Part shown: in pieces, positions 1-64,000 of the stretch
How positions within the stretch are numbered: position 1 is the first letter of the stretch
Layout: every line of letters begins with the position of its first letter
Origin: a virus
DNA length: 64,000 bases
Reading direction: 5' to 3' (one strand)
Virus record (IMG/VR): IMGVR_UViG_3300030060_007423
Location: 1-64,000 of that record
Notes under the pieces: model-generated
Told to the model about the DNA's origin: nothing
Databases searched by the model: none
What the model saw: the letters and a program-made list of their open reading frames with translations, nothing else
Translations under genes and position numbers: made by a program

Positions 1-2
1 CT

Positions 3-470
3 ATAGAATCCACAACAACAGTTACTCATGGTGGTGATTGGGATACGTCATCTACATCCATAGTTCGACTAGAATGTCCTTATAGAACTAAATCTGTAAT
101 TGGTGTACCGTATGATACATTTCCATTTATGAAAGAAATATTTACCAATATGTTTGCTGCTGTCATTGATTCAGACTTTTCACTGGAAGGTCCACCGTAC
201 CTTGCTAGGTATGATGTAGGTGACAGGCATAGTACCCATGTAGATAAAAATGACACATGGCCAAACAGACATTGGCTAGCAAGTATTCAATTATCAGACC
301 CTAATTTATATCGAGGAGGTGATCTTTATGTAGATAGGAGCTATGGTGACTTTACAGTTTACGGGCCACGAGATAAGGGCTGTGGTATAATTTACAATGG
401 GGATTTACAACACCTAGTTTCACCAATAACAGAAGGTTCAAGATATTCATTATCAGAGAGTGCTGGATAA
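3..470 (+). CDS. 2OG-Fe(II) oxygenase (prolyl-hydroxylase-like), 5' truncated
   Basis: The reading frame is open to the left edge, so the N-terminus lies outside the window; the first internal ATG at 129 is probably not the start. The visible part ends with the metal- and cosubstrate-binding half of a double-stranded beta-helix: an HxD motif (HVDKND), a distal His (LQHLVSP) and an Arg in GSRYSL that would bind 2-oxoglutarate. T4-like marine phages often carry such prolyl 4-hydroxylase-like enzymes, and their substrates are generally unknown. Family assignment is good; the substrate is not inferable. It is separated from the next gene by a promoter-like box. Confidence 0.8.
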   Translation: MESTTTVTHGGDWDTSSTSIVRLECPYRTKSVIGVPYDTFPFMKEIFTNMFAAVIDSDFSLEGPPYLARYDVGDRHSTHVDKNDTWPNRHWLASIQLSDPNLYRGGDLYVDRSYGDFTVYGPRDKGCGIIYNGDLQHLVSPITEGSRYSLSESAG

Positions 471-514
471 ATGAATGATTGTGCTTAACTAATCATTTTA
501 ATAGTAATAAGTTT

Positions 515-524
515 GATATTTATA
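515..524 (+). promoter_or_regulatory. Late-type promoter box GATATTTATA
   Basis: GATATTTATA lies about 18 bases before the ATG at 542, in the only gap between the oxygenase and the following genes. It matches the box seen before many structural genes in this window. Confidence 0.5.
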
Positions 525-541
525 TAATAGGTATAACATAG

Positions 542-907
542 ATGGCAAATAAGACAAAAATAAAGTGGAAGGATGCAAACATCAAATGGGATGATGCAAA
601 AAGTGAGCAAGACGCATACAACGACGAGTTTGGCCAATTTGAGTTTACCTGGAATGATGTAGTTTTAATTGAGGAAATTATTGATGCTGTTGTTGGTGAA
701 GGTGCCGGCGGTAGTGTACAATCATACGTAGAAAAGGCTGAGGAAGAAAAGAAGAAAAGACTTGTTAGATTAGTCATGAGAAGACGAGGTATTAAAATGT
801 ATGATGAACAAAAAGAAGTAAAAAATATAACTGCACATGTAAAAGATATTGAAATGATTGTAGAAGAAGTAAAAAAATCAATCGTATTGGAGAATATAAA
901 TGTATAA
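542..907 (+). CDS. Hypothetical charged protein (121 aa)
   Basis: Not recognised. The product is strongly charged, with a near-repeat at the N-terminus (KWKDANIKWDDA), an acidic middle and a Lys/Glu-rich helical second half containing RLVMRRRG. No Cys, signal peptide or membrane segment is seen. It is the first gene after a late-type promoter box and overlaps the next gene by 8 bases, so the two are probably co-transcribed and translated together with the tail fibre that follows. Its position suggests a tail or fibre accessory protein; that is inference. Confidence 0.65.
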   Translation: MANKTKIKWKDANIKWDDAKSEQDAYNDEFGQFEFTWNDVVLIEEIIDAVVGEGAGGSVQSYVEKAEEEKKKRLVRLVMRRRGIKMYDEQKEVKNITAHVKDIEMIVEEVKKSIVLENINV

Positions 908-1622
908 ATTGTATACCGATAAAACAGAAATTTTTGAATGTGATATTCAATTAACAGGTGCTAGTCTAAAAAATTCAAAGGCAAGATTAATTGTTGAGAC
1001 ACCAGATGTTAATTTACTTTTTAAGGGTGAAATATTAAAGGGTGGAAAATGTAGAGTTCCTGTTAAAAAATTAAAAGGAATTCTTGGTGAAACATCAGAA
1101 GGAAAAATAAAATTAGAAGTTATAGCAGATGATACATATTTTAATCCGTGGGAAAGCGAATTCAAGGTTGAAAGTAGTAAGCAAATTACTGTTGAGGTAA
1201 AATCACAATCATCAAATATAATTAAAGACGATTCTCCAAAAATGAAAGTAAATGTTCTAGGTGAAAACAATTCAACAACAAATACACCAGGAACTCGTGG
1301 ATATTCAGCATACCTTAAAAAGGGTGATGTAAAGAAGCAAAGAAAAAGTCTTAAAAAGTCAATTGAAAAAACAACAGGTTACAAACCAGCTAACGATGAA
1401 ATTTTTATTGAAGATGATATTACAATGTCAGAAAGAAAGCACATAGTAAACATAATGAAGTTATTAATTCGTGAAGATATTAATATCAAGAATCTTTCAA
1501 TAAAGAGAAACAAGCTAAATAAAATAGTTGCAGTATATACAAAAAGATTTCCAATAAACGAATCTGTAAAACCTAAAGTAATGGAAGGTGTTATAAAAGT
1601 ACTGTCAAAACTAAAAAAATAG
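900..1622 (+). CDS. Hypothetical protein upstream of tail fibre (240 aa)
   Basis: Not recognised. The first ~110 residues alternate hydrophobic and polar positions as in a beta-sandwich; the middle (about 110-150) is Ser/Thr/Asn-rich and looks like a linker; the C-terminal ~90 residues are basic and helical. The start ATG has a GGAG about 8 bases upstream and sits inside the end of the preceding gene. The tail-fibre gene follows after 12 bases. A virion or fibre-attachment role is plausible from context only. Confidence 0.65.
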   Translation: MYKLYTDKTEIFECDIQLTGASLKNSKARLIVETPDVNLLFKGEILKGGKCRVPVKKLKGILGETSEGKIKLEVIADDTYFNPWESEFKVESSKQITVEVKSQSSNIIKDDSPKMKVNVLGENNSTTNTPGTRGYSAYLKKGDVKKQRKSLKKSIEKTTGYKPANDEIFIEDDITMSERKHIVNIMKLLIREDINIKNLSIKRNKLNKIVAVYTKRFPINESVKPKVMEGVIKVLSKLKK

Positions 1623-1634
1623 GGAATGTAGGTA

Positions 1635-4600
1635 ATGCCCACAAATCTATCAGGCAGTAATATATCAGATACTTTTCAACAAGTTCTTCACACAACCGGT
1701 GATGGAAACATGTATGATGGTACGGGTTCTATTTTTATACCCCTATCAGCTAGTCATGAAATCACAACAGAACTTTCTTCATCACATGCATCTGTAGCAG
1801 ACTCACTAACACCAGGTGTTGACATAGATGCGAGAAATATAACAGCATCAGGAAATATAAGTTCTAGTGGAAATTTAATATTAGATAAAATTACAGGTCA
1901 AATAACAGCTTCTAAAATGATTATTGGGTCTAGTAATGAATTTGTAGTAACTGAAACTCATATCAAAACAAATACAGCAAATATAACTCACAATGATGGA
2001 AATGATGGTGTATTTTGGAAGTTCAAAGGTGAAAATGATGATAATCTTTTATACTTAAATGCACCTGAAGATAATGTTAAAATTGGTGGTGTACCGGGTT
2101 TAGGAGATAAAAAATTAACAGTAATTGGTGATATAAGTGCAAGTGGTGAAGTATATGCCAATAAATTTGTTGTTCAGAACACCCCAGCTTTAGGTAATTC
2201 TGGAGCTGAATTAAGACTTGGGGTTAATTCTAATTGGACAGCAACTCGTATAGGTAATTCTGGAGGTAGTACTATACTTGCTAGTCCAATAACAGCCTCA
2301 GGTGATATAAGTTCAAGTGGAAACATTTTTACATCTGGAAGTATTGGTGTAGGAACTGATAGTCCAGATGAAGCAATACATATCAAAGGACCAACACCTA
2401 GACTTAAAATAGAAGCCGCTGCAAACGGTACACCAAAAATAGAATTCAAAAACAATCAATCACCTACATTTGCTATTAAAAATGTTTTTGGAGATGGAGG
2501 ACTTCAAATTGCATCCGAAGGAGGTCCTGCAAAATCATTTGTAACTATTGGTGCAAATGATGGTGACATTATTGAATTAAGTGGTAGTGTAAATGTAACT
2601 GGTCCTGCAGGTACTATAACTGCATCAGGTGATATAAGTTCAAGTGACGGAATATATGCAAAAAATTATTATATAAAAGATGGGGAAGTTATTGCAGCCG
2701 CTGCAGGTACAACATTTTTTGGAAGATTGGGTCAAAAGACAACCATTACTGGTTCAAGAATTCTACTACAATCTAATGTAACAGCTTCAGGTGGTATACA
2801 AGCCAGCCATCTTCATGTTGGTGTAGGTGGAGTTCCAATTACTGATAGAATAGCACACTTAAGTAATTCAGGCAGTAGTACATACCTAAGACTATCAACA
2901 GTTGGAAATCACAACCAACTTATTGAATTCCAAAACCTACAAGAAGAACCAGATTTCACAATAGGAACTTATCATTCTGATGGTGGTTTTCAAGTCAGGT
3001 CCGATAACAAAACATTTTTAATAGTTGGTGCAGATGATGGTGACGAAATTTTTGCAAGTGGTAGTCTTAGAGTATCAGGTGACATAAGTGGTAGTGCAAC
3101 ATCAACAGGTTCATTTCAAGAAATTCGTACTAACTTTTTACGGGATATAGATGACCCAACAACTGGTATTGACTTTACATACGGTGACCAAGTACATCAT
3201 CGTGTTAACAATACTTCATACATAAGATTACGGGATACTTCTCAGGACATAGTAAGAATAAATGAAGGCTTTGCTGATATAGATTTTGAAGTACATGGTG
3301 ATAATCATTTATTATTAAAAACTGATGCAGCTGAAGATTATGTAGAAGTATCAGGTAGTTTAAGAGTTACAGGACAGGGTTATATAACTGCATCAGATAT
3401 AAGTGCAAGTAGTGAGATTATTGCGGAGAATTTGAGAGTGCCTGGAACACTTGCCTCAACTGGTATTTTTATAGATGCATTATCACCTGGTAAACCAACA
3501 ATAAATGCAAATAGTGGTAGGTTAATAATAGGTGCAGCACATTCATCATATACTGGTCAAGGTGTAACAATATTTTCATCAGGTTCAGGTGAAGGGCTAA
3601 AAATGGATGCGCTCGGAAACATAACAGCATCTGGTGATATAAGTGCAAGTGGTGAAATTTTTACAACTGACTTTTATGCACCTATTGGTATAAATGATGG
3701 GTATCATATTGGTGTAGGAGCAGCTGCAGGAAAACCTATACTTTCAATGGCAAACTCAGGCTCAGCCCTCAGAATAGGAGCAGATCACTCTACATACCTA
3801 GCAAGTGGTGTCAATATTTTTACTACTGGTTCCGATGGTTCAAAAGGATTATTTTTAGATAGTGGTGGTAACATAACATCATCAGGTAATATATCTGCAT
3901 CTCAAGGATTTTTTGATTATTTATACACTGGTGTTGAAATAGGTGAAAATGAAGTAACAGGTACCAATGAAGGTGCACTATTAAAAATTCATGCTTCAAG
4001 TTTTGCTTATAGTTCACAAATACAGTTCAAAGGTGCAGACACAGTAAGGTGGTCACTTGGTTTTCCATCCATAGCAGCTGGTGACAATGATTTTGTAATT
4101 CAACAGGGTTCAAATACAGCACTTAATGCATCAGGTAATTTTGTAATAAAGAGTGGTAGTAGCAATGTTGGTATTAATTATAAAGCTGGTGACGATATAC
4201 CTGCAAAATTATCAGTGGATGGGAACATATATACTACAGGCAATATAACAGCTTCAGGTAATATATATGTAGGTGATTATCTTTATTCTAATGGAAATTT
4301 TATTTTAGGTGAAATTGGTGGTCTTCAAAAGTTTGGTAATACTAATTTAACAAACGACTATTTAGGAAAATCACATATCTTCTCTACTGCTATAACAGCA
4401 TCCGGAGATATAAGTGCAAGTGGTATTGTAACTGTCAATCAATTAAGAGTTGATGGAAGAATATATCCAAACTATCCATTATCATCAGATCACTTTATAA
4501 GAAATACATCAGCTAATAACCCAATAGTAAGTGCAGTAGGTGGATTTCATACAGATGGAAATGTAACAGCTTCAGGTGATATAAGTGCAAGTGGGACAGT

Positions 4601-6368
4601 ATTTGCAGATAAATTTAGAGCAAGTCAATTTGGTGCTGATACTTCAACAAATAACTACGTAGCGTTTAATAGTACCCTACATCAAACTAATTTTGTTAAT
4701 GGTGGAACAACGTCTGCTACATTTGATAATTCATATATTGAATTAAATAGAAACATAACTGGTTCAGGTCAAATTTCAATGAGTGGTACTGGTGATCACA
4801 CTCTTGGTGGAAACCTAACAGTTCATGGTAGAATCAGGTCAGTAGGTTCTGATGTTACAATTGAAAATGGTACTATTACATTGTCAGGAAACATAAGTGG
4901 TAGTTTAACATCAACAGGTTCCTTTGCACATATTGTAACCGAGGGTGATACAGTTGAATTTAGAAGTGCTGGTAGTAAAATTGGTCAATTAAAAGTTGAC
5001 GATAGTACAGGATTTTCATTTGACACAGCAGATGGTACAGATAGAAAACCAGTAAGAATGGGTGAATTGCAAACTAAAACAATTCAAGTCGGTGGTAATA
5101 TAACAGCATCAGGTGATATAAGTGCAAGTAATGGAATAATAACTGCACACTCTTATGTAATACATAATAACAATTTAGCCACAAGACATGGTTCTGGTGA
5201 AATTGATTTGGGAAATGATAATGATATTATTGAAATACATGGAACAAGTATAAAGTTAGATGCGAACATAACAGCATCAGGTGGTATAAGTGCAAGTAAT
5301 GATATTCAAGGAAAAGGATTTTATACACCAACTGCAAGATTTTATGATGCATCTGCAAATAATGCAGCTATTCAAAGAAGTGATGGTGCAGCATTAGATA
5401 CATTACAACTAAAAGCGGACAGTGTAGAAACCACTACTATCAATTTAACAGGTAATATAAGCGCAAGTGGTCATATAAGTGCAAGTGGAAATGTAACAGC
5501 TGATAGGTTTATATCAAATGGACTTAATATTGGTATTGGAAATGCTTTAGAGGGTGTTCGTATTGGCTTTCAAAACTACACTCCTATTTCATTTGGAAAA
5601 GCCGCAAACCCAGCATTTTTCTATGGTGCAATAACTGCATCAAGTCGTATAAGTGCAAGTGGATTAGTAGCTGCAAATCAATTATATCTTGATTCAGGTG
5701 ACAATGGTATTGCATTTATTACATCTGCCTCAACCGCTAATCTAGGCGGGTCAATTGGACAACACAATGAAGGTATAGGAATCTCAATTCAACCAGGGAG
5801 TACATCAGCAGTTGCAACAGGTTTAATGATAACGTCATCAATATTTCCAGATGATAATACGGATCATAGGCATGGTATACATACTAAAGTTTCAATAGGA
5901 CGAGCTGTTGACTCAGGCTCAAGATTAAACTTTAATGTTTCAGGTTCATCAATGATTGGTAAGCGTGATATGGATTACTTAAACCATACACAAGTAGGTA
6001 TGGACGCACAAGGTGATATTATTAGACACGTATCAAATGTACAAACAATACCAGGTGCAATCTATACATTCTTAAGTAATGGAAATATTGGACTTGCAGA
6101 CAAAGACAGTGTAACTTCAACAGGTTCACTATTTATGGGTATTGGTTCTGGTGGTTCACAAAATGATGGATTGTTAATGAGAGGAGTAATCAAAACACAT
6201 ACATCATATGACCAACATTTTGGTGGGCCATTATGGTTAGGTGACAACGGCTCTGCATCAATTGCACCACCATCCGACGCTTCTGATATTGCAAGAATAA
6301 TTGGATATGTAATGAGTGGTTCAACAATATACTTTAATCCAGACAATTCATTTGTTAAGAGGTCATAA
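1635..6368 (+). CDS. Long repeat-containing tail fibre protein (1577 aa)
   Basis: This very large protein is built from about twenty copies of an ITASGDISASG-type unit (variants ITASGNISSSG, VTASGDISASG, ITGSGQISMSG) spaced roughly 50-100 residues apart, separated by Gly/Ser/Asp-rich beta-strand segments. Such architecture is typical of trimeric beta-structured fibres of marine T4-like phages. The last ~130 residues differ in character and end with IARIIGYVMSGSTIYFNPD, resembling the terminal domain found on other marine phage structural proteins. No S74-type chaperone domain is evident. The likely role is host-receptor contact. The start ATG is preceded by GGGAATGTAGGTA and lies 12 bases after the previous gene. 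Confidence 0.85.
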   Translation: MPTNLSGSNISDTFQQVLHTTGDGNMYDGTGSIFIPLSASHEITTELSSSHASVADSLTPGVDIDARNITASGNISSSGNLILDKITGQITASKMIIGSSNEFVVTETHIKTNTANITHNDGNDGVFWKFKGENDDNLLYLNAPEDNVKIGGVPGLGDKKLTVIGDISASGEVYANKFVVQNTPALGNSGAELRLGVNSNWTATRIGNSGGSTILASPITASGDISSSGNIFTSGSIGVGTDSPDEAIHIKGPTPRLKIEAAANGTPKIEFKNNQSPTFAIKNVFGDGGLQIASEGGPAKSFVTIGANDGDIIELSGSVNVTGPAGTITASGDISSSDGIYAKNYYIKDGEVIAAAAGTTFFGRLGQKTTITGSRILLQSNVTASGGIQASHLHVGVGGVPITDRIAHLSNSGSSTYLRLSTVGNHNQLIEFQNLQEEPDFTIGTYHSDGGFQVRSDNKTFLIVGADDGDEIFASGSLRVSGDISGSATSTGSFQEIRTNFLRDIDDPTTGIDFTYGDQVHHRVNNTSYIRLRDTSQDIVRINEGFADIDFEVHGDNHLLLKTDAAEDYVEVSGSLRVTGQGYITASDISASSEIIAENLRVPGTLASTGIFIDALSPGKPTINANSGRLIIGAAHSSYTGQGVTIFSSGSGEGLKMDALGNITASGDISASGEIFTTDFYAPIGINDGYHIGVGAAAGKPILSMANSGSALRIGADHSTYLASGVNIFTTGSDGSKGLFLDSGGNITSSGNISASQGFFDYLYTGVEIGENEVTGTNEGALLKIHASSFAYSSQIQFKGADTVRWSLGFPSIAAGDNDFVIQQGSNTALNASGNFVIKSGSSNVGINYKAGDDIPAKLSVDGNIYTTGNITASGNIYVGDYLYSNGNFILGEIGGLQKFGNTNLTNDYLGKSHIFSTAITASGDISASGIVTVNQLRVDGRIYPNYPLSSDHFIRNTSANNPIVSAVGGFHTDGNVTASGDISASGTVFADKFRASQFGADTSTNNYVAFNSTLHQTNFVNGGTTSATFDNSYIELNRNITGSGQISMSGTGDHTLGGNLTVHGRIRSVGSDVTIENGTITLSGNISGSLTSTGSFAHIVTEGDTVEFRSAGSKIGQLKVDDSTGFSFDTADGTDRKPVRMGELQTKTIQVGGNITASGDISASNGIITAHSYVIHNNNLATRHGSGEIDLGNDNDIIEIHGTSIKLDANITASGGISASNDIQGKGFYTPTARFYDASANNAAIQRSDGAALDTLQLKADSVETTTINLTGNISASGHISASGNVTADRFISNGLNIGIGNALEGVRIGFQNYTPISFGKAANPAFFYGAITASSRISASGLVAANQLYLDSGDNGIAFITSASTANLGGSIGQHNEGIGISIQPGSTSAVATGLMITSSIFPDDNTDHRHGIHTKVSIGRAVDSGSRLNFNVSGSSMIGKRDMDYLNHTQVGMDAQGDIIRHVSNVQTIPGAIYTFLSNGNIGLADKDSVTSTGSLFMGIGSGGSQNDGLLMRGVIKTHTSYDQHFGGPLWLGDNGSASIAPPSDASDIARIIGYVMSGSTIYFNPDNSFVKRS
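1833..5685 (+). repeat. Dispersed ITASGDISASG-coding repeats inside the tail fibre gene
   Basis: The DNA repeats a unit close to AACAGCATCAGGTGATATAA followed by GTGCAAGTGG about twenty times, always in the same frame, so the conservation is visible at nucleotide as well as protein level. The spacing is irregular, which excludes a CRISPR array. Such internal homology can drive recombination and length change of the fibre. Confidence 0.85.
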
Positions 6369-6370
6369 TC

Positions 6371-6931
6371 ATGAATTATCTTGAAGCTTCCCTTACATTT
6401 GAGTCTGATAAGATTTATTATTCTGATGGTACATCAACATTTGAAGTAATGATGGATTGGGAAGACTCATTGATGTCAGCATCAGCTGCCTATGTTTGTG
6501 AAGGTGGAGGTGATATATTGGAAGTAGGTTTTGGTATGGGCATATCTGCTGGCTATATGCATTCTCATTCAATCTCTTCTCACACTATAATTGAAAATCA
6601 TCCAGATATAATTCCTAAAGCAATTGCATGGGCAAATGAAAAATCAAATGTTACAGTTGTAACTTCAAGTTGGTATGACATTAAAGATTCACTATCAACA
6701 TATGATGGTATATTTTATGATACTTATGGCGACCAAAACATGAATAACTTTAGTTCATCACTAGCTAGTTTGACAAAGTCAGGTACTCGTGTAACATGGT
6801 GGAATAACAATAACTCTGCAACAAATTATTACAACATACATAATGTAACATATCAAGAAATATCAGTTTCACCACAAACAAATGGATATTTTAATCACAC
6901 AACATATTACTTACCAAGGAGACAGTTCTAA
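6371..6931 (+). CDS. GAMT/RMT2-type SAM-dependent methyltransferase
   Basis: The 186-residue product matches the guanidinoacetate / protein-arginine N-methyltransferase 2 family: a VMMDWE segment (residues 26-31), class I motif ILEVGFGMGIS (49-59), an acidic-loop segment IIENHPD (73-79) and DGIFYDTY (112-119), which corresponds to the family's DGILYDTYP acceptor-site segment. In this family the acceptor is a guanidino or amidino nitrogen. The gene lies 2 bases after the tail fibre gene and its last base is shared with the next start, so it is translated with virion genes. It may modify an arginine of a fibre or host protein; the substrate is unknown. Confidence 0.8.
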   Translation: MNYLEASLTFESDKIYYSDGTSTFEVMMDWEDSLMSASAAYVCEGGGDILEVGFGMGISAGYMHSHSISSHTIIENHPDIIPKAIAWANEKSNVTVVTSSWYDIKDSLSTYDGIFYDTYGDQNMNNFSSSLASLTKSGTRVTWWNNNNSATNYYNIHNVTYQEISVSPQTNGYFNHTTYYLPRRQF

Positions 6932-7662
6932 TGGCGGAGTTACAAGCAAGTTCGTTTAAGCGAGTGTCTGTAACATTATCAGATGGTACAAGCTTTGGTG
7001 GTGTACGAGCTGCAACCACAGGAACTAGTAATGGCTCTATTACAACCTCATTTAATGCAGCCGTTCAAATAATTAAAGATGCAGGTAGAGGTGCTGGAAC
7101 ATTTAGAGTTAGACGTGGATTTTTAGCATTTGATACATCAGGTATAACAGGTACTGTGTCATCAGCAACGCTTTCACTCACAGTTTCTCACGCCAGTGCA
7201 GACTTACCAAAAATGGCCATTGTTAGGGGAGAAGCCGATGGTTCTTCCACCGGTCATTTTGATTCTATTACTGGTTTCAATAATAGTGCAACTATGTCTG
7301 GAAATGTAACGGATTTAATTGATGGAACAAATGCAACTAACTTTTCTGGTGTTTCAACAAATACCACAGTTACAATTACATTAAATTCAACAGCCCGTGG
7401 AATTATTACATCAGAAGATGATTTGTACATAGTATTGGTTTCATATGAATATGATTACTTGCTTGTAGAACCATCAGGAAACGGATTTTTTGATGTAGGA
7501 CTTTATGGAACTAGTGTTGGTACCACATCATACCGACCTCATATTGATTATGTTGAAGTAGTTTCCGGGTATAGTCATGATGTAAATGGAATTGACTCTG
7601 ATGATATTGGTGAAATAAATACAATAGCTTCTGCAAATGTTGAATTATTTAATGGAGTATAA
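6931..7662 (+). CDS. Putative virion protein with DNRLRE-like beta-sandwich
   Basis: The segment RRGFLAFDTSGI followed by GTVSSATLSLTV resembles the start of the DNRLRE jelly-roll family, which is common on secreted and phage adhesins. The remainder is Ser/Thr/Gly-rich and strand-like, and SYRPHIDYVEV near the C-terminus matches the way such domains end. No Cys, signal peptide or membrane segment is seen. It shares one base with the methyltransferase gene and precedes a late-type promoter box. A decoration or fibre-tip role is inferred. Confidence 0.6.
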   Translation: MAELQASSFKRVSVTLSDGTSFGGVRAATTGTSNGSITTSFNAAVQIIKDAGRGAGTFRVRRGFLAFDTSGITGTVSSATLSLTVSHASADLPKMAIVRGEADGSSTGHFDSITGFNNSATMSGNVTDLIDGTNATNFSGVSTNTTVTITLNSTARGIITSEDDLYIVLVSYEYDYLLVEPSGNGFFDVGLYGTSVGTTSYRPHIDYVEVVSGYSHDVNGIDSDDIGEINTIASANVELFNGV

Positions 7663-7670
7663 TATTTATA
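7663..7670 (+). promoter_or_regulatory. Late-type promoter box TATTTATA
   Basis: AATATTTATATTAATAAAG directly follows the preceding stop. Reading it as a -10 box puts a start of transcription near 7677, leaving a short leader for a start at 7699. Confidence 0.5.
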
Positions 7671-7698
7671 TTAATAAAGTATGATTAAGGAAAACAAT

Positions 7699-10128
7699 AT
7701 GCAATTAGGAAACTGGCTAGCTGAACAAATACTTTTAGAGCAATCTAATATAAAAACCGTTGTTGCAATTTACCCAGGTAGATTTCAACCAATGGGAAAA
7801 CATCATGCACAAACCTACCGTGCACTAACATCAAAGTTTGATGATGTTTGGGTTGCAACAAGTGGAAAGGTTAGTCTTCCAAAGTCACCGTTTTCTTTTG
7901 GCGAAAAAAAGAAGATAATAAACTCTCATGGAATATCAAAGGTAAAACAGGTCAAAAATCCATACCAAGCTACAGAGATATTAAATAAGTATGACCCAGA
8001 AACAACAGCTGCCGTATTCATTGTTGGTAAGAAAGATGCAAGCAGATTAGGGGGCAAGTTTTTTAGGCCCTGGAAGGGTAAAGCACAAATCGGATATAAG
8101 GATGGCGCATATACATATATAGCACCACATGTGTCCCTAAGTGTTCCAGGCTATGGAGAAATGAGTGGAACTGCAATACGCAAAGCTCTAGGCGATACAT
8201 CACTTGAAAAGAAAGATAAAGTAAAAGTATTTAAGGGAATATTTGGCCACACAAAAAATTATGATTTCATTGTAAAGAAACTTGAAAAGTTAAATGAGAT
8301 TGTTGAAGGCTTTGTAAATAGTTTTGATTTTAGTAAATTTATTAATGAAACATCAGCAACACCAAATAATAATTCAGATGTAGATGATGGACCAAGATAT
8401 TTTTATGGCTATCAAAAAGCGTATAGGGAATCCACAGCTGAGATTGCAAAGAGCTTAGGTATGAGTGTATTAAATTATATTGTTGGTGATGAAGAGTTTT
8501 TTCAACATGACACTGTATACCCTAATGGTCCAACTGGTGCCGTTTCATATTTTCCAACAGGTGTACCCGGCCAACAAACTGGTACAAATGTTTACAAAGA
8601 CTCAGTTGGAAAAGTTGCATATAAAAAATACATAGAACACATTTCAGCTGTTGCACAACAAGTTGGTTATAAGTTTATTGATTTTATTAGTTTAGATAAA
8701 TTTATAGATGATAGCCCAGACGAACCAAAAAACATTACCAAATATGATTTAACAGAAAACATAAATTTACCAATAGAGGTTGGTGATACTGTTATGATGG
8801 GAAAGTTCAAAAATAAAAAAGTTGTTGTTAAAGATATATCTTGGAATGATAAGGGTGACTTATTAATAAATGGAAGACCTGCATTAAAAATTAGAATACC
8901 TAAAAAACAAAATATATTTAATGAAGGTTTAATTTTAGAAGGCGGTGCATACGGTCATATGTCTCACCCATTTGATGATAAAGGATTAACATTTGGTGAT
9001 TTCAAAAAAATAATTGAACTAGGACTTCAAGGAAGTATAGATTTAGAACAATCAGCAACTGAAAAAACAGATGGTCAAAATTTATTTATTAGTTGGAATA
9101 ATAAATTAGTTGCTGCAAGAAATACTGGTGATATAAAGCGTGGTGGAAAAGATTCTAAAGCAATTGCAAAAAAGTTTGCTGGCAGAGGAAATATAGAAAA
9201 AGCATTTAATTATGCAATGAGAGATTTATCAAAGGCAATTGGTGGATTGAGTGATAAACAAAAAAAGAAAATATTTGATGATGGAAACAACTGGGTGAAT
9301 ATGGAAATAATGTACCCGGCATCCTCAAATGTAATTAATTATGATGCACCATATTTACAATTTCACAATGTATTAAAATATAAAAATGGAAGTGCAGTTG
9401 GTGCCGTACATGATGGTGCAAGAATATTGGCTGGAATGGTTAAGCAAACAAATCAAAATGTACAAAAAAGTTTTAGTGTTATTGGACCTAAAATATTAAA
9501 GGTTAAACCTCATCAAGATTTTGGTGCAAAAAAATCATACTTTATTGGAAAGCTTAATAAATTGATGTCAAAATATAATATGGGAAATAGTAATACATTT
9601 GGCGAATATCATCAGGCATGGTGGGAAGATTATGTTGAAAAGAATTTAGGTGCAGTTGACAATACAATAAAGATGGGCTTGGTTAAACGCTGGGCATTTT
9701 TTGATAAATCATTTAGGTTAAATTCAAAAACAATTCCAGATAAAGACATCTTGACAAAAGTTATTGAAATTGACAAACAAAAACATGTAGACCAAGTAAA
9801 GAAAAATATGTTTCCATTTGAAACTTTGTTTTTTGAATTAGGTGCCGAGGTACTTAAAAATGTAGAAGGCTTTCTAGCCGGAAATCCAGAAAAAGCAGTT
9901 CAAAATGTTAGAAGACAAGTTGCAAAAGCAATTGGTGATGTTAGAAAAGGCGGTGACCTAAAAAAATTAAATAGATTAACACAACAACTTGAAAAGATAA
10001 AGGCTATTGGTGGATTCAAAACAATCATACCAAGTGAAGGTTTAGTTTTTATTTATAAAGGAAAAACATATAAGTTAACAGGAAGCTTTGGACCAGTAAA
10101 TCAAATCACTGGATTGATGAGCTTTTAG
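7699..10128 (+). CDS. Fusion: cytidylyltransferase-like + middle domain + nucleic-acid-ligase-like domain
   Basis: Start at 7699 is preferred over ATG 7681 because AAGGA ends 7 bases before it. Residues ~20-200 form an NMNAT/cytidylyltransferase-like Rossmann domain with PGRFQPMGKHH (the HxGH site is degenerate: only the last His fits) and a good SGTAIR motif. An unassigned middle (~230-420) follows. The C-terminal ~400 residues look like the covalent nucleotidyltransferase (ATP-dependent ligase) fold: KTDG near 456-459, a charged strand WVNMEIMYP as motif III, YLQFHNVL, and a late KILKVK as motif V. Adenylyl transfer linked to RNA/DNA end sealing or NAD metabolism is possible. The N-terminus MQLGNWLAEQILLE ends in an LxE site like those cut by T4-type prohead protease, so the protein may travel in the capsid. 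Confidence 0.7.
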   Translation: MQLGNWLAEQILLEQSNIKTVVAIYPGRFQPMGKHHAQTYRALTSKFDDVWVATSGKVSLPKSPFSFGEKKKIINSHGISKVKQVKNPYQATEILNKYDPETTAAVFIVGKKDASRLGGKFFRPWKGKAQIGYKDGAYTYIAPHVSLSVPGYGEMSGTAIRKALGDTSLEKKDKVKVFKGIFGHTKNYDFIVKKLEKLNEIVEGFVNSFDFSKFINETSATPNNNSDVDDGPRYFYGYQKAYRESTAEIAKSLGMSVLNYIVGDEEFFQHDTVYPNGPTGAVSYFPTGVPGQQTGTNVYKDSVGKVAYKKYIEHISAVAQQVGYKFIDFISLDKFIDDSPDEPKNITKYDLTENINLPIEVGDTVMMGKFKNKKVVVKDISWNDKGDLLINGRPALKIRIPKKQNIFNEGLILEGGAYGHMSHPFDDKGLTFGDFKKIIELGLQGSIDLEQSATEKTDGQNLFISWNNKLVAARNTGDIKRGGKDSKAIAKKFAGRGNIEKAFNYAMRDLSKAIGGLSDKQKKKIFDDGNNWVNMEIMYPASSNVINYDAPYLQFHNVLKYKNGSAVGAVHDGARILAGMVKQTNQNVQKSFSVIGPKILKVKPHQDFGAKKSYFIGKLNKLMSKYNMGNSNTFGEYHQAWWEDYVEKNLGAVDNTIKMGLVKRWAFFDKSFRLNSKTIPDKDILTKVIEIDKQKHVDQVKKNMFPFETLFFELGAEVLKNVEGFLAGNPEKAVQNVRRQVAKAIGDVRKGGDLKKLNRLTQQLEKIKAIGGFKTIIPSEGLVFIYKGKTYKLTGSFGPVNQITGLMSF

Positions 10129-10140
10129 TATTTGACATTA

Positions 10141-10148
10141 TATTTATA
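10141..10148 (+). promoter_or_regulatory. Late-type promoter box TATTTATA
   Basis: TTGACATTATATTTATAGAT lies 29 bases before the ATG at 10177 and just after the stop of the fusion gene. Confidence 0.5.
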
Positions 10149-10176
10149 GATATATTATTTACAAAGATAGGGCAAT

Positions 10177-10755
10177 ATGAAAAAGGCTATTAGCGAAAGT
10201 AAAGTGCAGAGAATGAGAAACCTAGTAATGGGTAATCACAATGCAAAAACTAAAGTTCAGTCAGGTTATGTAACATCAACAGTTGAACATTCAGAAGGTG
10301 ATGTTTGGACTGAAGGTGGAAAAGAATGGACAATAAAAAACGGAATAAAACAAACTGTTAATAAATTAAATAGTATCCGTAAATTATTGTTTATGCCATT
10401 AACTTGTCCAGAATGTAATAGTAGAATGCGAGGTGAAATTGACAAAGCATCTTGGAACATAAATAAGAAATGTCATACATGTGTTGAAAAGGAAGAATCA
10501 AAACTTAAGACTAAAAATCTTACAGAAGTTAGAGCATATGAAAAAGAAGTTGTTAGTAGAATAAAAAAGGACGGTGAAATCTGGCTAAAAGATGTAACTA
10601 GTGAATTTGAAGATTTTATATCTGCTGATGTAAAAAATCAATATGTAACGGAGGCTGGGACAATTGAAGATTGGTCAGGCGGAAAGAGTAAAACACAACA
10701 AAGACAAGAATTTGACAAAAAGATAGCTAAAGCAAAGAAGAACATTGAGGAGTAA
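10177..10755 (+). CDS. Hypothetical protein with C4 zinc-binding motif (192 aa)
   Basis: Not recognised as a named family. Residues ~76-103 contain a CPEC knuckle, then about 20 residues, then CHTC, a plausible four-Cys zinc site. The flanks are Lys/Glu-rich and helical; the C-terminus ends KIAKAKKNIEE. It follows a late-type box and precedes a coiled-coil membrane protein, the start of which lies only four bases after its stop. It may be a virion or head-associated protein; function is unknown. Confidence 0.65.
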   Translation: MKKAISESKVQRMRNLVMGNHNAKTKVQSGYVTSTVEHSEGDVWTEGGKEWTIKNGIKQTVNKLNSIRKLLFMPLTCPECNSRMRGEIDKASWNINKKCHTCVEKEESKLKTKNLTEVRAYEKEVVSRIKKDGEIWLKDVTSEFEDFISADVKNQYVTEAGTIEDWSGGKSKTQQRQEFDKKIAKAKKNIEE

Positions 10756-10759
10756 AAAA

Positions 10760-11014
10760 ATGCCTAGATTGACAAACGAACATCTGCACACAAACATAAA
10801 GCTAGTCCAACAAGACTTAGAATATGTAAAAACAAATCAAGAAAAAATGCAATCCGATTTGTCAATGATAAAAAAGCAATTGTTGTCACCAGATGATGGT
10901 GCAATTGCAAGAGTAAATAAAAACACAGACTTTAGAAATAAAACACAAAAAGTATTATGGTCAATATGGATTGCACTTATTGGTATAATCGGTAAATTGA
11001 TATTTTGGAATTAA
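10760..11014 (+). CDS. Small coiled-coil membrane protein, XhlA-like
   Basis: The ATG at 10760 is chosen because GAGGAG lies 7 bases upstream, rather than a TTG at 10745. The ~84-residue product has a hydrophilic helical N-terminal part (HTNIKLVQQDLEYVKTNQEK) likely to form a coiled coil, and a single C-terminal membrane segment (about VLWSIWIALIGIIGKLIFW). This topology is that of the haemolysin XhlA / phage lysis-accessory family. It lies 1.8 kb before a 3-TM holin, which supports a lysis role. Homology is by topology only. Confidence 0.6.
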   Translation: MPRLTNEHLHTNIKLVQQDLEYVKTNQEKMQSDLSMIKKQLLSPDDGAIARVNKNTDFRNKTQKVLWSIWIALIGIIGKLIFWN

Positions 11015-11018
11015 AACT

Positions 11019-12518
11019 ATGAAAAAGAAAACACTACAAAAATTAGTTAAAGAACAAGTAGCTTCATTACTAACAGAAAAATTTGCTTCTAAAAAAATTA
11101 CAGATATGTATCGTAAAATTACTGGTGGTAAATATTCAACCGATAAAAAATTCTGGGGTGCTGCATCAAAGGCGTATGGCATTGAGTGGGACAAGGTAAC
11201 AGACGACATGGTATCTGGACCAACGGGAAGAATGACAAGAAAAGGTTTTGAATTTCTTCTTGCAGCCAAAGACATGGTAGTGCGTGGTAGTGGTAGATAT
11301 GATTATGGCAGAACCATAAAAAAAGGTCAAATACTTAGTGCTACATATAATGGTAAGGCAATATATTTTGGAAGAAGTGGTGTAACAACAGGTGCTGCAT
11401 CAGCTGGAACATATCCTGAATATATAGGACTTAATGTAATGGGATTCAAAAATGCAGACCAAATTATCAAAAAACTTCCAGGCAAAGTTGAGGTATACCA
11501 AATAGATGTGGATAAAGCTCGTGGTGCAAAGGGTAAACGACAAGGTAGGTCAGACGCAAGAGCAGGTGCAACTGCACTTATGGACTTCAATGTAATTAAA
11601 AGAAAAAACCAAGCAAGATATGAAAAGGCACTAACTGATAGATTGGCTAAATCAAGTCCAGTTGACCAAGCTTGGAAAATGGTAGAGGCAACTCAAAAAA
11701 TGATAAATGATGCATTAAAGAAAGACCTTGATATGTTAAAGAAAGGAAAGGCTAAAGACAGCTGGAGAAGTTCAAGTAGCATACTACAAAATGCATACAA
11801 TAATATGACAAGGTCAATAACAAATATATTGAGTAATGAAAATGCTGCTATTAAAGGTGCAGAAAAAGATAAAGCAAATAAGTTAAAGTCCGGTGATAAA
11901 CAATCATGGAGTGAAGAGAAATATTATTTGGATAGAATTGTTGAAGAAGCCAGAAGCATTCAAAAAGAATATAAAGAAATGAAAATGGCATTATCTAAAA
12001 TCAATAAAGATAGGGAATATATTTCAGTTGTTAGAGAGCTTAAAAAAATTGGCCAAATGAATAAGAATGCACCAAAGGCTGATTATTCTGAAGATTCAAA
12101 TATGAATGAATCAGCAGAAAAAGGTCTTAAAGCAATTCCTGGAGTATTATCTTTTGATATAGAACAATTTCTGAAGAAACAAAAAGATGCTAAAAAACTA
12201 ACCAAAGGTAGTTTTACAGATTTAGTAAAGGCACTACATTCTAGAGGCTTTGGAGAAATTCCTAATGGAGCAAACCTTAGAAATTGGAAAGCAGTAGTTA
12301 AAAAGCATATCAAAGAATCTAACGTAAATGAATCAAAGAAACAACTTAAAGAAGAATACATTGAAATCATGAGAGACCTTGATAAAGGTTTGGCATTAGT
12401 AAAAGATTCATGGTTAGATTGGAAGAGAGGCCCTATGACAGAGCCAAGTGATATTAAACCAGCACAAAAAGAGTTGATTGGTTATATTGCAAAATGGATA
12501 AAGAAGAATATAAAGTAG
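11019..12518 (+). CDS. Putative virion/internal head protein (499 aa), unknown function
   Basis: Not recognised. The N-terminus is a short amphipathic helix ending in LLTE (residues ~17-20), which looks like a T4-type capsid-targeting peptide with an LxE cleavage site. Residues ~30-200 look globular, with a beta-rich segment (GQILSATYNGKAIYFGRSG). Residues ~215-345 are long Lys/Glu-rich helices suggestive of coiled coil, followed by further helical segments. No catalytic motif stands out. It sits four bases after the XhlA-like gene and seven before another short gene with a similar N-terminus. Capsid localisation is a hypothesis. Confidence 0.6.
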   Translation: MKKKTLQKLVKEQVASLLTEKFASKKITDMYRKITGGKYSTDKKFWGAASKAYGIEWDKVTDDMVSGPTGRMTRKGFEFLLAAKDMVVRGSGRYDYGRTIKKGQILSATYNGKAIYFGRSGVTTGAASAGTYPEYIGLNVMGFKNADQIIKKLPGKVEVYQIDVDKARGAKGKRQGRSDARAGATALMDFNVIKRKNQARYEKALTDRLAKSSPVDQAWKMVEATQKMINDALKKDLDMLKKGKAKDSWRSSSSILQNAYNNMTRSITNILSNENAAIKGAEKDKANKLKSGDKQSWSEEKYYLDRIVEEARSIQKEYKEMKMALSKINKDREYISVVRELKKIGQMNKNAPKADYSEDSNMNESAEKGLKAIPGVLSFDIEQFLKKQKDAKKLTKGSFTDLVKALHSRGFGEIPNGANLRNWKAVVKKHIKESNVNESKKQLKEEYIEIMRDLDKGLALVKDSWLDWKRGPMTEPSDIKPAQKELIGYIAKWIKKNIK

Positions 12519-12525
12519 GGTAAAT

Positions 12526-12819
12526 ATGAAAAGGTCTGCAATATCAAAAATAGTATCTGAAGAACTCGGCAATATAAAAGAAGCTTCTATTTCTAAAAGA
12601 TTCCAAAAGGCAACTGAGGAATATCAAAAAATAGAACTCAAAATGCAGACTATTGTTAAAAAATTTATTGCTGAAAAAAATCCAAGAAAGAAAGAACAAT
12701 ATAAAAATCAATTACGAGATTTAACGGCTAAAAAGTCAGTAGCGGAAAAAGAATTCAAAGCCGCACTTCTTGGCGAACCGGTAACATTAAGTTCTTCACG
12801 ATTGGATTCATTAATATAA
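12526..12819 (+). CDS. Small helical protein with possible cleaved N-terminus (97 aa)
   Basis: Not recognised. The N-terminus runs MKRSAISKIVSEELGNIKEA and contains IKE followed by Ala, matching the (I/L)xE site of T4-type prohead proteases. The rest is a Lys/Glu/Gln-rich helix (about residues 25-85) with no Cys and no membrane segment. T4 internal proteins are small, basic and cleaved in this way; whether this one is packaged is not known. A GGGTAA precedes the ATG. Confidence 0.55.
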   Translation: MKRSAISKIVSEELGNIKEASISKRFQKATEEYQKIELKMQTIVKKFIAEKNPRKKEQYKNQLRDLTAKKSVAEKEFKAALLGEPVTLSSSRLDSLI

Positions 12820-12834
12820 TTAGGAGAGTAAGTT

Positions 12835-13233
12835 ATGGGTTTAGGATTAGGTAAATTATTTACAGGTGGTGCCGGAGAACTAGTAGAATCAGTTGGTGGT
12901 GTACTTGATAATCTAACAACTTCCAAAGAAGAAAAATTAGAAGCTAAAAGAAAAATGAAAGAACTCATTGCCAACCATGAAGCGGCAATGGAAAAAAACA
13001 TTACAGATAGATGGAATGCAGATATGAATTCTGATTCTTGGTTATCAAAAAATGTAAGGCCAATGGTTCTTATATTTTTAATAGTATGTACTATGTTGTT
13101 GATATTCATCGATGCTGGAACAATAGCATTTGAAGTTGAAGAAAAATGGACAGATCTTTTACAATTAGTACTTATCACTGTAATTGGTGCATATTTTGGT
13201 GGTCGTTCATTAGAAAAGACAAAGAAAAAATAA
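12835..13233 (+). CDS. 3-TM-type holin
   Basis: The 132-residue protein has a Gly-rich amphipathic N-terminus, a charged helix (KEEKLEAKRKMKELIANHE) and a segment KNITDRWNADMNSDSWL followed by NVRPMVLIFLIV, the usual arrangement of the 3TM holin family. Two clear hydrophobic spans (about 78-97 and 103-122) plus the N-terminal Gly-rich stretch complete the topology, and the tail is short and basic. Holins permeabilise the inner membrane at lysis. AGGAGAG lies 8-9 bases before the ATG. It is the last gene before a hairpin and the head operon. No endolysin is recognisable next to it. Confidence 0.75.
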   Translation: MGLGLGKLFTGGAGELVESVGGVLDNLTTSKEEKLEAKRKMKELIANHEAAMEKNITDRWNADMNSDSWLSKNVRPMVLIFLIVCTMLLIFIDAGTIAFEVEEKWTDLLQLVLITVIGAYFGGRSLEKTKKK

Positions 13234-13235
13234 TA

Positions 13236-13258
13236 CTAGTTGAAAGGGTTCAAACTAG
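13236..13258 (+). terminator. Hairpin after holin gene, possible terminator
   Basis: CTAGTTGAA and TTCAAACTAG pair with one bulged base around an AGGG loop. The T-run (eight T) comes only 14 bases later, so this is a weak or non-canonical terminator. Confidence 0.4.
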
Positions 13259-13301
13259 AAAAATAATTTCATTTTTTTTAACTTATTAACCTTTTCATAT
13301 A

Positions 13302-13309
13302 TATTTATA
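13302..13309 (+). promoter_or_regulatory. Late-type promoter box TATTTATA before terminase
   Basis: ATATATTTATATATG ends six bases before the terminase ATG. No SD site is visible, so a transcript from this box would be nearly leaderless. Confidence 0.45.
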
Positions 13310-13314
13310 TATGT

Positions 13315-14889
13315 ATGAGCAATAAAAAATCAATAAAAGATATTATTCGTGAAGAGTATAAGCGGTGTTCATCTGACCCCGTACACTTCATGCGAAAGTA
13401 TTGCCAAATTCAACACCCAACACGTGGTAAAATAAACTTTAATTTATATCCATTTCAGGAAAAGACACTACAACAACTTCAAGGAAATGATTACAATATT
13501 ATATTGAAGTCTAGGCAGTTAGGTATATCTACACTATCTGCAGGATATTCATTATGGTCAATGTTATTTAATGAAGACTTTAATTGTTTAGTTATTGCAA
13601 CAAAACAAGATGTAGCAAAAAATCTTGTTACAAAAGTTAGAATTATGCATGACTTTTTACCAAGTTGGTTAAAGGGTCAATGTACAGAAGATAATAAGTT
13701 AAGTTTACGATTTAAGAATGGCTCACAAATAAAAGCAGTATCTGCTGCTGGAGATGCAGGTCGTTCTGAAGCACTATCATTGCTAGTAATGGATGAGGCA
13801 GCATTTATTGACAAGATTGATGAAATATGGGCATCTGCTCAACAAACTCTTGCAACAGGTGGTAAGGCAATTGTACTATCTACACCAAACGGTGTTGGAA
13901 ACTTTTTTCATAAAACATGGACAAAAGCTGAGGCTGGTGAAAACCTATTTAATACAATTAGACTTCATTGGTCACTACACCCAGAACGTGATAAAGATTG
14001 GCGAGAACAACAAGATGAATTACTTGGTCCAAAAATGGCAGCACAAGAATGTGATTGTGATTTTGTTAGTTCAGGTAATACTGTTGTTGATGGTAATCTT
14101 ATTGAGTGGTACAGGGAATCACATGCACAAGACCCAATAGAAACTAGAGGGTTTGATGGAAATTATTGGATTTGGGAACAACCAAACTATAGTAAATCAT
14201 ATATGGTTGTAGCCGATGTAGCTAGAGGTGATGGTACTGACTACTCTGCATTTCATGTAATAGATATTGATGACTGTTCACAAGTAGCAGAATATCGAGG
14301 ACAATTAACACCAAAGGAATTTGGAAATATGTTAGTTGCTGTTGCAACAGAATATAATGATGCATTACTTGTAATTGAAAATGCCAATGTTGGTTGGGGC
14401 TCAATACAAAGTGCAATTGATAGGGATTATAAGAATCTTTATTATACATATAAACAAGATGGTGTAGTAGATGCAACTACCCAACTTACAAAGGGCTATG
14501 ACTTAAAAGACAAAAGTCAAATGACCCCAGGTTTTACAACATCTGCAAAAACAAGACCACTTTTAATATCGAAGATTGATATTTATTTTAGAGAAAAGTC
14601 ATTCATTGTTAGGTCAAAAAGACTATTAGACGAACTATTAGTTTTTATATGGAATGGTCACAAGGCTGAGGCACAAAGTGGCTATAATGATGATTTGGTA
14701 ATATCTTTAGGAATAGGCTTATGGGTAAGAGATACTGCACTTAAGCTTAGGAATGAAGGTATATCTCTAAATAGGCGGGCATTAAATTCAATATCCAAAA
14801 CTGGAGTTTACTCATCTGTTAACCCAAACACAGATTGGTCAATGAAGATTAAGGGTAATGATGAAGATATTAGTTGGTTAATAAAATAG
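13315..14889 (+). CDS. gp17: Terminase large subunit gp17
   Basis: The 524-residue product is the DNA-packaging motor. The ATPase domain shows a Q-like segment (YPFQEKTL), a variant Walker A (LKSRQLGIST, about residues 64-73) and Walker B with catalytic Glu (LLVMDEAAF, about 156-164), followed by a coupling motif (VLSTPNG). The nuclease half begins with VVADVARGDGTDYSA, whose Asp residues would bind metal, with VIENANVGW and NDDLV further on. Length is close to other marine T4-like gp17 proteins. It opens the head gene block and is followed at once by the portal. No small terminase subunit is recognised in the window. No SD site is seen. Confidence 0.95.
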   Translation: MSNKKSIKDIIREEYKRCSSDPVHFMRKYCQIQHPTRGKINFNLYPFQEKTLQQLQGNDYNIILKSRQLGISTLSAGYSLWSMLFNEDFNCLVIATKQDVAKNLVTKVRIMHDFLPSWLKGQCTEDNKLSLRFKNGSQIKAVSAAGDAGRSEALSLLVMDEAAFIDKIDEIWASAQQTLATGGKAIVLSTPNGVGNFFHKTWTKAEAGENLFNTIRLHWSLHPERDKDWREQQDELLGPKMAAQECDCDFVSSGNTVVDGNLIEWYRESHAQDPIETRGFDGNYWIWEQPNYSKSYMVVADVARGDGTDYSAFHVIDIDDCSQVAEYRGQLTPKEFGNMLVAVATEYNDALLVIENANVGWGSIQSAIDRDYKNLYYTYKQDGVVDATTQLTKGYDLKDKSQMTPGFTTSAKTRPLLISKIDIYFREKSFIVRSKRLLDELLVFIWNGHKAEAQSGYNDDLVISLGIGLWVRDTALKLRNEGISLNRRALNSISKTGVYSSVNPNTDWSMKIKGNDEDISWLIK

Positions 14890-14908
14890 GTTATATAGGA
14901 GAAAATAC

Positions 14909-16750
14909 ATGGCAGACAAAACTCTTTTTGGACGATTAAGAAAACTGTTTTCAACAGGCGTAATTATGCGTAGGGTTGGAACTGGTCTAAAAGTCGTTGA
15001 CACACAGAGAATACAGTCATCAGGAAATCTTGAAAGTAATAGATTAGTTGATAGATACAATAGATTACACTCACCATCAGCAGCATATTCGGTTTACCAA
15101 CCAGGACAAGGACATGTTGCATTAAGAATAGAATTATTTAATGATTATGAAGCTATGGATATGGATCCAATTATAGCATCTGCTTTAGATATTTATGCTG
15201 ATGAATGTTGTGTAAAAAATGAATTTGGTGATATACTAACAATTAATACAACAAATGATGCAATAAAGAAAACACTTCATAATTTGTTTTATGACGTAAT
15301 GAATATAGAATTTAATCTACATCCGTGGATTAGAAACCTTGTAAAGTATGGTGACTTTTATTTACAATTAGATATAACAGAAAAGTATGGTGTTACAGGC
15401 GTACACCCAATGTCTTCTTATTATGTAATACGTGAAGAAGGTGTAGACCCAAATCAACCAGAATATGTTAGGTTTGTTGTTGACGAATCTCAAGGTGGTC
15501 AAATTTATGGTTCAAATATGTCTCATAAAGAATATTTAGAAAACTATGAAGTTGCACACTTTAGGTTACTCGGCGATACAAACTTTTTACCTTATGGAAG
15601 GTCAATGGTAGAACCTGCAAGAAAGGGATGGAAACAATTAACACTTATGGAAGATGCAATGTTAATTCATAGAATTATGCGTGCACCAGAAAGAAGAGTG
15701 TTTAAGATTGATATAGGAAATATACCACCAGCTGAAGTTGATAACTATATGCAACAAACAATTAACAAAATGAAAAAAGCTCCTTTTGTTGATGAAAAGA
15801 CTGGCGATTATAACTTAAAGTTTAATATACAAAATATGCTTGAGGACTATTATCTTCCAGTTAGAGGTGGACAGAGTGGAACTGAAATAGAATCATTAAG
15901 TGGAATGGAATTTAATGGTACAGAAGATGTTGAATATTTAAGAAACAAAATGATGGCTGGTCTAAAAATACCAAAAGCATTTTTAGGCTATGATGAAAAC
16001 GTTGAAGGTAAGGCTACTTTAGCCGCTGAGGATGTTAGGTTTGCAAGAACAATTGAAAGAATACAAAAAATTGTAGTAAGTGAACTAACAAAAATTGCAA
16101 TTGTGCATTTATATACACAAGGGTATCATGAATCTGATTTAGTTAACTTTGACTTGTCATTAACAAATACATCAACGATTGCTGAAAATGAAAAGATTGA
16201 ACTTTGGAATAGTAAAGTAAATTTAGCATCATCTATGAAAGACATTAATATGATGTCAGAAGATTGGATATATAAAAATATTTTTAATCTATCAAGTAAT
16301 GAATCAGGTACTGAAAAGAATCGGGTAATAAACGACTTAAAACAACAATTTAGGCGTGAGCAAATAAAGATGGAAGGTAATGACCCAGCACAGTCTGGTG
16401 AAGCACTAGGTACTCCACATACACTTGCAACTCTAGACCCTGAAAAGAATTTAGAGCCACGTGATACTGCAATATTTGGCGGAGAAGAAGAAACTAGGGG
16501 AAGACCTGAAGAAGGTCCAAAGCCAGGAACTGATTCTTCAGCAAGAGGTAGAGACCCATTAGGAAATAAAACTTTAACTCAAGATTATAATAATCGTGAT
16601 AGGCGAACAGTGTCAACAGAGATAAAAAAGTCATTGGACGCAAAGTTTAGTAAGAAAAAAGTTATTAGTGAATTGTATAATGAAAATAATGTTAGTGAAC
16701 CAAGCTTATTGGATGAAAAAAACATCATTGATGATGAAAAACTACAATAG
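14909..16750 (+). CDS. gp20: Portal protein gp20
   Basis: The 613-residue product fits the T4-type portal that forms the dodecameric head vertex through which DNA passes. Typical stretches are DYEAMDMDPIIASALDIYAD, VHPMSSYYVIREEG, FLPYGRSMVEPARKGWKQL and the clip/wing segment YLRNKMMAGLKIPKAFLGY. The C-terminal ~100 residues are polar, Pro/Gly/Glu-rich and probably disordered. AGGAG precedes the ATG by seven bases and the gene sits 19 bases after terminase, as is usual for this block. Confidence 0.95.
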   Translation: MADKTLFGRLRKLFSTGVIMRRVGTGLKVVDTQRIQSSGNLESNRLVDRYNRLHSPSAAYSVYQPGQGHVALRIELFNDYEAMDMDPIIASALDIYADECCVKNEFGDILTINTTNDAIKKTLHNLFYDVMNIEFNLHPWIRNLVKYGDFYLQLDITEKYGVTGVHPMSSYYVIREEGVDPNQPEYVRFVVDESQGGQIYGSNMSHKEYLENYEVAHFRLLGDTNFLPYGRSMVEPARKGWKQLTLMEDAMLIHRIMRAPERRVFKIDIGNIPPAEVDNYMQQTINKMKKAPFVDEKTGDYNLKFNIQNMLEDYYLPVRGGQSGTEIESLSGMEFNGTEDVEYLRNKMMAGLKIPKAFLGYDENVEGKATLAAEDVRFARTIERIQKIVVSELTKIAIVHLYTQGYHESDLVNFDLSLTNTSTIAENEKIELWNSKVNLASSMKDINMMSEDWIYKNIFNLSSNESGTEKNRVINDLKQQFRREQIKMEGNDPAQSGEALGTPHTLATLDPEKNLEPRDTAIFGGEEETRGRPEEGPKPGTDSSARGRDPLGNKTLTQDYNNRDRRTVSTEIKKSLDAKFSKKKVISELYNENNVSEPSLLDEKNIIDDEKLQ

Positions 16751-16766
16751 TTTGAATGTAACATTA

Positions 16767-16774
16767 TATTTATA
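16767..16774 (+). promoter_or_regulatory. Late-type promoter box TATTTATA
   Basis: ACATTATATTTATATATG lies between the portal gene and the next gene, 29 bases before the ATG at 16804. TATAAATT follows nearby. Confidence 0.5.
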
Positions 16775-16803
16775 TATGAGTATAAATTTATAAGTGGAAA
16801 AAA

Positions 16804-17679
16804 ATGATAAAGCACAGTAAATATAAAAATACTGGAATTTTATTTGAGCTTTTAGTAAGACAAACTGCAAGTGATACTCTTAAGGGTGTAAAGAAATCAA
16901 AATCATTGAATATGATAAATAAATTCTTCAATGGTTCTACATCTTTAGGAAAGGAACTGGTATTGTATCAAGGTTTGGTTAAAGAAACTTTTGATAAAGA
17001 TACAAAGGCCGAAAGGTTTATTAGTGCAGTACTTACTGAAAGAAGTAAATTAAGTAACAGAAACATAAAGGGTGAAAAGTATAATTTGATTAGAGAAATA
17101 AAAAACAATTATGACTTAAAGTCATTCTTTAATCAAAGAATACCAGATTATAAAGTACAAGCAACAATTTATAAAATGTTTGAACAAGAAACTGGTCGTA
17201 AAAAAATAAACCCGGTTAATTCTGTAAATAACCATTTCACAATTCTTGAACATATAACAAGAGGAAAGGTTAAACATACACCAGTTCAACCAACAGAATT
17301 AATAAATGAGTACTCAAAACAAAATGAAGAGTTAAGACTTTTATCATATAAAATATTAGTTGATAAATTTAATGAAAAATACGGAAAGTCATTAAATGAA
17401 TCTCAAAAAATGATATTAAAGAAATATATTAATAATATTTCAAATACAAAAGTATTAGCTGAATTTGTAAAATCTAAATTACCTATTATTGAAAATGATT
17501 TAACAAGAATTGGAAATAAGATTGGTGATAAAGTAGTTAAGATAAAATTAAATGAAGTGGTTAATCAATTAAAATCATTTTCAACATTAAAAGTAATTAA
17601 GGAAAATCACTTAGTTACTTTGTTAAGATATTATGAACTTATCCAGGAGTGTAAACATGTCATTGATAAAAAAGTTTGA
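16804..17679 (+). CDS. Conserved-position head protein between portal and protease (291 aa)
   Basis: Not recognised as a named family. The protein is Lys/Asn-rich, predicted helical and basic, with no Cys-pair motif and no membrane segment. It begins KHSKYKNTGILFELLVRQ. Marine T4-like phages commonly have uncharacterised genes of this sort between gp20 and gp21, where T4 has its small core genes. A role in prohead assembly is inferred from place. It overlaps the next gene by 23 bases. Confidence 0.65.
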   Translation: MIKHSKYKNTGILFELLVRQTASDTLKGVKKSKSLNMINKFFNGSTSLGKELVLYQGLVKETFDKDTKAERFISAVLTERSKLSNRNIKGEKYNLIREIKNNYDLKSFFNQRIPDYKVQATIYKMFEQETGRKKINPVNSVNNHFTILEHITRGKVKHTPVQPTELINEYSKQNEELRLLSYKILVDKFNEKYGKSLNESQKMILKKYINNISNTKVLAEFVKSKLPIIENDLTRIGNKIGDKVVKIKLNEVVNQLKSFSTLKVIKENHLVTLLRYYELIQECKHVIDKKV

Positions 17680-18163
17680 TACCCTAGTTGAAAAAATACT
17701 TGAAGGGGAATACGACATTCAAGAAACGGAAAAGGATGAAGACCTTGACGAGATGAGTGTAACTGGTGGTGTAGCTGGTTATCAAACTCCGTATGCATTT
17801 AGTGGTAAAACACCAAAGGATAAGAAGAAAAGAAAAAAAACAGCAACTGCAAGTACTGGGTATGAAGTTGTTGATGAAAAGAAAATTTCTCATGGGGATG
17901 TTCTTAGGGAAATTTATGGTCTTAACTATAACAAGTATAAAAAAGATGAATCTCTTAATGCAAAGCAAAAAGTTAATGGTGCTATAAGAGAAGTATCAAA
18001 AAGATTACTTCAAATAGAAAGAATAGTAAATAGAAATATAAAATTAAAAACAGAAGCAGGCGTGGATGGAAATCAGTATTGGAAATCTACAAGAAAAAAT
18101 TTAGGAAAGATATCAGAAAGAATGAATAGGATTTCTGCAAGATTAAGGAATTTATCATCATGA
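17657..18163 (+). CDS. Hypothetical prohead-region protein (168 aa)
   Basis: Start at 17657 is chosen because AGGAG lies seven bases upstream; an in-frame ATG at 17633 lacks such a site. The N-terminus (SLIKKFDTLVEKILEGEYD) is an amphipathic helix with an ILE site of the prohead-protease type. A Pro/Lys-rich linker (residues ~45-65) and a basic helical C-terminus rich in Arg (RMNRISARLRNL) follow. Position between portal and protease matches the T4 core-protein genes 67/68, but no sequence similarity is claimed. Confidence 0.6.
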   Translation: MSLIKKFDTLVEKILEGEYDIQETEKDEDLDEMSVTGGVAGYQTPYAFSGKTPKDKKKRKKTATASTGYEVVDEKKISHGDVLREIYGLNYNKYKKDESLNAKQKVNGAIREVSKRLLQIERIVNRNIKLKTEAGVDGNQYWKSTRKNLGKISERMNRISARLRNLSS

Positions 18164-18279
18164 AAATATCAGAAGAAATTTCACCTGCCGATATGAAAAA
18201 AATCAGAGAGCTTATTCGAAAAGAAATAGCTGAAGTGTATTTTTCTTTATATCGTAAAAGAGCAGTATGGGGAGCATAA
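18160..18279 (+). CDS. 39-residue small ORF between portal and protease
   Basis: The ATG overlaps the previous stop (ATGA) and the stop lies one base before the next ATG, so the frame fits tightly in the operon although it is short. The product contains a helical core MKKIRELIRKEIAEVYFSL and ends RKRAVWGA. A small basic helical protein at the place of T4 gene 67/68 could be a core component. No homology is claimed; the operon fit is the main support. Confidence 0.5.
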   Translation: MKISEEISPADMKKIRELIRKEIAEVYFSLYRKRAVWGA

Positions 18280-18280
18280 C

Positions 18281-18559
18281 ATGCCAGGACTAGCAGATAT
18301 GGCAATACCGGCCAACGGGGAGACAGTTAATAATCAAACAATTAGTGGAAGATTAGAAACTATGACTATTGCACCTACAATGGGTGACCCGGCAACGGAA
18401 ACAGTAACAGCGAATCCTCCATTGGAGAACGCAACAATTAATCCTTTAATGGGTGATCCTGCAACAGAAACAGTTGAAGCAAATCCCCCATTAGAGCAAA
18501 CAACTATTAACACAGTTTTAGGTGAACCGGATACTACGCCGTATCCGACAACATTGTAA
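18281..18559 (+). CDS. Small tandem-repeat protein (92 aa), unknown
   Basis: The product is low in Lys and Arg and consists largely of a tandem unit of about 23 residues: two nearly identical copies of MGDPATETV followed by EANPPLE or TANPPLE, flanked by degenerate copies (ANGETVNNQTI at the start, LGEPDTTPYPTTL at the end). No Cys or membrane segment is present. It starts one base after the preceding small ORF. It may be an extended virion or head-surface protein; function is unknown. Confidence 0.55.
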   Translation: MPGLADMAIPANGETVNNQTISGRLETMTIAPTMGDPATETVTANPPLENATINPLMGDPATETVEANPPLEQTTINTVLGEPDTTPYPTTL

Positions 18560-18583
18560 TATAAATTTTAGGAGATGATGAAA

Positions 18584-19351
18584 ATGGCTTTACAAATTTT
18601 AACATGGAATCAATGGCTAAGATTCCCAAACAACGCAAAACTTGCTGAAGATAATATTCACAAAGCAAAAGCTGAATATCTTCGTGAGCAGTATATGGCT
18701 GAACAATATTTCAATTATGTAAATATTGCACAACCAACTGGAAACAAGAAAAAAATAACTGGACTAACTAATCAAGTAACAACCCTTACATGGGAAGGTG
18801 TAGGTGCTGACCCTGTTTATGCAAATGGTGTTGCAGGTGGCGGATTACACAATTACTATTTTGAATTAGAATCTGTTACTGATGGTGAACCATTTTTACA
18901 CAATAGACAAAGATACGCATATGTATTCGTTTCTTCGTCAGTATCTGGAAATTCTTCAGTATATGCAGATTTATTACAAAGAAAGGATGGCTCAGGTGCA
19001 GATTACTTTGACGCTGTACATACTTCTTCATATACAACTGCTGACAATCCAAGTGTAACTGCATCAGCTGCAACGGCAATGATTGACACTATTAATGCAA
19101 CAGCTGCTACATACTTTACTGCAACGACTAGTTCACGTGGTGAAACTCTTGTAGTTACAAATGTATATAAAGGATTAGTTTCTTCATCAGCAGAATCATC
19201 AAGATTAGCAAGTACGGCATCTATTGCAGTAACTACTATTGGATATGATACATTTACAGATAGTACTGGTAATACTGGTGTTAATGACCCAGCACAAACA
19301 ATTGATGATAGAGGAATATCTGATAAATATAAACGATTTAGTAACCAATAA
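18584..19351 (+). CDS. Hypothetical virion protein before prohead protease (256 aa)
   Basis: Start at ATG 18584 is preferred because TTAGGAG lies nine bases upstream; the ATG pair at 18575 abuts the SD. Residues 1-60 are helical (LTWNQWLRFPNNAKLAEDN), the rest is Ser/Thr/Ala-rich and strand-like (YVFVSSSVSGNSSVY, TTSSRGETLVVTNVYKG), a style shared with the tail sheath insert in this genome. It may be a head decoration or head-fibre protein. The protease gene follows after 12 bases. Confidence 0.55.
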   Translation: MALQILTWNQWLRFPNNAKLAEDNIHKAKAEYLREQYMAEQYFNYVNIAQPTGNKKKITGLTNQVTTLTWEGVGADPVYANGVAGGGLHNYYFELESVTDGEPFLHNRQRYAYVFVSSSVSGNSSVYADLLQRKDGSGADYFDAVHTSSYTTADNPSVTASAATAMIDTINATAATYFTATTSSRGETLVVTNVYKGLVSSSAESSRLASTASIAVTTIGYDTFTDSTGNTGVNDPAQTIDDRGISDKYKRFSNQ

Positions 19352-19363
19352 GAAGGACGCTTT

Positions 19364-20026
19364 ATGAAAAGTTTACTAGTTGATTATACTAACTTTGATA
19401 TAACACCACAAATGATTACCGAGTCTGAACAACAGAATGGCGGAAAGGTAATATTGACAGGTGTTTTACAAAGAGCAGGCGCCAAAAACCAAAATGGTAG
19501 GGTATATCCTAAAGATATTTTGGCTAGGGAAGTTGCTGAGTATAAAAAAGGCCCAGTTGCCGAAAGGCGTGCACTCGGAGAATTGGACCACCCAGAATCA
19601 TCTGTAGTAAACTTATCAAATGCAAGCCACAATGTTTTAGATTGTTGGTTTCAAAACGATGACGTTATTGGTAAAGTTGAAATATTAGATACACCAAGTG
19701 GAAAAATACTTAAAGAACTATTAAAGGCAGGAATTAAGTTAGGAATAAGTAGTAGAGGCTTAGGTTCTGTTAGGGAACTTGGTGAAGGCACTGTTGAAGT
19801 ACAAGACGATTTTGAATTAATATGTTGGGACTTTGTATCAAATCCATCAACCCACGGAGCATTTATGAAACCCATGAATGAATCCGTAAATCTATCATCT
19901 CCTGTTGATAGATTTGATTCAATAAACAATATAATTAGAGAAATCATTTGTGAAACAACTGGAAAGTGTTCTATAAAACATGCAAAACACTCGTGTAAAT
20001 GTGGCGGAACATGTGGCCACTGTTAA
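19364..20026 (+). CDS. gp21: Prohead core protease gp21 with Cys-rich tail
   Basis: The product fits the T4 gp21 serine protease that cleaves scaffold, capsid and internal proteins at (L/I)xE sites and then itself. The N-terminal part has LTGVLQRAGAKNQNGRVYP; the catalytic His lies in LGELDHPE and the Ser in LGISSRGLGS, as in this family and the related herpesvirus assemblins. At 220 residues it is near normal length. The last ~25 residues are unusual, with six Cys and three His (CSIKHAKHSCKCGGTCGHC), a likely metal-binding tail. AAGGACG precedes the ATG. Confidence 0.93.
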   Translation: MKSLLVDYTNFDITPQMITESEQQNGGKVILTGVLQRAGAKNQNGRVYPKDILAREVAEYKKGPVAERRALGELDHPESSVVNLSNASHNVLDCWFQNDDVIGKVEILDTPSGKILKELLKAGIKLGISSRGLGSVRELGEGTVEVQDDFELICWDFVSNPSTHGAFMKPMNESVNLSSPVDRFDSINNIIREIICETTGKCSIKHAKHSCKCGGTCGHC

Positions 20027-20038
20027 TTGGAGAATGTA

Positions 20039-20578
20039 ATGAAACTTAAAAAACTATATGAAAATATAAAAGATGAATCTTTCACAGTAAAAGAAAAGAA
20101 AGAATTCATGCAGGCAATTTCAGAATTTAATAATTTTGGAAAACAAATATATAGAACTTCTGAAGTTAATGAAGCTATAACAACTATTACTGAACTTGTT
20201 GAAAAAGCACAAAAAATTACAATTGGTGAAACGGCCGATTGGTTTGATGGTGTTTCAGTAAAACGTGATATGAAAAGCTTAGGTGAATCATTATCGTTAT
20301 TTAACAAAACTGCAAAAGAAATGAGTGGTATGCAACAAAGAATGGAATCACTATATGAAGATATGGGATACAAACTTGGCAAATACTTTAACATTGCAGA
20401 AAAGCTTGACAATATTGATGATAAGGAAGCTGCAATGGATTTTGATGATTTACCTGACAAAGACATTGATAATGATGGTGATACTGATAAGTCAGATAAA
20501 TACCTACATCACAAATTAGGAAACGTTGCTAAGAGAACAGAAAATAGATTAAAGAAATTAGCCGCTATAAAAAAATAA
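20039..20578 (+). CDS. Prohead-region protein with EF-hand/dockerin-like loop (179 aa)
   Basis: ATG 20039 has GGAG eight bases upstream and is preferred to the TTG at 20027. The protein is mostly helical. Near residues ~145-158 it has DKDIDNDGDTDKSDKYLHHK, a DxDxDG loop that would bind calcium as in EF-hands and dockerins, then a basic helical end. Marine phage head-region proteins with this DGD...SDKYLH loop occur widely. Sitting between protease and scaffold, it may be a core or chaperone protein. It ends just before a terminator. Confidence 0.65.
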   Translation: MKLKKLYENIKDESFTVKEKKEFMQAISEFNNFGKQIYRTSEVNEAITTITELVEKAQKITIGETADWFDGVSVKRDMKSLGESLSLFNKTAKEMSGMQQRMESLYEDMGYKLGKYFNIAEKLDNIDDKEAAMDFDDLPDKDIDNDGDTDKSDKYLHHKLGNVAKRTENRLKKLAAIKK

Positions 20579-20597
20579 ATCATCGCTACTTAAAAAA

Positions 20598-20631
20598 GTC
20601 CTATAATAATTTTTTATTGTAGGATTTTTTT
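20598..20631 (+). terminator. Intrinsic terminator before bS21
   Basis: TCCTATAATAA pairs with TTATTGTAGGA (one G-T pair) around four T, followed by seven T. It ends the gp20-gp21 unit and overlaps the 36-bp promoter-like element that follows. Confidence 0.8.
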
Positions 20632-20640
20632 GTTATATTA
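20605..20640 (+). promoter_or_regulatory. 36-bp early-type promoter element before bS21
   Basis: The stretch begins AATAATTTTTTATTGT and ends GTTATATTA with the same 36-bp length as the copies at 43268, 47151 and 47564. The middle differs because it is shared with the terminator arm. Confidence 0.5.
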
Positions 20641-20676
20641 CTACTAATAAAATTTTAACAATAAAAATAGACGTGT

Positions 20677-21015
20677 ATGAGTAAATTCAAACCAAGAACT
20701 AGAAATGGTCAAGTAATTAAGAATTACATAAAGAGAACAGACTTTGTTCTTCCGGGTTGCGCTAATGGCGTAAAAGTACCAAATGCTTCACCCGGAGCAT
20801 TAGAGAAATCATTAAAGATTCTAAAAAGACAATTAAAGGATACTGAAATGTTTACTGAGTTGAGGGAGAGACAATATTTTGAAAAGCCTTCTGCAAAGAA
20901 ACGTAAACAAAAACAGCAAGCTATCAGAGCTCAAAAGAAATGGGAGAGAGATAGAAAGCGGTATGAAAAACAACATCCTTGTTGGACAGTTATTAGAAAC
21001 GGACAAGCACAATAA
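20677..21015 (+). CDS. rpsU: Ribosomal protein bS21 homologue, extended at both ends
   Basis: The core LEKSLKILKRQLKDTEMFTE followed by LRERQYFEKPSAKKRKQKQQ aligns with bacterial bS21, which has LxRFKR, then V..EVRRREFYEKPT...RKR. In bacteria bS21 binds the 30S platform near the anti-SD end of 16S rRNA and assists translation initiation. Here the core is preceded by ~40 residues with one Cys and followed by a basic helix ending HPCWTVIRNGQAQ. It is a single-gene unit with its own promoter-like element and a terminator on each side, placed inside the head gene block. The ATG has no SD. Phage bS21 copies are known from marine phages. Confidence 0.85.
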   Translation: MSKFKPRTRNGQVIKNYIKRTDFVLPGCANGVKVPNASPGALEKSLKILKRQLKDTEMFTELRERQYFEKPSAKKRKQKQQAIRAQKKWERDRKRYEKQHPCWTVIRNGQAQ

Positions 21016-21022
21016 GTTAATT

Positions 21023-21045
21023 GGGAGATTTATTCTCCCTTTTTT
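21023..21045 (+). terminator. Intrinsic terminator after bS21
   Basis: GGGAGA and TCTCCC form a perfect six-pair stem with a TTTAT loop, followed by six T. Confidence 0.85.
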
Positions 21046-21210
21046 CATTTTTATAGTTAAAAATACACACTTTTAGTATATACAAATATATTTATCAAAT
21101 ATAATACACTATCAACCTCAAATATAGTGGTCACAAATTATTTATATTAATTCTATTATAGTTCAATAATAACTATATTTCCTGTAAACAAATATTAAAG
21201 GAGAACAATT
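21046..21210 (+). promoter_or_regulatory. AT-rich leader with two late-type boxes before scaffold gene
   Basis: This 165-bp gap holds no ORF. It contains TATTTATC at 21089 and TATTTATA at 21139-21146, then AAAGGAGAACAATT before the ATG at 21211. It is probably the promoter region for the gp22-gp23 unit, which should be transcribed very strongly late in infection. Confidence 0.55.
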
Positions 21211-22272
21211 ATGGCAAAAAGTGATTTGCTCAAAGAAGCTATTGCGGACGCTAAGGCGGTTCGTGAAACTGCAATCGCTAACGCTAAACTTGCTCTTGAA
21301 GAAGCTTTCACTCCGAAACTTCAAAGTATGTTGTCTAAGAAAATCTCAGAAGAGATGGAAGAAGATGATGATACTGAAGAAATGGAAGAGAATGTAGGAT
21401 CTTCTGAAATTGGAAAAGGTGACAACAGTTCACCGTCAGCTGATGCATCAGATTCATCAGACTTAGCAGATAACGTGGAAACCAAAAAAGAAACGGCCGA
21501 AGAGGGCGAAGAAATGGATGAAATGGAAGTTGAGGATGATTTAACTGAAGGCGAAGAAACTGACGAAGAAATGATGGAAACTGAAACTGATGAAATGGAA
21601 GAAGATGAAACTGAAGAAGTTTACGAAGCAGAAGAAACTGATGAGGACGACGAATTAGCCGAAATCATTAAAGAATTAGAAACTGATGAAGACGACATGG
21701 AGGTTGAAGAACCGAGTGCTGAAGACGTTCCTAGTGAAGAACCTGCTGAAGAACCAACTGAAGTTCCTGCTGATGAAATGGCAATGGAAGACGAGGAAAC
21801 CGACGAAATGGAAGAAGACATTGACATCCAAGAAGTTATTAAGGCGTTAAAAGAAGACGACGAAAATGACGAAATGATGGAAGATGAAACTGATGAAATG
21901 GAAGAAATGGTACCTGAATCTAAATTAAGAGAGGCTTATAACACTATTAGTGAAATGAGAAAAACTCTTAATGAAGTAAATCTTCTAAATGCTAAACTAT
22001 TATTTTCAAACAAATTGTTTAGAAGTAACGGTTTATCTGAAGGTCAGAAAATGAAAGTTATCGAAACATTCGATAGAGCAACTAACGTTAGAGAGGTAAA
22101 ATTAATTTACACAACTTTAGCTGAGTCTTTTAAGAGTCCAGTTAAAACTAAAAACAGAGTAACTGAAGGATTTGCGTCCAAACCAACAAAAGGTACTAAG
22201 TCTGCTAAGACTGTTATCAGTGAGGGAACAACGCTATCTAACAGATTTAAGAAATTAGCTAACATTCTATAA
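21211..22272 (+). CDS. gp22: Prohead scaffold core protein gp22
   Basis: Place directly before the capsid gene, length (353 aa) and composition identify the internal scaffold. Residues ~1-45 are an Ala/Lys helix, residues ~48-230 are an extreme acidic low-complexity stretch with repeated ETDEMEED-like units, and the C-terminal ~120 residues are helical and conserved-looking (SKLREAYNTISEMRKTLNEV, LFRSNGLSEGQKMKVIE). T4 gp22 is likewise acidic and is degraded by gp21 during maturation. The acidic region contains many Glu residues but few (L/I)xE sites; ELAEIIKELE is one. AAAGGAG precedes the ATG. Confidence 0.85.
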   Translation: MAKSDLLKEAIADAKAVRETAIANAKLALEEAFTPKLQSMLSKKISEEMEEDDDTEEMEENVGSSEIGKGDNSSPSADASDSSDLADNVETKKETAEEGEEMDEMEVEDDLTEGEETDEEMMETETDEMEEDETEEVYEAEETDEDDELAEIIKELETDEDDMEVEEPSAEDVPSEEPAEEPTEVPADEMAMEDEETDEMEEDIDIQEVIKALKEDDENDEMMEDETDEMEEMVPESKLREAYNTISEMRKTLNEVNLLNAKLLFSNKLFRSNGLSEGQKMKVIETFDRATNVREVKLIYTTLAESFKSPVKTKNRVTEGFASKPTKGTKSAKTVISEGTTLSNRFKKLANIL

Positions 22273-22283
22273 GGAGAAAAAAA

Positions 22284-23987
22284 ATGTCAAATATAGGCAA
22301 CTTATTAAATGAAGCTGGCACTCAAATGAGAAAGCAACAAGATGCTACTAAACATCTTACTAATAAATGGAACAAAACTGGACTATTAGAGGGTATCGGA
22401 CACGAGTACGATAAAACTGGTATGGCTGTTTTACTTGAAAACCAAGCAAGACAACTTATCGATGAAAACTCATCTACTGGTACAACTACTTCATCTGAAC
22501 AATGGTCAGGTGTTGCTCTTCCACTAGTTAGAAGAATCTTTAGTGAAATTGCTGCAAAAGATTTTGTTAGTGTACAGCCAATGAATCTTCCTTCTGGACT
22601 AGTATTTTATTTAGATTTCAAATACGGTTCAGCAGAAGGAATCAACGATGGTAATAGATTTACCAAAGGATCCGATGTATTCGGAAACACATCTGCATCA
22701 GGCGACCCAGCCGGTGGTCTTTACGGTGCAGGAAGATATGGATATTCAATCAAAGATAAATCAGCAACAAGAGATAGTTTAACATTTGCAACTGCATCTT
22801 GGAAAGAAGCTGACTTTGATGGTAATCACTATTCTGCATCTAGCGCAATTGCTGCATTAGTTGCAAAAACTGGTGATGCTCCAATTAAATTAACTAAAGT
22901 ATCGTTTGGTATCGGTGACTTAAGTAATGTTGACAAATTGTCAGTAAGATCATGGGCTATAACTGGTTCATCTGTTGATGCTGCTGATACAATTGGTCAA
23001 TTTAACTTTTTAACTGATGCTTCTGGAAACGAAGTAACACTTACAGATAATGTATCTGATAGCGTTGCAGTATCTGCATCATTATTCGTTAACTTATCTC
23101 CAGGTGCTGGTGGAGCTTCTTCATCATTAGGCTTAAACTATAAAGCACAGCCTGCTGATACTTCAAGAGGTGACTTTGAAGATACTACTGGTGGTAACCC
23201 TGATAAGGACGCTGCTGGTGATATTCAGATTCCAGAAATCGATGTACAATTAAGAAGTGAAGCTATTGTTGCTAAGACTAGAAAATTAAAGGCAGTTTGG
23301 TCTCCTGAGTTCGCTCAAGACTTAAATGCTTACCACAGTATTGATGCTGAAGCTGAATTAACTTCTATGTTATCTGAGTATGTTTCTATGGAAATTGACT
23401 TAGAAATTTTAGATATGTTAATTCAAAACGCATTAACTGTTGATTACTGGTCAGCTACAATTGGTGAAACTATAAACGCTGAAGGAACGGCATTCGTTGC
23501 TGCATCTAACGCTGAAGCTTACCAACAAGGTACTTGGTTCCAAACACTTGGAACTAAAATCCAAAAAGTATCAAACAAAATACATCAGAAAACATTACGT
23601 GGTGGCGCAAACTTCGTAGTATGTTCTCCTGAAGTAGCAACTATTCTAGAATCAATTCCAGGATACGCTGCTGATACTGATGGTACTGCAATCGGTAAAC
23701 AAGGATTCGCAATGGGCGTTCAAAAAGTTGGTGCATTAAACAACAGATATACAGTTTACAAAAACCCTTACATGACTGAGAATACAATCTTGTTAGGATT
23801 TAGAGGAACTCAATTCCTTGAAACTGGTGCTGTTTATGCTCCGTACATTCCGCTTATCATGACTCCATTAGTGTATGACCCTCAAAACTTTACTCCAAGA
23901 AAAGGTGTAATGACGAGATACGCTAAGAAAATCGTGAGACCAGAATTCTATGGAAAAATCCATGTTAAAGATTTGAACAAACTTTAA
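22284..23987 (+). CDS. gp23: Major capsid protein gp23
   Basis: The 567-residue product shows the T4 gp23 signature: NKWNKTGLLEGI, AVLLENQARQL, WSGVALPLVRRIFSEIAAKD, FVSVQPMNLPSGLVFYLDF, KLKAVWSPEFAQDLNAYHSI and PYMTENTILLGFRG. GLLE and VLLE near residues 31-55 are good sites for gp21 maturation cleavage. Codon choice is visibly richer in common codons than in its neighbours, as expected for the most abundant protein. AAGGAG precedes the ATG and a strong terminator follows. It forms the HK97-fold hexamers of the head. Confidence 0.97.
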   Translation: MSNIGNLLNEAGTQMRKQQDATKHLTNKWNKTGLLEGIGHEYDKTGMAVLLENQARQLIDENSSTGTTTSSEQWSGVALPLVRRIFSEIAAKDFVSVQPMNLPSGLVFYLDFKYGSAEGINDGNRFTKGSDVFGNTSASGDPAGGLYGAGRYGYSIKDKSATRDSLTFATASWKEADFDGNHYSASSAIAALVAKTGDAPIKLTKVSFGIGDLSNVDKLSVRSWAITGSSVDAADTIGQFNFLTDASGNEVTLTDNVSDSVAVSASLFVNLSPGAGGASSSLGLNYKAQPADTSRGDFEDTTGGNPDKDAAGDIQIPEIDVQLRSEAIVAKTRKLKAVWSPEFAQDLNAYHSIDAEAELTSMLSEYVSMEIDLEILDMLIQNALTVDYWSATIGETINAEGTAFVAASNAEAYQQGTWFQTLGTKIQKVSNKIHQKTLRGGANFVVCSPEVATILESIPGYAADTDGTAIGKQGFAMGVQKVGALNNRYTVYKNPYMTENTILLGFRGTQFLETGAVYAPYIPLIMTPLVYDPQNFTPRKGVMTRYAKKIVRPEFYGKIHVKDLNKL

Positions 23988-24013
23988 TAGATTGATTTTT
24001 TAATATTGCTTAA

Positions 24014-24045
24014 GGGCCCTCTTTTTTGAGGGCCTTTTTGTTTTT
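24014..24045 (+). terminator. Strong intrinsic terminator after gp23
   Basis: GGCCCTC and GAGGGCC pair perfectly around six T and are followed by TTTTTGTTTTT. It closes the scaffold-capsid unit. Confidence 0.93.
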
Positions 24046-24048
24046 GTT

Positions 24049-24058
24049 GATATTTATT
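24049..24058 (+). promoter_or_regulatory. Late-type promoter box GATATTTATT before phoH
   Basis: GATATTTATTGTAAAGGAG lies directly after the terminator; the SD of phoH begins three bases later. Confidence 0.45.
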
Positions 24059-24073
24059 GTAAAGGAGATTGTT

Positions 24074-24745
24074 ATGGCGCAACCATTTGCACGAGATGCA
24101 GGCACAAAAAATAATAAGAAGGGATATAGATTTCTTCTATCATTAAATGAAGAGCAAAAACTAGCGAAGGCTGAGATAATCAAAAACACAATTTCCGTTA
24201 TACTTGGAAAGGCTGGGTCGGGTAAAACTCTTTTGGCATGTCAAATTGCATTACACGAAGTGTTAAGTAAATCAAGAAAAAAAATAATTATTACTAGACC
24301 CACCATTTCTAAAGAAGACTTAGGACACCTTCCTGGAAACATGGAAGAAAAAATGTCTCCTTGGGTGGCACCAATTTATGGCAATATGTATCAACTACTT
24401 AGAAAGGAAAGAGTAGAACAAATGATAAGTAAAGGCCAGATAGAAATTGTACCTGTTAGTTATATGAGAGGTAGAACATTTTTAGATTCATGTGTTATTG
24501 TTGATGAATGTCAAAACCTTGACCATGAACAGACATTAATGATATTACAAAGGATTGGAATAAATAGCCGTATGATGTTCTGTGGAGACACAGACCAAGT
24601 TGACCTTAAGAAGAATGGTGATAGCGGTTTAAGCTTTCTAAAAAAGATAACAACAGTTGATGGCTTACATACAATAGAACTATTAGAAAATCATAGGCAC
24701 CCAATTCTTACAGAGATATTATCAGTATATAAATCATATAAATAA
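24074..24745 (+). CDS. phoH: PhoH-family ATPase
   Basis: ATG 24074 is used because AAAGGAG lies six to seven bases upstream; longer frames would begin inside the terminator. The ~223-residue protein has Walker A (VILGKAGSGKTLL), the PhoH-specific RPTISKEDLGHLPGNMEEKM, Walker B (CVIVDECQNL) and a sensor-like segment FCGDTDQVDL, the C-terminal half of family 1 helicase-like PhoH proteins. PhoH is a common marine phage gene; its role in infection is unsettled. It lies between capsid and neck genes with its own promoter-like box, so it is probably expressed with them. Confidence 0.93.
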   Translation: MAQPFARDAGTKNNKKGYRFLLSLNEEQKLAKAEIIKNTISVILGKAGSGKTLLACQIALHEVLSKSRKKIIITRPTISKEDLGHLPGNMEEKMSPWVAPIYGNMYQLLRKERVEQMISKGQIEIVPVSYMRGRTFLDSCVIVDECQNLDHEQTLMILQRIGINSRMMFCGDTDQVDLKKNGDSGLSFLKKITTVDGLHTIELLENHRHPILTEILSVYKSYK

Positions 24746-24755
24746 GCATGATTGA

Positions 24756-24780
24756 TATTTATATTTGATATTTATTTATA
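24756..24780 (+). promoter_or_regulatory. Pair of late-type boxes before neck genes
   Basis: TATTTATA occurs at 24756-24763 and again at 24773-24780, with a further GATATTTATT between. AAAGGAG follows before the ATG at 24800. Confidence 0.5.
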
Positions 24781-24799
24781 ATAGATAAAGGAGATTAGT

Positions 24800-25942
24800 A
24801 TGGCTACAGCCCAAATATGGCCTGGTTCATCATCATTCGCAACCGGAGGTACACCTTTTGGATTATATGATTCAGATATGGCTTTTACTTCATCGGCAGA
24901 TAACACAGCTGCTTGGTGTGCTAAAAGATTAGGTTACCCAATTGTTGATGTAGAACTACAAGCAGAAAATTTTTATGCATGCTTTGAAGAAGCGGTGACG
25001 GAATATGGTGCACAAATAAATTATATGAACATCAAAAATAATTTATTTGTTATGCAAGGACAAGACACTGGGTCTAATCTATCTCAAAGAAATATTAAAC
25101 CAACAGCTGAAAATATTATTAGAATTTCTGAACAGTATGGTTCAGAGGTTGGTGTTGGTGGAACTATTGATTGGAGGTCAGGCTCAATAGACGTTAGTCA
25201 AGATGTACAAGTATATGATTTAGATACTTATGCAGAAGTTTCACATAGTGGTAAGGCAATGGAAATTAAGAGAGTATTTTATCAAGGAGCTCCAGCCATT
25301 GCAAAATATTTTGATCCGTATATTGGAACAGGAATGGGAAGCCAACAGTTATTGGATTCATTTAGTTGGGGCGATATGTCGCCAGCTGTCAATTATTTAA
25401 TGTTACCAATGTATGATGACCTTCTTAGAGTACAAGCAATTGAATTTAATGATCACATTAGAAAATCTGCATATACTTTTGAACTTATAAATAATAAGTT
25501 AAGAATATTTCCAATACCTGGTAATAATTTCAAATTGCATTTTCATTATATATTAAGAGAAGATAGAAATCCAGTTTCAGGTTCACAAGGTCAATCTGAA
25601 ATTAGTGACTTTTCAAATATTCCATATAACAATTTAATATATTCTCAAATAAATGATTCTGGAAAACAATGGATAAGAAAATATACATTATCATTGGTAA
25701 AAGAATTGCTAGGAAGTATACGTGGTAAATATAGTTCACTTCCAGGCGTAAAAGGTGAAGTAAGTTTAGATGGTGATACCTTAAGAAGTGAAGCAAGTGC
25801 AGAAAAAGAAATACTAATTACACAACTAAGAGATGACTTAGAAGCGGTTAGTCGTAGAAATATGATGGAGCGTGAAAATGAAATATCACAGTTCCAAAAT
25901 GAAGCATTAAATAAATTTCCTTATGGAATTTACATTGGATAA
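24800..25942 (+). CDS. gp13: Neck protein gp13
   Basis: The 380-residue product matches marine T4-like gp13, which with gp14 closes the filled head and forms the tail attachment collar. Recognisable segments are AAWCAKRLGYPIVDVELQAE, FYACFEEAVTEYGAQIN, and the C-terminal WIRKYTLSLVKELLGSIRGK followed by YSSLPG. Length is somewhat above T4 gp13 (309 aa). It is followed by gp14 after five bases. AAAGGAG precedes the ATG. Confidence 0.88.
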   Translation: MATAQIWPGSSSFATGGTPFGLYDSDMAFTSSADNTAAWCAKRLGYPIVDVELQAENFYACFEEAVTEYGAQINYMNIKNNLFVMQGQDTGSNLSQRNIKPTAENIIRISEQYGSEVGVGGTIDWRSGSIDVSQDVQVYDLDTYAEVSHSGKAMEIKRVFYQGAPAIAKYFDPYIGTGMGSQQLLDSFSWGDMSPAVNYLMLPMYDDLLRVQAIEFNDHIRKSAYTFELINNKLRIFPIPGNNFKLHFHYILREDRNPVSGSQGQSEISDFSNIPYNNLIYSQINDSGKQWIRKYTLSLVKELLGSIRGKYSSLPGVKGEVSLDGDTLRSEASAEKEILITQLRDDLEAVSRRNMMERENEISQFQNEALNKFPYGIYIG

Positions 25943-25947
25943 ATAGT

Positions 25948-26493
25948 ATGGCATTATTTGGAAGACAACGGGATATAAAGCTATTTAATAGTTTGAATAG
26001 GGAAATGATAAATGACATTTCTGATTTGAAGATAGACATTTATAAGCCATCGTTATCTGATTCAAAAATAAACCTGTATGGTGAAGCAACAAAAAGAGTA
26101 TACCTATCAGCAGTTAGAGTAGCATGTTTAATAGATTTGGAAAATCCAGAATTTTCAGAAGATGAATTGGCTGGCTTTGATGTATCACAAACTGTAACGT
26201 ATTACTTTCTAAAAGATATACTTCAAAACGATGCTGATATTGTATTAGAAGTAGGTGATGTATTTAATTGGGATGAATCATATTGGGAGGTTGATACTGT
26301 TAATGAAAGTGATTACTTTTTAGGAAAAAATCCTGATACAAATAAAGATGTTGTTGGAAAGGCAATAGAGAATAGATTTGGTTCAAGCATTTCAATAATT
26401 TGTGAAACGCATTTAACTAGAAGAACGGCATTATCAATAGAACAAACAAATACTGGATATTCAGAAAAATATAACTTACCAAGTAACCTATAA
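25948..26493 (+). CDS. gp14: Neck protein gp14
   Basis: The 181-residue product has the gp14-like segment GDVFNWDESYWEVDTVNESD then YFLGKNP, aligning with GDLIYFP...FEINWVEPYDPFYQLGQN of T4, although it is shorter than T4 gp14 (256 aa). It begins DIKLFNSLNREMINDI, typical for marine members. It sits between gp13 and gp15 as in T4. The protein caps the portal after packaging. Identification rests on the short motif and gene order. Confidence 0.78.
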   Translation: MALFGRQRDIKLFNSLNREMINDISDLKIDIYKPSLSDSKINLYGEATKRVYLSAVRVACLIDLENPEFSEDELAGFDVSQTVTYYFLKDILQNDADIVLEVGDVFNWDESYWEVDTVNESDYFLGKNPDTNKDVVGKAIENRFGSSISIICETHLTRRTALSIEQTNTGYSEKYNLPSNL

Positions 26494-26495
26494 AA

Positions 26496-27416
26496 ATGGA
26501 ACAAAGAAAAAAACCTATACCAAAGCAAGCAGTTTCTAAAACTGTAAATAGGGCAGAACAAGTCAAAAGAGATGACAATGTCCAAAACTTTGATATGGGA
26601 TTGTATCAGATAGATGAAACAATAAAATATTATTTTGATAATGTAATAATGCCACAAGTTACAGATAGTAATGACAATGTTGTACCTGTACCTGTAATTT
26701 ATGGTTCTCCTCAAAGATGGAAGGCTGCTCAAAAATCAGGTTTCTATCGTGATAAAAAAGGTAGAATACAACTTCCATTAATAATGTATAAGAGAACGGG
26801 TATTGAAAAGAATAGAAATTATTCTAGACATTTTGACCATGCAAATAACAATTTGTATTATACATTTGAAAATAGAAATACACAAATAAATAAATATGAT
26901 AATTTTTCTGCACTGATTGGTCAAAAACCAAAAAAAGAATTACATAAAGTAGTTGTACCATCTTATGTTAATTTAACATATGAATGTATTATATGGTGTG
27001 AATTTATAGAACAGATAAATAAAGTGGTTGAGGCTGTTGAATATGCAAGTGATTCATATTGGGGTGACCCTGAAAGATTTAAGTTCTCTTCAAAAATTGA
27101 TTCGTTTGACGGCGTAACTGATTTGGTACAAGGTGGTGATAGAACAGTAAGAAGTTCATTTTCAATAAATATGTTTGGATATATTATACCAGATGCGCTA
27201 CAGAAAAAACTTAAAGAATCAAGTCAAAAAGTATTTACATCTGCAAAAGTTACATTTGGAAATGAAACTGTATCTGGAGACATAGCAAATTTAATGGGTG
27301 GTGATCCGTTAGAAAACCCTGATAGCGTTGGTCGACCAATAATTCCAGAATCCGATGCATCACCATCAGATGAGCTTAGAGGAATTTCATCTAGAAGGCT
27401 TCGTGGCAAAAAATAA
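26496..27416 (+). CDS. gp15: Tail sheath stabiliser / proximal tail terminator gp15
   Basis: The 306-residue protein follows gp14 and precedes the sheath, the gp15 place. Matching features are an early VPVIYGSPQRWK, LPLIMYKRTGIEKN, then VVPSYVNLTYECIIWCEFIE followed by QINKVVEAV, and RSSFSINMFGYIIPD, which parallels the RIEWSLTFEVNGWMYPP end of T4 gp15. gp15 forms the hexamer that ends the tail and joins it to the neck. The C-terminal ~60 residues are polar and extra relative to T4. Confidence 0.8.
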   Translation: MEQRKKPIPKQAVSKTVNRAEQVKRDDNVQNFDMGLYQIDETIKYYFDNVIMPQVTDSNDNVVPVPVIYGSPQRWKAAQKSGFYRDKKGRIQLPLIMYKRTGIEKNRNYSRHFDHANNNLYYTFENRNTQINKYDNFSALIGQKPKKELHKVVVPSYVNLTYECIIWCEFIEQINKVVEAVEYASDSYWGDPERFKFSSKIDSFDGVTDLVQGGDRTVRSSFSINMFGYIIPDALQKKLKESSQKVFTSAKVTFGNETVSGDIANLMGGDPLENPDSVGRPIIPESDASPSDELRGISSRRLRGKK

Positions 27417-27440
27417 TCACATTTTAGAAAAAGTTTTAGA

Positions 27441-27466
27441 TATTTATTATTGTTAACTTATTTATA
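27441..27466 (+). promoter_or_regulatory. Two late-type boxes (TATTTATT, TATTTATA)
   Basis: GATATTTATTATTGTT is followed by TTATTTATATTAAAAGGAG before the ATG at 27484. Confidence 0.5.
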
Positions 27467-27483
27467 TTAAAAGGAGAAATGTT

Positions 27484-27762
27484 ATGGCAGAAACGACAGA
27501 AAAAGTCGACAATATCAAGTTTACAACAGATGAGATTGACAAATTAAAAGATATAAGAAATAGATACCAAGAATTAGTTTTTCAACTGGGACAAGTAAGA
27601 GCCCAACAAATAGATTTTGAAATTAAAGAATCAAATATTACAAACTCGGTTAAAGAACTAAAAAAGGAAGAGCAAACTTTTGCAGCTGAATTAAACACGA
27701 AATATGGAGCAGGTTCATTAGATATACAAACTGGTGAATTTAACCCATTAAAAAAGCAGTAA
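27484..27762 (+). CDS. Small coiled-coil protein before tail sheath (92 aa)
   Basis: Not recognised. The product is almost entirely helical with heptad-like spacing (LKDIRNRYQELVFQLGQVRA; VKELKKEEQTFAAELN) and ends in a short loop YGAGSLDIQTGEFNPLKKQ. No Cys or membrane segment is present. AAAAGGAG precedes the ATG and two late-type boxes lie upstream, so it is probably a virion or tail-assembly protein. Possible roles include a sheath or tube assembly chaperone; this is a guess from position. Confidence 0.6.
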   Translation: MAETTEKVDNIKFTTDEIDKLKDIRNRYQELVFQLGQVRAQQIDFEIKESNITNSVKELKKEEQTFAAELNTKYGAGSLDIQTGEFNPLKKQ

Positions 27763-27789
27763 AACTTGGTCTTTCGGTTTCTGAGTTTA

Positions 27790-27797
27790 TATTTATA
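27790..27797 (+). promoter_or_regulatory. Late-type promoter box TATTTATA before tail sheath
   Basis: GTTTATATTTATATATG lies about 60 bases before the sheath ATG. Confidence 0.5.
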
Positions 27798-27856
27798 TAT
27801 GTAATTATTAGCACAAAAACAATGTGTTGAGTTAAATTAATTTATGGAGAAAATAG

Positions 27857-30601
27857 ATGGCCGAAAAAATAGTTAGTCCTGGTGTATTTACCTTAGAAAA
27901 GGACCTCTCATTTGTCCCACAGGGTGTGTCTGAAATTGGAGCGGCGATAGTAGGACCTACAGAGAAGGGCCCTGCATTCGTACCAACTTTAGTTTCAAAC
28001 TACGGAGAGTTTGAGAGAATATTTGGAACAGACACAGATGTGTCATATGTACCCTACACAGTTAAAGAATATTTGCAAAGTGCAGGAACTGTAACAATCG
28101 TTAGAGTTTTAGATGTTGGTGGTTATACACTAACACCACTTGGAATACAATTATCAGATTCAGGAAATGCGGCAGCTGCTGCTTCTGGGTCATTGGTACT
28201 TAGAAGTATTTCAGGTTCAGACTTCTTTATTACTGGTTCAGGTGGTACAATTTATAAATTTGTTGGTACAACCGACATAGGTGCAACTGATGAAGATTCA
28301 GATACTACAAAACTATTCTTTATCTCTGGTGCAGACATAAGTCATGCAGCTTTATCTGCATCTTTTGAAAACTTCATCAACGAGTTAAATGCTAACTCAA
28401 CAACAATGGGTATTAATTTCCAAACATCATCAGCAGCTGGACAATTTTCAGTTCATATGACTGCATCTACTGCAGGTACTGGTGGTAACACGTTAGGAAT
28501 TAAAATGTCAGCAACCGCTTCTCAAGTTGATACATTAGAAGGTGGTACTGCTGCTGGAGCTGGTGCAAGATTAGTATCAGTTATCCATCCAGGAAACAAT
28601 GCAAATGACGCAACAGGTAATTATGATGCTTCAACATTCGGCACGTCTACATCAACAAGTACTCTGTTTAGATTATCTGGTTCAGCTGATACAACTGGAA
28701 CAGATGTAACTGCATCGTTTAACACATCAGACAACACATACATTGAGAATATATTTGATGATACACCTAAATCTGCTAAGTCAGGATACTTACTAGTTAA
28801 CTTTAGAGAATATCAAGCAAGTTCATATACAACGGCAACATCAGTATCATACGTAACAAGTTCTATTGATTACGGAAATGGTGGAACAGATGCTAGCCCA
28901 GCGTATAAACAAGCAGCTACTCCAATGATTACTTCACAATTTATCGATGGTACAAATACTACTGATTTATTCCAAGTAAAAACAAGAGCTCATGGTGATT
29001 CAACAAACCGTTCTTATAAAATAGCTATTACAGATGTTAAATTTGCAAGTGAAGTACCAAATAGTGATTATGGTACGTTTACACTTTCAGTTAGAGACTT
29101 TAATGATACTGATAAAAACCCAGTAGTATTGGAATCTTTTGCTGGTTTAACATTAAATAGAATGTCTCCAAACTTTGTTAGTAGAGTAATTGGTGACCAA
29201 AACATAACTGTAGATGGTGATGGTAAAATTACCGTTTCTGGTGACTATCCAAATAGAAGCCAATACATCTACTTAGCACCAGCAACTGGATTGAATGAAG
29301 GTGGTCTTGCTAAACCATTAGTACCATTTGGATTTGCTAAGGTTAAAGAACCAACCCCATCAGCATTTGGAACATGTCCAACTGCATCGTTGAAAACAAC
29401 ACAACAAGATTCTGCAGGTGCATATCAATCATATGTTCACTACGGATTTGATTTTGATAATATATTAACGGCAAATGACAATATCAATTACTTAAACCCA
29501 ATTGATACAAATGCAGGAAATGGTAACAATGTAATATTTAACCTTGCTGCTAATTTCTCTCATATTAGTCATTCAACTGCTGCAAGCTTATCATTATCAG
29601 GTTCTACTTCACCACTTAACGCAAGAAAGTTCGCTGTTCCATTCCAAGAAGGATTTAATGGAATGAATCCAGGTGTTAAGAAAAATGCAGGTGGAGATAT
29701 AACTGCAGGTAATACATTCGGATTCAATCTTTCATCAGCTACTGATACAGGTGCTAAATCATATAAGAAAGCATTAAAGGCAATCAGTAACCAAGATGAG
29801 TTTGATATTAATATGATTGTAACTCCTGGTGTTATTTCAAGATTACACGCTTCAACTGCTCAACAAGCAATTGATGTTGCAGAACAAAGAAGTGACTGTT
29901 TCTATATAATGGATGCAGGAGCTAAAACTGATTCTATATCATCAATCACTGGTGAAGTTGAAAATTATGATACTAGTTACGCTGCAACGTACTACCCATG
30001 GGTTAAGATACGAGATGCTGCTACGAACCAATTTAAGTTTGTACCGCCATCAGTAGTACTACCTGGAGTATATTCATTCAATGACAAAGTTGCTCATGAA
30101 TGGTTTGCACCGGCTGGTCTTAACAGAGGTGGACTTACAACTGTAACTGACGTATACAATAGATTAACACATGCAGATAGAGACGAACTATATGATGGAA
30201 GAGTTAATCCTATTGCATCGTTCCCAGGACAAGGTGTAACTGTATTTGGACAGAAAACATTACAGGTTAAAGCATCTGCTCTTGACAGAGTAAATGTTAG
30301 AAGATTATTAATTAACCTTAAGAAATTCATTGCATCAACTGCTAGATTCTTAGTATTTGAAAATAACACTACAGCAACAAGAAATAGATTCCTAAGTACA
30401 GTGAATCCATATCTAGAAAGTGTACAACAAAACCAAGGACTATATGCGTTTAGAGTTGTAATGGACGAAACAAACAATACCCCAGATATGATTGATAGAA
30501 ATATCATGAAAGGTGAAATATTTATTCAACCTGCGAAAGCAGCAGAATTTATAGTTGTTGACTTCAACATTTTACCAACTGGAGCATCGTTTAATGACTA
30601 A
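27857..30601 (+). CDS. gp18: Tail sheath protein gp18
   Basis: The start (SPGVFTLEKDLSFVPQGVSE, then IGAAIVGPTEKGPAFVPTLV, YGEFERIFG) and end (RRLLINLKKFIASTARFLVF, RFLSTVNPYLESVQQNQGLY, IQPAKAAEFIVVDFNILPTG) are diagnostic of the contractile sheath. At 914 residues it is far longer than T4 gp18 (659); the extra length lies in the Ser/Thr/Gly-rich middle (about 110-560), which would be surface-exposed domains. It polymerises around the tube and contracts at infection. Codon use, like gp23, looks biased toward common codons. GGAG precedes the ATG. Confidence 0.95.
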   Translation: MAEKIVSPGVFTLEKDLSFVPQGVSEIGAAIVGPTEKGPAFVPTLVSNYGEFERIFGTDTDVSYVPYTVKEYLQSAGTVTIVRVLDVGGYTLTPLGIQLSDSGNAAAAASGSLVLRSISGSDFFITGSGGTIYKFVGTTDIGATDEDSDTTKLFFISGADISHAALSASFENFINELNANSTTMGINFQTSSAAGQFSVHMTASTAGTGGNTLGIKMSATASQVDTLEGGTAAGAGARLVSVIHPGNNANDATGNYDASTFGTSTSTSTLFRLSGSADTTGTDVTASFNTSDNTYIENIFDDTPKSAKSGYLLVNFREYQASSYTTATSVSYVTSSIDYGNGGTDASPAYKQAATPMITSQFIDGTNTTDLFQVKTRAHGDSTNRSYKIAITDVKFASEVPNSDYGTFTLSVRDFNDTDKNPVVLESFAGLTLNRMSPNFVSRVIGDQNITVDGDGKITVSGDYPNRSQYIYLAPATGLNEGGLAKPLVPFGFAKVKEPTPSAFGTCPTASLKTTQQDSAGAYQSYVHYGFDFDNILTANDNINYLNPIDTNAGNGNNVIFNLAANFSHISHSTAASLSLSGSTSPLNARKFAVPFQEGFNGMNPGVKKNAGGDITAGNTFGFNLSSATDTGAKSYKKALKAISNQDEFDINMIVTPGVISRLHASTAQQAIDVAEQRSDCFYIMDAGAKTDSISSITGEVENYDTSYAATYYPWVKIRDAATNQFKFVPPSVVLPGVYSFNDKVAHEWFAPAGLNRGGLTTVTDVYNRLTHADRDELYDGRVNPIASFPGQGVTVFGQKTLQVKASALDRVNVRRLLINLKKFIASTARFLVFENNTTATRNRFLSTVNPYLESVQQNQGLYAFRVVMDETNNTPDMIDRNIMKGEIFIQPAKAAEFIVVDFNILPTGASFND

Positions 30602-30618
30602 AAACCTGTGAAGGTAGA

Positions 30619-30626
30619 TATTTATA
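30619..30626 (+). promoter_or_regulatory. Late-type promoter box TATTTATA before tail tube
   Basis: GATATTTATAATAAATGGAG joins box and SD before the ATG at 30645. Confidence 0.5.
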
Positions 30627-30644
30627 ATAAATGGAGAAAATAAA

Positions 30645-31133
30645 ATGGCAGAGTTAATCGACCCAAATGAAATAATGTTTAGAGCTTTTCAGCCGAAAGT
30701 TCAAAACCGATTTGTAATGATAATTGATGGTATACCTAGTTTTATCTGTAAAAGAGCTAGTAGACCAAGTATCAATACAGAAGCAAAAAAGTTAGACCAC
30801 ATAAACACTTACAGAAAGATTGCAGGTAAATCTGAGTGGCAAGACGTTACTGTAGGACTATATGATCCTATTGTACCATCTGGTGCACAAGCTGTAATGG
30901 AGTGGGTAAGACTACACTATGAATCAGTAACAGGTAGAGCAGGATATAGCGATTTCTATAAGAAAGACGTTACATTCCATGTATTAGGACCTGTTGGTGA
31001 CAAAGTAGAAGAATGGACACTTAAAGGTGCATTTATTACTGCTGCTACATTTGGTGATTTAGATTGGACGGCTGACGAACCACTAGAAATCGAAATGACT
31101 CTATCTTACGACTACGCAATATTACAATTCTAA
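30645..31133 (+). CDS. gp19: Tail tube protein gp19
   Basis: The 162-residue product matches T4 gp19: FQPKVQNRFVMIIDGIPSFI near the start, KLDHINTYRKIAGKSEWQDV, then LYDPIVPSGAQAVMEWVRLH and the C-terminal strand LEIEMTLSYDYAIL. It stacks as hexamers to form the inner conduit for DNA. It follows the sheath gene with its own promoter-like box and is closed by a terminator, allowing separate high expression. Confidence 0.95.
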   Translation: MAELIDPNEIMFRAFQPKVQNRFVMIIDGIPSFICKRASRPSINTEAKKLDHINTYRKIAGKSEWQDVTVGLYDPIVPSGAQAVMEWVRLHYESVTGRAGYSDFYKKDVTFHVLGPVGDKVEEWTLKGAFITAATFGDLDWTADEPLEIEMTLSYDYAILQF

Positions 31134-31160
31134 TCATTGTGTAATAAATATTCAGAAAAG

Positions 31161-31183
31161 GTCCCAGTTTTGGGACTTTTTTT
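31161..31183 (+). terminator. Intrinsic terminator after tail tube gene
   Basis: GTCCCA and TGGGAC pair around GTTT and are followed by seven T. Confidence 0.9.
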
Positions 31184-31195
31184 GTTTTATAAATA

Positions 31196-31203
31196 TATTT
31201 ATA
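31196..31203 (+). promoter_or_regulatory. Late-type promoter box TATTTATA before hub genes
   Basis: AAATATATTTATATATACC follows the terminator, about 45 bases before the ATG at 31249. Confidence 0.5.
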
Positions 31204-31248
31204 TATACCAATGAACAACAATAGTTTTATTAAATAGGAGAAAAAGTT

Positions 31249-32172
31249 ATGAGCAGTATGGACCCAGATTATCCTGGAGCACAGGGGAAACCAAAAACTG
31301 AAGTTTCAAATACAGAATTGAAACAACAACTCAAAGAACAATACCAAGAAAAGAAGCAAGTAGAAAAGACGTCAACAAAAGTTGACCCAGTTAATTTTCC
31401 AACGGAAATAATTGAGCTTCCTAGTAAAGGTTTAGTTTACACAAAAGATAACCCATTATCATCAGGTTTAATTGAAATGAAATATATGACAGCGAGAGAG
31501 GAAGATATTCTAACTACTCAGTCATATATTAAACAAGGAATTGTACTTGATAAATTATTTCAAGAATTGATTATAAGTAATGGTGAAGGTTTAGCTATTA
31601 ACTACAATGATTTAGTTGTAGGTGATAAAAATGCAATTATGGTTGCAGCAAGAGTATTAGGATATGGTAAAGATTATACTATCGAAATCATAGACCCAAC
31701 AGATGATGCTGGTAAAAAGCAAGAACAAACATTTGATATATCTAATTTACCAGATAAAGAAATTGCAGATATAATTCATGAAAATCCACATGTAGGAGAA
31801 TACCCATTTACACTTCCAAAGGCAGGAAAGAAAATTAAGGTACAGTTAATTACTCATGGTGAAGAAAAGAAGTTAGAGCGTAAAGTTGCAGGTATTAAGA
31901 AAAGGTCTAAAGGCCAAGATGCAACAAATAGAATGTTGAGTACTCGATTAAAGACATTAATTGTAGAAGTAGACGGTGAAAGAAACGTACCTTATATTAA
32001 TAAGTTTGTCGATGAAATGTTACTTGCTCAAGACGCCCGAGCAGTTAGAACGTTTATAGGTGACATTATGCCAGATGTGGATATGTCATTTAAGTTTATC
32101 AGCGATGAAACTGGCGAGGAGAGGGAGATGGAGATACCGATTGGTATCACGTTTTTTTGGCCTGACGCCTAA
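31249..32172 (+). CDS. Baseplate hub assembly protein gp26-like
   Basis: The segment IELPSKGLVYTKDNPLSSGL followed by IEMKYMTAREEDILTTQSYI is characteristic of the T4 gp26-type baseplate hub family of marine T4-like phages. The first ~45 residues are polar and coiled, the rest mixed alpha/beta with no catalytic motif. AGGAG lies eight bases before the ATG. The 3' end overlaps the start of the next gene in another frame, as expected for a gp26-gp51 pair. Role: assembly of the central hub; not necessarily a virion component. Confidence 0.75.
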   Translation: MSSMDPDYPGAQGKPKTEVSNTELKQQLKEQYQEKKQVEKTSTKVDPVNFPTEIIELPSKGLVYTKDNPLSSGLIEMKYMTAREEDILTTQSYIKQGIVLDKLFQELIISNGEGLAINYNDLVVGDKNAIMVAARVLGYGKDYTIEIIDPTDDAGKKQEQTFDISNLPDKEIADIIHENPHVGEYPFTLPKAGKKIKVQLITHGEEKKLERKVAGIKKRSKGQDATNRMLSTRLKTLIVEVDGERNVPYINKFVDEMLLAQDARAVRTFIGDIMPDVDMSFKFISDETGEEREMEIPIGITFFWPDA

Positions 32173-32428
32173 GGATAAACCATTACTTCATAAGGCTATA
32201 TTTCAACTTGTATTTTTTGGGGGTGAAACTGGTGCAGGTTTTTCATGGGATGTAGTTTATAATTTACCAATATGGTTAAGAAATTTTTATTCTGATGAAG
32301 TAGAGGCATGGTTCCGAAGAAAGAACGAAGCTTCAACTGACCGGAACTTTAATAAGAACAACAAAGACAAAAATAATAAAACATCTGGAGTTGTTAATCC
32401 CCCATCATTTGGTACCGGAGGCCGCTAA
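32105..32428 (+). CDS. Baseplate hub assembly catalyst gp51-like
   Basis: The conserved part is RFFGLTPKDKPLLHKAIFQL then VFFGGETGAGFSWDVVYNLP and IWLRNFYSDEVEAWF, as in small gp51-like proteins that follow gp26 in T4-like phages. The start is uncertain: ATG 32105 gives 107 residues with a basic lead (KLARRGRWRYR); a TTG at 32141 has GGAG seven bases upstream and begins right before the conserved part. Either start overlaps the gp26 gene (68 or 32 bases). The C-terminus is Asn/Lys-rich and disordered. The stop codon lies inside a hairpin. Confidence 0.7.
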   Translation: MKLARRGRWRYRLVSRFFGLTPKDKPLLHKAIFQLVFFGGETGAGFSWDVVYNLPIWLRNFYSDEVEAWFRRKNEASTDRNFNKNNKDKNNKTSGVVNPPSFGTGGR

Positions 32429-32443
32429 TTTTTAGCGGCTTCT
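32421..32443 (+). terminator. GC-rich hairpin overlapping the gp51 stop codon
   Basis: GCCGCTAA pairs with TTAGCGGC around TTT; the stop TAA is in the left arm. The following TTCTTGAT is only moderately T-rich, so termination may be partial. Confidence 0.6.
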
Positions 32444-32446
32444 TGA

Positions 32447-32468
32447 TATTTATAATTGAGTATAAATA
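32447..32468 (+). promoter_or_regulatory. Late-type boxes in both orientations (TATTTATA and TATAAATA)
   Basis: GATATTTATA at 32445-32454 is followed seven bases on by TATAAATA at 32461-32468, the exact T4 late-promoter octamer. ATAGAGGAG then precedes the ATG at 32491. Confidence 0.55.
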
Positions 32469-32490
32469 CCACTAATAGAGGAGAATTTAC

Positions 32491-32700
32491 ATGATTGGTA
32501 AAGCACTAGGACGATTCATAGCATTCATTGCAGGAGCAGGTCCATATAAAGAACTTAAAAATATTGTAAAAGACAATCCAGAATTCGCAAACGAATATCG
32601 TTCAATAAGATCCGATTTAGATAGAGACATTGCAGAGGCAGAAGCTTTATTAAAAAAGATACAAAAGAAAACTGGTAAAAAAATAAAATCAATTAAGTAA
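32491..32700 (+). CDS. Small basic protein before tape measure (69 aa)
   Basis: Not recognised. The N-terminal ~20 residues (ALGRFIAFIAGAGPYKEL) are hydrophobic but short for a membrane span; the rest is a charged helix ending in a Lys-rich tail (KKIQKKTGKKIKSIK). GAGGAG lies eight bases before the ATG. Placed between hub and tape-measure genes, it may be a tail assembly factor or tape-measure chaperone; no homology is claimed. Confidence 0.6.
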   Translation: MIGKALGRFIAFIAGAGPYKELKNIVKDNPEFANEYRSIRSDLDRDIAEAEALLKKIQKKTGKKIKSIK

Positions 32701-32726
32701 CAATTATTTCAACAATAGGTTAACCA

Positions 32727-35700
32727 ATGGCTACACAAAAAAACATAGATAGTCTTCGTGAGCAAAGCGAGATAATGGATGGGTTAGTTTCTAAACAAGA
32801 GAAGCTATCACAACTATATTCTAAACAGCAAACAGCTTATGAGGAAATGGACAAGCGAACAACTGAAGCAAAAAACTTGTCTAAAGTTCTTGTGATGAAT
32901 AAAGCCAAAGAGGTTAAACACCAGGAAAAATTAAATAATTTTGCAGACAAATACGAAAAGACCTTAAAGAAAGTTGAGCGTGCACAACAAAGAATGAATA
33001 TGAATATTGATAAAGTATCTGGAAAATTTGCAGATATGGCAAGAAATGTTCCGTTCATTGGTGATAACCTTGCACAGAGTATTGAAGATGGTGCAGAAGA
33101 TGCTAAAAAGGCAATGGGATCATTCTTTGATAAATCAATGACTCAACAAGAAAGAATGAAAAAAGGTTTTAAGGGAATGGGTAGCGTTGTTAAGATGGTA
33201 TTTGGTGGTTTAATAATGGCCGCTATAGGTGGAATCTTTTCATTTATCTTTCAACAAATCCAACGTGCACGTGACTTAATGTATGAAATAGACTCAGCAG
33301 CAACTGGTGTTCAACGAAGTCTAAAGTTAAGTGGAAAGGGTGTTGCTAATTTAACAAGAGGTTTAAGTGGTGTAAAATATTACGGTGATGCATTTGCTTC
33401 ATCAATGACGGCTGTACAAGAGTCAATGGGATTCCTTCCACAACTTACAGCTAAAGAAGCCAACCTAATGGCTAGGTTAAATAAAAACATGGGTCTTGGT
33501 GCTGACACAATAGCATCCATGTATAAAAATGCCAGCAGAATGAATATGTCATTTGACAAGTATGCTGACCATGTTGATAGAACAACCAAAATGCTCAATG
33601 AGCAAATGGGCACTAACTTTACAATTGCAGAAATACAAGAAGAGATTGCAAAGGCTGGTGATGATGTACTTGCAATGTACCAAAAAGAAAATGGCGAACT
33701 TGAAAAACAAGTAATGCTTGGTAAAAAGATTGGTCTTAACCTATCACAACAAGCTAAAATGGCTAGAGGTTTACTTGATATTGAATCTTCACTTGAGGCT
33801 CAAATGGAAGCCCAAATGTTGACGGGTAAACAACTTAATTTTGATAAAGCAAGACAGTTGGCATTAGAAGGTGATACTGCCGGTGCAAGTAAAGCAATAC
33901 TTGACCAAGTAGGTGGTGTAGCAGAATTCAACAAAATGAATATTCTACAGAAAGAAGCAATTGCAAAGGCTGCAGGATTAGAAGTTGGTGAACTTGAAAA
34001 ATCACTAGAGACACGAGAAAAAATAGCAGCTGGTGACCAAATGGCTGGAGATACTGGTACATTAGCACAAGGTGCAGGAAATGTAAGTGCAAGTGAAGCT
34101 AAAGAAATGAGAGAAGATGCAATTGCAAGTCAATTCTCAGGTATAGCAGAAAAGATTGAAAATATTAAAAAGAACATTCAAAATTTTGTTCTTAAACATT
34201 TACCAACAGTTATTGATTTTTTAGAGAAAAATGGTGGAACACTTCTTAAAGTTGCAGGTGTTTTAACTGGTGCATACATATTAAAGAAAGCATTTAATTC
34301 ATTAAAGGTATTGTTTGGAGGAAGAAGTAACTTTTTTGAAAAAGGTACAATGATGAATCCAATGGTTACTGCACCAATTGGTGGAAGTGGCGGTGGTGGA
34401 GGTGACTTCACTGATATGATAAGAGGTGCAAAGAAAGGTGATATATTCAAATATCTTAAAAAAGGATTTAGTCCAAAAAATATTACAAGAACTCTTAATC
34501 GTGGTATTATAAAGGGATTTGGTAAAAGTGGATTCAAAACACTAGCTAGGTTAGGTGGTGGTAGTGCAATAAAGGCATTAAGTGGAGCAGCAGGTCTTAT
34601 AACAACTGGTGTAATGGTTGCAAAAGATTTAAGTGACGCATCAACATCAAGAAGTGGTCGTCAAAGAGGAGCTGCAAATACTGGTGCTGCAGGAGCTGCA
34701 ACAGGTGCTGCACTAGGAGCTGCTATTGGTAGTGTAATTCCAGGTGTTGGTACATTACTTGGTGCTGGTGTTGGTGCAGGTATAGGATACTTAACTGGTA
34801 AAATTATAGGTAGTAGTGATGCATTTGCAAATAGTTTTGATAAAGCATCAGAAAAATTAGATGCAGCGTTTAAGGCAAGAACAGATATAGAAGATAGACT
34901 AATTGGTCAATATGGAGAAATACCTCCACACGTACAAGAACTAATGAATAGTTTAGATGAGGCATCCAATGCAAATATGGAAGCAGTTTATGCACAAGAC
35001 AATGCACTGTCACAACAACAAGCTGCTATGGAAGAGGCCTCTGGATTTTTTAATGATAATGAATCCCAAATTATTGGCGCAATGTTTCCACCAGAAATAG
35101 CTGAACGTGTAGAAAGACAAGCACAAAACTTTATTGATGATGGTGGTGGAACAATGGCAGAATTCTTTGATGAGTTCCCTCACTACAAAAAACAAATGTA
35201 CGACTTGTATACTTCAGGTGTTGAAGATGCTGAAATGAAACAAAGTATAATCAACAAGTTAGATGAACAAATGCAAGATGATTTTTCTAGTATGAGACAG
35301 TTTGGTAATCGTCTACAAGATGTAAGTTCAGAAGTTGGTAGTTTTTCACAAGCATGGATGATGGAAGTAATGGCATCTGATGAACGTGTAAAGAATAAAG
35401 CAATTGACTTACAACAAGAACTATATGATGAAATAGGTGGATTTGAAAATGCAACTGCACAACAAAAGAAAGACATCAATAAAAAAGTAGAAGCAGAAAT
35501 GAAAGTCTTTAGACAGGAAGAAGAGAAAAAGTTAAATGCAACCAAGCTTGAGATGGAGGAAGACTATGGTAAAACATGGTGGGGTAGAATGGGAGACTTT
35601 GCATCTGAAAAGTGGGCGGCAGCAGCTGAATGGGCAAAGGGTGCATGGGATTCAATATCAGGTTGGGCCAGTGGAGTTTGGGATAGTGTATCAACTTGGG

Positions 35701-36590
35701 CCAGCGGTGCATGGGAATCTACTAAAAACTTTGCAAGTAATGCATGGGAAAAAACAAAAGGATTTGCAAGTAGTGCTTGGGAAAATACTAAAACATTTGC
35801 AAGCAATACTTGGAATTCAATTGGAGACATGGCAAGTAGTGTATGGTCAAGTATAAGTAGTTTTGCTGGTGGAGTATGGGATTCTATAACAGGTTTTGCA
35901 AGTGACTGTTGGGATGGCATATCTGGTGTTGCAACTGATGTATGGGATAGTGTATCAGGAACAGCAACAGAAGTATGGGATAGTGTATCAGGAACAGCTA
36001 CCGCTGCATGGGATGGAATTCAAAATGCAGGAACGGCAGTATATAATGCAATGCCGGAATCTTGGCAAAATTCATTAGATAGTATAGTTAGTAAAGCTGG
36101 TGATATGTGGGATAGTGTAAAAGGAATGGCAAGTGGAGTTTGGGACAGTGTATCAGGTTGGGCTGAAGGAGCATTTGACAAAGCTAAGAGTTTAGTAAGT
36201 AATGCCTGGGAAGGTGCAAAGGATGTTGGTAGTTCTATTATTGATACATTAGTTTTCTGGGATGATGGTATTATCACAAGTGATGGTACAATGATACAAA
36301 CAGACCCGGCAGATTATATTATGGCAACCAAAAATCCATTTAAGAGTTTTGCACAAGGTATTGCTGGTGGAGCTGGAAAAGTATTTGACGCTGTTGGTAG
36401 TATATTTGGTGATGAATCAGAAAAAGAAGATGAACGTGAAAAGGATAGAAATAGACAACATGCAGAATTAATGGGTGCACTACACGCACTTATCAGAGTA
36501 ACCAAAGAAGGAACTGTAACATTAAATATGGACGGTAAAAAAGTTGGTGAAACTGTTCATGCATCATTAGCACCTAGAGGAGTAGTATAA
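32727..36590 (+). CDS. Tape measure-like tail protein with Trp repeats (1287 aa)
   Basis: Length, helical composition, Ala/Gly-rich central membrane-like stretches (MVFGGLIMAAIGGIFSFIF near 157-175; GAATGAALGAAIGSVIPGVG near 650-670) and gene position fit a tape measure protein, which sets tail length and passes into the host envelope. Residues ~1-100 are coiled coil. From ~960 to 1150 a Trp/Phe residue recurs every 11 residues with a smaller mid-repeat aromatic (AWDSISGWASGVW), a pattern known from other tape measure proteins. It replaces T4 gp29 in position but is much larger. The next gene starts on the last base of its stop. Confidence 0.75.
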   Translation: MATQKNIDSLREQSEIMDGLVSKQEKLSQLYSKQQTAYEEMDKRTTEAKNLSKVLVMNKAKEVKHQEKLNNFADKYEKTLKKVERAQQRMNMNIDKVSGKFADMARNVPFIGDNLAQSIEDGAEDAKKAMGSFFDKSMTQQERMKKGFKGMGSVVKMVFGGLIMAAIGGIFSFIFQQIQRARDLMYEIDSAATGVQRSLKLSGKGVANLTRGLSGVKYYGDAFASSMTAVQESMGFLPQLTAKEANLMARLNKNMGLGADTIASMYKNASRMNMSFDKYADHVDRTTKMLNEQMGTNFTIAEIQEEIAKAGDDVLAMYQKENGELEKQVMLGKKIGLNLSQQAKMARGLLDIESSLEAQMEAQMLTGKQLNFDKARQLALEGDTAGASKAILDQVGGVAEFNKMNILQKEAIAKAAGLEVGELEKSLETREKIAAGDQMAGDTGTLAQGAGNVSASEAKEMREDAIASQFSGIAEKIENIKKNIQNFVLKHLPTVIDFLEKNGGTLLKVAGVLTGAYILKKAFNSLKVLFGGRSNFFEKGTMMNPMVTAPIGGSGGGGGDFTDMIRGAKKGDIFKYLKKGFSPKNITRTLNRGIIKGFGKSGFKTLARLGGGSAIKALSGAAGLITTGVMVAKDLSDASTSRSGRQRGAANTGAAGAATGAALGAAIGSVIPGVGTLLGAGVGAGIGYLTGKIIGSSDAFANSFDKASEKLDAAFKARTDIEDRLIGQYGEIPPHVQELMNSLDEASNANMEAVYAQDNALSQQQAAMEEASGFFNDNESQIIGAMFPPEIAERVERQAQNFIDDGGGTMAEFFDEFPHYKKQMYDLYTSGVEDAEMKQSIINKLDEQMQDDFSSMRQFGNRLQDVSSEVGSFSQAWMMEVMASDERVKNKAIDLQQELYDEIGGFENATAQQKKDINKKVEAEMKVFRQEEEKKLNATKLEMEEDYGKTWWGRMGDFASEKWAAAAEWAKGAWDSISGWASGVWDSVSTWASGAWESTKNFASNAWEKTKGFASSAWENTKTFASNTWNSIGDMASSVWSSISSFAGGVWDSITGFASDCWDGISGVATDVWDSVSGTATEVWDSVSGTATAAWDGIQNAGTAVYNAMPESWQNSLDSIVSKAGDMWDSVKGMASGVWDSVSGWAEGAFDKAKSLVSNAWEGAKDVGSSIIDTLVFWDDGIITSDGTMIQTDPADYIMATKNPFKSFAQGIAGGAGKVFDAVGSIFGDESEKEDEREKDRNRQHAELMGALHALIRVTKEGTVTLNMDGKKVGETVHASLAPRGVV
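35614..36170 (+). repeat. 33-bp (11-residue) Trp-coding tandem repeat in tape measure gene
   Basis: About 17 units of the form xWDSxSGxASG run in register, with TGGGATAGTGTATCAGG-like DNA repeated almost exactly in several. Open antisense frames over this stretch are a by-product of the periodicity. Confidence 0.85.
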
Positions 36591-39445
36591 TGCCAGTACC
36601 AACTAATACAAATCTTAAAGCATGGTATGAATCAAATGGAACATCACTACATAATGTTTCAGGAACGCCAACACCACCAACTACTTATCAGTTAGATGGT
36701 CAAACCTATGGTGACATTCATGGAGAAAAAGGAGACACATCTCCAGGTACAGGTATTGAGGAAACAAATGTTGATAACACAAATACATCTGTAACTTCAA
36801 ATGAGTTTACACCACAGTTTGATAGTATTACAAAATATAAAGATGTACACGGTGAAAAAGCTGATATAAATCCAGGAACAGGTATTGAAGAAACAAATTA
36901 TATTAATACTCAAACAAATGTTATATCATCAGAGTTTCTTCCACAATACAATCAGTTATTAAAATATTCTACTATTAATGGTGAATACATGGATCTTGAC
37001 CCAGGTGTTGGTATTGATGCACACGACCAAAGTGTAACTACAACAAATACTTCAGACCCAGCATTTACACCACAGTTTGATGCATCAAGTAAATATAAAG
37101 ATGTCAATGGCGAATTTGGTGATACAAATGTTGGTGCAGGTATTGAGGCACATGACCAAGGTGTAACTACAACAAACCAAGATGGTACAGATTATGGGTT
37201 TACACAAATATATCAAATAGGTGGTGATAAATATCGTGACATACATGGACAATATATTGATATATCCCCAGATGAAGGTATTCAAGAAAGTGGAATAATA
37301 GGTGCAAACGACGGGATTGGTAGTACAGGTACAAATATATCAGGGCTAGGAGCGGCTCAAACACCAAATACAATATGGGATAACGTTACAACATATAGCT
37401 CAGTAAATGGAACTTATGGCGACACACCAGCACCTGGTGATAGTATACTTTCAAGTGGACCAAACAACCCGTTTACTGGAAACTTAACACTTACAAATAT
37501 AGTTTCTGAAAATACGTCACAGTTTTTTAATTTTTCGCCAGCATATGAACAAACTTCACAATATAATGCAACTGTACCTATTCGTGCAGGAAGCGATGTA
37601 TCACCACTAGCAGTAAAATCACAACAATCATCTACTGAAGGTGGAACACTATATTTAACAAATCCAGGTACTGATAATGCATTATCATCAATGGACCATG
37701 TAAATTACTATAAAGGTACAAATCCAATATCAACATTTAGTAAAGAATTATTTGGCGCATCTGGTGGAAATAGATATGATGAAAAAGTTTTACTTGGTAG
37801 CAATGACCCAGATAATAGCCCTCTTGCAAAATACGCAATGTTAGAGGAATCGGATAGTGCACTAAAAACACAATACTTAAAGTTTAATTTAAGAAAGGAT
37901 TCTCCAAATAAATTTTCTTGGGGTGCAATAACAGACCAACCATATATTCTTAGAGGTATACAAAGAAGTGGCGGAGCTTTTCCTGATGGTGAGCCTGAAC
38001 CACAAACTTGGGGATTTGGATTAGCCGATGCAGACAAAGTTCCTGCAGGACTTGGTGATATAGCTGCACTTGTTGAAAGATTTGTATTTGATATTATAAG
38101 AGTTGGTAAATTTGCAATAAGTCCAAATGGTATATTTTGGTTAGATAAATTATTTGGAATACAGAGTTTATTACTATCAAGGTCTCTAGGTTCTAGGATA
38201 ACTAGAAAAGAAAATAATATGTTGGCTATGAGTGAAATTGAGGCTGAAGTAGATGACCCTTCTGGTGATATAATGGCAAAGGCAACAAAAAATGCAACAT
38301 CAGATAGAACGCCAAATTGGCAAACCCTTACATACATGCAAATTCTTAAGGCAAGAATTAAAAGAAAGGGTGGTAAGTCAATACATGCAATTGACTTTAG
38401 GGCTATAAAAGGAATATTTGGTAGAACACGTGGACGTGACCCAGGATTAGGTAAAAACTTTTATATGAAAAATAGTTTAGAGGCAAAACTTGGATACCCA
38501 AATTCTGGCCAGTTCAATGTTGATAGGACAAAACCATTTGCATTACATGATAATGATTATGTTGGAAATATACATGATAAAATAAACATGTTAATGACAG
38601 GTGATCAACCTGCTGAAGGTGCAGGACAATTGATTAAGTTTAACTTTCATGGAATCCAAGCAGCCCAAAATGATGAAGGTACAGCTGCACCAGTATCAAA
38701 GCAAGTAGATGCAATGTATTTTCGTGAATCAATAACAGGATTGACTGATGCGTTTGTACCAACATATGTTCCTATAAATTATATTGGTCGTTCTAGTGGT
38801 GGAATGATATATCAAAATACCGTTAGAAATATTGGATTTAATTTTGAAGTATATGCAAATAGTAAAAATGAAATGGCACCTATGTGGAATAAATTAAACA
38901 CATTAGCTTCATATACATATCCACACTTTTTTAATTCAATTCCAAATGGACAAGGAATGCCTGGTGCACCAATTATGACATTAACAGTTGGTGATTTATA
39001 TGTAGACTTGCCTGGCGTATTAACAACATTCAATATTACATTTCCAGATAATGCAATGTGGGACATATATGGTGGTGGAGTTGAACCTGAATATGAAAAT
39101 AGAAAAGGTGTAAAGTTAACACCACTAAACAATGGCGATTACTGGCAACTTCCTAGACATTGCTCTATCAATGTAGGCTTTGCAGTTATTAATCATGAAT
39201 TTGAACAAGCTGGCAAAATGAATCTATTTGGTCCGCCTAGAACTGTTCAAGCAGACGGTTCAGTAGACCTTAAAACTGGATTGCCATATCTTAATAATAA
39301 TTATCCGGCATTTTCTGACCCTACTTACAATAAAGAAGTTGAAACTCCAGGAATGAACTTAATGAAAGACTTAGTTCCTGACTTAGATACTCAACAAGAT
39401 CCAGGACAAGATGATGATAGTGTAATTGGTGGACTTGCAGGATAG
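36590..39445 (+). CDS. Large baseplate/tail structural protein with N-terminal repeats (951 aa)
   Basis: Residues ~35-285 hold six degenerate repeats of 35-45 residues around KYKDVHGEKADINPGTGIEE. The middle (about 400-620) is mixed. The C-terminal part (GMIYQNTVRNIGFNFEVYAN, MWNKLNTLASYTYPHFFNS, then TLTVGDLYVDLPGVLTTFNI) resembles proteins that cap or start the tail tube in the baseplate (gp48/gp54 place), but I cannot assign one securely. It shares one base with the tape measure stop and lies before a gp53-like gene. Virion baseplate location is likely. Confidence 0.6.
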   Translation: MPVPTNTNLKAWYESNGTSLHNVSGTPTPPTTYQLDGQTYGDIHGEKGDTSPGTGIEETNVDNTNTSVTSNEFTPQFDSITKYKDVHGEKADINPGTGIEETNYINTQTNVISSEFLPQYNQLLKYSTINGEYMDLDPGVGIDAHDQSVTTTNTSDPAFTPQFDASSKYKDVNGEFGDTNVGAGIEAHDQGVTTTNQDGTDYGFTQIYQIGGDKYRDIHGQYIDISPDEGIQESGIIGANDGIGSTGTNISGLGAAQTPNTIWDNVTTYSSVNGTYGDTPAPGDSILSSGPNNPFTGNLTLTNIVSENTSQFFNFSPAYEQTSQYNATVPIRAGSDVSPLAVKSQQSSTEGGTLYLTNPGTDNALSSMDHVNYYKGTNPISTFSKELFGASGGNRYDEKVLLGSNDPDNSPLAKYAMLEESDSALKTQYLKFNLRKDSPNKFSWGAITDQPYILRGIQRSGGAFPDGEPEPQTWGFGLADADKVPAGLGDIAALVERFVFDIIRVGKFAISPNGIFWLDKLFGIQSLLLSRSLGSRITRKENNMLAMSEIEAEVDDPSGDIMAKATKNATSDRTPNWQTLTYMQILKARIKRKGGKSIHAIDFRAIKGIFGRTRGRDPGLGKNFYMKNSLEAKLGYPNSGQFNVDRTKPFALHDNDYVGNIHDKINMLMTGDQPAEGAGQLIKFNFHGIQAAQNDEGTAAPVSKQVDAMYFRESITGLTDAFVPTYVPINYIGRSSGGMIYQNTVRNIGFNFEVYANSKNEMAPMWNKLNTLASYTYPHFFNSIPNGQGMPGAPIMTLTVGDLYVDLPGVLTTFNITFPDNAMWDIYGGGVEPEYENRKGVKLTPLNNGDYWQLPRHCSINVGFAVINHEFEQAGKMNLFGPPRTVQADGSVDLKTGLPYLNNNYPAFSDPTYNKEVETPGMNLMKDLVPDLDTQQDPGQDDDSVIGGLAG
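36692..37440 (+). repeat. Six ~40-residue repeats in baseplate protein
   Basis: Units share a YxDxHGEKxD core, a PGTGIEE or GAGIEAHDQ segment and a TTTN stretch; for example residues near TYGDIHGEKGDTSPGTGIEE and KYKDVHGEKADINPGTGIEE. The DNA is degenerate, so the repeats are old or under protein-level selection. Confidence 0.75.
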
Positions 39446-39456
39446 GAGGATAGATA

Positions 39457-39756
39457 ATGAATAGAGGACAATTTACAAATAAACATATTAAAGATGGAAA
39501 GATGAGGTATAATCAAACACTATTGTCAACTATACCTAAAAATCCAAATGATATTTATGTCATTACAGTTGTTGGAGATAGACTAGATTTAATATCTAAT
39601 ACATATTATGGTTCACCTAATTTTTGGTGGATTATTGCAGCAGCAAATAATGTTGGACTTGGAACAACTGCTGTTGCTGGAGGAATACAATTAAGAATAC
39701 CTGCGGAGACAGGTGCATTAGCTACATTAATGGAAAGATTACAACAAAGAGGATAA
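39457..39756 (+). CDS. Baseplate wedge protein gp53-like (LysM-like)
   Basis: The 99-residue product has VGDRLDLISNTYYGSPNFWW followed by IIAAANNVG and IQLRIP, the LysM-like core of gp53-type baseplate wedge proteins (T4: ELANAIYGNPQLYWVLLMCN). T4 gp53 is longer (196 aa), so this is a minimal form. AGGAGG lies five bases before the ATG. gp53 helps join wedges around the hub. Confidence 0.78.
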   Translation: MNRGQFTNKHIKDGKMRYNQTLLSTIPKNPNDIYVITVVGDRLDLISNTYYGSPNFWWIIAAANNVGLGTTAVAGGIQLRIPAETGALATLMERLQQRG

Positions 39757-39763
39757 ATAAGTT

Positions 39764-42703
39764 ATGTCATGGAGAGGAATATTTTTAGACCCAATAGATC
39801 CTAATATACAGGAAAGATTAAACGCTAGGCAATATCAACTATCAAAGGGTTCACATGCATCATTTGGAGAATCAAAGGATGGAGATTCATTACAAGTTAG
39901 TGGTGATACTTTTTTCAATAAACCAGGAGGAGCTTTACATGCAGGTTTAACAGAACCAATTGGTAAAACTGCATGGGTAAAAATGTTATCAAATGCAGTC
40001 ATATCAGATGATGTGTTATACAATGGCCAAAAGCATGCAGCTGATAGTGATTTTGTCAAAAATATGAGACTTAACTTTCAACTATATGGTGGACAGATTG
40101 ATGCAACTGCAAAGGGTAATACTCCACAGCAATTCAAAATGACTTCACCAAGTAAATTATGGTATAGGCCTGGACCACAATTTAGAAACACACCAGCACC
40201 TGGTATAACTAGAGTATCAATTGACCAGTCAGGTATGATGGGTTCTATACGAAAGGCAAAAATTGATTTTACAGTATTTACTGAAAATGATTTGCATCTC
40301 TATCAAATGTTATATATGACACCTGGAATTAGTGTTGTATTAGAATGGGGATGGTCACACTATAAGGGAACATTTTTACCTGAATGTGAAAGTCAAGATG
40401 AATATGTTACTGCAATTCGTGATAGAAGTTTAGGTAGTGGTGAAAGTACAGACCCAGAGCAAGCAGGTTTATATGATGGAATGCTTGGTGTAATTAGTAA
40501 TTTTCAATACACAGTTAGACAAGATTCTGGTTATGATTGCCAAGTGGATTTAATGAGTCCTAATTCATTTGTTGTAGATGCACCACTAAAAAAGAATAAT
40601 TTAGGTTTTACAATTACGCCAAAAAATGGAGATGAAGGAAGTGCTGAACCATTATCTGATATTAAAGCTATACGTGCATACTTAGAAGGTGAAAGTCTAA
40701 CTGATGATGGTGAAATTGGAAATCCTGCTATACAGGGTAATGCATTAAAGAAAGGATTAAGTGATAGTTCAACTAGAGCATGGATGAAAAAAAATCTAAA
40801 TTTAGGTGAAAGGGAAACTTGGTTAAAGTATAACATTAAAGGAAAATCAAAAGATGTCATTAATTGTAAAGTTTGTTTTGCAGCAGAGGACGAACCAGGT
40901 GTATATTCAATACCCCAAATTAAGTTAAGAAAAGACCAACCTAATAAGTTTGGTGGTAAAATTGGAGAATACTTTGCATGTTATAATACAAAGTCAACAA
41001 AAGACCCACATATTTATTCATTTCAAACAATGATTGGTAAAGAACTTGACATGAAAGCTACATATGTAAGCTGGAGATTTATTGAAGATGTTTTATGTAG
41101 AGTGTTAGCATGGGAAATGAATGATTTACAAGATGGTGGTAATGCTGACAACTTTTTTGTACTTAGTGCAACACAAAGATATAAACGTGCAGCCTCTGGA
41201 AAGAGTAAAGATACTGGTGAAACTATGACTGTTGATGCAAAGTATGGTCAATGGATACCAAATATGTTTACTTGGAGAGTAGGTAAAGACATTAAAGAAA
41301 CTACAACATATGATGATGAAACTGGTGAACCTATTACACCAGAAGATAAAGCTGACCCATTAGAACCAATGAGTTCTGACCCAACATTATGTATCTGGCC
41401 AGGACAGTATGAAAATTGGGCTGCATACAAACCATTTCTTGAAAAATACCACACTGCTAAAATGGAAGCTTCAGAAGAGGCTAAAGATAAGCAGCCAACA
41501 TTTGATGATGCATACCGAAAGAGATTATTATTTGTACCTGGACAGTTAAAGAATACAAGTAATGCACTTTGGCAATCAAGTAAAAAAATAAATGTATCTA
41601 TTCACAAAGCAGGAAATGCTAAAATTAAAGGGTTAGGTAAGATTTATGGTAAAAAGGCAACAATGGTTCCATTAAGAAATATTTATGTAAATTTTGATTT
41701 AGTAGAAGATGTATTAAGAACACTTACAAGTGAACCAAATAGAAACAACATTAAAGATTTTCTATTGACACTCTGTGAAAATGTAAATAGTTGTTTTGGC
41801 AATCAGTGGGACCCAGTTATTGTTGACAATCCAAACACTCCAGGTATTGAAATTCGAGATATGAATGTTCAAAACTCTCTTGCACTATCAAGTTGGATGT
41901 CAAACTCAGATAATAAGTGGGAAACAGTTTCTGCCGATGCAAATAAACCTGCAGCCTTTGATGAAAATGCTGAGGAACAGATGTTGGCTAATGAATATGG
42001 TAGAAAAAATATTGATACTTCTGGTACGCATTTACAATTTGCATATGATTTTGGTGCACTAACAAAATATTCACTTGTTAGAAATGTTACTATGACATCA
42101 AAAATACCAAGTGGTTTACAAGCAATGATGTTTATTGGTGCAACATCAGCACTTAAAGATGATGACGATGCTGGTGGTCAAAGTTCAGGTGCAGAGTTTG
42201 CTGTTCAGTCTGCAAGAATACAAGATAGACTATATGCATCTGAAACTGCAAGGAGAGATGATAAAGATGAACCAACAATGACTGCTGATGAAACATGGAT
42301 GATTTCAATGTGGAATGCTTATGGTGAATATACAACTAATGCATTTGAAATGGCAAAAGATGGTTTAGATAATGTTGTTGAAAAAACAGAAAAAAAATTA
42401 ATTACTGGTGGTTATGTACAAGCAGCACGGATGATAGAGATAAGTGCAACAGGTGATGATTCAGCAGGTGCAACTGAAGAAGATGACTATTCTCCACTAC
42501 TTCCATTTAATGTTGGATTTACTACAGACGGTATTGCTGGAATATACATGGGTAATGCATTTGCACTTCCAGATGTTTTACCTAGAAGACATGCAAGGGC
42601 TGCATTGTTTATGGTTACAAAGGTTGGCCATACAATACAAGGTGGTGATTGGGAAACAACAATTGATGGCATGATGCGATTGTCAAAACAGGCTGGAAAA
42701 TAA
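39764..42703 (+). CDS. Large tail/baseplate structural protein (979 aa), unassigned
   Basis: No T4 number can be assigned. Residues ~145-200 hold GITRVSIDQSGMMGSIRKAK then IDFTVFTENDLHLYQMLYMT and PGISVVLEWGWS, a beta-rich segment seen in structural proteins of marine and Bacteroidota phages. Later parts are mixed with many acidic loops; the end (LFMVTKVGHTIQGGDWETTI) resembles the terminal strand of hub-type proteins. It is probably a baseplate hub or wedge component given its neighbours. It starts eight bases after the gp53-like gene. Confidence 0.6.
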   Translation: MSWRGIFLDPIDPNIQERLNARQYQLSKGSHASFGESKDGDSLQVSGDTFFNKPGGALHAGLTEPIGKTAWVKMLSNAVISDDVLYNGQKHAADSDFVKNMRLNFQLYGGQIDATAKGNTPQQFKMTSPSKLWYRPGPQFRNTPAPGITRVSIDQSGMMGSIRKAKIDFTVFTENDLHLYQMLYMTPGISVVLEWGWSHYKGTFLPECESQDEYVTAIRDRSLGSGESTDPEQAGLYDGMLGVISNFQYTVRQDSGYDCQVDLMSPNSFVVDAPLKKNNLGFTITPKNGDEGSAEPLSDIKAIRAYLEGESLTDDGEIGNPAIQGNALKKGLSDSSTRAWMKKNLNLGERETWLKYNIKGKSKDVINCKVCFAAEDEPGVYSIPQIKLRKDQPNKFGGKIGEYFACYNTKSTKDPHIYSFQTMIGKELDMKATYVSWRFIEDVLCRVLAWEMNDLQDGGNADNFFVLSATQRYKRAASGKSKDTGETMTVDAKYGQWIPNMFTWRVGKDIKETTTYDDETGEPITPEDKADPLEPMSSDPTLCIWPGQYENWAAYKPFLEKYHTAKMEASEEAKDKQPTFDDAYRKRLLFVPGQLKNTSNALWQSSKKINVSIHKAGNAKIKGLGKIYGKKATMVPLRNIYVNFDLVEDVLRTLTSEPNRNNIKDFLLTLCENVNSCFGNQWDPVIVDNPNTPGIEIRDMNVQNSLALSSWMSNSDNKWETVSADANKPAAFDENAEEQMLANEYGRKNIDTSGTHLQFAYDFGALTKYSLVRNVTMTSKIPSGLQAMMFIGATSALKDDDDAGGQSSGAEFAVQSARIQDRLYASETARRDDKDEPTMTADETWMISMWNAYGEYTTNAFEMAKDGLDNVVEKTEKKLITGGYVQAARMIEISATGDDSAGATEEDDYSPLLPFNVGFTTDGIAGIYMGNAFALPDVLPRRHARAALFMVTKVGHTIQGGDWETTIDGMMRLSKQAGK

Positions 42704-42705
42704 TT

Positions 42706-43269
42706 ATGAGTGATGGTATACAAAAAGCATTATATACTGCAGGTGGTGAATATATACTAAATGGTAAGGACTATATTGGTTATTATCATGTACACCCTGA
42801 TTTAGGTGCAATGGTTGGAAAGATTCATACTCCAAAAATACCACATGAAAGATTAATTGGAATTGATGAAAACCCAATTTTATCAGGATATAGGTCTGCA
42901 TATGTTGATGGTGAAGCTCTTGAAACGGCACAAACAACAAAGCTACCATTTACATATATTCCTAGACCTTCTACAGAAGATTATAAAAATGGTTATATAA
43001 CTCGATATTTTATTTCAAAGAGAAATGATTGGAATCAAATATTTGAAACATCAGAAAAAGAATTTCCAAAAAAATTAGCAGGTCTTTCAGATGGCCTTTG
43101 GGAAGATCTTGAATTAGATTGGCATATAACAGATAATTTAGAACAAGAGAGTTCAATACAATATAATATAAGTACTGAATTTAAGAATGATCAAATTGTT
43201 AAAGAAGCTAGTAAAATAATACCAACAGTTCAAAATTACTTAAAAGATTTAACACAGTTCAGTACTTAA
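42706..43269 (+). CDS. Hypothetical tail-region protein (187 aa)
   Basis: The N-terminal ~35 residues (AGGEYILNGKDYIGYYHVHP, then DLGAMVGKIHT) form a motif found in proteins near baseplate genes of marine phages, where related sequences have G.YHIHP...GPM.G..H. Despite the HVHP segment no metalloenzyme motif is complete. The second half is helical and acidic (GLWEDLELDWHITDNLEQES). It is the last gene of the structural block; a 36-bp early-type element overlaps its stop codon. Confidence 0.6.
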   Translation: MSDGIQKALYTAGGEYILNGKDYIGYYHVHPDLGAMVGKIHTPKIPHERLIGIDENPILSGYRSAYVDGEALETAQTTKLPFTYIPRPSTEDYKNGYITRYFISKRNDWNQIFETSEKEFPKKLAGLSDGLWEDLELDWHITDNLEQESSIQYNISTEFKNDQIVKEASKIIPTVQNYLKDLTQFST

Positions 43270-43303
43270 TAATTTTTTATTGTCAATTATTTTAGTTATA
43301 TTA
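43268..43303 (+). promoter_or_regulatory. 36-bp early-type promoter element before polymerase-like gene
   Basis: AATAATTTTTTATTGTC, 12 AT-rich bases and TATATTA, ending 14 bases before the ATG at 43318. There is no SD. Confidence 0.6.
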
Positions 43304-43317
43304 AAACAAAATTAGTT

Positions 43318-44658
43318 ATGATTATAGAAACTCAACAGAATTTCTCACACATTTGTGAAAAGATACAGAATAATGATAGTATTGTTATTCCTGTACTATC
43401 TGACATAACAAAGCATTCATTAAACAATAGGGTTCACTTAGTTTATATACATACGCTAATTGATAGTAAAGATTATATAATACCTTTTACTGGTGAAGAT
43501 TCCCTTTTGAATTTTGATATAGATTTATTTGATTTATCTGGTGATGCAAAAACCTATGTTTTTGATAGTAAAATCATCTATAATCTATTTCAGTGCAAAA
43601 ACATAAAGGATGTTAACTTGATTAATTATTTTGTTAATAACTCTTCATTAGATGTGTCCAAATGCGTTACTAGTGCGCATATTTACTATCAAAGTAAGTA
43701 CTGGAAGTATAGAAATATTAATGAGTATATTCCTATATTAAAGCATTATGAAATGTGTAAAAACATAAAGGACTTAATGTTACCATTTATTAAAAATGAT
43801 GATAGTTTACAATATACTGAGTATACAAATTTAATACAAAATTTTTCAGCAATAGAAAAAAATGGATTACATATAGATTCAACTAGTTTTGAAAAAACAT
43901 TTAAGGGTGGCGATTCATATAATGTTTGTAATGATAAAATATTTACCGAGTACAATATTTACACAACAACTGGTAGACCAAGTAATAGGCATGGTGGAAT
44001 AAACTTTGCTGCACTAAATAAAGATGATAATACAAGAAGTATTTTTACAAGTAGATATGAAAATGGAAAATTAATAGAGTTTGATTTTGATGCATATCAT
44101 CTAAGACTTATAGCAGATATAATTGGATATGAATTTCCAGATAGTTCTGTACACAAATATTTAGCTAGGCAATACTTTAAGAAAGACAATGTATCAGATG
44201 ATGAATATAAAAAGTCAAAAGAAATGTCATTTAGGGTATTATATGGTGGTGTACCTGATAACTTAAGTGGAATTGAATATTTTAATATGATAAGAAAATT
44301 CATAAACATTCTATGGGATGATTATAAAAGAAATGGTTATATTGAAACTCCAATATTCAATAGAAGATTATATTCAAATAACTATGAAGACATAAACAAG
44401 AATAAGTTGTTTAATTATTATGTACAAGCAGCTGAAACTGAAAATAATTCTAAGGTAATTACTAAACTGTTAGATTTGCAAAAATCAAATAATGTTAATT
44501 TAATTTTATCAACATATGATTCTTTTTTATTTGATTGTGAAAATATAGATGAAAAATTAATTAATGATATGAAACATTGTTTTAACCACCCAGTTAGTAT
44601 AAATTATGGTAAAACATACCAAGATATGAAAAACTTCACATCTGAGGTTATAAGTTGA
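43318..44658 (+). CDS. Short, divergent family A DNA polymerase-like protein (446 aa)
   Basis: The C-terminal ~230 residues carry family A palm/fingers motifs: TTGRPSN before the palm; motif A FDFDAYHLRLIADI with Asp256; motif B KSKEMSFRVLYGG with Lys and the final YGG; motif C LILSTYDSFLFD with Asp401. Two usual residues differ: the motif A Glu (DYSQIELR) is His261 and the motif C HDE is YDS. Residues 1-190 could be a degenerate DnaQ-like exonuclease domain without its catalytic acids. T4 uses a family B polymerase, so this is unusual. It may be a replicative, repair or inactive accessory polymerase. Confidence 0.7.
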   Translation: MIIETQQNFSHICEKIQNNDSIVIPVLSDITKHSLNNRVHLVYIHTLIDSKDYIIPFTGEDSLLNFDIDLFDLSGDAKTYVFDSKIIYNLFQCKNIKDVNLINYFVNNSSLDVSKCVTSAHIYYQSKYWKYRNINEYIPILKHYEMCKNIKDLMLPFIKNDDSLQYTEYTNLIQNFSAIEKNGLHIDSTSFEKTFKGGDSYNVCNDKIFTEYNIYTTTGRPSNRHGGINFAALNKDDNTRSIFTSRYENGKLIEFDFDAYHLRLIADIIGYEFPDSSVHKYLARQYFKKDNVSDDEYKKSKEMSFRVLYGGVPDNLSGIEYFNMIRKFINILWDDYKRNGYIETPIFNRRLYSNNYEDINKNKLFNYYVQAAETENNSKVITKLLDLQKSNNVNLILSTYDSFLFDCENIDEKLINDMKHCFNHPVSINYGKTYQDMKNFTSEVIS

Positions 44659-44666
44659 TATTTATA
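44659..44666 (+). promoter_or_regulatory. Late-type promoter box TATTTATA
   Basis: TTGATATTTATATTGTAAAGG follows the polymerase stop directly; the next gene looks like a virion protein. The box therefore tracks gene class rather than region. Confidence 0.55.
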
Positions 44667-44683
44667 TTGTAAAGGAATAGCTT

Positions 44684-46738
44684 ATGAACATAGATAGTAT
44701 AGTTAGAGACTGGGCTTATAAGGTAAATGACGGTTGCCCAGACCCAAAGAACAGAAATCATTTTCAAATATTGGAAGATGTATTAAAGTCTCAAGGATAT
44801 TCACCTGACTTTATTTCTAGCTATCTGTCAAATGTTGTAGACCCAAACAAACCAATTAAAGAATTTCAAAAACGCTGTGTAGATATTGGAAAAATTCTTG
44901 CAGAAGAAAGATTATTAACTGAAGCTTCTGTTTGGGACAAACCAGTTGGAACTGAATTAATATCTGTGACAAATACAGATTCACTATTTACAGCTGCAGG
45001 TGAAACTCCACCTAAAGGTCCATTTTTTGTTCAGTCAAAAACTAGTGATGCAAAAGAATTAAATATTGGTGGAGCAGCTGATTACACTGTTTATATTAAA
45101 GCAAGTGATAATGGAATAACATATGCAATTACTGGATCAAAATCTAAGCTTAAGAAAATGTTTGGAAATGTTGGAAAAGGTAAAAGCGGAGGTGATGTAA
45201 CTTGGAATGAAACCACTTTAGAATCTGCTGCATGTGCTGGTCTATATTTTGATGCAATAAAACACCACAATAAATTAACATCAGGTAATGCAACAGATGC
45301 AGACCAACAAGCTGCAATTTCTGCATTTGAAAGTTCATTAAGATCTGAATCTGCTGGTGCATCTGGGCTTAAGGGAAAACTTAACGCATTACCAGATTTA
45401 CTTGTTGCTTTAGAATTGGCTATTGGTGTACAAAAATTTGCAACTGCTCATGGTTGTACAGGTTGGAATTTTATTCACAAAAGTATAGGAAAGTATTACT
45501 CAGCTGGTGAACAAAATGATAATTTAGACAAAAAAGGTTTTAAGGACAATACTGCTGACACAATAATAACAAAATCGCCAGCAGCTACTCTTATTGCCAA
45601 TATTGCAAAAGATAAAGTTTCATTTGATAGTTCAGGTAAATGTACAACAGAATCAGGTGATGAGTTTTATCAGATAAGTAATAAAAAGTCAGATGGAGGT
45701 GCACAGTTAGGTAGAATAGTAAAGAGCTTTAGGGATATGTATGGTACAAAATCACCAAATGATACTTGGAGACTTCAACTGACAAAGGAATTTATAGAAT
45801 ATGGAAATAGTGAATTTTTACTAAATGAAGGTTTAAGTGACTATTTCAAACAAGGGCTAAAATATATTAAGGATAAATTCATTTCAGCATTTTCTAAAAT
45901 AAAGAGTAAAGTATCTTCATTTAGTAAAACAATGGTAAAGAGTTTATCAGTAAAGAAAACAAAACCATCATCAAGCCTAGATAAGTTTATGAGGTCAAGA
46001 TTTAAGACCGCATCAAAACAACTTAAAGAAGCAAAATCACAGCCTAAAAAATATAGTTATTCTGGGTATGCACAATTATGTGGTCAGTTGGCCATGCAAG
46101 GAAACATGACAGAATTAAAGAGCTTACATAGTAAAGCAACTGGTGAATGGTTAATATTAAAAAAATTATTGGATATTCCAAATGACGGAATAGATGGCAC
46201 AAAACAATCTGAAGGTCCAGTACTTACAAAACCAAAAAATGAAAATGATGGTGCAAAATATGCACTTAAACTAATGATAAATTTTATGGCATATGAACAT
46301 TTAACTGCCATGTTAAGAAGTAAAGGCGGAAACGTAAAAGAGGTTTCAACTGTTCTTAAAGAATTTGTTGAATTGGAAAAAGAAATGTATTTTGGTAGAA
46401 CAGAATTACCTTTATTCAAGGTATATGGCGTTCCACCTAGTGGCAAGGCATACCAATATCTAAAAAGTGGAAAAGAATTTAGGGAAGATAGGTTAAAGGC
46501 AATGGATATGCAAGATGCTGTAAAGGATGGAAAGTACATACCAGGTGTAGTTGTTGATTCAAAAGTTCAGAAAGGAAAAGGTCACACTTCTGTTAAAATG
46601 TGGATATTACATTCTATATCTGAAGGTGGCACACAATACACTCAAGTTGATTTACGTTCAGGAAGTGAAGACACATTATCATTCTCAGTATCAGGTGGAA
46701 GTATAAAACCAGGAAGATTGGTATTAGGGAAGATATGA
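44684..46738 (+). CDS. Putative virion/head protein with processed N-terminus (684 aa)
   Basis: The first ~50 residues (IVRDWAYKVNDGCPDPKNRN, then HFQILEDVLKSQGY) form a helical module of a kind seen at the N-terminus of marine T4-like virion proteins. At about residue 80 it has RLLTEASVWD, a good (L/I)xE site, and NEGLSDYF near 380 resembles another processed junction. The middle is a mixed globular region, then a Lys/Ser-rich basic stretch (385-450), then a C-terminal domain. A late-type box stands before it although it lies among replication genes. Function unknown; capsid delivery is possible. Confidence 0.6.
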   Translation: MNIDSIVRDWAYKVNDGCPDPKNRNHFQILEDVLKSQGYSPDFISSYLSNVVDPNKPIKEFQKRCVDIGKILAEERLLTEASVWDKPVGTELISVTNTDSLFTAAGETPPKGPFFVQSKTSDAKELNIGGAADYTVYIKASDNGITYAITGSKSKLKKMFGNVGKGKSGGDVTWNETTLESAACAGLYFDAIKHHNKLTSGNATDADQQAAISAFESSLRSESAGASGLKGKLNALPDLLVALELAIGVQKFATAHGCTGWNFIHKSIGKYYSAGEQNDNLDKKGFKDNTADTIITKSPAATLIANIAKDKVSFDSSGKCTTESGDEFYQISNKKSDGGAQLGRIVKSFRDMYGTKSPNDTWRLQLTKEFIEYGNSEFLLNEGLSDYFKQGLKYIKDKFISAFSKIKSKVSSFSKTMVKSLSVKKTKPSSSLDKFMRSRFKTASKQLKEAKSQPKKYSYSGYAQLCGQLAMQGNMTELKSLHSKATGEWLILKKLLDIPNDGIDGTKQSEGPVLTKPKNENDGAKYALKLMINFMAYEHLTAMLRSKGGNVKEVSTVLKEFVELEKEMYFGRTELPLFKVYGVPPSGKAYQYLKSGKEFREDRLKAMDMQDAVKDGKYIPGVVVDSKVQKGKGHTSVKMWILHSISEGGTQYTQVDLRSGSEDTLSFSVSGGSIKPGRLVLGKI

Positions 46739-47139
46739 TGAAAACACAATTATTATGCACATTTTCAGTAAGAAAGGGTTATCATAAAACAATTGATATA
46801 ATTGTTGATACATATGATGTACTATATAATAAAATATTTGTTTTAGAAAACGTTGGTGATGATAGGGAAGTAATGTGTACATATAATGTTGAACAAGGTG
46901 AAGATTCACAAATATTAGAAAATACAATATCATTACATAGAAAAAAACAAACAAATACACTATATACAATTAATGCACTAAATAGATTAATTCAGTCTGT
47001 TAATAATGGAGTGTTAGATACAACATATCAAGTAGAATGGGACAACTATAGAAACTCATTATTAACTACAGCTGATAATGAACTTAAAAGAATAGATACA
47101 AAAGTTCTTGATATTGTGCATATAAAAATTAAAAATTGA
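46735..47139 (+). CDS. Hypothetical protein (134 aa)
   Basis: Not recognised. The start overlaps the preceding stop (ATGATG); either the first or second ATG could be used. The product alternates strands and a helix (LLCTFSVRKGYHKTIDIIVD, TYDVLYNKIFVLENVGDDRE) and resembles small alpha/beta proteins without catalytic motifs. It carries two Cys, not paired as a knuckle. A late-type box and an early-type element follow its stop. Confidence 0.6.
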   Translation: MMKTQLLCTFSVRKGYHKTIDIIVDTYDVLYNKIFVLENVGDDREVMCTYNVEQGEDSQILENTISLHRKKQTNTLYTINALNRLIQSVNNGVLDTTYQVEWDNYRNSLLTTADNELKRIDTKVLDIVHIKIKN

Positions 47140-47147
47140 TATTTATA
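47140..47147 (+). promoter_or_regulatory. Late-type promoter box TATTTATA beside early-type element
   Basis: TTGATATTTATAGTA is followed after three bases by a 36-bp early-type element, so the membrane-protein/Hc1/gp32 unit may be read in both phases. Confidence 0.45.
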
Positions 47148-47150
47148 GTA

Positions 47151-47186
47151 AATAATTTTTTATTGTCAAATAAATTTAGTATATTA
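47151..47186 (+). promoter_or_regulatory. 36-bp early-type promoter element
   Basis: AATAATTTTTTATTGTC, 12 bases, TATATTA, with 37 bases to the ATG at 47224. Confidence 0.6.
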
Positions 47187-47223
47187 CAAATTAATAATTA
47201 AAAACTACAAAACTAAAAAGTTT

Positions 47224-47568
47224 ATGGGTAAATTAACCTTAGCGGTCCTGCTATTCTTAATAGGACAATCAATAATCTGGTTTCAGACCAACGGCCAATT
47301 CCTTTGGAAATGGTTCGACAAAAATCCAATAATTTTATCAATAGGACTAGGAAGTATAATTTCTTATGTCTTTATTTTAGCAACAAAATATTCTTTTGAG
47401 TATTTTGATGGATTGTTATGGCCTGGTAGATTTTTAGGTTTTGCTTTGGGAATTAGTTCATATGCTTTATTGACTTGGTGGTTTATGGGTGAAGGTATTA
47501 CAGCTAAAACATTTGTATCACTAATATTGGCAGGATTAATTATAGGAGTGCAAATTTTTTGGAAATAA
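47224..47568 (+). CDS. Small four-helix membrane protein (114 aa)
   Basis: Four hydrophobic spans are visible: about 3-20 (LTLAVLLFLIGQSIIWF), 36-54 (IILSIGLGSIISYVFILAT), 67-87 (RFLGFALGISSYALLTWWF) and 94-112 (FVSLILAGLIIGVQIF). Size, spacing and the final segment GITAKTFVSLILAGLIIGVQ recall the small multidrug resistance / DMT superfamily, though the usual Glu in helix 1 is absent. An alternative is an unrelated phage membrane protein. It has its own early-type element and a second one overlapping its stop. There is no SD. Confidence 0.6.
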   Translation: MGKLTLAVLLFLIGQSIIWFQTNGQFLWKWFDKNPIILSIGLGSIISYVFILATKYSFEYFDGLLWPGRFLGFALGISSYALLTWWFMGEGITAKTFVSLILAGLIIGVQIFWK

Positions 47569-47599
47569 TTTTTTATTGTCAAATAAATTTGTTATATTA
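47564..47599 (+). promoter_or_regulatory. 36-bp early-type promoter element before Hc1-like gene and gp32
   Basis: AATAATTTTTTATTGTC, 12 bases, TATATTA. It begins inside the stop region of the membrane protein gene and probably drives the Hc1-like, gp32 and uvsX genes. Confidence 0.6.
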
Positions 47600-47628
47600 G
47601 TATTAACTAAAAAATAAAGGAGAAAAAC

Positions 47629-47802
47629 ATGGAACTTTTTGAAAAACTTCAAGACCTAGTAAATTCTACTCAAGCAGATATTGATAAATTCAATAGTGGA
47701 AACAAATCTGCAGGAACACGAGTTAGAAAAGCTATGCAAGAAGTTAAAAACATGGCACAAGATGTAAGAATTGAAGTGCAAAACATTAAAAATGATAAAT
47801 AA
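47629..47802 (+). CDS. Histone H1-like (Hc1 family) DNA-binding protein (57 aa)
   Basis: This short frame has AAAGGAG six bases before its ATG. The product fits the Hc1/bacterial histone H1 family: ELFEKLQDLVNSTQADIDKF, then GNKSAGTRVRKAMQEVKNMA and QDVRIEVQNIKN. The GNKxAGTRxRK signature with following amphipathic helix is the family hallmark; the long Lys/Ala-rich C-terminal tail of chlamydial Hc1 is missing, as in the short Bacteroidota form. It would bind and bridge DNA. Located directly before gp32 and uvsX, it may coat phage or host DNA during replication. Confidence 0.8.
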   Translation: MELFEKLQDLVNSTQADIDKFNSGNKSAGTRVRKAMQEVKNMAQDVRIEVQNIKNDK

Positions 47803-47821
47803 TAATTAAAAGGAGAAAAAG

Positions 47822-48598
47822 ATGGCACTAGATTTAGAAGCAATCAGACAGAAGTTAAACAAACTTCAAACACAGACGGGAAAACAAGACAATTTATGGA
47901 AACCCGAACCAGGAAAAAATCAAATTAGAATTGTACCTTATCAGCATAATAAAGACAATCCGTTTTTAGAAATGTATTTTCATTATGATTTAGGTAAAAA
48001 GAACTACTTATCACCTGTAACATTTGGTGAAGCTGACCCAGCAGTTGAATTTGCTGAAAAGTTAAAAGCTACAGGAAATAAGGACGATTGGCAAATGTCA
48101 AGAAAGTTAGAACCAAAAATGAGAACTTATGTTCCTATTCTTGTAAGAGGAAAGGAATCAGAAGGTGTTAAATATTGGGGATTTGGAAAAACAGTTTACC
48201 AAGAATTATTAAGTTTTATAGCTGACCCAGACTATGGTGATATTACGGACTTAAGTGGAGGTAGAGATGTTGTTGTTGAATACCATACACCTGAAGAAGC
48301 AGGTAATAGCTTTGGTAAAACTACTATTAGAGTTAAGCCAAACCAAACTGCTGCAACAGAAGATAAAAATGTTGCTGAAAAAATTCTAAATGGACAAAAA
48401 GATATTTTTGAAATCTTTAGAAAAGTTTCTTATGGTGACTTAAAGCAAGCTTTAGAAGAATGGTTAAACCCAGATGGTGATACAGGTGGAGCTCCACAAG
48501 TTGATACACCAGCACAATCTACTTCACAAAAGGTAGAGTCACAAGGTGTAAAATCATCTGATGATATTAACAAAGCGTTTGACGATTTATTTAGTTAG
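47822..48598 (+). CDS. gp32: Single-stranded DNA-binding protein gp32
   Basis: Segments NLWKPEPGKNQIRIVPYQHN, NPFLEMYFHYDLGKKNYLSP, YWGFGKTVYQELLSFI and GRDVVVEYHTPE match the core of T4-type gp32. The tail DDINKAFDDLFS is the acidic C-terminus that contacts replication and recombination partners. Residues LEAIRQKLNKLQ at the N-terminus are suited to cooperative binding. T4 gp32 has a His-Cys3 zinc site; this protein has no Cys at all, so the zinc subdomain has been replaced. It lies between the Hc1-like gene and uvsX. Confidence 0.93.
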   Translation: MALDLEAIRQKLNKLQTQTGKQDNLWKPEPGKNQIRIVPYQHNKDNPFLEMYFHYDLGKKNYLSPVTFGEADPAVEFAEKLKATGNKDDWQMSRKLEPKMRTYVPILVRGKESEGVKYWGFGKTVYQELLSFIADPDYGDITDLSGGRDVVVEYHTPEEAGNSFGKTTIRVKPNQTAATEDKNVAEKILNGQKDIFEIFRKVSYGDLKQALEEWLNPDGDTGGAPQVDTPAQSTSQKVESQGVKSSDDINKAFDDLFS

Positions 48599-48608
48599 GA
48601 GATAGTAT

Positions 48609-49736
48609 ATGGCAAAGAAAGTAAATACAAAGAGAGATGATTTAGCAAATTTGTTGGCAGATAGTCTTAACAAAAAGTTCAAGGACTATAAAGTTGCTTA
48701 CTTTCTTGACGGTACAGAAGAAACACCAACTGACTTAACAGAGTGGATTAGTACTGGGTCATCTATGCTTGACTTGGCAATTTCTAACAGAAAAAATGGT
48801 GGTATACCAGTTGGTAGAATTACTGAAATAACTGGTCTTGAAGGTAGTGGAAAGAGTCTTATGGCTGCTCACCTACTTGCAAATACACAAAAACAAGGTG
48901 GACTTGCAGTTTACATTGATACAGAAAATGCAATGAATGAAGAATTTGCTACGGCAATTGGAATTGATGTTGCAAATATGTTATATATTCAATTGGAAAC
49001 TGTTGAGGAAATTTTTGAGGTTATGGAAAACATCATCACTAAAGTTAGAGAAAGCGATAAAGATAGGCTTGTTACAATAGTTGTAGATTCATTGGCTGGC
49101 TCAACAACCAAAGTTGAGAGTGAGGCTGATTATAGCAAAGATGGCTGGGCAACCAGTAAGGCAATTATTTTATCAAAGGCTATGCGTAAGATTACTCAAA
49201 TGATAGGAAGGCAGAGAATTTGTCTCGTATTTACAAACCAACTTAGACAAAAGATGGGGGTTATGTTTGGTGATCCTTGGACTACATCTGGAGGTAAGGC
49301 AGTAGCTTTCCATTCCAGTTGTAGACTAAGGCTAAAACCTATGGGACAAATAAAAGCCAGAGTTGATGGTCAAGAACAAGTTATGGGTATTAAAACCGTT
49401 GCACAAGTTGTAAAAAATAGAATGGGCCCACCATTAAGAAAGTCACAATTTGAAATTTATTTTGAAAGTGGTATTGATGATTTTGGTGGATGGTTACATG
49501 TTCTAAAAGATTACAAACTTGTTAAGCAAGGTGGTAGTTGGTACACATATACTGACCAAAATGGTAAGGACCATAAATTTATGTCAAAGGATTGGAATTC
49601 ATTATTGGAAAACAATGAAGAACTAAGAACAGAAATTTATGATAAAATTGCAGATACAATTATTATGAATTACAAAGTTGATAATTTTGGAATTGATGAT
49701 GTTGAAATCAGCAGTGAACCAGTACCAGAAGGATAA
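48609..49736 (+). CDS. uvsX: RecA/UvsX recombinase
   Basis: The 375-residue product has the RecA-fold ATPase: Walker A GLEGSGKS (about residues 76-83), AVYIDTENAMNEEF, Walker B TIVVDSLAGSTTK and the L2-type segment VFTNQLRQKMGVMFGDPWTT with GGKAVAFHSSCRLRL. This is the strand-exchange protein of T4-type recombination-dependent replication. The C-terminus is acidic (DDVEISSEPVPEG). It begins ten bases after gp32. The gene is followed by 368 bases without a protein gene, holding a structured RNA. Confidence 0.95.
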   Translation: MAKKVNTKRDDLANLLADSLNKKFKDYKVAYFLDGTEETPTDLTEWISTGSSMLDLAISNRKNGGIPVGRITEITGLEGSGKSLMAAHLLANTQKQGGLAVYIDTENAMNEEFATAIGIDVANMLYIQLETVEEIFEVMENIITKVRESDKDRLVTIVVDSLAGSTTKVESEADYSKDGWATSKAIILSKAMRKITQMIGRQRICLVFTNQLRQKMGVMFGDPWTTSGGKAVAFHSSCRLRLKPMGQIKARVDGQEQVMGIKTVAQVVKNRMGPPLRKSQFEIYFESGIDDFGGWLHVLKDYKLVKQGGSWYTYTDQNGKDHKFMSKDWNSLLENNEELRTEIYDKIADTIIMNYKVDNFGIDDVEISSEPVPEG

Positions 49737-49754
49737 TAGGTTATGAATAAGTAA

Positions 49755-50039
49755 TTGGTGGCTAACCCCACCTTTTACTTCGTCTTACACAACAACAGCC
49801 TTCTCGTGGCGTAGGATGTTAAGGTCAAAAATCCGCACTTATCGAATGATTATTTGACCGACCAATGTTGTTAACGAGTGATTTGTCTTTGGCCAAGTGA
49901 CCCCAAAGCAAATTTATGATTAAGGTATATGTGGCTGATACCAATTGTTCTCTAATCGTCACTGTTGGAGATACTATAAACATATACTATGTCAGCTTGG
50001 AAGCCCTGGATTTGTTTTATCAATGAAGGGGCTTTTTTT
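49755..50039 (+). ncRNA. Structured non-coding RNA candidate (~285 nt) between uvsX and RNase H
   Basis: No ORF covers this stretch and its base composition is visibly less AT-rich than that of other gaps. Paired elements read directly: GGTGG 49757 with CCACC 49768; ACTTCGT 49777 with ACGAGT 49874 (one bulge), continuing as AACAACA 49791 with TGTTGTT 49866; GGTCAAA 49823 with TTTGACC 49853; ATTTG/CTTTGG 49881-49892 with CCAAAG/CAAAT 49903-49913 (11 pairs, one bulge). The loop of that hairpin holds AGTGAC (49896), complementary to GTCACT (49958). GTATATG 49925 pairs CATATAC 49981 while GCTGA 49934 pairs TCAGC 49992, an H-type pseudoknot. A terminator ends it. No promoter is obvious; it may be cut from the uvsX transcript. 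Confidence 0.7.
50001..50039 (+). terminator. Terminator at the 3' end of the RNA candidate
   Basis: AAGCCC pairs with GGGCTT across a 22-base loop and the stem runs into seven T. The loop is long for an intrinsic terminator. Confidence 0.65.
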
Positions 50040-50044
50040 ACCAA

Positions 50045-50080
50045 AAATATTTTTTTATCCCAAATAAAATAGTTATATTA
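50045..50080 (+). promoter_or_regulatory. 36-bp early-type promoter element before RNase H / helicase
   Basis: A divergent copy: AAATATTTTTTTATCCC then 12 bases and TATATTA, 24 bases before the ATG at 50105. Spacing is preserved; the ATTGTC part is ATCCC. Confidence 0.5.
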
Positions 50081-50104
50081 TACTAAACAAAAAGATAATA
50101 GCAT

Positions 50105-51154
50105 ATGTCAAAAAGCAGATACTTTTCAATACTTGAAACACTACAGGAGAATACTGATACTCCTTCTAACCCCAATGATAGAATATTAATCGTTGACGGG
50201 CTAAATACATTTATCAGAGCATTTGCAGCAAACCCAGTAACAAATGAAGATGGAATACATGTTGGTGGAATAACTGGTACACTAATGTCAATTGGATACG
50301 CAATAAAACAAATTAAACCAACACGTGTTATTATTTGTTTTGATGGAAAAGGTGGTAGCCAAAGAAGAAGAAAAATATTTCCAGATTATAAAGCAAATCG
50401 TAGAGTAAAATCTAGGCTTACACGGCATGGAAATCATAATACAATGGAAGATGAATCATTGTCTATGAAACAACAATTAATGAGGTGTGCTCAATATTTA
50501 CAACAATTACCAGTTACTGTTTTAAGTGTTGAAAATATTGAAGCAGATGATAGTATGGCATATATTTCTCAACAGGTATATCCTGATAGTCAAAAGTTTA
50601 TTATGTCAACAGATAGGGATTTTTTACAATTAGTATCTGACAAAGTACATGTATGGTCACCAACAAAAAAGAAGTTTTATTTTAAGGAAACAATAATGGA
50701 AGAGTATGGTATACCATCTCATAACTTTTTATTATATAGAACAATTGAAGGTGATGCATCTGATAATATCCCAGGAATTAGAGGTGCAGGTAGAAAAACC
50801 ATTGCAAATAGAATTCCTATAATAACAGAGAACAGGACAGTAACTATTGATGAAATAATTGATTTTACAGCACAAAATTCAAAATATAAAATATTAAAAA
50901 CAATTTCTGAATCAAAAGAATTGTTAGATATGAATTATAAACTAATGCAATTAGATGAGGTAGATATATCAGGTTCAGCAAAGACAAAGATAATGAATAC
51001 AGTAAGGTCACCTATCCAACGATTAGTAAAATATGAATTTCAAAAAATGATTTTAGAAGACAAAATCAATGGTTCAATTAAAAACCCAGACTTATGGTTA
51101 AAGCAAGTATTTTTACCATTAGACTCTTATGCAGGAATGACAAATGACAAGTAG
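50105..51154 (+). CDS. rnh: RNase H-type 5'-3' exonuclease (T4 Rnh / flap endonuclease family)
   Basis: The 349-residue product has the metal-binding acids of the FEN family: ILIVDGLNTFIRAF at the start, VIICFDGKGGSQRRRKIFPD then YKANRR, EADDSMAYIS, MSTDRDFLQLV, and the helix-hairpin-helix segment EGDASDNIPGIRGAGRKT. T4 RNase H removes RNA primers from lagging-strand fragments and is stimulated by gp32. The first ~25 residues are an extra polar lead. It overlaps the helicase gene by 11 bases. There is no clear SD. Confidence 0.92.
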   Translation: MSKSRYFSILETLQENTDTPSNPNDRILIVDGLNTFIRAFAANPVTNEDGIHVGGITGTLMSIGYAIKQIKPTRVIICFDGKGGSQRRRKIFPDYKANRRVKSRLTRHGNHNTMEDESLSMKQQLMRCAQYLQQLPVTVLSVENIEADDSMAYISQQVYPDSQKFIMSTDRDFLQLVSDKVHVWSPTKKKFYFKETIMEEYGIPSHNFLLYRTIEGDASDNIPGIRGAGRKTIANRIPIITENRTVTIDEIIDFTAQNSKYKILKTISESKELLDMNYKLMQLDEVDISGSAKTKIMNTVRSPIQRLVKYEFQKMILEDKINGSIKNPDLWLKQVFLPLDSYAGMTNDK

Positions 51155-52505
51155 AATATCTGATTACGGTACAATATTTCAAGTAAAGTTAATAGCCTCA
51201 CTATTTACAGATAAGGCATTTCTTCAACAAATTACAGATATTCTAGAACCTAAAATGTTTGAAAATGAAGCAAATTTTTACATTGTAAAAGAAATCCAAA
51301 ATTACTTTAATGAATATAAAGCTCCTCCAACCTTAGAGGTAATGAAAGTGAAGGTTGCTGAAATAGAAAGTGAACTTCTTAAACAAACTGTAGTTGATAC
51401 ATTAAAGGAAGCATATAGAAATTTGGAAGCTTCTGATTTGGATTTTGTAAAACAACAAACTCTTGACTTTTGTAAAAACCAATGCATCAAATCTGCAATA
51501 ATGGATTCAGTTGAATTACTTAAGTTTAATGATTTTGATGGAATTAAATCTAAAGTTGATGCAGCAATGAAAGCTGGTGTAGAAAAGAATGTTGGCCATG
51601 AGTATAAAAATGACGTTGATGAAAGGTATTTGGAAAGTGTAAGAAACACTATAACAACTGGCTGGGATGTAATTGATGATATTGCCGATGGTGGTTTAGG
51701 GAAAGGTGAACTTGGAGTATTTGTTGCTCCTGCAGGTATTGGTAAGTCATGGGCATTAGTAAATGTTGGTGCAAATGCTGCAAAGGCTGGACTAAATGTT
51801 ATACACTATACTTTAGAGCTAAATGAGGCTTATGTTGGATTGAGATATGATAGTGTATTTACTGGTATATCTGCACAAGATTTGAAATTTAATATTGAAG
51901 AGGTAAAAAAGACAGTTGAAAATATGAAGGGAGATTTAATTGTTAAGCAATATCCAACAAAGTCTGCTTCAGTTTCAACAATTGGTGCGCATATTGAAAA
52001 ATGTAGGGTGCAAGGTTTCAAACCGGACTTGGTGATTGTTGATTATGCTGACCTATTAAGAGACATAAGTGGAGGCCGAGAAGTACGACATATGCTAGGT
52101 AACATTTATGAAGACTTAAGAGGACTAGCTGGTGAACATGAAATTCCGGTTTGGACTGCATCACAAGCAAACCGTTCAGCACTAGAAGAAGATGTAATTG
52201 GAGCAGAGAAAATTGCAGAATCATATAGTAAAATAATGACAGCAGATTTTGTTGTTTCATTAAGTAGAAAAATAGAAGATAAATTAGCCGGAACAGGTAG
52301 ATGGCACGTAATTAAAAATAGGTTTGGACCTGACGGAATGACATTTCCAAGTAAAGCAAATATGTCAAATGGTCAAATGCAAATATTTGAATCAAATTCT
52401 GTGCAGGGACAAGAGACACAAAAGGACATGAATAATCATAACGAATACTTAAGAAAAATATTAAAAAATAAGTACAAAGAACTTGATAAAGACAACAATA
52501 GTTGA
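51144..52505 (+). CDS. gp41: Replicative DNA helicase gp41 (DnaB family)
   Basis: The 453-residue product has an N-terminal helical domain (~1-150) and a RecA-like DnaB core: Walker A VAPAGIGKSW, VIHYTLELNEAYVGLRYDS, Walker B LVIVDYADLLR, and the sensor segment PVWTASQANRSALEEDVIGA, then DFVVSLSRK and RWHVIKNRFGPDG. It unwinds DNA ahead of the fork as a hexamer. No primase is recognisable nearby. It is the last gene of the operon starting at 50105 and is followed by a terminator hairpin. Confidence 0.93.
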   Translation: MTSRISDYGTIFQVKLIASLFTDKAFLQQITDILEPKMFENEANFYIVKEIQNYFNEYKAPPTLEVMKVKVAEIESELLKQTVVDTLKEAYRNLEASDLDFVKQQTLDFCKNQCIKSAIMDSVELLKFNDFDGIKSKVDAAMKAGVEKNVGHEYKNDVDERYLESVRNTITTGWDVIDDIADGGLGKGELGVFVAPAGIGKSWALVNVGANAAKAGLNVIHYTLELNEAYVGLRYDSVFTGISAQDLKFNIEEVKKTVENMKGDLIVKQYPTKSASVSTIGAHIEKCRVQGFKPDLVIVDYADLLRDISGGREVRHMLGNIYEDLRGLAGEHEIPVWTASQANRSALEEDVIGAEKIAESYSKIMTADFVVSLSRKIEDKLAGTGRWHVIKNRFGPDGMTFPSKANMSNGQMQIFESNSVQGQETQKDMNNHNEYLRKILKNKYKELDKDNNS

Positions 52506-52510
52506 CTTTA

Positions 52511-52534
52511 TATAAATATATTTTGATATTTATT
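52511..52534 (+). promoter_or_regulatory. Late-type boxes (TATAAATA, GATATTTATT) after helicase
   Basis: TATAAATA at 52511-52518 and GATATTTATT at 52525-52534 lie before a terminator hairpin, so a transcript started here would meet that terminator before reaching nrdJ. Confidence 0.35.
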
Positions 52535-52538
52535 ACAG

Positions 52539-52564
52539 ACTGGCAATTAGCCGGTTATTTTTTT
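52539..52564 (+). terminator. Intrinsic terminator after helicase gene
   Basis: ACTGGC pairs with GCCGGT (one G-T pair) around AATTA and is followed by TATTTTTTT. Confidence 0.8.
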
Positions 52565-52599
52565 CAGTAATTGTTCTATAAAGTAAAGAGGAAAGTATA

Positions 52600-54459
52600 A
52601 TGGAAGTATCTAATCAGATTTTATCAAACATAACAGTACATATGAAGTACGCTAAGTTTATTCCAGAACTTGGGAGAAGAGAAACGTGGGAAGAGCTTGT
52701 TACAAGAAACAAAGCCATGCATATTAAAAAATATCCACAATTGAAAGAAGAAATTGAAGAAAAGTACAAGTTTGTGTATGACAAAAAAATACTTCCATCA
52801 ATGCGTAGTTTACAGTTTGGTGGAAAACCAATTGAAATTTCACCAAATAGAATTTACAACTGTGCATATCTGCCTATAGATTCTATTGATGCTTTTAGTG
52901 AAACAATGTTTTTGTTGTTAGGTGGAACAGGTGTTGGTTATTCAGTACAAAAACACCATGTTGAAAAACTACCAATGATACAAAAACCATACCCAAAGAG
53001 AAAGAAAAGATTCTTAATTGGTGATAGTATAGAAGGTTGGGCAGATGCCATTAAAGTTCTTATGAAATCTTATATGAATGGTGGTGGAAGTAGAATAGAG
53101 TTTGACTTTTCAGATATTAGACCTAAAGGTGCAATGCTTGTAACATCAGGTGGTAAAGCTCCAGGACCTCAACCACTTAAAGAGTGTGTATTAAAGGTTA
53201 AGGGTATTTTAGAACAAAAAGAATCTGGTGAAAAATTAACTACAATTGAAGCTCATGATATTGTATGCCATATCGCTGATGCAGTTCTTGCAGGTGGTAT
53301 TCGTAGAGCCGCTCTTATTAGTTTGTTTAGTGCAGACGATGACCAAATGATTGCTTGTAAATCAGGTAACTGGTGGGAGCTAAATCCACAACGTGGTAGA
53401 GCAAATAATTCAGCTTGTTTAATGAGACATAAAATCACAAAAGAGTTTTTTATGGATCTTTGGAAAAGGGTAGAATTATCTGGTGCAGGTGAACCTGGTA
53501 TCTATTTTAATAATGACAAAGACTGGGGAACTAACCCATGTTGCGAAATAGCATTAAGGCCATTTCAGTTTTGTAATTTATGTGAAGTAAATGCTAGTGA
53601 CATAGAAGACCAAGAAGACTTAAATGAAAGAGTTAAAGCAGCTGCATTTATAGGTACACTTCAAGCAGGTTATACATCTTTTCATTATCTTAGAGATATT
53701 TGGAGAGAAACAACAGAAAAAGAAGCACTCATTGGTGTAAGTATGACAGGTATTGGTAGTGGTACTGTTTTAGGATATGATATGAAACAAGCTGCTGACA
53801 AAGTAAAGAGGGAAAATACTCGAGTTGCAAAAATTATTGGTGTAAACAAATCGGCAAGAACAACAACAGTTAAACCTGCAGGAACAACAAGTTTAGTTTT
53901 AGGTACCTCATCTGGAATCCATGCATGGCATAATGATTATTATATCAGAAGAATTAGAGTTGGTAAAAATGAATCAATATATAATTATTTGAAAACAAAC
54001 CACCCAGTTCTAGTTGAAGATGAATATTTTAGACCACATGATACTGCTGTTATTCAAGTACCACAAAAAGCTCCAGAAGGTTCAATACTTAGAACAGAAT
54101 CACCTTTCCAACTATTTGATAGAGTAAAGAGAGTTGCAACTGAATGGGTCAAATCAGGACATCGTAAAGGTTCAAATAGTCACAATGTATCAGCAACAGT
54201 TTCTCTTAAAGAAGAAGATTGGCAGTTGGCTGGCGAGTGGATGTGGGAAAACAGGACTCACTATAATGGTTTATCTGTTTTACCTTATGATGGCGGAACT
54301 TATACTCAAGCACCATTTGAAGATATAGATAAAACAACATATGATGAAATGATGAAGTCTTTAACAGAAGTTGATTTATCAAATGTTGTAGAGCTTGAAG
54401 ATAATACAAATTTATCTGGCGAATTGGCTTGCGCAGGAGGTAGCTGTGAGATTACATAA
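52600..54459 (+). CDS. nrdJ: Adenosylcobalamin-dependent (class II) ribonucleotide reductase
   Basis: A single 619-residue chain reduces ribonucleotides. Evidence: RIYNCAYLPID with the first redox Cys, GTNPCCEIALRPFQFCNLCE with the thiyl-radical Cys in NPC and the second redox Cys further on, TTVKPAGTTSLVLGTSSGIH, and the C-terminal Cys pair in CAGGSCEIT. The sequence is of the monomeric class II type, and no class I small subunit gene follows. T4 uses class I, so this reflects marine phage gene exchange and depends on host B12. GAGGAAAG precedes the ATG. It heads the nucleotide-metabolism block. Confidence 0.93.
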   Translation: MEVSNQILSNITVHMKYAKFIPELGRRETWEELVTRNKAMHIKKYPQLKEEIEEKYKFVYDKKILPSMRSLQFGGKPIEISPNRIYNCAYLPIDSIDAFSETMFLLLGGTGVGYSVQKHHVEKLPMIQKPYPKRKKRFLIGDSIEGWADAIKVLMKSYMNGGGSRIEFDFSDIRPKGAMLVTSGGKAPGPQPLKECVLKVKGILEQKESGEKLTTIEAHDIVCHIADAVLAGGIRRAALISLFSADDDQMIACKSGNWWELNPQRGRANNSACLMRHKITKEFFMDLWKRVELSGAGEPGIYFNNDKDWGTNPCCEIALRPFQFCNLCEVNASDIEDQEDLNERVKAAAFIGTLQAGYTSFHYLRDIWRETTEKEALIGVSMTGIGSGTVLGYDMKQAADKVKRENTRVAKIIGVNKSARTTTVKPAGTTSLVLGTSSGIHAWHNDYYIRRIRVGKNESIYNYLKTNHPVLVEDEYFRPHDTAVIQVPQKAPEGSILRTESPFQLFDRVKRVATEWVKSGHRKGSNSHNVSATVSLKEEDWQLAGEWMWENRTHYNGLSVLPYDGGTYTQAPFEDIDKTTYDEMMKSLTEVDLSNVVELEDNTNLSGELACAGGSCEIT

Positions 54460-54637
54460 ACCTGATTGGATAGAAGAGTTATACCTTAAAGAGTATATTA
54501 ACAAACAATCAACCAAAGATTATTATTGGGAAAATGGCAAAATGGTAATGACAGAAAATTACCATGTAAACCGAGGTTACTGTTGTAAAAACGGATGTAA
54601 GCATTGCCCTTATGAAAACAGTAAATCAACAGGCTAA
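54446..54637 (+). CDS. DUF5522-type small Cys-rich protein, GTG start
   Basis: A GTG at 54446 has AGGAGG five bases upstream and starts a 63-residue product overlapping nrdJ by 14 bases. It reads KPDWIEELYLKEYI, then YYWENGKMVMTENYHVNRGY followed by CCKNGCKHCPY, the DUF5522 signature of four conserved Cys and His that probably bind metal. Members are small proteins of unknown function. Upstream ATGs in frame lie within nrdJ and lack SD sites. Coupled translation with nrdJ is likely. Confidence 0.75.
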   Translation: MRLHKPDWIEELYLKEYINKQSTKDYYWENGKMVMTENYHVNRGYCCKNGCKHCPYENSKSTG

Positions 54638-54821
54638 AATTTTACAAGATGAGATTAAAGCCAAAAAGTTAGAATTGTCTAAATTACAAGATGATTGTAA
54701 ACATGAAAAAAAACAAATAAAAATGGATGAAACAAACTCCGCAATGTGGGAATGTGAAAATTGTTCAAGACGACTAAGATACCCTACACCTGCAGAGATG
54801 GATATATGGATTAGCAAGTAA
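54612..54821 (+). CDS. Coiled-coil protein with zinc-ribbon-like end (69 aa)
   Basis: The first ~30 residues are a coiled coil (QQAKILQDEIKAKKLELSKL). CKHEKKQ, then about 15 residues, then WECENCSRRLRYPTPAEM contain C-x-H and C-x-x-C that could bind zinc. It overlaps the preceding gene by 26 bases in another frame and its last base is the first base of the next ATG. Not a named family. Possibly nucleic-acid or protein binding. Confidence 0.6.
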   Translation: MKTVNQQAKILQDEIKAKKLELSKLQDDCKHEKKQIKMDETNSAMWECENCSRRLRYPTPAEMDIWISK

Positions 54822-55723
54822 TGAACATATTAAGTAGTTATGTAGGAAATACGCCTTTAGTTCCAATTACTATGGGAGGTTACACAGTCTGGTGTAAATG
54901 TGAATTTATGAATCCCGGTGGTTCTGTTAAAGATAGAATGGCCACCCACATATTAAATAGTGCTGAACACAATAAATTAATCAAAAAAGGTGATACACTA
55001 ATAGAGGCAACTTCAGGAAATACTGGAATTGCTTTTGCTATGTTAGCAGCTGAACGAGGTTATAAAATGAAAATTGTTATGCCGTGCAATATGAGCGAAG
55101 AACGTAAACAAATGTTAAAGTTTTATGGCGCCGAATTAATAGAGGTTGATGCAGGTGATTTTGATGCTGCAATTGATTTAAGAGATACACTTGCAAATGC
55201 TAAGGGATGGTTTAATTGTAATCAGTTTCATAACCCACTAAATATAGAAGCACACTATAAAAATACAGGACCAGAGATAGAAAGACAAGTTAGGTCTCAA
55301 CTTGATAGCTATGATTATGATGGATGGCCTCAAGCATTTGTGGCTGGAACAGGTACTGGTGGAACAATTATGGGTTGTGGAAAATACCTACAAAAACATT
55401 ATCCAGGTATAAGTTTAGTTGCAGTTGAACCAGAAGAAAGTGCCGTCATGTCAGGGATGGAACCAGGCTTACATGGTATACAAGGAATTGGTGATGGTAG
55501 TAAGTTTTTAGTAGACTTAAACAAAATTAGTGATATTATAACTGTACATACAGAATGTGCAAAAAAAGTAGCAAAACATTTGGCATTACGATATGGCTTA
55601 TTTGTTGGAATAAGTGCTGGTGCAAATGTTAAGGCCGCATTTGAATGGTTACGTGACAATGATAAAAAACATGCAATAACTATTCTTTGTGATAGAGGTG
55701 AAAGGTATTTTAGTTGCTTATGA
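54821..55723 (+). CDS. cysK: Cysteine synthase (O-acetylserine sulfhydrylase-like, PLP enzyme)
   Basis: The 300-residue protein has all hallmarks of the CysK/CysM fold II PLP family: VGNTPLV, PLP Lys37 in NPGGSVKDR, substrate loop TSGNTGIAFA, PCNMSEERKQMLKFYGAELI, the phosphate-binding GTGTGGTIMG and GISAGAN. It would make Cys from O-acetylserine and sulfide. The active-site elements are complete and length is typical, so it is likely functional. Sulfur-assimilation genes in phages are auxiliary metabolic genes; Cys supply could help make Fe-S or thiol proteins. Stop and start overlap with both neighbours, so it is in the nrdJ operon. Confidence 0.9.
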   Translation: MNILSSYVGNTPLVPITMGGYTVWCKCEFMNPGGSVKDRMATHILNSAEHNKLIKKGDTLIEATSGNTGIAFAMLAAERGYKMKIVMPCNMSEERKQMLKFYGAELIEVDAGDFDAAIDLRDTLANAKGWFNCNQFHNPLNIEAHYKNTGPEIERQVRSQLDSYDYDGWPQAFVAGTGTGGTIMGCGKYLQKHYPGISLVAVEPEESAVMSGMEPGLHGIQGIGDGSKFLVDLNKISDIITVHTECAKKVAKHLALRYGLFVGISAGANVKAAFEWLRDNDKKHAITILCDRGERYFSCL

Positions 55724-56430
55724 ATTATTTATTTGATGTAGATGGTACATTAACCCCAAGTAGGTTAAAAATTGATCCAGAATTTGAGAAATTTTTCTTA
55801 AATTGGATGAAAAACAAAGATGTTTATTTAGTTACAGGTTCAGATAAGGATAAAACAATAGAACAAGTAGGTATAAAAATTTGGACAAATGTTACAAGAG
55901 CATATCAATCATGTGGCAATGCTGTTTATGAAAATGGTATGTTAATTGACCAACGTGATTTTATACTAGAGCCTGAACTCAAAAAGCTATTATTAGAATT
56001 TGTAAAGTGGTCAGATTGTCCAAAACAATTTAGTAATCATATTGAGGAAAGAATTGGATTGGTTAACTTTAGTACTATTGGTAGAACTTGTACTCAAGAC
56101 GCAAGAAATGATTATTATAAATGGGACAATAAGATTAAAGAAAGAGAATCTTTTTGTAAAATAATTGAAGAAAAATTTCCAGAATTAGAAGCAACTGTAG
56201 GTGGAGAAATATCAATAGACATTTATCCTAAAGGGCAAAATAAAGCACAAGTGTTAGATGATATAATTGGACCTGTTACATTTTTTGGTGATAAATGCAA
56301 ACCTGGTGGTAATGACTATCCAATAGTAAATCGCTTAGGCATGCTAAATGAAGAAAATGAACTATCAGTAACTGTTCATGAAGTATCTAATTGGAAAGAT
56401 ACATTAAAAATATTAAATAGTTATAAATGA
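55720..56430 (+). CDS. HAD phosphotransferase of eukaryotic phosphomannomutase type
   Basis: ATG 55720 overlaps the cysK stop (ATGA) and is used instead of an upstream TTG. The product shows LFDVDGTLTPSRLKI with nucleophile Asp and acid Asp, VTGSDKDK, RIGLVNFSTIGRTCTQDARN, GGEISIDIYPKGQNKAQVL and FFGDKCKPGGNDYPI, which follow eukaryotic PMM1/2 closely (RNGMLNVSPIGRSCS, GGQISFDVFPDGWDK, FFGDKTMPGGND). PMM converts mannose-6-P and mannose-1-P. This suggests hexose-1-P supply for the sugar-nucleotide genes at 59.9 kb, or a simple phosphatase role. Confidence 0.83.
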   Translation: MNYLFDVDGTLTPSRLKIDPEFEKFFLNWMKNKDVYLVTGSDKDKTIEQVGIKIWTNVTRAYQSCGNAVYENGMLIDQRDFILEPELKKLLLEFVKWSDCPKQFSNHIEERIGLVNFSTIGRTCTQDARNDYYKWDNKIKERESFCKIIEEKFPELEATVGGEISIDIYPKGQNKAQVLDDIIGPVTFFGDKCKPGGNDYPIVNRLGMLNEENELSVTVHEVSNWKDTLKILNSYK

Positions 56431-56624
56431 AAAAAGTAAAAATATCATTCTCAAAACCAGTTAAGTTAAATAGGCATGAACCTGTAACTGAAGTGATAAT
56501 AGATAAAACAGTATCCGAAGGTCACAATTCAATTGAAAGAGACATTCAATATATCCTCTGCAATGCAATGAGTGATATGAGATACAAGGGACTAAAATCA
56601 TTTAATGTAGAAATTATAGAATAA
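56427..56624 (+). CDS. Hypothetical small protein (65 aa)
   Basis: Not recognised. It overlaps neighbours on both sides (ATGA at the start, one shared base at the end), which supports it as a gene. The product is a mix of strands and one helix (KVKISFSKPVKLNRHEPVTE; RDIQYILCNAMSDMRYKGL) with a basic start. No metal or catalytic motif is visible. Confidence 0.55.
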   Translation: MKKVKISFSKPVKLNRHEPVTEVIIDKTVSEGHNSIERDIQYILCNAMSDMRYKGLKSFNVEIIE

Positions 56625-57481
56625 TGAAATGTATAGTTGGAAATAATTTAACAGCATTGTTAGCATCTCACATATTTAGTGATTTAGATTTTTATAACCA
56701 TGAAAAACAAATGGTTGAAGAATATACATACATTCCTACAACCGCATCTATTATTGATATATTAGATTGTTTAGGTTTAGACTTTTCAATAAAATCATTT
56801 AAGTGTTGTTTTGATAATCGTGGAAAACTATCTGCAAAATTTGATGAAACATTTGTAAATATTTGGTGTATACATACAAGAGGCAAATCAGTTGTTGAGA
56901 AAAGTTACATTGATAATTTATCACATAAGGTAAGTTACATATCAATAAATGATTTACCACCACTTGAAAGTCTAAATATATTAAAATCAGTTTTACTAGA
57001 AAAATCAAATGCAAAATCAACAATATCAGGCATTGAAGAATTAGAAGATTACAAAAAAGTTTTGTGGTGCCATGATTTGCGATTACTCAATAGTGGCATT
57101 ATAACTGAATATGTTGATAGTTATCAGTATATATGTAAGCATTCAGAAGTAGATGGTATAAACCAAATATTTGATGTTGTATATAGCATAGGAAAACCAT
57201 ATTACAGAAAAATTTACTCAGGAGAAAATGTAATATATAGTGCAATGCGAAAAATATATGACAAAACAGTTGATGATAATACAGTTTTAGAATCATCACC
57301 AACAATACAGATTGTTGACAACCTTAGATTAAATTCATTCAAAAAGTTTGACTTATTAGGTGTATATTCACAATGGGATTTAGGTATGAGTTTAGGAAAG
57401 GTACTTATGCGTTGCAATGAACTTAGAGAATATTACATTGATGATAAAAAAATATCTAAAAATATTTTTATTTCTCAATAA
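56624..57481 (+). CDS. Possible flavoprotein-like protein with Rossmann N-terminus (285 aa)
   Basis: The first strand-turn-helix MKCIVGNNLTALLASHIF resembles the dinucleotide-binding start of FAD-dependent oxidoreductases (GxGxxG is replaced by GNNLTA). Near the C-terminus LLGVYSQWDLGMSLGKVL recalls the GRYxxW segment that closes the FAD site in amine-oxidase/UDP-galactopyranose-mutase-like proteins. The body is unusually rich in Ile, Tyr and Ser. If it is a flavoprotein it is divergent, and the substrate is unknown. Its end overlaps an early-type element. Confidence 0.45.
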   Translation: MKCIVGNNLTALLASHIFSDLDFYNHEKQMVEEYTYIPTTASIIDILDCLGLDFSIKSFKCCFDNRGKLSAKFDETFVNIWCIHTRGKSVVEKSYIDNLSHKVSYISINDLPPLESLNILKSVLLEKSNAKSTISGIEELEDYKKVLWCHDLRLLNSGIITEYVDSYQYICKHSEVDGINQIFDVVYSIGKPYYRKIYSGENVIYSAMRKIYDKTVDDNTVLESSPTIQIVDNLRLNSFKKFDLLGVYSQWDLGMSLGKVLMRCNELREYYIDDKKISKNIFISQ

Positions 57482-57495
57482 TTTTTGTTATATTA
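57460..57495 (+). promoter_or_regulatory. 36-bp early-type promoter element before TS-family gene
   Basis: AAATATTTTTATTTCTC, 12 bases, TATATTA. It preserves the C at position 17 and the 36-bp length; it ends 29 bases before the ATG at 57525. Confidence 0.5.
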
Positions 57496-57524
57496 GATAA
57501 AATAAAGAAAACAGGTTATATACT

Positions 57525-58394
57525 ATGAGAAAATATTGGTCAGTACCAAAAACCGAGTCAGGTAGATACAGCGGTTTACATGAAGCTTTTTATTGGGAAT
57601 TACAAAATATTGTGAATCAACGAAACACAGTAAAAAGTCGTGGAACAAATCAAAAAGAAGTATTGTTTAGAAGTTTTATTATTGATGACCCAACAAATCT
57701 AGGAATTTGGTGGCCAAGTAGAAAATTTAATGAAACATATACATTAGCAGAATTTCTTTGGTATTTGTCAAGAAACCCAAATGCAACTAATATTGGTAAA
57801 TTTGCAAGAATTTGGTTAAACATTAAAGACAACGAGGATAATGTAGAATCAAATTATGGCTGTTATGTTTTTGGAAATCAATGGAACTGGTCTGTAAATG
57901 AATTAACAAAAGACAAGGATAGTCGGCGTGCAACATTTGTTATAGGACAACCATATCATAAAACAAAAAATCCAAATGATATACCATGTACACAATACTT
58001 ACAGTTTTTTATAAGAAATAATAAACTTCATATGGGAGTAAGTATGAGAAGTAATGATATTATTTTTGGAATGTCAAATGATATTTTTATATTTTGTTTA
58101 TTTCAACAATTAATGTATAATGAATTAAAACAAGTATACTCAGATTTAGAACTTGGTTCATATTATCACCATGCAGGAAGTTTACACTTGTATGAAATGC
58201 ACAATGAAATGGCAAATAATATTTTAGTTATTGACGGTGAGGATACTGAATATTATGGAAAGCATTATAAATTAAAAGAACATATAACATTAGATTATAT
58301 ACAACAAACTAAAATGTATTTACCAACTAAAGATATGACAAAAGAAGAAATTGGTGAATATGCAAATGATATTAGTAAAAGTTTATTTATATGA
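57525..58394 (+). CDS. Thymidylate-synthase-family enzyme, probably dCMP hydroxymethylase/methylase
   Basis: The 289-residue protein has the TS fold: Glu76 in LAEFLWYL, DSRR (132-135) for phosphate, catalytic Cys155 in IPCTQYLQ, MRSNDIIFG, and HHAGSLHLYEMH. In dTMP synthases the base-reading residue is Asn in GLPFN; in T4 dCMP hydroxymethylase gp42 it is Asp in GFRND. Here it is GMSND, with Asp186 at that place, and SNYG, MRSND and GSLH(L/V)Y are also gp42-like. I therefore infer dCMP as substrate, giving 5-hydroxymethyl- or 5-methyl-dCMP. A dUTPase nearby would also suit a true thymidylate synthase, so the assignment is not final. Confidence 0.75.
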   Translation: MRKYWSVPKTESGRYSGLHEAFYWELQNIVNQRNTVKSRGTNQKEVLFRSFIIDDPTNLGIWWPSRKFNETYTLAEFLWYLSRNPNATNIGKFARIWLNIKDNEDNVESNYGCYVFGNQWNWSVNELTKDKDSRRATFVIGQPYHKTKNPNDIPCTQYLQFFIRNNKLHMGVSMRSNDIIFGMSNDIFIFCLFQQLMYNELKQVYSDLELGSYYHHAGSLHLYEMHNEMANNILVIDGEDTEYYGKHYKLKEHITLDYIQQTKMYLPTKDMTKEEIGEYANDISKSLFI

Positions 58395-58675
58395 AAAAGA
58401 AAGAATCAATATTAAAAAGAGCAGACGGTATAATCAATAACCGTTCAGAAGAAAAAGAAAGAAAATACGGACCATTTAGCGAAGGCATGGAAAGAGCAGC
58501 TAAAATTGCAAGTGGTATGACAGGAAAAGACTTTGTAGCAGAAGATATGTACGCTGCACTAGTTGCACTAAAATTATCAAGACACTCATATAACTATAGG
58601 GAAGATAATCTACTTGATGCTGTTGCGTATTTAGGAGGTTTGGATAACTATATAAAGGAAAATAAAAATGGCTAG
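58391..58675 (+). CDS. DUF6378-like protein (94 aa), possibly MazG-like
   Basis: The segments RADGIINNRSEEKERKYGPF, FVAEDMYAALVALKLSRHSY and REDNLLDAVAYLGGLDNYI fit the DUF6378 family of phage proteins, all-helical and reminiscent of MazG-type nucleotide pyrophosphohydrolases. The catalytic EExxE set is not complete in what I see, so activity is uncertain. It overlaps the TS-family gene by four bases (ATGA). A role in dNTP pool control is plausible from context. Confidence 0.6.
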   Translation: MKKKESILKRADGIINNRSEEKERKYGPFSEGMERAAKIASGMTGKDFVAEDMYAALVALKLSRHSYNYREDNLLDAVAYLGGLDNYIKENKNG

Positions 58676-58853
58676 AAAAATAGTAAGAAAATGGAACCCA
58701 GATTATAAAAAAGCATGGGTAAGGGTAGCTTTACAAAATGCATTAAGTACAATAGATTATGGTGAGCTATCAACCGCAAGTAAAAGACTTATATCTCAAG
58801 TACTAGCAGAATGTGATATAAAGGCAAAGGAAAAAGAGGAGATGGTAAAATGA
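58668..58853 (+). CDS. Hypothetical small basic protein (61 aa)
   Basis: Not recognised. AAAGGAAA stands before the ATG and the gene overlaps both neighbours (8 and 4 bases). The product is basic at both ends (ARKIVRKWNPDYKKAWVRVA; KAKEKEEMVK) and helical between. No motif is seen. Confidence 0.5.
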   Translation: MARKIVRKWNPDYKKAWVRVALQNALSTIDYGELSTASKRLISQVLAECDIKAKEKEEMVK

Positions 58854-59287
58854 AAATATCAAAAGTAAGAGAAGTAAAAACACCAATAAGAGCAAATAGT
58901 ACAGACGCAGGAATAGATTTTTTTGTACCTGAAGACACAAAGAGATTCACATTATCACCAGGAGATTCTTGTCTTATTCCATCAGGTGTAAAAGTAAATG
59001 TACCTGAAGGGTTTGCTTTAGTAGCATTTAATAAATCAGGAGTTGCAGTTAAAAAATCTTTACATGTTGGGGCATGTGTAGTTGACTGTGGCTATCAAGG
59101 AGAAGTTCACATTAATCTAACAAATGTTGGTGATTGTGAAACTGATATAAATCCCGGTGATAAAATAGTTCAGTTTGTATTATTACCTTTAGGCAATCCT
59201 AAAGTAGAATTGGTAGAAGAAAGCAACTTATATGAATCAGAATCTTCAAGAGGTGAAGGAGGATTTGGAAGTACTGGGACTAAATAA
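58850..59287 (+). CDS. dut: dUTPase (trimeric)
   Basis: All five motifs are present in 145 residues: STDAGIDF (1), NKSGVAVKK (2), VVDCGYQGEVHINL (3), PGDKIVQFVLLP (4) and SRGEGGFGSTG (5). The enzyme turns dUTP to dUMP and keeps uracil out of phage DNA. In motif 2 the usual PRSG is NKSG, and motif 3 has Cys after the catalytic Asp. GAGGAG stands before the ATG; it overlaps the gene before by four bases and the next ATG by one. Confidence 0.95.
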   Translation: MKISKVREVKTPIRANSTDAGIDFFVPEDTKRFTLSPGDSCLIPSGVKVNVPEGFALVAFNKSGVAVKKSLHVGACVVDCGYQGEVHINLTNVGDCETDINPGDKIVQFVLLPLGNPKVELVEESNLYESESSRGEGGFGSTGTK

Positions 59288-59673
59288 TGAGTGGATTAGA
59301 TAACAGACCAAAGACAATATTTTGTGATATAGATGGTACACTAGTAAAACACATGGCGCCATCAGAGGCAACATCTCCATATAACAAAATGGAAGTAATA
59401 CCTGGAACAATTGAAAAATTATTAGAGTGGGAAAGAAAAGGTTACAATATAATTTTAACAACTGGTAGAAAAGCATGTATGAGAAAACAAACTGAAAATC
59501 AACTTGCTGAGGCTGGGATAGTTTATGACCAATTAGTAATGGGATTTGGTGGTGGTGCAAGATACTTGATAAATGATATGAAAACAGATGGAAGAAATGC
59601 CACTGCATTTGCAATAAACCTTAAAAGAAATACAGAAGGAATAAAGGATATAAATTTAGACCTTCCGTACTAA
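59287..59673 (+). CDS. HAD-family phosphatase (128 aa)
   Basis: A small capless HAD enzyme: nucleophile motif IFCDIDGTLVKH, then LLEWERKGYNIILTTGRKAC for motif II, an Arg/Lys set, and LINDMKTDGRNA for the acidic motif. Such proteins occur in surface-polysaccharide loci as sugar-phosphate phosphatases and in phages as 3'-phosphatases. The gene stands next to a sugar-nucleotidyltransferase/kinase fusion, which favours a sugar-phosphate substrate. It starts on the last base of dut. Confidence 0.75.
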   Translation: MSGLDNRPKTIFCDIDGTLVKHMAPSEATSPYNKMEVIPGTIEKLLEWERKGYNIILTTGRKACMRKQTENQLAEAGIVYDQLVMGFGGGARYLINDMKTDGRNATAFAINLKRNTEGIKDINLDLPY

Positions 59674-59684
59674 TTGAGATAGTT

Positions 59685-59906
59685 ATGATAATAAGAACAA
59701 CTAATAAAAATAATAAATACGAGTATTCAAAGTATAAACCAGGCGATGTGTTTGAAGTAATAAATGATTTTGGTGAATACTATACTGCAAGATTTTTGTC
59801 AGGTAGTAAAGCAGATGATATATGTGCAGTTAAAAAAACAGATTGTGTACAGGTGCATTTAGGTAGTTATAAAACTCCAGGCCCAGAAACAATGACAACA
59901 GATTAA
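59685..59906 (+). CDS. Hypothetical small beta-rich protein (73 aa)
   Basis: Not recognised. The sequence reads as a small SH3-like barrel (YKPGDVFEVINDFGEYYTAR; ICAVKKTDCVQVHLGSY) and ends in a polar tail. It starts 12 bases after the HAD gene and the next ATG follows one base after its stop. The function is unknown. Confidence 0.5.
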   Translation: MIIRTTNKNNKYEYSKYKPGDVFEVINDFGEYYTARFLSGSKADDICAVKKTDCVQVHLGSYKTPGPETMTTD

Positions 59907-59907
59907 T

Positions 59908-61491
59908 ATGAATAACACAACAGTAATAATACCAGCAGCTGGGTTGGCAACAAGAATGAGGCCACTTTCAAGTAACATGTCAAAGGCAATGATACCTGTT
60001 TGTGGTAAACCTATTATTTCATACATCATAGATGAATTATTAAAATATGATAGTGTAAATGAAATAATCATTGTTGAAAATAAATTGCATGATATTAGTG
60101 AGTTTGTTAAATCTACATATTCATTTGTTGAAAACACATTTAAGTTTGTTGAACAAAAAAACCCTAAAGGGCCACTCCATGCAATTGAAGTAGGTTGGAA
60201 AAAATCAACAAAGAAAGACAACTCTATATTGGTCTGGTTAGGTGATACTATTTGTCGTGATAAATTAAATTTTGATAGTCCAGGATTTTTAGGTGTATCA
60301 AAAATTGAGCAAAAATCAAGATGGTGTTTAGTTGATAGTGACGGTAAAACATTTTATGATAAACCTGATACAGATGTACCAACAGATTCTGCTCTTATTG
60401 GTTTATATTATTTCAATGATAGAAAATGGTTTAATGACTCCATTAAGAAAGGAATGAATAAACCTCAACATAAAGGTGAACATCAAATAGCTGCACTACT
60501 TTCAGAATATCTTACCTATATACCTAAATTTGAGCTATTAGATACTAAAGAATGGTATGATTGTGGTGAATTAAAAACGTATTATGAATCAACAGCCCGT
60601 TTAATGCAAGGTTCATCTAGAGAGTTCAATACACTTGAGATAGATACATTTTTAGGTACAATTACTAAAAAGGCAACTGGCGATAAAGCACTTAAGATTG
60701 AGAAAGAAAAGACTTGGTTTAGTACATTAAGTGATACACAACGGCTATTTGTACCACAAATTTTAGAATCTCAACATGGCGAAATGAAAATGTCATGGGA
60801 AGCAGGTACACCACTAAATGAAGTTTGGTTATATGAAAGAATGAATGCTGATACATGGATAGGTGTTACAAACTCAGTGTTAGATATATACCACAAAGTA
60901 TTCTATAATTCAGGAAAAGAAAGACTTGCAGATTGCTATGAAATGTATATTCAAAAAAATATGGATAGATTAGATAGTGATATGTATAGTGATTTTGTGG
61001 CAAAGGATACTGCAAAAAATTTCATTAAATCTTCAGGCCTTAGATTATTAAAGACAACTAAATGGAGTAATAGAATTCATGGTGATTTACATTTAGGTAA
61101 TATGTTGTTTAATAGTCATAATGGTAGAATTAAGTTACTAGACCCAAGAGGCCATTTTGGAATGTCAGAGTTTTCTGGTGATTCACAATATGATATGGGT
61201 AAATTAATGCATGATTGGTACTGTGGATATATGATGATATTATCTGGAAGATATCACATTGAAGGCTCAGATGTAATACTACATTGGGATGAAGAAAAAA
61301 GAAATAAAATATTAGTTAATATGCTAATTAAAATGAAAGGTTATGGGTATGATGTTGAAAATATTAAGAGACTTTCAATAATGTTATTTTTAACATGTAT
61401 CCCATTTCACCAAGACAATCCAGAAAGATGTAGAGCTTTTTGGTTACGAGCAATGAATTTAATATATAGGGAATTTAGAAATGAAAAATGA
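59908..61491 (+). CDS. Fusion: sugar nucleotidyltransferase + aminoglycoside/choline-kinase-like domain
   Basis: Residues 1-~235 are a nucleotidyltransferase: VIIPAAGLATRMRPLSSNMS with the GxATRMxPL...K loop, KAMIPVCGKPIISYII, VWLGDTICRD for metal, and EWYDCGEL near the end. Residues ~240-527 are a protein-kinase-like APH fold: IHGDLHLGNMLF (about 389-400) with the catalytic Asp and Asn, then LLDPRG with the metal Asp. One chain could thus phosphorylate a sugar or alcohol (such as hexosamine or choline) and couple it to CDP, UDP or GDP. Position before a glycosyltransferase supports supply of an activated sugar. Acceptors may be phage DNA, virion protein or host surface. Confidence 0.8.
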   Translation: MNNTTVIIPAAGLATRMRPLSSNMSKAMIPVCGKPIISYIIDELLKYDSVNEIIIVENKLHDISEFVKSTYSFVENTFKFVEQKNPKGPLHAIEVGWKKSTKKDNSILVWLGDTICRDKLNFDSPGFLGVSKIEQKSRWCLVDSDGKTFYDKPDTDVPTDSALIGLYYFNDRKWFNDSIKKGMNKPQHKGEHQIAALLSEYLTYIPKFELLDTKEWYDCGELKTYYESTARLMQGSSREFNTLEIDTFLGTITKKATGDKALKIEKEKTWFSTLSDTQRLFVPQILESQHGEMKMSWEAGTPLNEVWLYERMNADTWIGVTNSVLDIYHKVFYNSGKERLADCYEMYIQKNMDRLDSDMYSDFVAKDTAKNFIKSSGLRLLKTTKWSNRIHGDLHLGNMLFNSHNGRIKLLDPRGHFGMSEFSGDSQYDMGKLMHDWYCGYMMILSGRYHIEGSDVILHWDEEKRNKILVNMLIKMKGYGYDVENIKRLSIMLFLTCIPFHQDNPERCRAFWLRAMNLIYREFRNEK

Positions 61492-62752
61492 AAACATTAA
61501 AGTAGCTATCTTTGTTTTAGGTGGTGCAATTAAATTTGTAAAGAAGAATCTTAAACGTGCTGATGGAACTAATGAGTATTATAAACTTATAAAGTCACTC
61601 TGTGCTAATCCAAAAATTGGTGAAGTACTAATTATTCAAAAAAGTGATTGGGGAAAACTTGACGATGAGTTAAAACAAGAATATGACCCACGTGGAGTTT
61701 TAAGATATATCTATGATGAATTAGACCCAAAGGATATTAGACCTGATAAGGGTGAAGATATGCAATTGACATTAAACTATCAAAAGCTTGATGAATATCT
61801 AAATCACGATGAAACAAAACCAGATTTTGGTTTAGGATTTATTGGACCTGGTTATATGACAAATAATGTTATACCAAATTTTTTAGATGGTGTTCGTGAT
61901 CCTAGTTCAAAAGTAAAACTTTTAGGTATGACATATAATTATTCTTCACCAATTGTACACTACTTAAATAAATCAGACCTTCCTTGGTTTATGATATGTA
62001 CAGATCCAAGATATACAAAGCCAACATTCAAAGCAAAGGATACTGTAAACTATCCAAAAGAAATAATTGCACAATACAACACAACAAGTATTTGGCACAG
62101 CTTAAAGGAATATAGAAACGATGCTGAATTTGAAGATAAGACATTAAATGTAAGATATAGTGGAATAGAAAAACTTAATCTTGTAGATGAAGAAATTATC
62201 AACCCAGATAATAGCAGACCTAATAAATTTACAATAGTTGCAATGCAAAGTGTAACAGGTCAAGCAACAAAGGACAAAAGGTTTGATGCAATTAAGGAAT
62301 GGATTCTTGACCGTGATACAAACCAAGAGGTTGAAATATATGGAAAATGGAAGGAACACTTTACAGATGGTTACCCACAATTTAAGGGATATGTTACACC
62401 AGCTGAAATAGACCAAAAGTTTAAGGAAACTAGGTATACATTAGTTGTACCAATTGGACCTGATTGGGTAACAAGCAAATATGCTGAGGTACTCTTAATG
62501 GGTGTTGTACCTTTTTTCCATCCAACATACGATACACAAGGAAATGTTTTACCACTTAATCACTTTTGTAGGGTTTCAAGTCCACAAGAATTTTATGATA
62601 AAATGAAATTCTTAGATGATGTCCCAGAAAAGAGAATACAATTGGTTAAATTATTACAGGACAATTTAATAAAAAATGTTACAGATGGATCATTTGTATA
62701 TGACATTGTAAATAAATCATTAGAAAACACAAATATAGGAGTTAGAATATGA
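61481..62752 (+). CDS. GT-B-like glycosyltransferase
   Basis: The 423-residue protein looks like a two-domain Rossmann (GT-B) transferase. The N-domain begins VAIFVLGGAIKFVKKNLKRA; the C-domain has FTIVAMQSVTGQATKDKRFD, VEIYGKWKE, PQFKGYVTPAEIDQKFKETR, then TLVVPIGPDWVTSKYAEVLL and MGVVPFFHPTYD, the usual nucleotide-sugar pocket with Glu. T4 alpha-glucosyltransferase has a comparable layout (donor-site helix with an acidic residue, then GTIPVFW). It overlaps the upstream fusion gene by 11 bases and the downstream methyltransferase by four. A DNA hydroxymethylcytosine glycosyltransferase role is a hypothesis; glycan transfer is the safer call. Confidence 0.7.
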   Translation: MKNENIKVAIFVLGGAIKFVKKNLKRADGTNEYYKLIKSLCANPKIGEVLIIQKSDWGKLDDELKQEYDPRGVLRYIYDELDPKDIRPDKGEDMQLTLNYQKLDEYLNHDETKPDFGLGFIGPGYMTNNVIPNFLDGVRDPSSKVKLLGMTYNYSSPIVHYLNKSDLPWFMICTDPRYTKPTFKAKDTVNYPKEIIAQYNTTSIWHSLKEYRNDAEFEDKTLNVRYSGIEKLNLVDEEIINPDNSRPNKFTIVAMQSVTGQATKDKRFDAIKEWILDRDTNQEVEIYGKWKEHFTDGYPQFKGYVTPAEIDQKFKETRYTLVVPIGPDWVTSKYAEVLLMGVVPFFHPTYDTQGNVLPLNHFCRVSSPQEFYDKMKFLDDVPEKRIQLVKLLQDNLIKNVTDGSFVYDIVNKSLENTNIGVRI

Positions 62753-63972
62753 GCGAAATAAAATGGGCAACTATTATCCCACTTATAGGTGGTAGTGCAA
62801 TAGGTTGCAATATGACAACAAAAAATCAACCAGTAGGACACTTAACATATAATGCTTTTGCAGCAAATGAATCACATATTAGAAGACATTGGCCAGATGT
62901 ACCATATCATTCTTTAGATGAGGGAACTATTCCTAATTTAGGTTCTCTTGATTTTGTAAATAGTGTATGCCCATGTGCTGGGTTATCGATGTTAAATTCA
63001 TCTGCTATTGAAGGTAGTATTAATAAGAGAGGTAGTGATGCTGCACAGAATGAATGGATGTATAAATCAACTAGAGTTGTATTGGAAAATTATAAACCTA
63101 AAGTATTATGGGGTGAAAATGCACCGGGACTATTTACCAAGCTTGGTGAAGGCGTAGTTGAAAAATTAAAAGCTATTGGAAAGGAATATGATTATAGTTT
63201 TTCAATGATTAAAACAAATACAGAATTACATGGTATACCACAAAGAAGAATTAGAACATTTTACTTTTTTTGGAAAGGTACTAAGCCACCTATATTTGAT
63301 TGGTATAAAAAAGACTGTAAAACATTAGCAGATTATTTAGCAGAAGTACCAGCTGATGCAAGTTGTCAAGATATGTTTATGGTACCAGGAACTGTAACTG
63401 ACCACTTTAAGCCATATCAGTTTATTCTTGAAAGAGAGGGTAAAACACATCAGGAATTTGTTGAATGGTGGAATCATGGAACGTTATATCAATACCTTGA
63501 AAAATATGAACTTGTACATGACTGTATTGATTGGTTAAAGAAATACCACCCAGAAGCAGGCTTTAGTAAAAAGAATGGTACAAATACATTTATCAGTATG
63601 TTAGAACATGTACTTAAAAAGAGGTCAATGGGATTAGGATATTGGGATAGTTCACCTCATATTTTTAGTAAATCATTTAATGCATTGATTGGTAGAAACA
63701 TGTTTAATGGTGTACACCCAACTGAAAATAGGTACTTAAATGTTAGAGAATTTTTACACTTAATGGGATTACCTCACGACTTTGCAATTGAAGATGTAAA
63801 GCAAGTAAATCATATTGCACAAAATGTACCAACATGTACTGCAAGAGATATGACTGAACAAGTTGTAAAATATATCAATGGTGAATTACAAACAGCAGAT
63901 GGCTATTTTGTAAAGCAAGACAATACGAATAGAAAAATTACACAAGAATCTTTACAAACGCAATTGTTTTAA
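62749..63972 (+). CDS. C5-cytosine DNA methyltransferase
   Basis: The 407-residue product has the ordered C5-MTase motifs: motif I-like PLIGGSAIGC, motif IV VCPCAGLS with catalytic Cys76, motif VI GENAPG (123-127; usual ENV is ENA), motif VIII PQRRIR (164-169), a variable target region to about 340, and motif X-like IAQNVPTCTARDM. Motif I is unusual because FAGxGG is replaced. AGGAG precedes the ATG. It overlaps the glycosyltransferase gene by four bases. It may protect phage DNA against host enzymes; there is no cognate endonuclease next to it. Confidence 0.85.
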   Translation: MSEIKWATIIPLIGGSAIGCNMTTKNQPVGHLTYNAFAANESHIRRHWPDVPYHSLDEGTIPNLGSLDFVNSVCPCAGLSMLNSSAIEGSINKRGSDAAQNEWMYKSTRVVLENYKPKVLWGENAPGLFTKLGEGVVEKLKAIGKEYDYSFSMIKTNTELHGIPQRRIRTFYFFWKGTKPPIFDWYKKDCKTLADYLAEVPADASCQDMFMVPGTVTDHFKPYQFILEREGKTHQEFVEWWNHGTLYQYLEKYELVHDCIDWLKKYHPEAGFSKKNGTNTFISMLEHVLKKRSMGLGYWDSSPHIFSKSFNALIGRNMFNGVHPTENRYLNVREFLHLMGLPHDFAIEDVKQVNHIAQNVPTCTARDMTEQVVKYINGELQTADGYFVKQDNTNRKITQESLQTQLF

Positions 63973-63973
63973 C

Positions 63974-64000
63974 ATGTCACCAGAGGTTCAAAAAATAATA
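63974..64000 (+). CDS. Start of a further gene (partial)
   Basis: An ATG one base after the methyltransferase stop is open for the remaining nine codons (SPEVQKII). The tight spacing is like that of other genes here, but there is no SD and too little sequence for identification. Confidence 0.3.

Follow-up and report, generated by a model that had tools for sequence, protein, structure and literature searches.

Is the product of a late phage gene that joins two different nucleotidyl-transfer folds a single bifunctional enzyme, or a chain from which separate proteins are released? The question arises in the 64,000-nucleotide stretch of viral DNA analysed here (hereafter the window; positions 1 to 64,000 of IMG/VR record IMGVR_UViG_3300030060_007423), where an earlier note had described a fusion enzyme of 809 residues encoded among virion genes. 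The reading favoured here, and considered likely, is that the gene belongs to a T4-related phage and specifies a polyprotein targeted to the head, with packaging, processing by the prohead protease, delivery with the virion and an activity in RNA or NAD repair against host defences all predicted. The gene and the elements that define its surroundings are the following.

7699..10128, + strand: polyprotein gene, an intact ORF of 809 aa with a Shine-Dalgarno sequence upstream of 7699
7663..7670, + strand: TATTTATA motif, late-promoter-like, with the start codon 36 nt downstream
19364..20026, + strand: prohead protease, Peptidase_S77 (T4 gp21 family), candidate processing enzyme (PF03420, E = 8.8e-29; phrog_207, 6e-55)
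22284..23987, + strand: major capsid protein (phrog_138 major head protein, 5e-73)

A mechanical ORF list placed the start of the gene at 7681, which is less likely than 7699 because the latter follows a Shine-Dalgarno sequence (AAGGAAAACAATATG, AAGGA shortly before the start codon) and coincides with the N-terminus conserved across 49 aligned homologues. Further along the same strand, downstream of the gene, come those for the terminase, portal, S77 prohead protease, major head protein and sheath, which bears out the late-operon location among virion genes given in the earlier note, and relatives occupied similar neighbourhoods in late operons. Thirteen of the 18 plus-strand copies of TATTTATA were found in the 70 nt preceding a gene, zones that represent 5.8% of the window, and the motif also preceded many virion genes in the window. 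The T4 late-promoter sequence TATAAATA, used as a control of the same composition, had two of its five copies in such zones and showed no upstream enrichment on the coding strand of the window.

A scan of viral contigs yielded 262 relatives of the whole protein, and an alignment of 50 of them displayed variable linkers between conserved blocks. In the phage collection, the nearest records came from Microcystis phage Mel-JY01 and from huge-phage assemblies of uncultured origin. A cellular family was ruled out, as only seven loci were found in 84,980 genomes, with terminase-like or portal-like neighbours recognised by eye at L241, L242 and L243. Matches to RecT and YopX were taken as chance.

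The first domain of the chain was characterized by the following features.

7741..8349, + strand: NMNAT/NadM-like adenylyltransferase domain (aa 15-217), based on Pfam in relatives and on Foldseek
7777..7806, + strand: GRFQPMGKHH, a degenerate HxGH with the last His retained (G27, R28, F29, P31, H35 and H36 invariant in alignment A1)
8164..8181, + strand: SGTAIR motif (S156, G157, T158 and R161 invariant)

The Pfam model CTP_transf_like matched the window protein weakly (E = 0.022) and scored above cut-off in relatives (L083, 1.5e-8). Foldseek searches with the full-length AF2 model retrieved NadM, NMNAT, NaMNAT and PPAT folds with a probability of about 1.00, including 2qjo and 2r5w. By its modelled fold, the segment of aa 15-217 is a HIGH-superfamily adenylyltransferase of predicted activity, which shares with NadM and NMNAT the fold and the SGTxIR motif but scores below the family cut-off (18 bits versus 127 for the NCBIfam NMNAT/NadM family) and has GxHH in place of HxGH in the window clade. 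As the earlier note had indicated, HxGH is degenerate, the window protein reading GKHH instead, and SGTAIR is intact. The region reads GRFQPMGKHH in the window clade, FGPHH in a second large clade and canonical FHxGH in more distant relatives (HKGH, HAGH, HSGH or HRGH), and therefore GxHH is likely a derived change in which the final His and SGT..R were retained. Since most members carry this replacement, the activity or the substrate of the NMNAT-like domain may differ.

The last domain possessed the motifs listed below.

8941..10125, + strand: predicted RNA-ligase-like covalent nucleotidyltransferase domain (aa 415-809), based on AF2, Foldseek and VIA-align
9064..9066, + strand: Lys456, predicted nucleophile, in motif I EKTDGQN, invariant
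9304..9306, + strand: Glu536, motif III (NMEI), invariant
10036..10038, + strand: Glu780, motif IV (SEGLVF), invariant
10072..10074, + strand: Lys792, motif V-like YKLTG, with K and T invariant

Searches of this domain against Pfam, PHROGs and NCBIfam returned nothing useful, and its profile gave only chance-like matches to PDB sequences (e.g. ribosomal protein eS6). As the full-length AF2 model (pLDDT 66) was too poor to place the domain, aa 415-809 were folded alone from 39 diverse sequences (pLDDT 82, pTM 0.70). The top five Foldseek matches of this model were T4 Rnl1 (three entries) and T4 Rnl2 (E between 0.04 and 0.37), while VIA-align ranked the fungal tRNA ligase Trl1 first (Z = 7.5), together with AsfvLIG, T4 Rnl2 (Z = 7.0) and T4 Rnl1 (Z = 6.2), the best 50 matches listed being exclusively covalent nucleotidyltransferases. 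These scores are modest (Foldseek E of 0.04; Z of 7.5, under the VIA-align caution level of 8), yet the uniformity of the superfamily matches is telling. The structure prediction and comparison with T4 Rnl1 and T4 Rnl2 proposed in the earlier note recovered a covalent-nucleotidyltransferase fold, and its description of a chain that joins two distinct folds for nucleotidyl transfer agrees with the AF2, Foldseek and VIA-align results.

Residues K456, D458, G459, R474 (motif Ia), E536, E780 and K792 were invariant in the 39 diverse sequences. Assuming ungapped alignment, the starts of the VIA-align ranges place Lys456 on Rnl2 K35, Rnl1 K99 and Trl1 K148, the nucleophiles of those ligases, in agreement with the previous designation of the KTDG lysine as the nucleophile. 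The motif III- and V-like strands proposed at the same time correspond to the invariant E536 and K792; the two lysines of a KxK motif V were not found, the motif reading KLT or KFT with an invariant Thr. About 180 mostly helical residues are inserted between motifs IIIa and IV, which brings motif V almost to the end of the protein. Overall, aa 415-809 are predicted to form a covalent nucleotidyltransferase closest by fold to T4 Rnl1, T4 Rnl2 and fungal Trl1. The domain resembles T4 Rnl1, T4 Rnl2 and the LIG domain of Trl1 in fold, in the order of motifs I, III, IV and V and in the position of the Lys, and differs from them in the absence of a sequence-family match in Pfam, NCBIfam, PHROG and PDB sequences and in the helical stretch, the KxT motif V and a C-terminus located soon after motif V. 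It would add a family of RNA-ligase-like proteins whose sequences go unrecognised in all the libraries searched. The degenerate HxGH and the KxT motif V would suit a chain of degenerate domains acting as a structural core protein of the head, a highly improbable reading given that the ligase-like catalytic residues are unchanged across about 50% divergence and that relatives exchange modules freely, unlike scaffolds.

As the two enzymatic domains were accompanied by further segments and by recurrent short motifs at their borders, the remaining features of the chain are listed here, a slash marking each predicted cut.

7699..7740, + strand: capsid-targeting-type peptide MQLGNWLAEQILLE, ending in site LLE/QS (E14, at least 90% conserved)
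8347..8349, + strand: predicted prohead-protease site INE/TS (E217, invariant in a variable, low-pLDDT linker)
8350..8748, + strand: middle (MID) domain (aa 218-350), also present as a separate ORF adjoining relative L245
8755..8757, + strand: predicted site LTE/NI (E353), with a similar border in relatives that have the small module
8758..8904, + strand: small module INLPIEVGDTVMMGKFKNKKVVVK..INGRPALKIR, working label KOW (a shorthand, not a fold assignment)
8938..8940, + strand: predicted site ILE/GG (E414), 5' of the ligase-like domain (E414 invariant in the 50-sequence alignment; P3 Leu or Ile in 136 of 136 Glu forms)

In the window protein, every domain follows an [IL]xE site of the kind cut by T4-type prohead proteases (E14, E217, E353 and E414). 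The N-terminal peptide ending in LxE, pointed out previously, proved to be general, with an LxE-type site within residues 9-30 in 113 of 114 complete homologues compared to 26% by chance; its targeting role is deduced from its position and its xE end. In counts whose sequences are not phylogenetically independent, P3 at the ligase border was Leu or Ile in all 87 distinct Glu contexts (17% at all Glu), P3 belonged to ILVF at the kinase (23/23) and Ntn (5/5) borders of relatives (30% at all Glu), and a site was located in the short upstream linker, within 22 aa of the MID border in 114 of 115 contexts (25% by chance) and within 16 aa of the NMNAT border in 101 of 104 (19% by chance). The lone exception at the MID border reads IKE/E and fits as well. 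Low-confidence segments of the full-length AF2 model (residues 7-15, 217-243, 332-375 and 396-421) place E14, E217, E353, E409 and E414 in likely flexible parts; [ILVF]xE also occurs by chance within folded parts of the window protein (E69, E440, E636, E690 and E713).

In many homologues the N-terminal peptide is repeated before E/GGAYGH, with MSLGNYLAEQILLE at the start and SLGQWLANQILLVE/GG internally. Moreover, the first Cys of the C45-type Ntn hydrolase module of relatives was in every case the P1' residue of [IV]xE, and in the lone Ntn homologue of Chryseobacterium phage MA9V-2 this Cys directly follows FINE. The module matched NF040521 (C45 autoproteolytic hydrolase, 9e-11) from just past the first Cys, and its profile had no relative among PDB sequences. 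Known C45 enzymes must free their Cys by cleavage, so a cut at xE/C would liberate the catalytic nucleophile.

A different solution was encountered at the ligase border. Among 176 distinct chains obtained in wider scans, the P1 residue before the ligase was Glu in 141 and Met in 35. In the Met forms, Glu was replaced by an in-frame ATG, preceded at one fixed spacing by AAGGAG in 32 of 35; the hexamer was present at the same place in none of the 141 Glu forms and ahead of 0.7% of 4047 other internal ATGs. AAG accounts for 24% of Lys codons and GAG for 22% of Glu codons in these genes, and the intervening Leu codons vary synonymously while AAGGAG is constant. A tree of 113 C-terminal domains required at least nine changes between Glu and Met, six of them forced by well-supported branches, and linker exchange through recombination could be the source of part of these switches. 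The possibility that the Met-start domains are mere separate genes was ruled out, as the upstream frame is stop-free wherever upstream sequence exists. Since the xE site is traded for a Shine-Dalgarno sequence and an ATG, the ligase appears to require an N-terminus of its own at GGAYGH, which it would gain through the protease or through internal initiation.

The conserved border sites, the repeated peptide and the replacement of a site by a ribosome-binding site and ATG suggest that the chain is designed to give rise to several individual proteins, and argue against the earlier note's view of the mature product as a fusion enzyme. An uncut bifunctional enzyme with NMNAT-like and ligase-like activities, working in the infected cell or in the virion, would account for the NMNAT-MID-ligase order retained in most members, and its xE motifs would simply reflect the composition of linkers that are rich in charged residues. 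This reading is very unlikely in view of the site statistics at five module borders, the internal repetition of the targeting peptide, the substitution of a Shine-Dalgarno sequence and ATG for a cut site and the E/Cys junction ahead of the Ntn module; in L244, moreover, the order is reversed and IAE/GG is still present.

The same Met forms bear on whether the chain is packaged at all, since 35 homologues can produce the ligase without a targeting peptide. A late, cell-internal, unpackaged protein, from which an internal start in some relatives gives free ligase late in infection, was nevertheless judged decidedly unlikely: nearly all complete chains (113/114) keep the N-terminal peptide and its xE, and cutting at xE would depend on the prohead protease, an enzyme active inside the T4 prohead (PMC9958956). 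In addition, cultured T4-like phages possess the same kinase module behind a short leader that ends in xE, namely MKTFAELQE/GVYDP in Methylophilales phage Melnitz and MIPFILKE/GLYDP in Pelagibacter phage HTVC008M. In favour of the polyprotein reading, other modules are likewise encoded on their own behind such a leader: the lone ligase L084 begins with MKFLKSYEEFLNENLILE/GG, i.e. LILE/GG, and the lone MID ORF in L245 has ILIE/G.

Overall, the 114 complete chains (421-2463 aa) displayed 26 architectures, with up to nine swappable modules and a cut site in front of most of them. Based on BLAST with single examples, which makes the counts lower bounds, the ligase was present in 114 chains, NMNAT in 112, MID in 108, the VGDTxxxGKFKNK small module (the one labelled KOW) in 47, a P-loop kinase in 25, the C45-type Ntn hydrolase in 10, a ParB-like module in 8 and a CCA-adding enzyme with an HD domain in 6, one of which (L237) retains the tail only; the census labels MEMB, EREA, GIPPG and ZNMP are working names. 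L235 matched PolyA_pol (5.5e-31) and HD (3.9e-8), and a CCA tRNA nucleotidyltransferase family was matched at 2.5e-52. The kinase module matched AAA_33 and Zeta, and the best PDB matches of its profile (E between 5e-4 and 7e-3) were seryl-tRNA(Sec) kinase and an entry of 171 aa that is labelled metallophosphoesterase and represents the kinase domain of Clostridium thermocellum Pnkp. Relatives also encoded a Nudix domain (8.8e-15, in the truncated L149), a weakly matching Pol-beta-like domain and a very weakly matching ART-like domain.

These partners inform the choice between a role in RNA repair and one in NAD metabolism right after entry, both plausible as the earlier note had proposed, with packaging and activity predicted. 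A NAD-centred role is the main rival: the chain would be cut and packaged, the ligase-like domain would not be an RNA ligase but some other enzyme, adenylyl-transferring or NAD-linked, while the NMNAT-like enzyme would regenerate NAD against NADase defences. NMNAT is present in 112 of the 114 chains, ways of countering NAD depletion are known from phages (PMC9503650), and Nudix and ART-like modules occur in relatives, but the nearest folds are RNA ligases, the CCA enzyme and the P-loop kinase point to RNA, and the phage record, which may be incomplete, yielded no NAPRTase (NadV family, PF04095). This role is thus regarded as unlikely, and RNA repair is preferred because of the nearest fold and the partner modules.

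We infer packaging, cleavage, injection, RNA sealing and NAD-related activity for the polyprotein in the following sequence. Judging from its residues, the 14-residue N-terminal peptide would direct the chain to the core of the prohead, in the manner of T4 internal proteins. The S77 prohead protease would then cut behind the [IL]xE sites at E14, E217, E414 and, probably, E353, a step to which several independent lines of support point. The products would be a ~23-kDa NMNAT-like enzyme, pieces from the middle of the chain and a ~44-kDa RNA-ligase-like enzyme. By analogy with known T4 internal proteins, the pieces would be injected along with the DNA and, as suggested by the folds, the invariant active-site residues and the partner modules, would undo damage inflicted by host defences. 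The ligase would self-adenylylate on Lys456 and reseal RNA that has been cleaved (in all likelihood tRNA), the NMNAT-like enzyme would restore NAD or a related dinucleotide, and in relatives the kinase, CCA-adding/HD, Nudix and other modules would complete the kit. Extended to the family, the proposal is a true polyprotein strategy of T4-related phages, mostly from marine samples, in which a targeting peptide and exchangeable RNA-repair, NAD and counter-defence enzymes would be packaged as one chain and cut in the capsid by the prohead protease, with a cut that creates the C45-type Cys and a ligase site repeatedly swapped for an internal ribosome-binding site and start; for this wider proposal the chances seem about even.

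The nearest described class is that of the polyvalent proteins, large multidomain proteins with unrelated enzyme domains that act on nucleic acids, nucleotides and proteins and are predicted to be injected with the DNA, P1 DarA and DdrB being cut before or during packaging (Iyer et al. 2017, PMC5512222). The present family is similar in combining several unrelated enzyme domains per chain in variable architectures. For that class, processing is ascribed to built-in zincin-like metallopeptidases, and keyword searches of the paper revealed neither processing by a prohead protease nor such an RNA-ligase combination (PMC5512222), whereas here a T4-type S77 prohead protease apparently acts at [IL]xE, each module having its own site. 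No peptidase family was matched by Pfam in the window protein, and an HExxH stretch was seen in L103 only among the relatives. The family also differs from polyvalent proteins by its capsid-targeting-type peptide and, in some lineages, by an internal translation start.

The T4 internal proteins that carry a capsid-targeting sequence form a diverse set of defence proteins (PMC3012670) and are trimmed by gp21 (PMC9958956). IPI-III and Alt likewise have a short N-terminal capsid-targeting sequence or leader that is removed by gp21, are packaged and in several cases counter defences (PMC3012670, PMC9958956), but they are single proteins that lose the N-terminal peptide only, whereas here several enzymes are strung together with a site before each. 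The cleavages mapped in phage SPN3US all take off an N-terminal propeptide, with the sole exception of the one in the protease (PMC10052503). Jumbo-phage RNA repair sets comprise Rnl, polynucleotide kinase, a CCA-adding enzyme and RlaP, enzyme types that co-occur in one phage as separate proteins in the portion of the source available (PMC7824862), in contrast to the modules of one late polyprotein found here. The papers searched contained no description of several enzymes strung together and separated by cuts at every junction.

If the proposed processing is correct, tailed phages would possess a modular delivery chassis, in which one targeting peptide and a short cut-site grammar load many enzymes and the protease of head maturation also serves to activate them. 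Such processing would also explain how these phages could withstand, already in the first minute of infection, defences that cleave tRNA or deplete NAD. The rule of reading xE/ before each module could further serve to find injected enzymes in unannotated phage genomes. The small module, in addition to its occurrence in the polyproteins, is found in Pelagibacter phage HTVC008M (AGE60462).

In the window, the element TATTTATA was present at 18 sites on the + strand, 13 of them preceding a gene start by at most 70 nt, in stretches representing 5.8% of the window. Its reverse complement, TATAAATA, is the late consensus of T4, and it is possibly a late-promoter element of this phage group. Example sites are:

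7663, 10141, 13302, 16767, 27459, 30619, 44659, + strand: TATTTATA, possible late-promoter element

Among the relatives of the polyprotein, the chain encoded at L244:4339-7245 had a reversed module order, with the ligase-like domain, at a predicted IAE/GG protease site, preceding an NMNAT domain that carries a canonical HAGH. A 915-aa relative from a huge phage (L083:9581-12328), matching phrog_2859 and phrog_3041, possessed a ParB_N-like domain ahead of an NMNAT domain with canonical HRGH. In the 1774-aa chain of locus L237, the CCA/HD module was reduced to its tail (about aa 385-435), a trace of module loss. Moreover, a segment rich in alanine and glycine (locus L235, aa 1790-2030) occurred as a module in five chains; it is possibly membrane-active, and a candidate for aiding membrane crossing by the pieces.

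A 499-aa protein without family match (window 11019-12518) had an N-terminus, MKKKTLQKLVKEQVASLLTE/KFAS, that resembles a further head-targeting peptide with an LxE site. The gene for the prohead protease was separated from that for the major head protein by an ORF similar to ribosomal protein S21 (window 20677-21015; phrog_21469, 5e-8); likewise, the Microcystis phage Mel-JY01 has an annotated RpsU close to its protease.

The ORF at window 54821-55723, whose start resembled by eye a PLP-dependent cysteine synthase (VGNTPLVPI..NPGGSVKDRMA), may be an auxiliary metabolic gene. Finally, ARAGORN predicted tRNA-His, tRNA-Arg and a tmRNA (L251:11367-11659; tag GEQVEMAMAA), the latter unusual in phages, in the phage's own genome (about 135 kb).

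Follow-up and report, generated by a model that had tools for sequence, protein, structure and literature searches.

The source phage is uncultured and T4-like. In the 64-kb stretch of its DNA that was analysed (the window), a gap of 368 nt (49737-50104) lies between uvsX and a T4 rnh-type exonuclease gene (Table 1). An earlier note on this DNA had called it the only gap above 300 bases. It is the longest non-coding stretch of the window, but a second such gap exists at 54460-54820 if ORFs of at least 90 aa are considered, and this one holds a 69-aa ORF. As the note had also stated, the region is less AT-rich than other gaps, with a GC content of 0.396 (49755-50039), while six other gaps have 0.26-0.32 and the whole window has 0.331. 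The folding energy of the gap region is ordinary (z -1.2), and the fold of the antisense strand is unremarkable (z -0.29). The Rfam search that had been proposed gave no match in the window at the gathering cut-offs. Low-score matches to snR41, snR39, and isrN were judged to be chance.

The terminator listed in the note is present, and a promoter-like element follows it before rnh. This motif, TTTTTATTGTCAAnnAnnTTAGTTATATTA, recurs at window positions 43274-43303, 47570-47599, and 50051-50080 and at genome positions 65242, 79018, and 85397. The copies precede genes, among them rnh and the SSB gene, and three copies in the window compare with 0.02 expected. Possibly, the element is a phage-specific middle or early promoter.

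Table 1 Features of the uvsX/rnh junction (window coordinates)
Feature	Position	Strand	Remarks
uvsX (RecA-like recombinase), upstream gene	48609-49736	+	Pfam RecA, 8.6e-59
Hairpin AAGTAA..GGTGG/CCACC..TTACTT	49749-49780	+	Fold -13.5 kcal/mol; one unpaired base before predicted cut
A, predicted cleavage site	49781^49782	+	5' of G1
Module A, predicted HDV-like self-cleaving ribozyme	49782-49872	+	Pair counts; unique descriptor match; sub-threshold RF02682; covariance model R1, 76 bits
A, P1 5' strand GTCTTAC	49782-49788	+	Pairs with 49811-49817 GTAGGAT; G1.U at cut
A, P2 5' strand AACAAC	49791-49796	+	Pairs with 49867-49872 GTTGTT; pseudoknot over P1
A, P3 hairpin GCC-TTCTCGT-GGC	49798-49810 (49798-800/49808-10)	+	3 bp; loop L3 49801-49807
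A, P4 hairpin	49823-49859 (49823-29/49853-59 + 49831-33/49848-50)	+	Pair counts
A, J4/2 CCAAT	49862-49866	+	Predicted catalytic C49862
Module B, new structured RNA	49875-49999	+	Covariance model R2, 50.3 bits
B, closing helix P0	49875-77/49997-99	+	Weak in window copy
B, P1 hairpin	49881-49913 (49881-85, 49887-92/49903-08, 49909-13)	+	Loop holds kissing strand AGTGAC 49896-49901
B, P3 helix GTATATG/CATATAC	49925-49987 (49925-31/49981-87)	+	Encloses hairpin P4
B, pseudoknot strand GCTGATA	49934-49940	+	Pairs with 49990-49996; 7 bp in window
B, P4 hairpin	49947-52/49968-74	+	Pair counts
B, kissing strand GTCACT	49958-49963	+	In P4 loop
Intrinsic terminator 3' of module B	50001-50039	+	Hairpin -11.7 kcal/mol, then T-run
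Promoter-like element before rnh	50051-50080	+	Same motif elsewhere in genome (see text)
T4 rnh-type 5'-3' exonuclease, downstream gene	50105-51154	+	Pfam 5_3_exonuc_N, 2.5e-33

Relatives were collected by a UvsX search, which led to 80 viral loci whose uvsX/rnh gaps were compared. For wider sampling, we used pattern scans of viral contigs and two covariance models (R1 for module A, R2 for module B). Across phages, the gap is modular and carries A only, B only, A-B, B-A, or, in many cases, only a terminator; the order A-B occurs in the window and its nearest relatives. Both modules show pair changes on both sides in the comparison of relatives, and the structured RNA with pseudoknot and loop-loop contact that had been postulated is thereby backed by compensatory changes. 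Because of this comparative evidence, we accept the structure as real despite the ordinary folding energy. It is not a single RNA, however. The gap carries two separate RNAs, a predicted HDV-like ribozyme (A) and a knotted RNA outside known families (B), a make-up that the first reading had missed.

One integrated regulatory RNA over the whole gap, with host or phage targets, would fit the adjoining positions of A and B in the window, where both would share one transcript after cleavage. We consider it highly improbable, as A stands alone after uvsX in L029, L037, L041, and L067 and occurs in other gene contexts, B stands alone in many phages, and the order is reversed in L042, L100, and L114.

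Structure of module A

Judged by its structure, module A is almost certainly an HDV-like ribozyme, with predicted catalysis. Its strands follow in the order P1, P2, P3, P3', P1', P4, P4', P2', i.e., as the nested double pseudoknot which defines the HDV-like class (PMC10879173). Over 25 pairs in 28 sequences, 99.1% of the cells are standard pairs, and 15 of the 25 pairs change on both sides, with such changes in each of the five helices. This pairing level was reached by 0/500 shuffles, and slid registers were 35-49% paired.

P1, which had not been noticed before, forms 7/7 pairs in all 28 sequences, and four of these pairs show changes on both sides. Its first base is G throughout (28/28), and the first pair is G.U in 25 sequences and G-C in three. 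A G.U pair is also found at the cut of HDV. P2 is 96.3% paired across the 28 sequences, likewise with both-sided changes, and was also picked up by the descriptor (see below). It is the supported part of a long-range stem that had been read as 49777-49797 with 49866-49879; the rest of that stem lies outside the supported pairing. P3, also missed at first reading, is paired in 28/28 with an exchange of A-U to G-C, and its loop L3 reads UUCNCGU in all aligned copies, which is of the class type U-Y-Y-N-C-G. For P1.1, one C-G pair is possible (C of L3 with G49818); it shows no covariation because its bases are invariant. P4 contains the hairpin that had been listed at 49823-29/49853-59. It is present in all 28 aligned copies and 100% paired, with seven pairs changed on both sides.

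The joining segment J4/2 occurs as CCAA, CUAA, CCGA, or CUGA. The additional terminator that the window retains downstream of A would suit a ribozyme-shaped fold that has lost catalysis and is only a structured mRNA element. Against this, both the predicted catalytic C and the A located three positions further on are invariant in 28/28 sequences though the bases between them vary, and every helix is kept by compensation. Hence, a non-catalytic A is very unlikely.

A descriptor following the rules of the HDV-like class gave a single match in the 64-kb window, at 49782, and none in 30 shuffled windows. When the C of J4/2 (CNRA) was exchanged for A, G, or U, only the C version matched in the window; these controls are informative there, whereas relatives mostly re-match the same elements one register off, and the controls were not used for them. 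The first base of the Rfam family RF02682 (F. prausnitzii HDV) aligns at G1 of A in the window, L172, L173, L176, and L182. The scores of 15.5-26.3 bits (15.5 for the window copy) are below the cut-off of 44 at all loci, which is not a structural criterion for membership in the HDV-like class, and this class is diverse in sequence (PMC10879173). A second R1 match at 9998-10061 (minus strand, 22 bits) overlaps the coding ORF 7681-10128 and shows no full core by eye; it was regarded as chance.

Structure and distribution of module B

Module B is very probably a real and new RNA. The listed hairpin at 49881-49913, the GTATATG/CATATAC helix, and the GCTGA/TCAGC pseudoknot were all found again, and the closing helix P0 is an addition to them. 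P0 and P3 were each supported with 0/2000 permutations over 14 lineages, and both-sided changes affect 76 cells of P3 and P4 together (0/500 shuffles). The H-type pseudoknot is weaker than the other elements, as across lineages only GCU/AGC is general, some lineages have 3 bp, and 35/2000 permutations reached its level.

The loop-loop contact AGTGAC/GTCACT, formerly put forward as possible, is present in the window and is full (6/6 pairs) in 13 of 14 lineages; the group of L011-L020 and relatives keeps 4/6. Altogether, 82 of 84 pairs form over the 14 lineages vs 65.5 expected, with 0/20000 permutations in the position-matched test, which is the valid one; an unconstrained search for kissing strands was weakly significant (63/2000). 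The contact exists in the versions AGUGAC/GUCACU, GGUGAC/GUCACC, GAUGGC/GUCAUC, UAUAGC/GCUAUA, and UAUAGU/ACUAUA. The last one is the compensated contact of the most divergent copy (L226, 420-640), which also has a long P0 and P3.

With Rfam 15, no match at gathering was found for B in the window, and none was credible in eight B loci (E <= 1) or the window gap (E <= 10). Group I intron, hammerhead, and hairpin ribozyme were considered by eye and dropped as identities. When A and B were compared by Blast with 50,697 phage records, no relatives were found; the one weak match, of B to MT835970, fails the covariance model. In bacterial and archaeal genomes, the pattern of A had no match, and 20 matches to the pattern of B included none that was credible by covariance model (best L238, 23.3 bits, E 0.036).

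B was found in roughly 40 contigs and is single-copy in each of the 11 records having it. Wherever the neighbourhood was read, it lies between uvsX and rnh, directly after the uvsX stop codon except in the window, L001, and L003, where A intervenes. On its 3' side follows a terminator or A.

In many lineages, P0 ends a few bases before the intrinsic terminator, as would be expected if B were a riboswitch-like, transcription-attenuating cis-element controlling rnh, and in some (L011-L020) rnh follows directly, with no space for a promoter. We consider such control unlikely because the window has a promoter-like element after the terminator, ribozyme A instead of a scored terminator follows B in L042, L100, and L114, terminator sequences vary freely, and an antiterminator was not seen by inspection. 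In the window, terminator and promoter-like element separate B from rnh, and the predicted cut of A would separate it from the uvsX mRNA, which favours a free-standing RNA over a cis-switch. B marks where transcripts of the uvsX region end on the 3' side, and it most likely acts as a free-standing stable RNA or an end-protecting fold, a reading that these observations support weakly.

Distribution of module A and 3'-end formation behind uvsX

A was found in more than 40 contigs. It is single-copy in each of 18 searched records having it, at differing sites, and always intergenic in the same sense as the surrounding genes. Among these sites are some with a DUF4494 or DUF6445 gene upstream and HSP20 or S21 genes downstream. 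In L186, a manA RNA candidate (1787-1961, minus strand, 29.6 bits, E 0.001, below the cut-off) was seen near tRNAs and ribozyme A. As the flanking genes vary, other roles of A than the one proposed here are possible.

On the upstream side of the cut, structures are frequent. Counted over kin loci, which are not independent of each other, 21 of 30 distinct A sites have a hairpin (at least -5 kcal/mol) whose end is no more than 6 nt away from the predicted cut; among random positions, 36% do. The other nine sites are without a clear upstream hairpin (55-nt fold), and four of these have the closing helix of B instead. In L042, L100, L114, and L167, this helix ends 3-5 bases before the predicted cut. 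In the window, the hairpin at 49749-49780 is probably the 3' end of the uvsX mRNA after cleavage.

Terminators point in the same direction. Again over related loci, an intrinsic terminator was scored in 23 of 33 uvsX/rnh gaps without A and in none of the A-only gaps, after two flagged tRNAs had been removed as false positives. Both occur together only in the window and L001. Thus, A and an intrinsic terminator hardly ever occur together at this junction, while the rule of A instead of a terminator fails for the window's own clade because both are present there. On balance, we favour the simplest reading, in which the upstream transcript receives its 3' end from A.

Alternatively, A might serve mainly to give the RNA downstream of it a 5' end (5'-OH; ribozyme-capped mRNA or leader of a tRNA). 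This is a live alternative because genes or tRNAs often closely follow A. Gene starts are often about 20 nt downstream, and a tRNA gene begins about 2-4 nt after A in L029 (1918-1991) and L042 (3250-3323) and another directly after A in the L092 contig. Of the gaps with the order B-A, two are followed by a tRNA. Since hairpins and the closing helix of B lie immediately upstream of the cut, and in the window B and a terminator rather than a gene follow A, a main role at the 5' end is the less probable one.

For 3'-end formation, the following course is proposed. A would fold during transcription and cut at 49781^49782, one base past the hairpin behind uvsX, leaving a uvsX mRNA that is protected by a hairpin at its 3' end. 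With such an end, A would replace the intrinsic terminator found at this junction in related phages. The other product, A plus B, would be an RNA of about 258 nt that is freed at the intrinsic terminator, whereupon rnh would be transcribed separately, from its own promoter-like element. B may then persist as a free-standing stable RNA or act as an end-protecting fold, rather than as an rnh switch. As a whole, this explanation by two RNAs, with A cutting behind uvsX, release of the A-B RNA, restart at rnh, and B as a stable RNA, is likely, and self-cleavage with 3'-end formation fits A better than the "regulatory or host-directed RNA" of the earlier note.

A further generalization is tentative, and we would not expect it to hold in full. 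B may be an independent phage RNA that receives its 3' end from either an intrinsic terminator or an HDV-like ribozyme, the two being interchangeable, and it may form a new functional class that acts in trans during replication; phage HDV-like ribozymes might in general produce the 3' ends of RNAs and mRNAs, beyond those of tRNAs.

Comparison with known systems

B resembles phi29 pRNA and kissing-loop riboswitches, which combine a closing helix with loop-loop pairing; compared via Rfam alone, no sequence or Rfam relation to them was found. B adds a covariation-supported RNA outside known families.

Like the HDV, CPEB3, and F. prausnitzii (RF02682) ribozymes with P4, A has the nested double pseudoknot, the start at G1, and the conserved bases in L3 and J4/2. 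It differs from these in that it scores below the Rfam cut-off and is located in T4-like phages between replication genes, beside upstream hairpins or RNA B. To our knowledge, no biological role is known for most HDV-like ribozymes. The operon junction at which A is found here is fixed and well understood, and close relatives have a terminator there, so the idea of a ribozyme as 3'-end maker is directly testable.

Theta ribozymes are minimal HDV-like ribozymes of Caudoviricetes, mostly of gut phages, without P4, and their cut is often, typically but not universally, at the 3' end of a tRNA (PMC10879173). This arrangement was also seen in L208 (5583-5700) and L211 (2626-2743), where a P4-less HDV-like candidate directly follows a tRNA 3' end; both are 93-kb contigs with a cluster of many tRNAs together with ROOL RNA and DUF3800-XI RNA. 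A shares with theta ribozymes the HDV-like fold, the occurrence in phages, and a structured RNA on one side of the cut. Unlike them, it has P4 (28/28 aligned copies), and its cut at uvsX/rnh follows mRNA hairpins or B, with nearby tRNAs downstream of A. A tRNA scan of the 64-kb window found none, and it is the uvsX 3' hairpin that precedes the predicted cut. Phage HDV-like ribozymes, so far P4-less and mostly of gut phages, now include forms that have P4 and are located at mRNA junctions.
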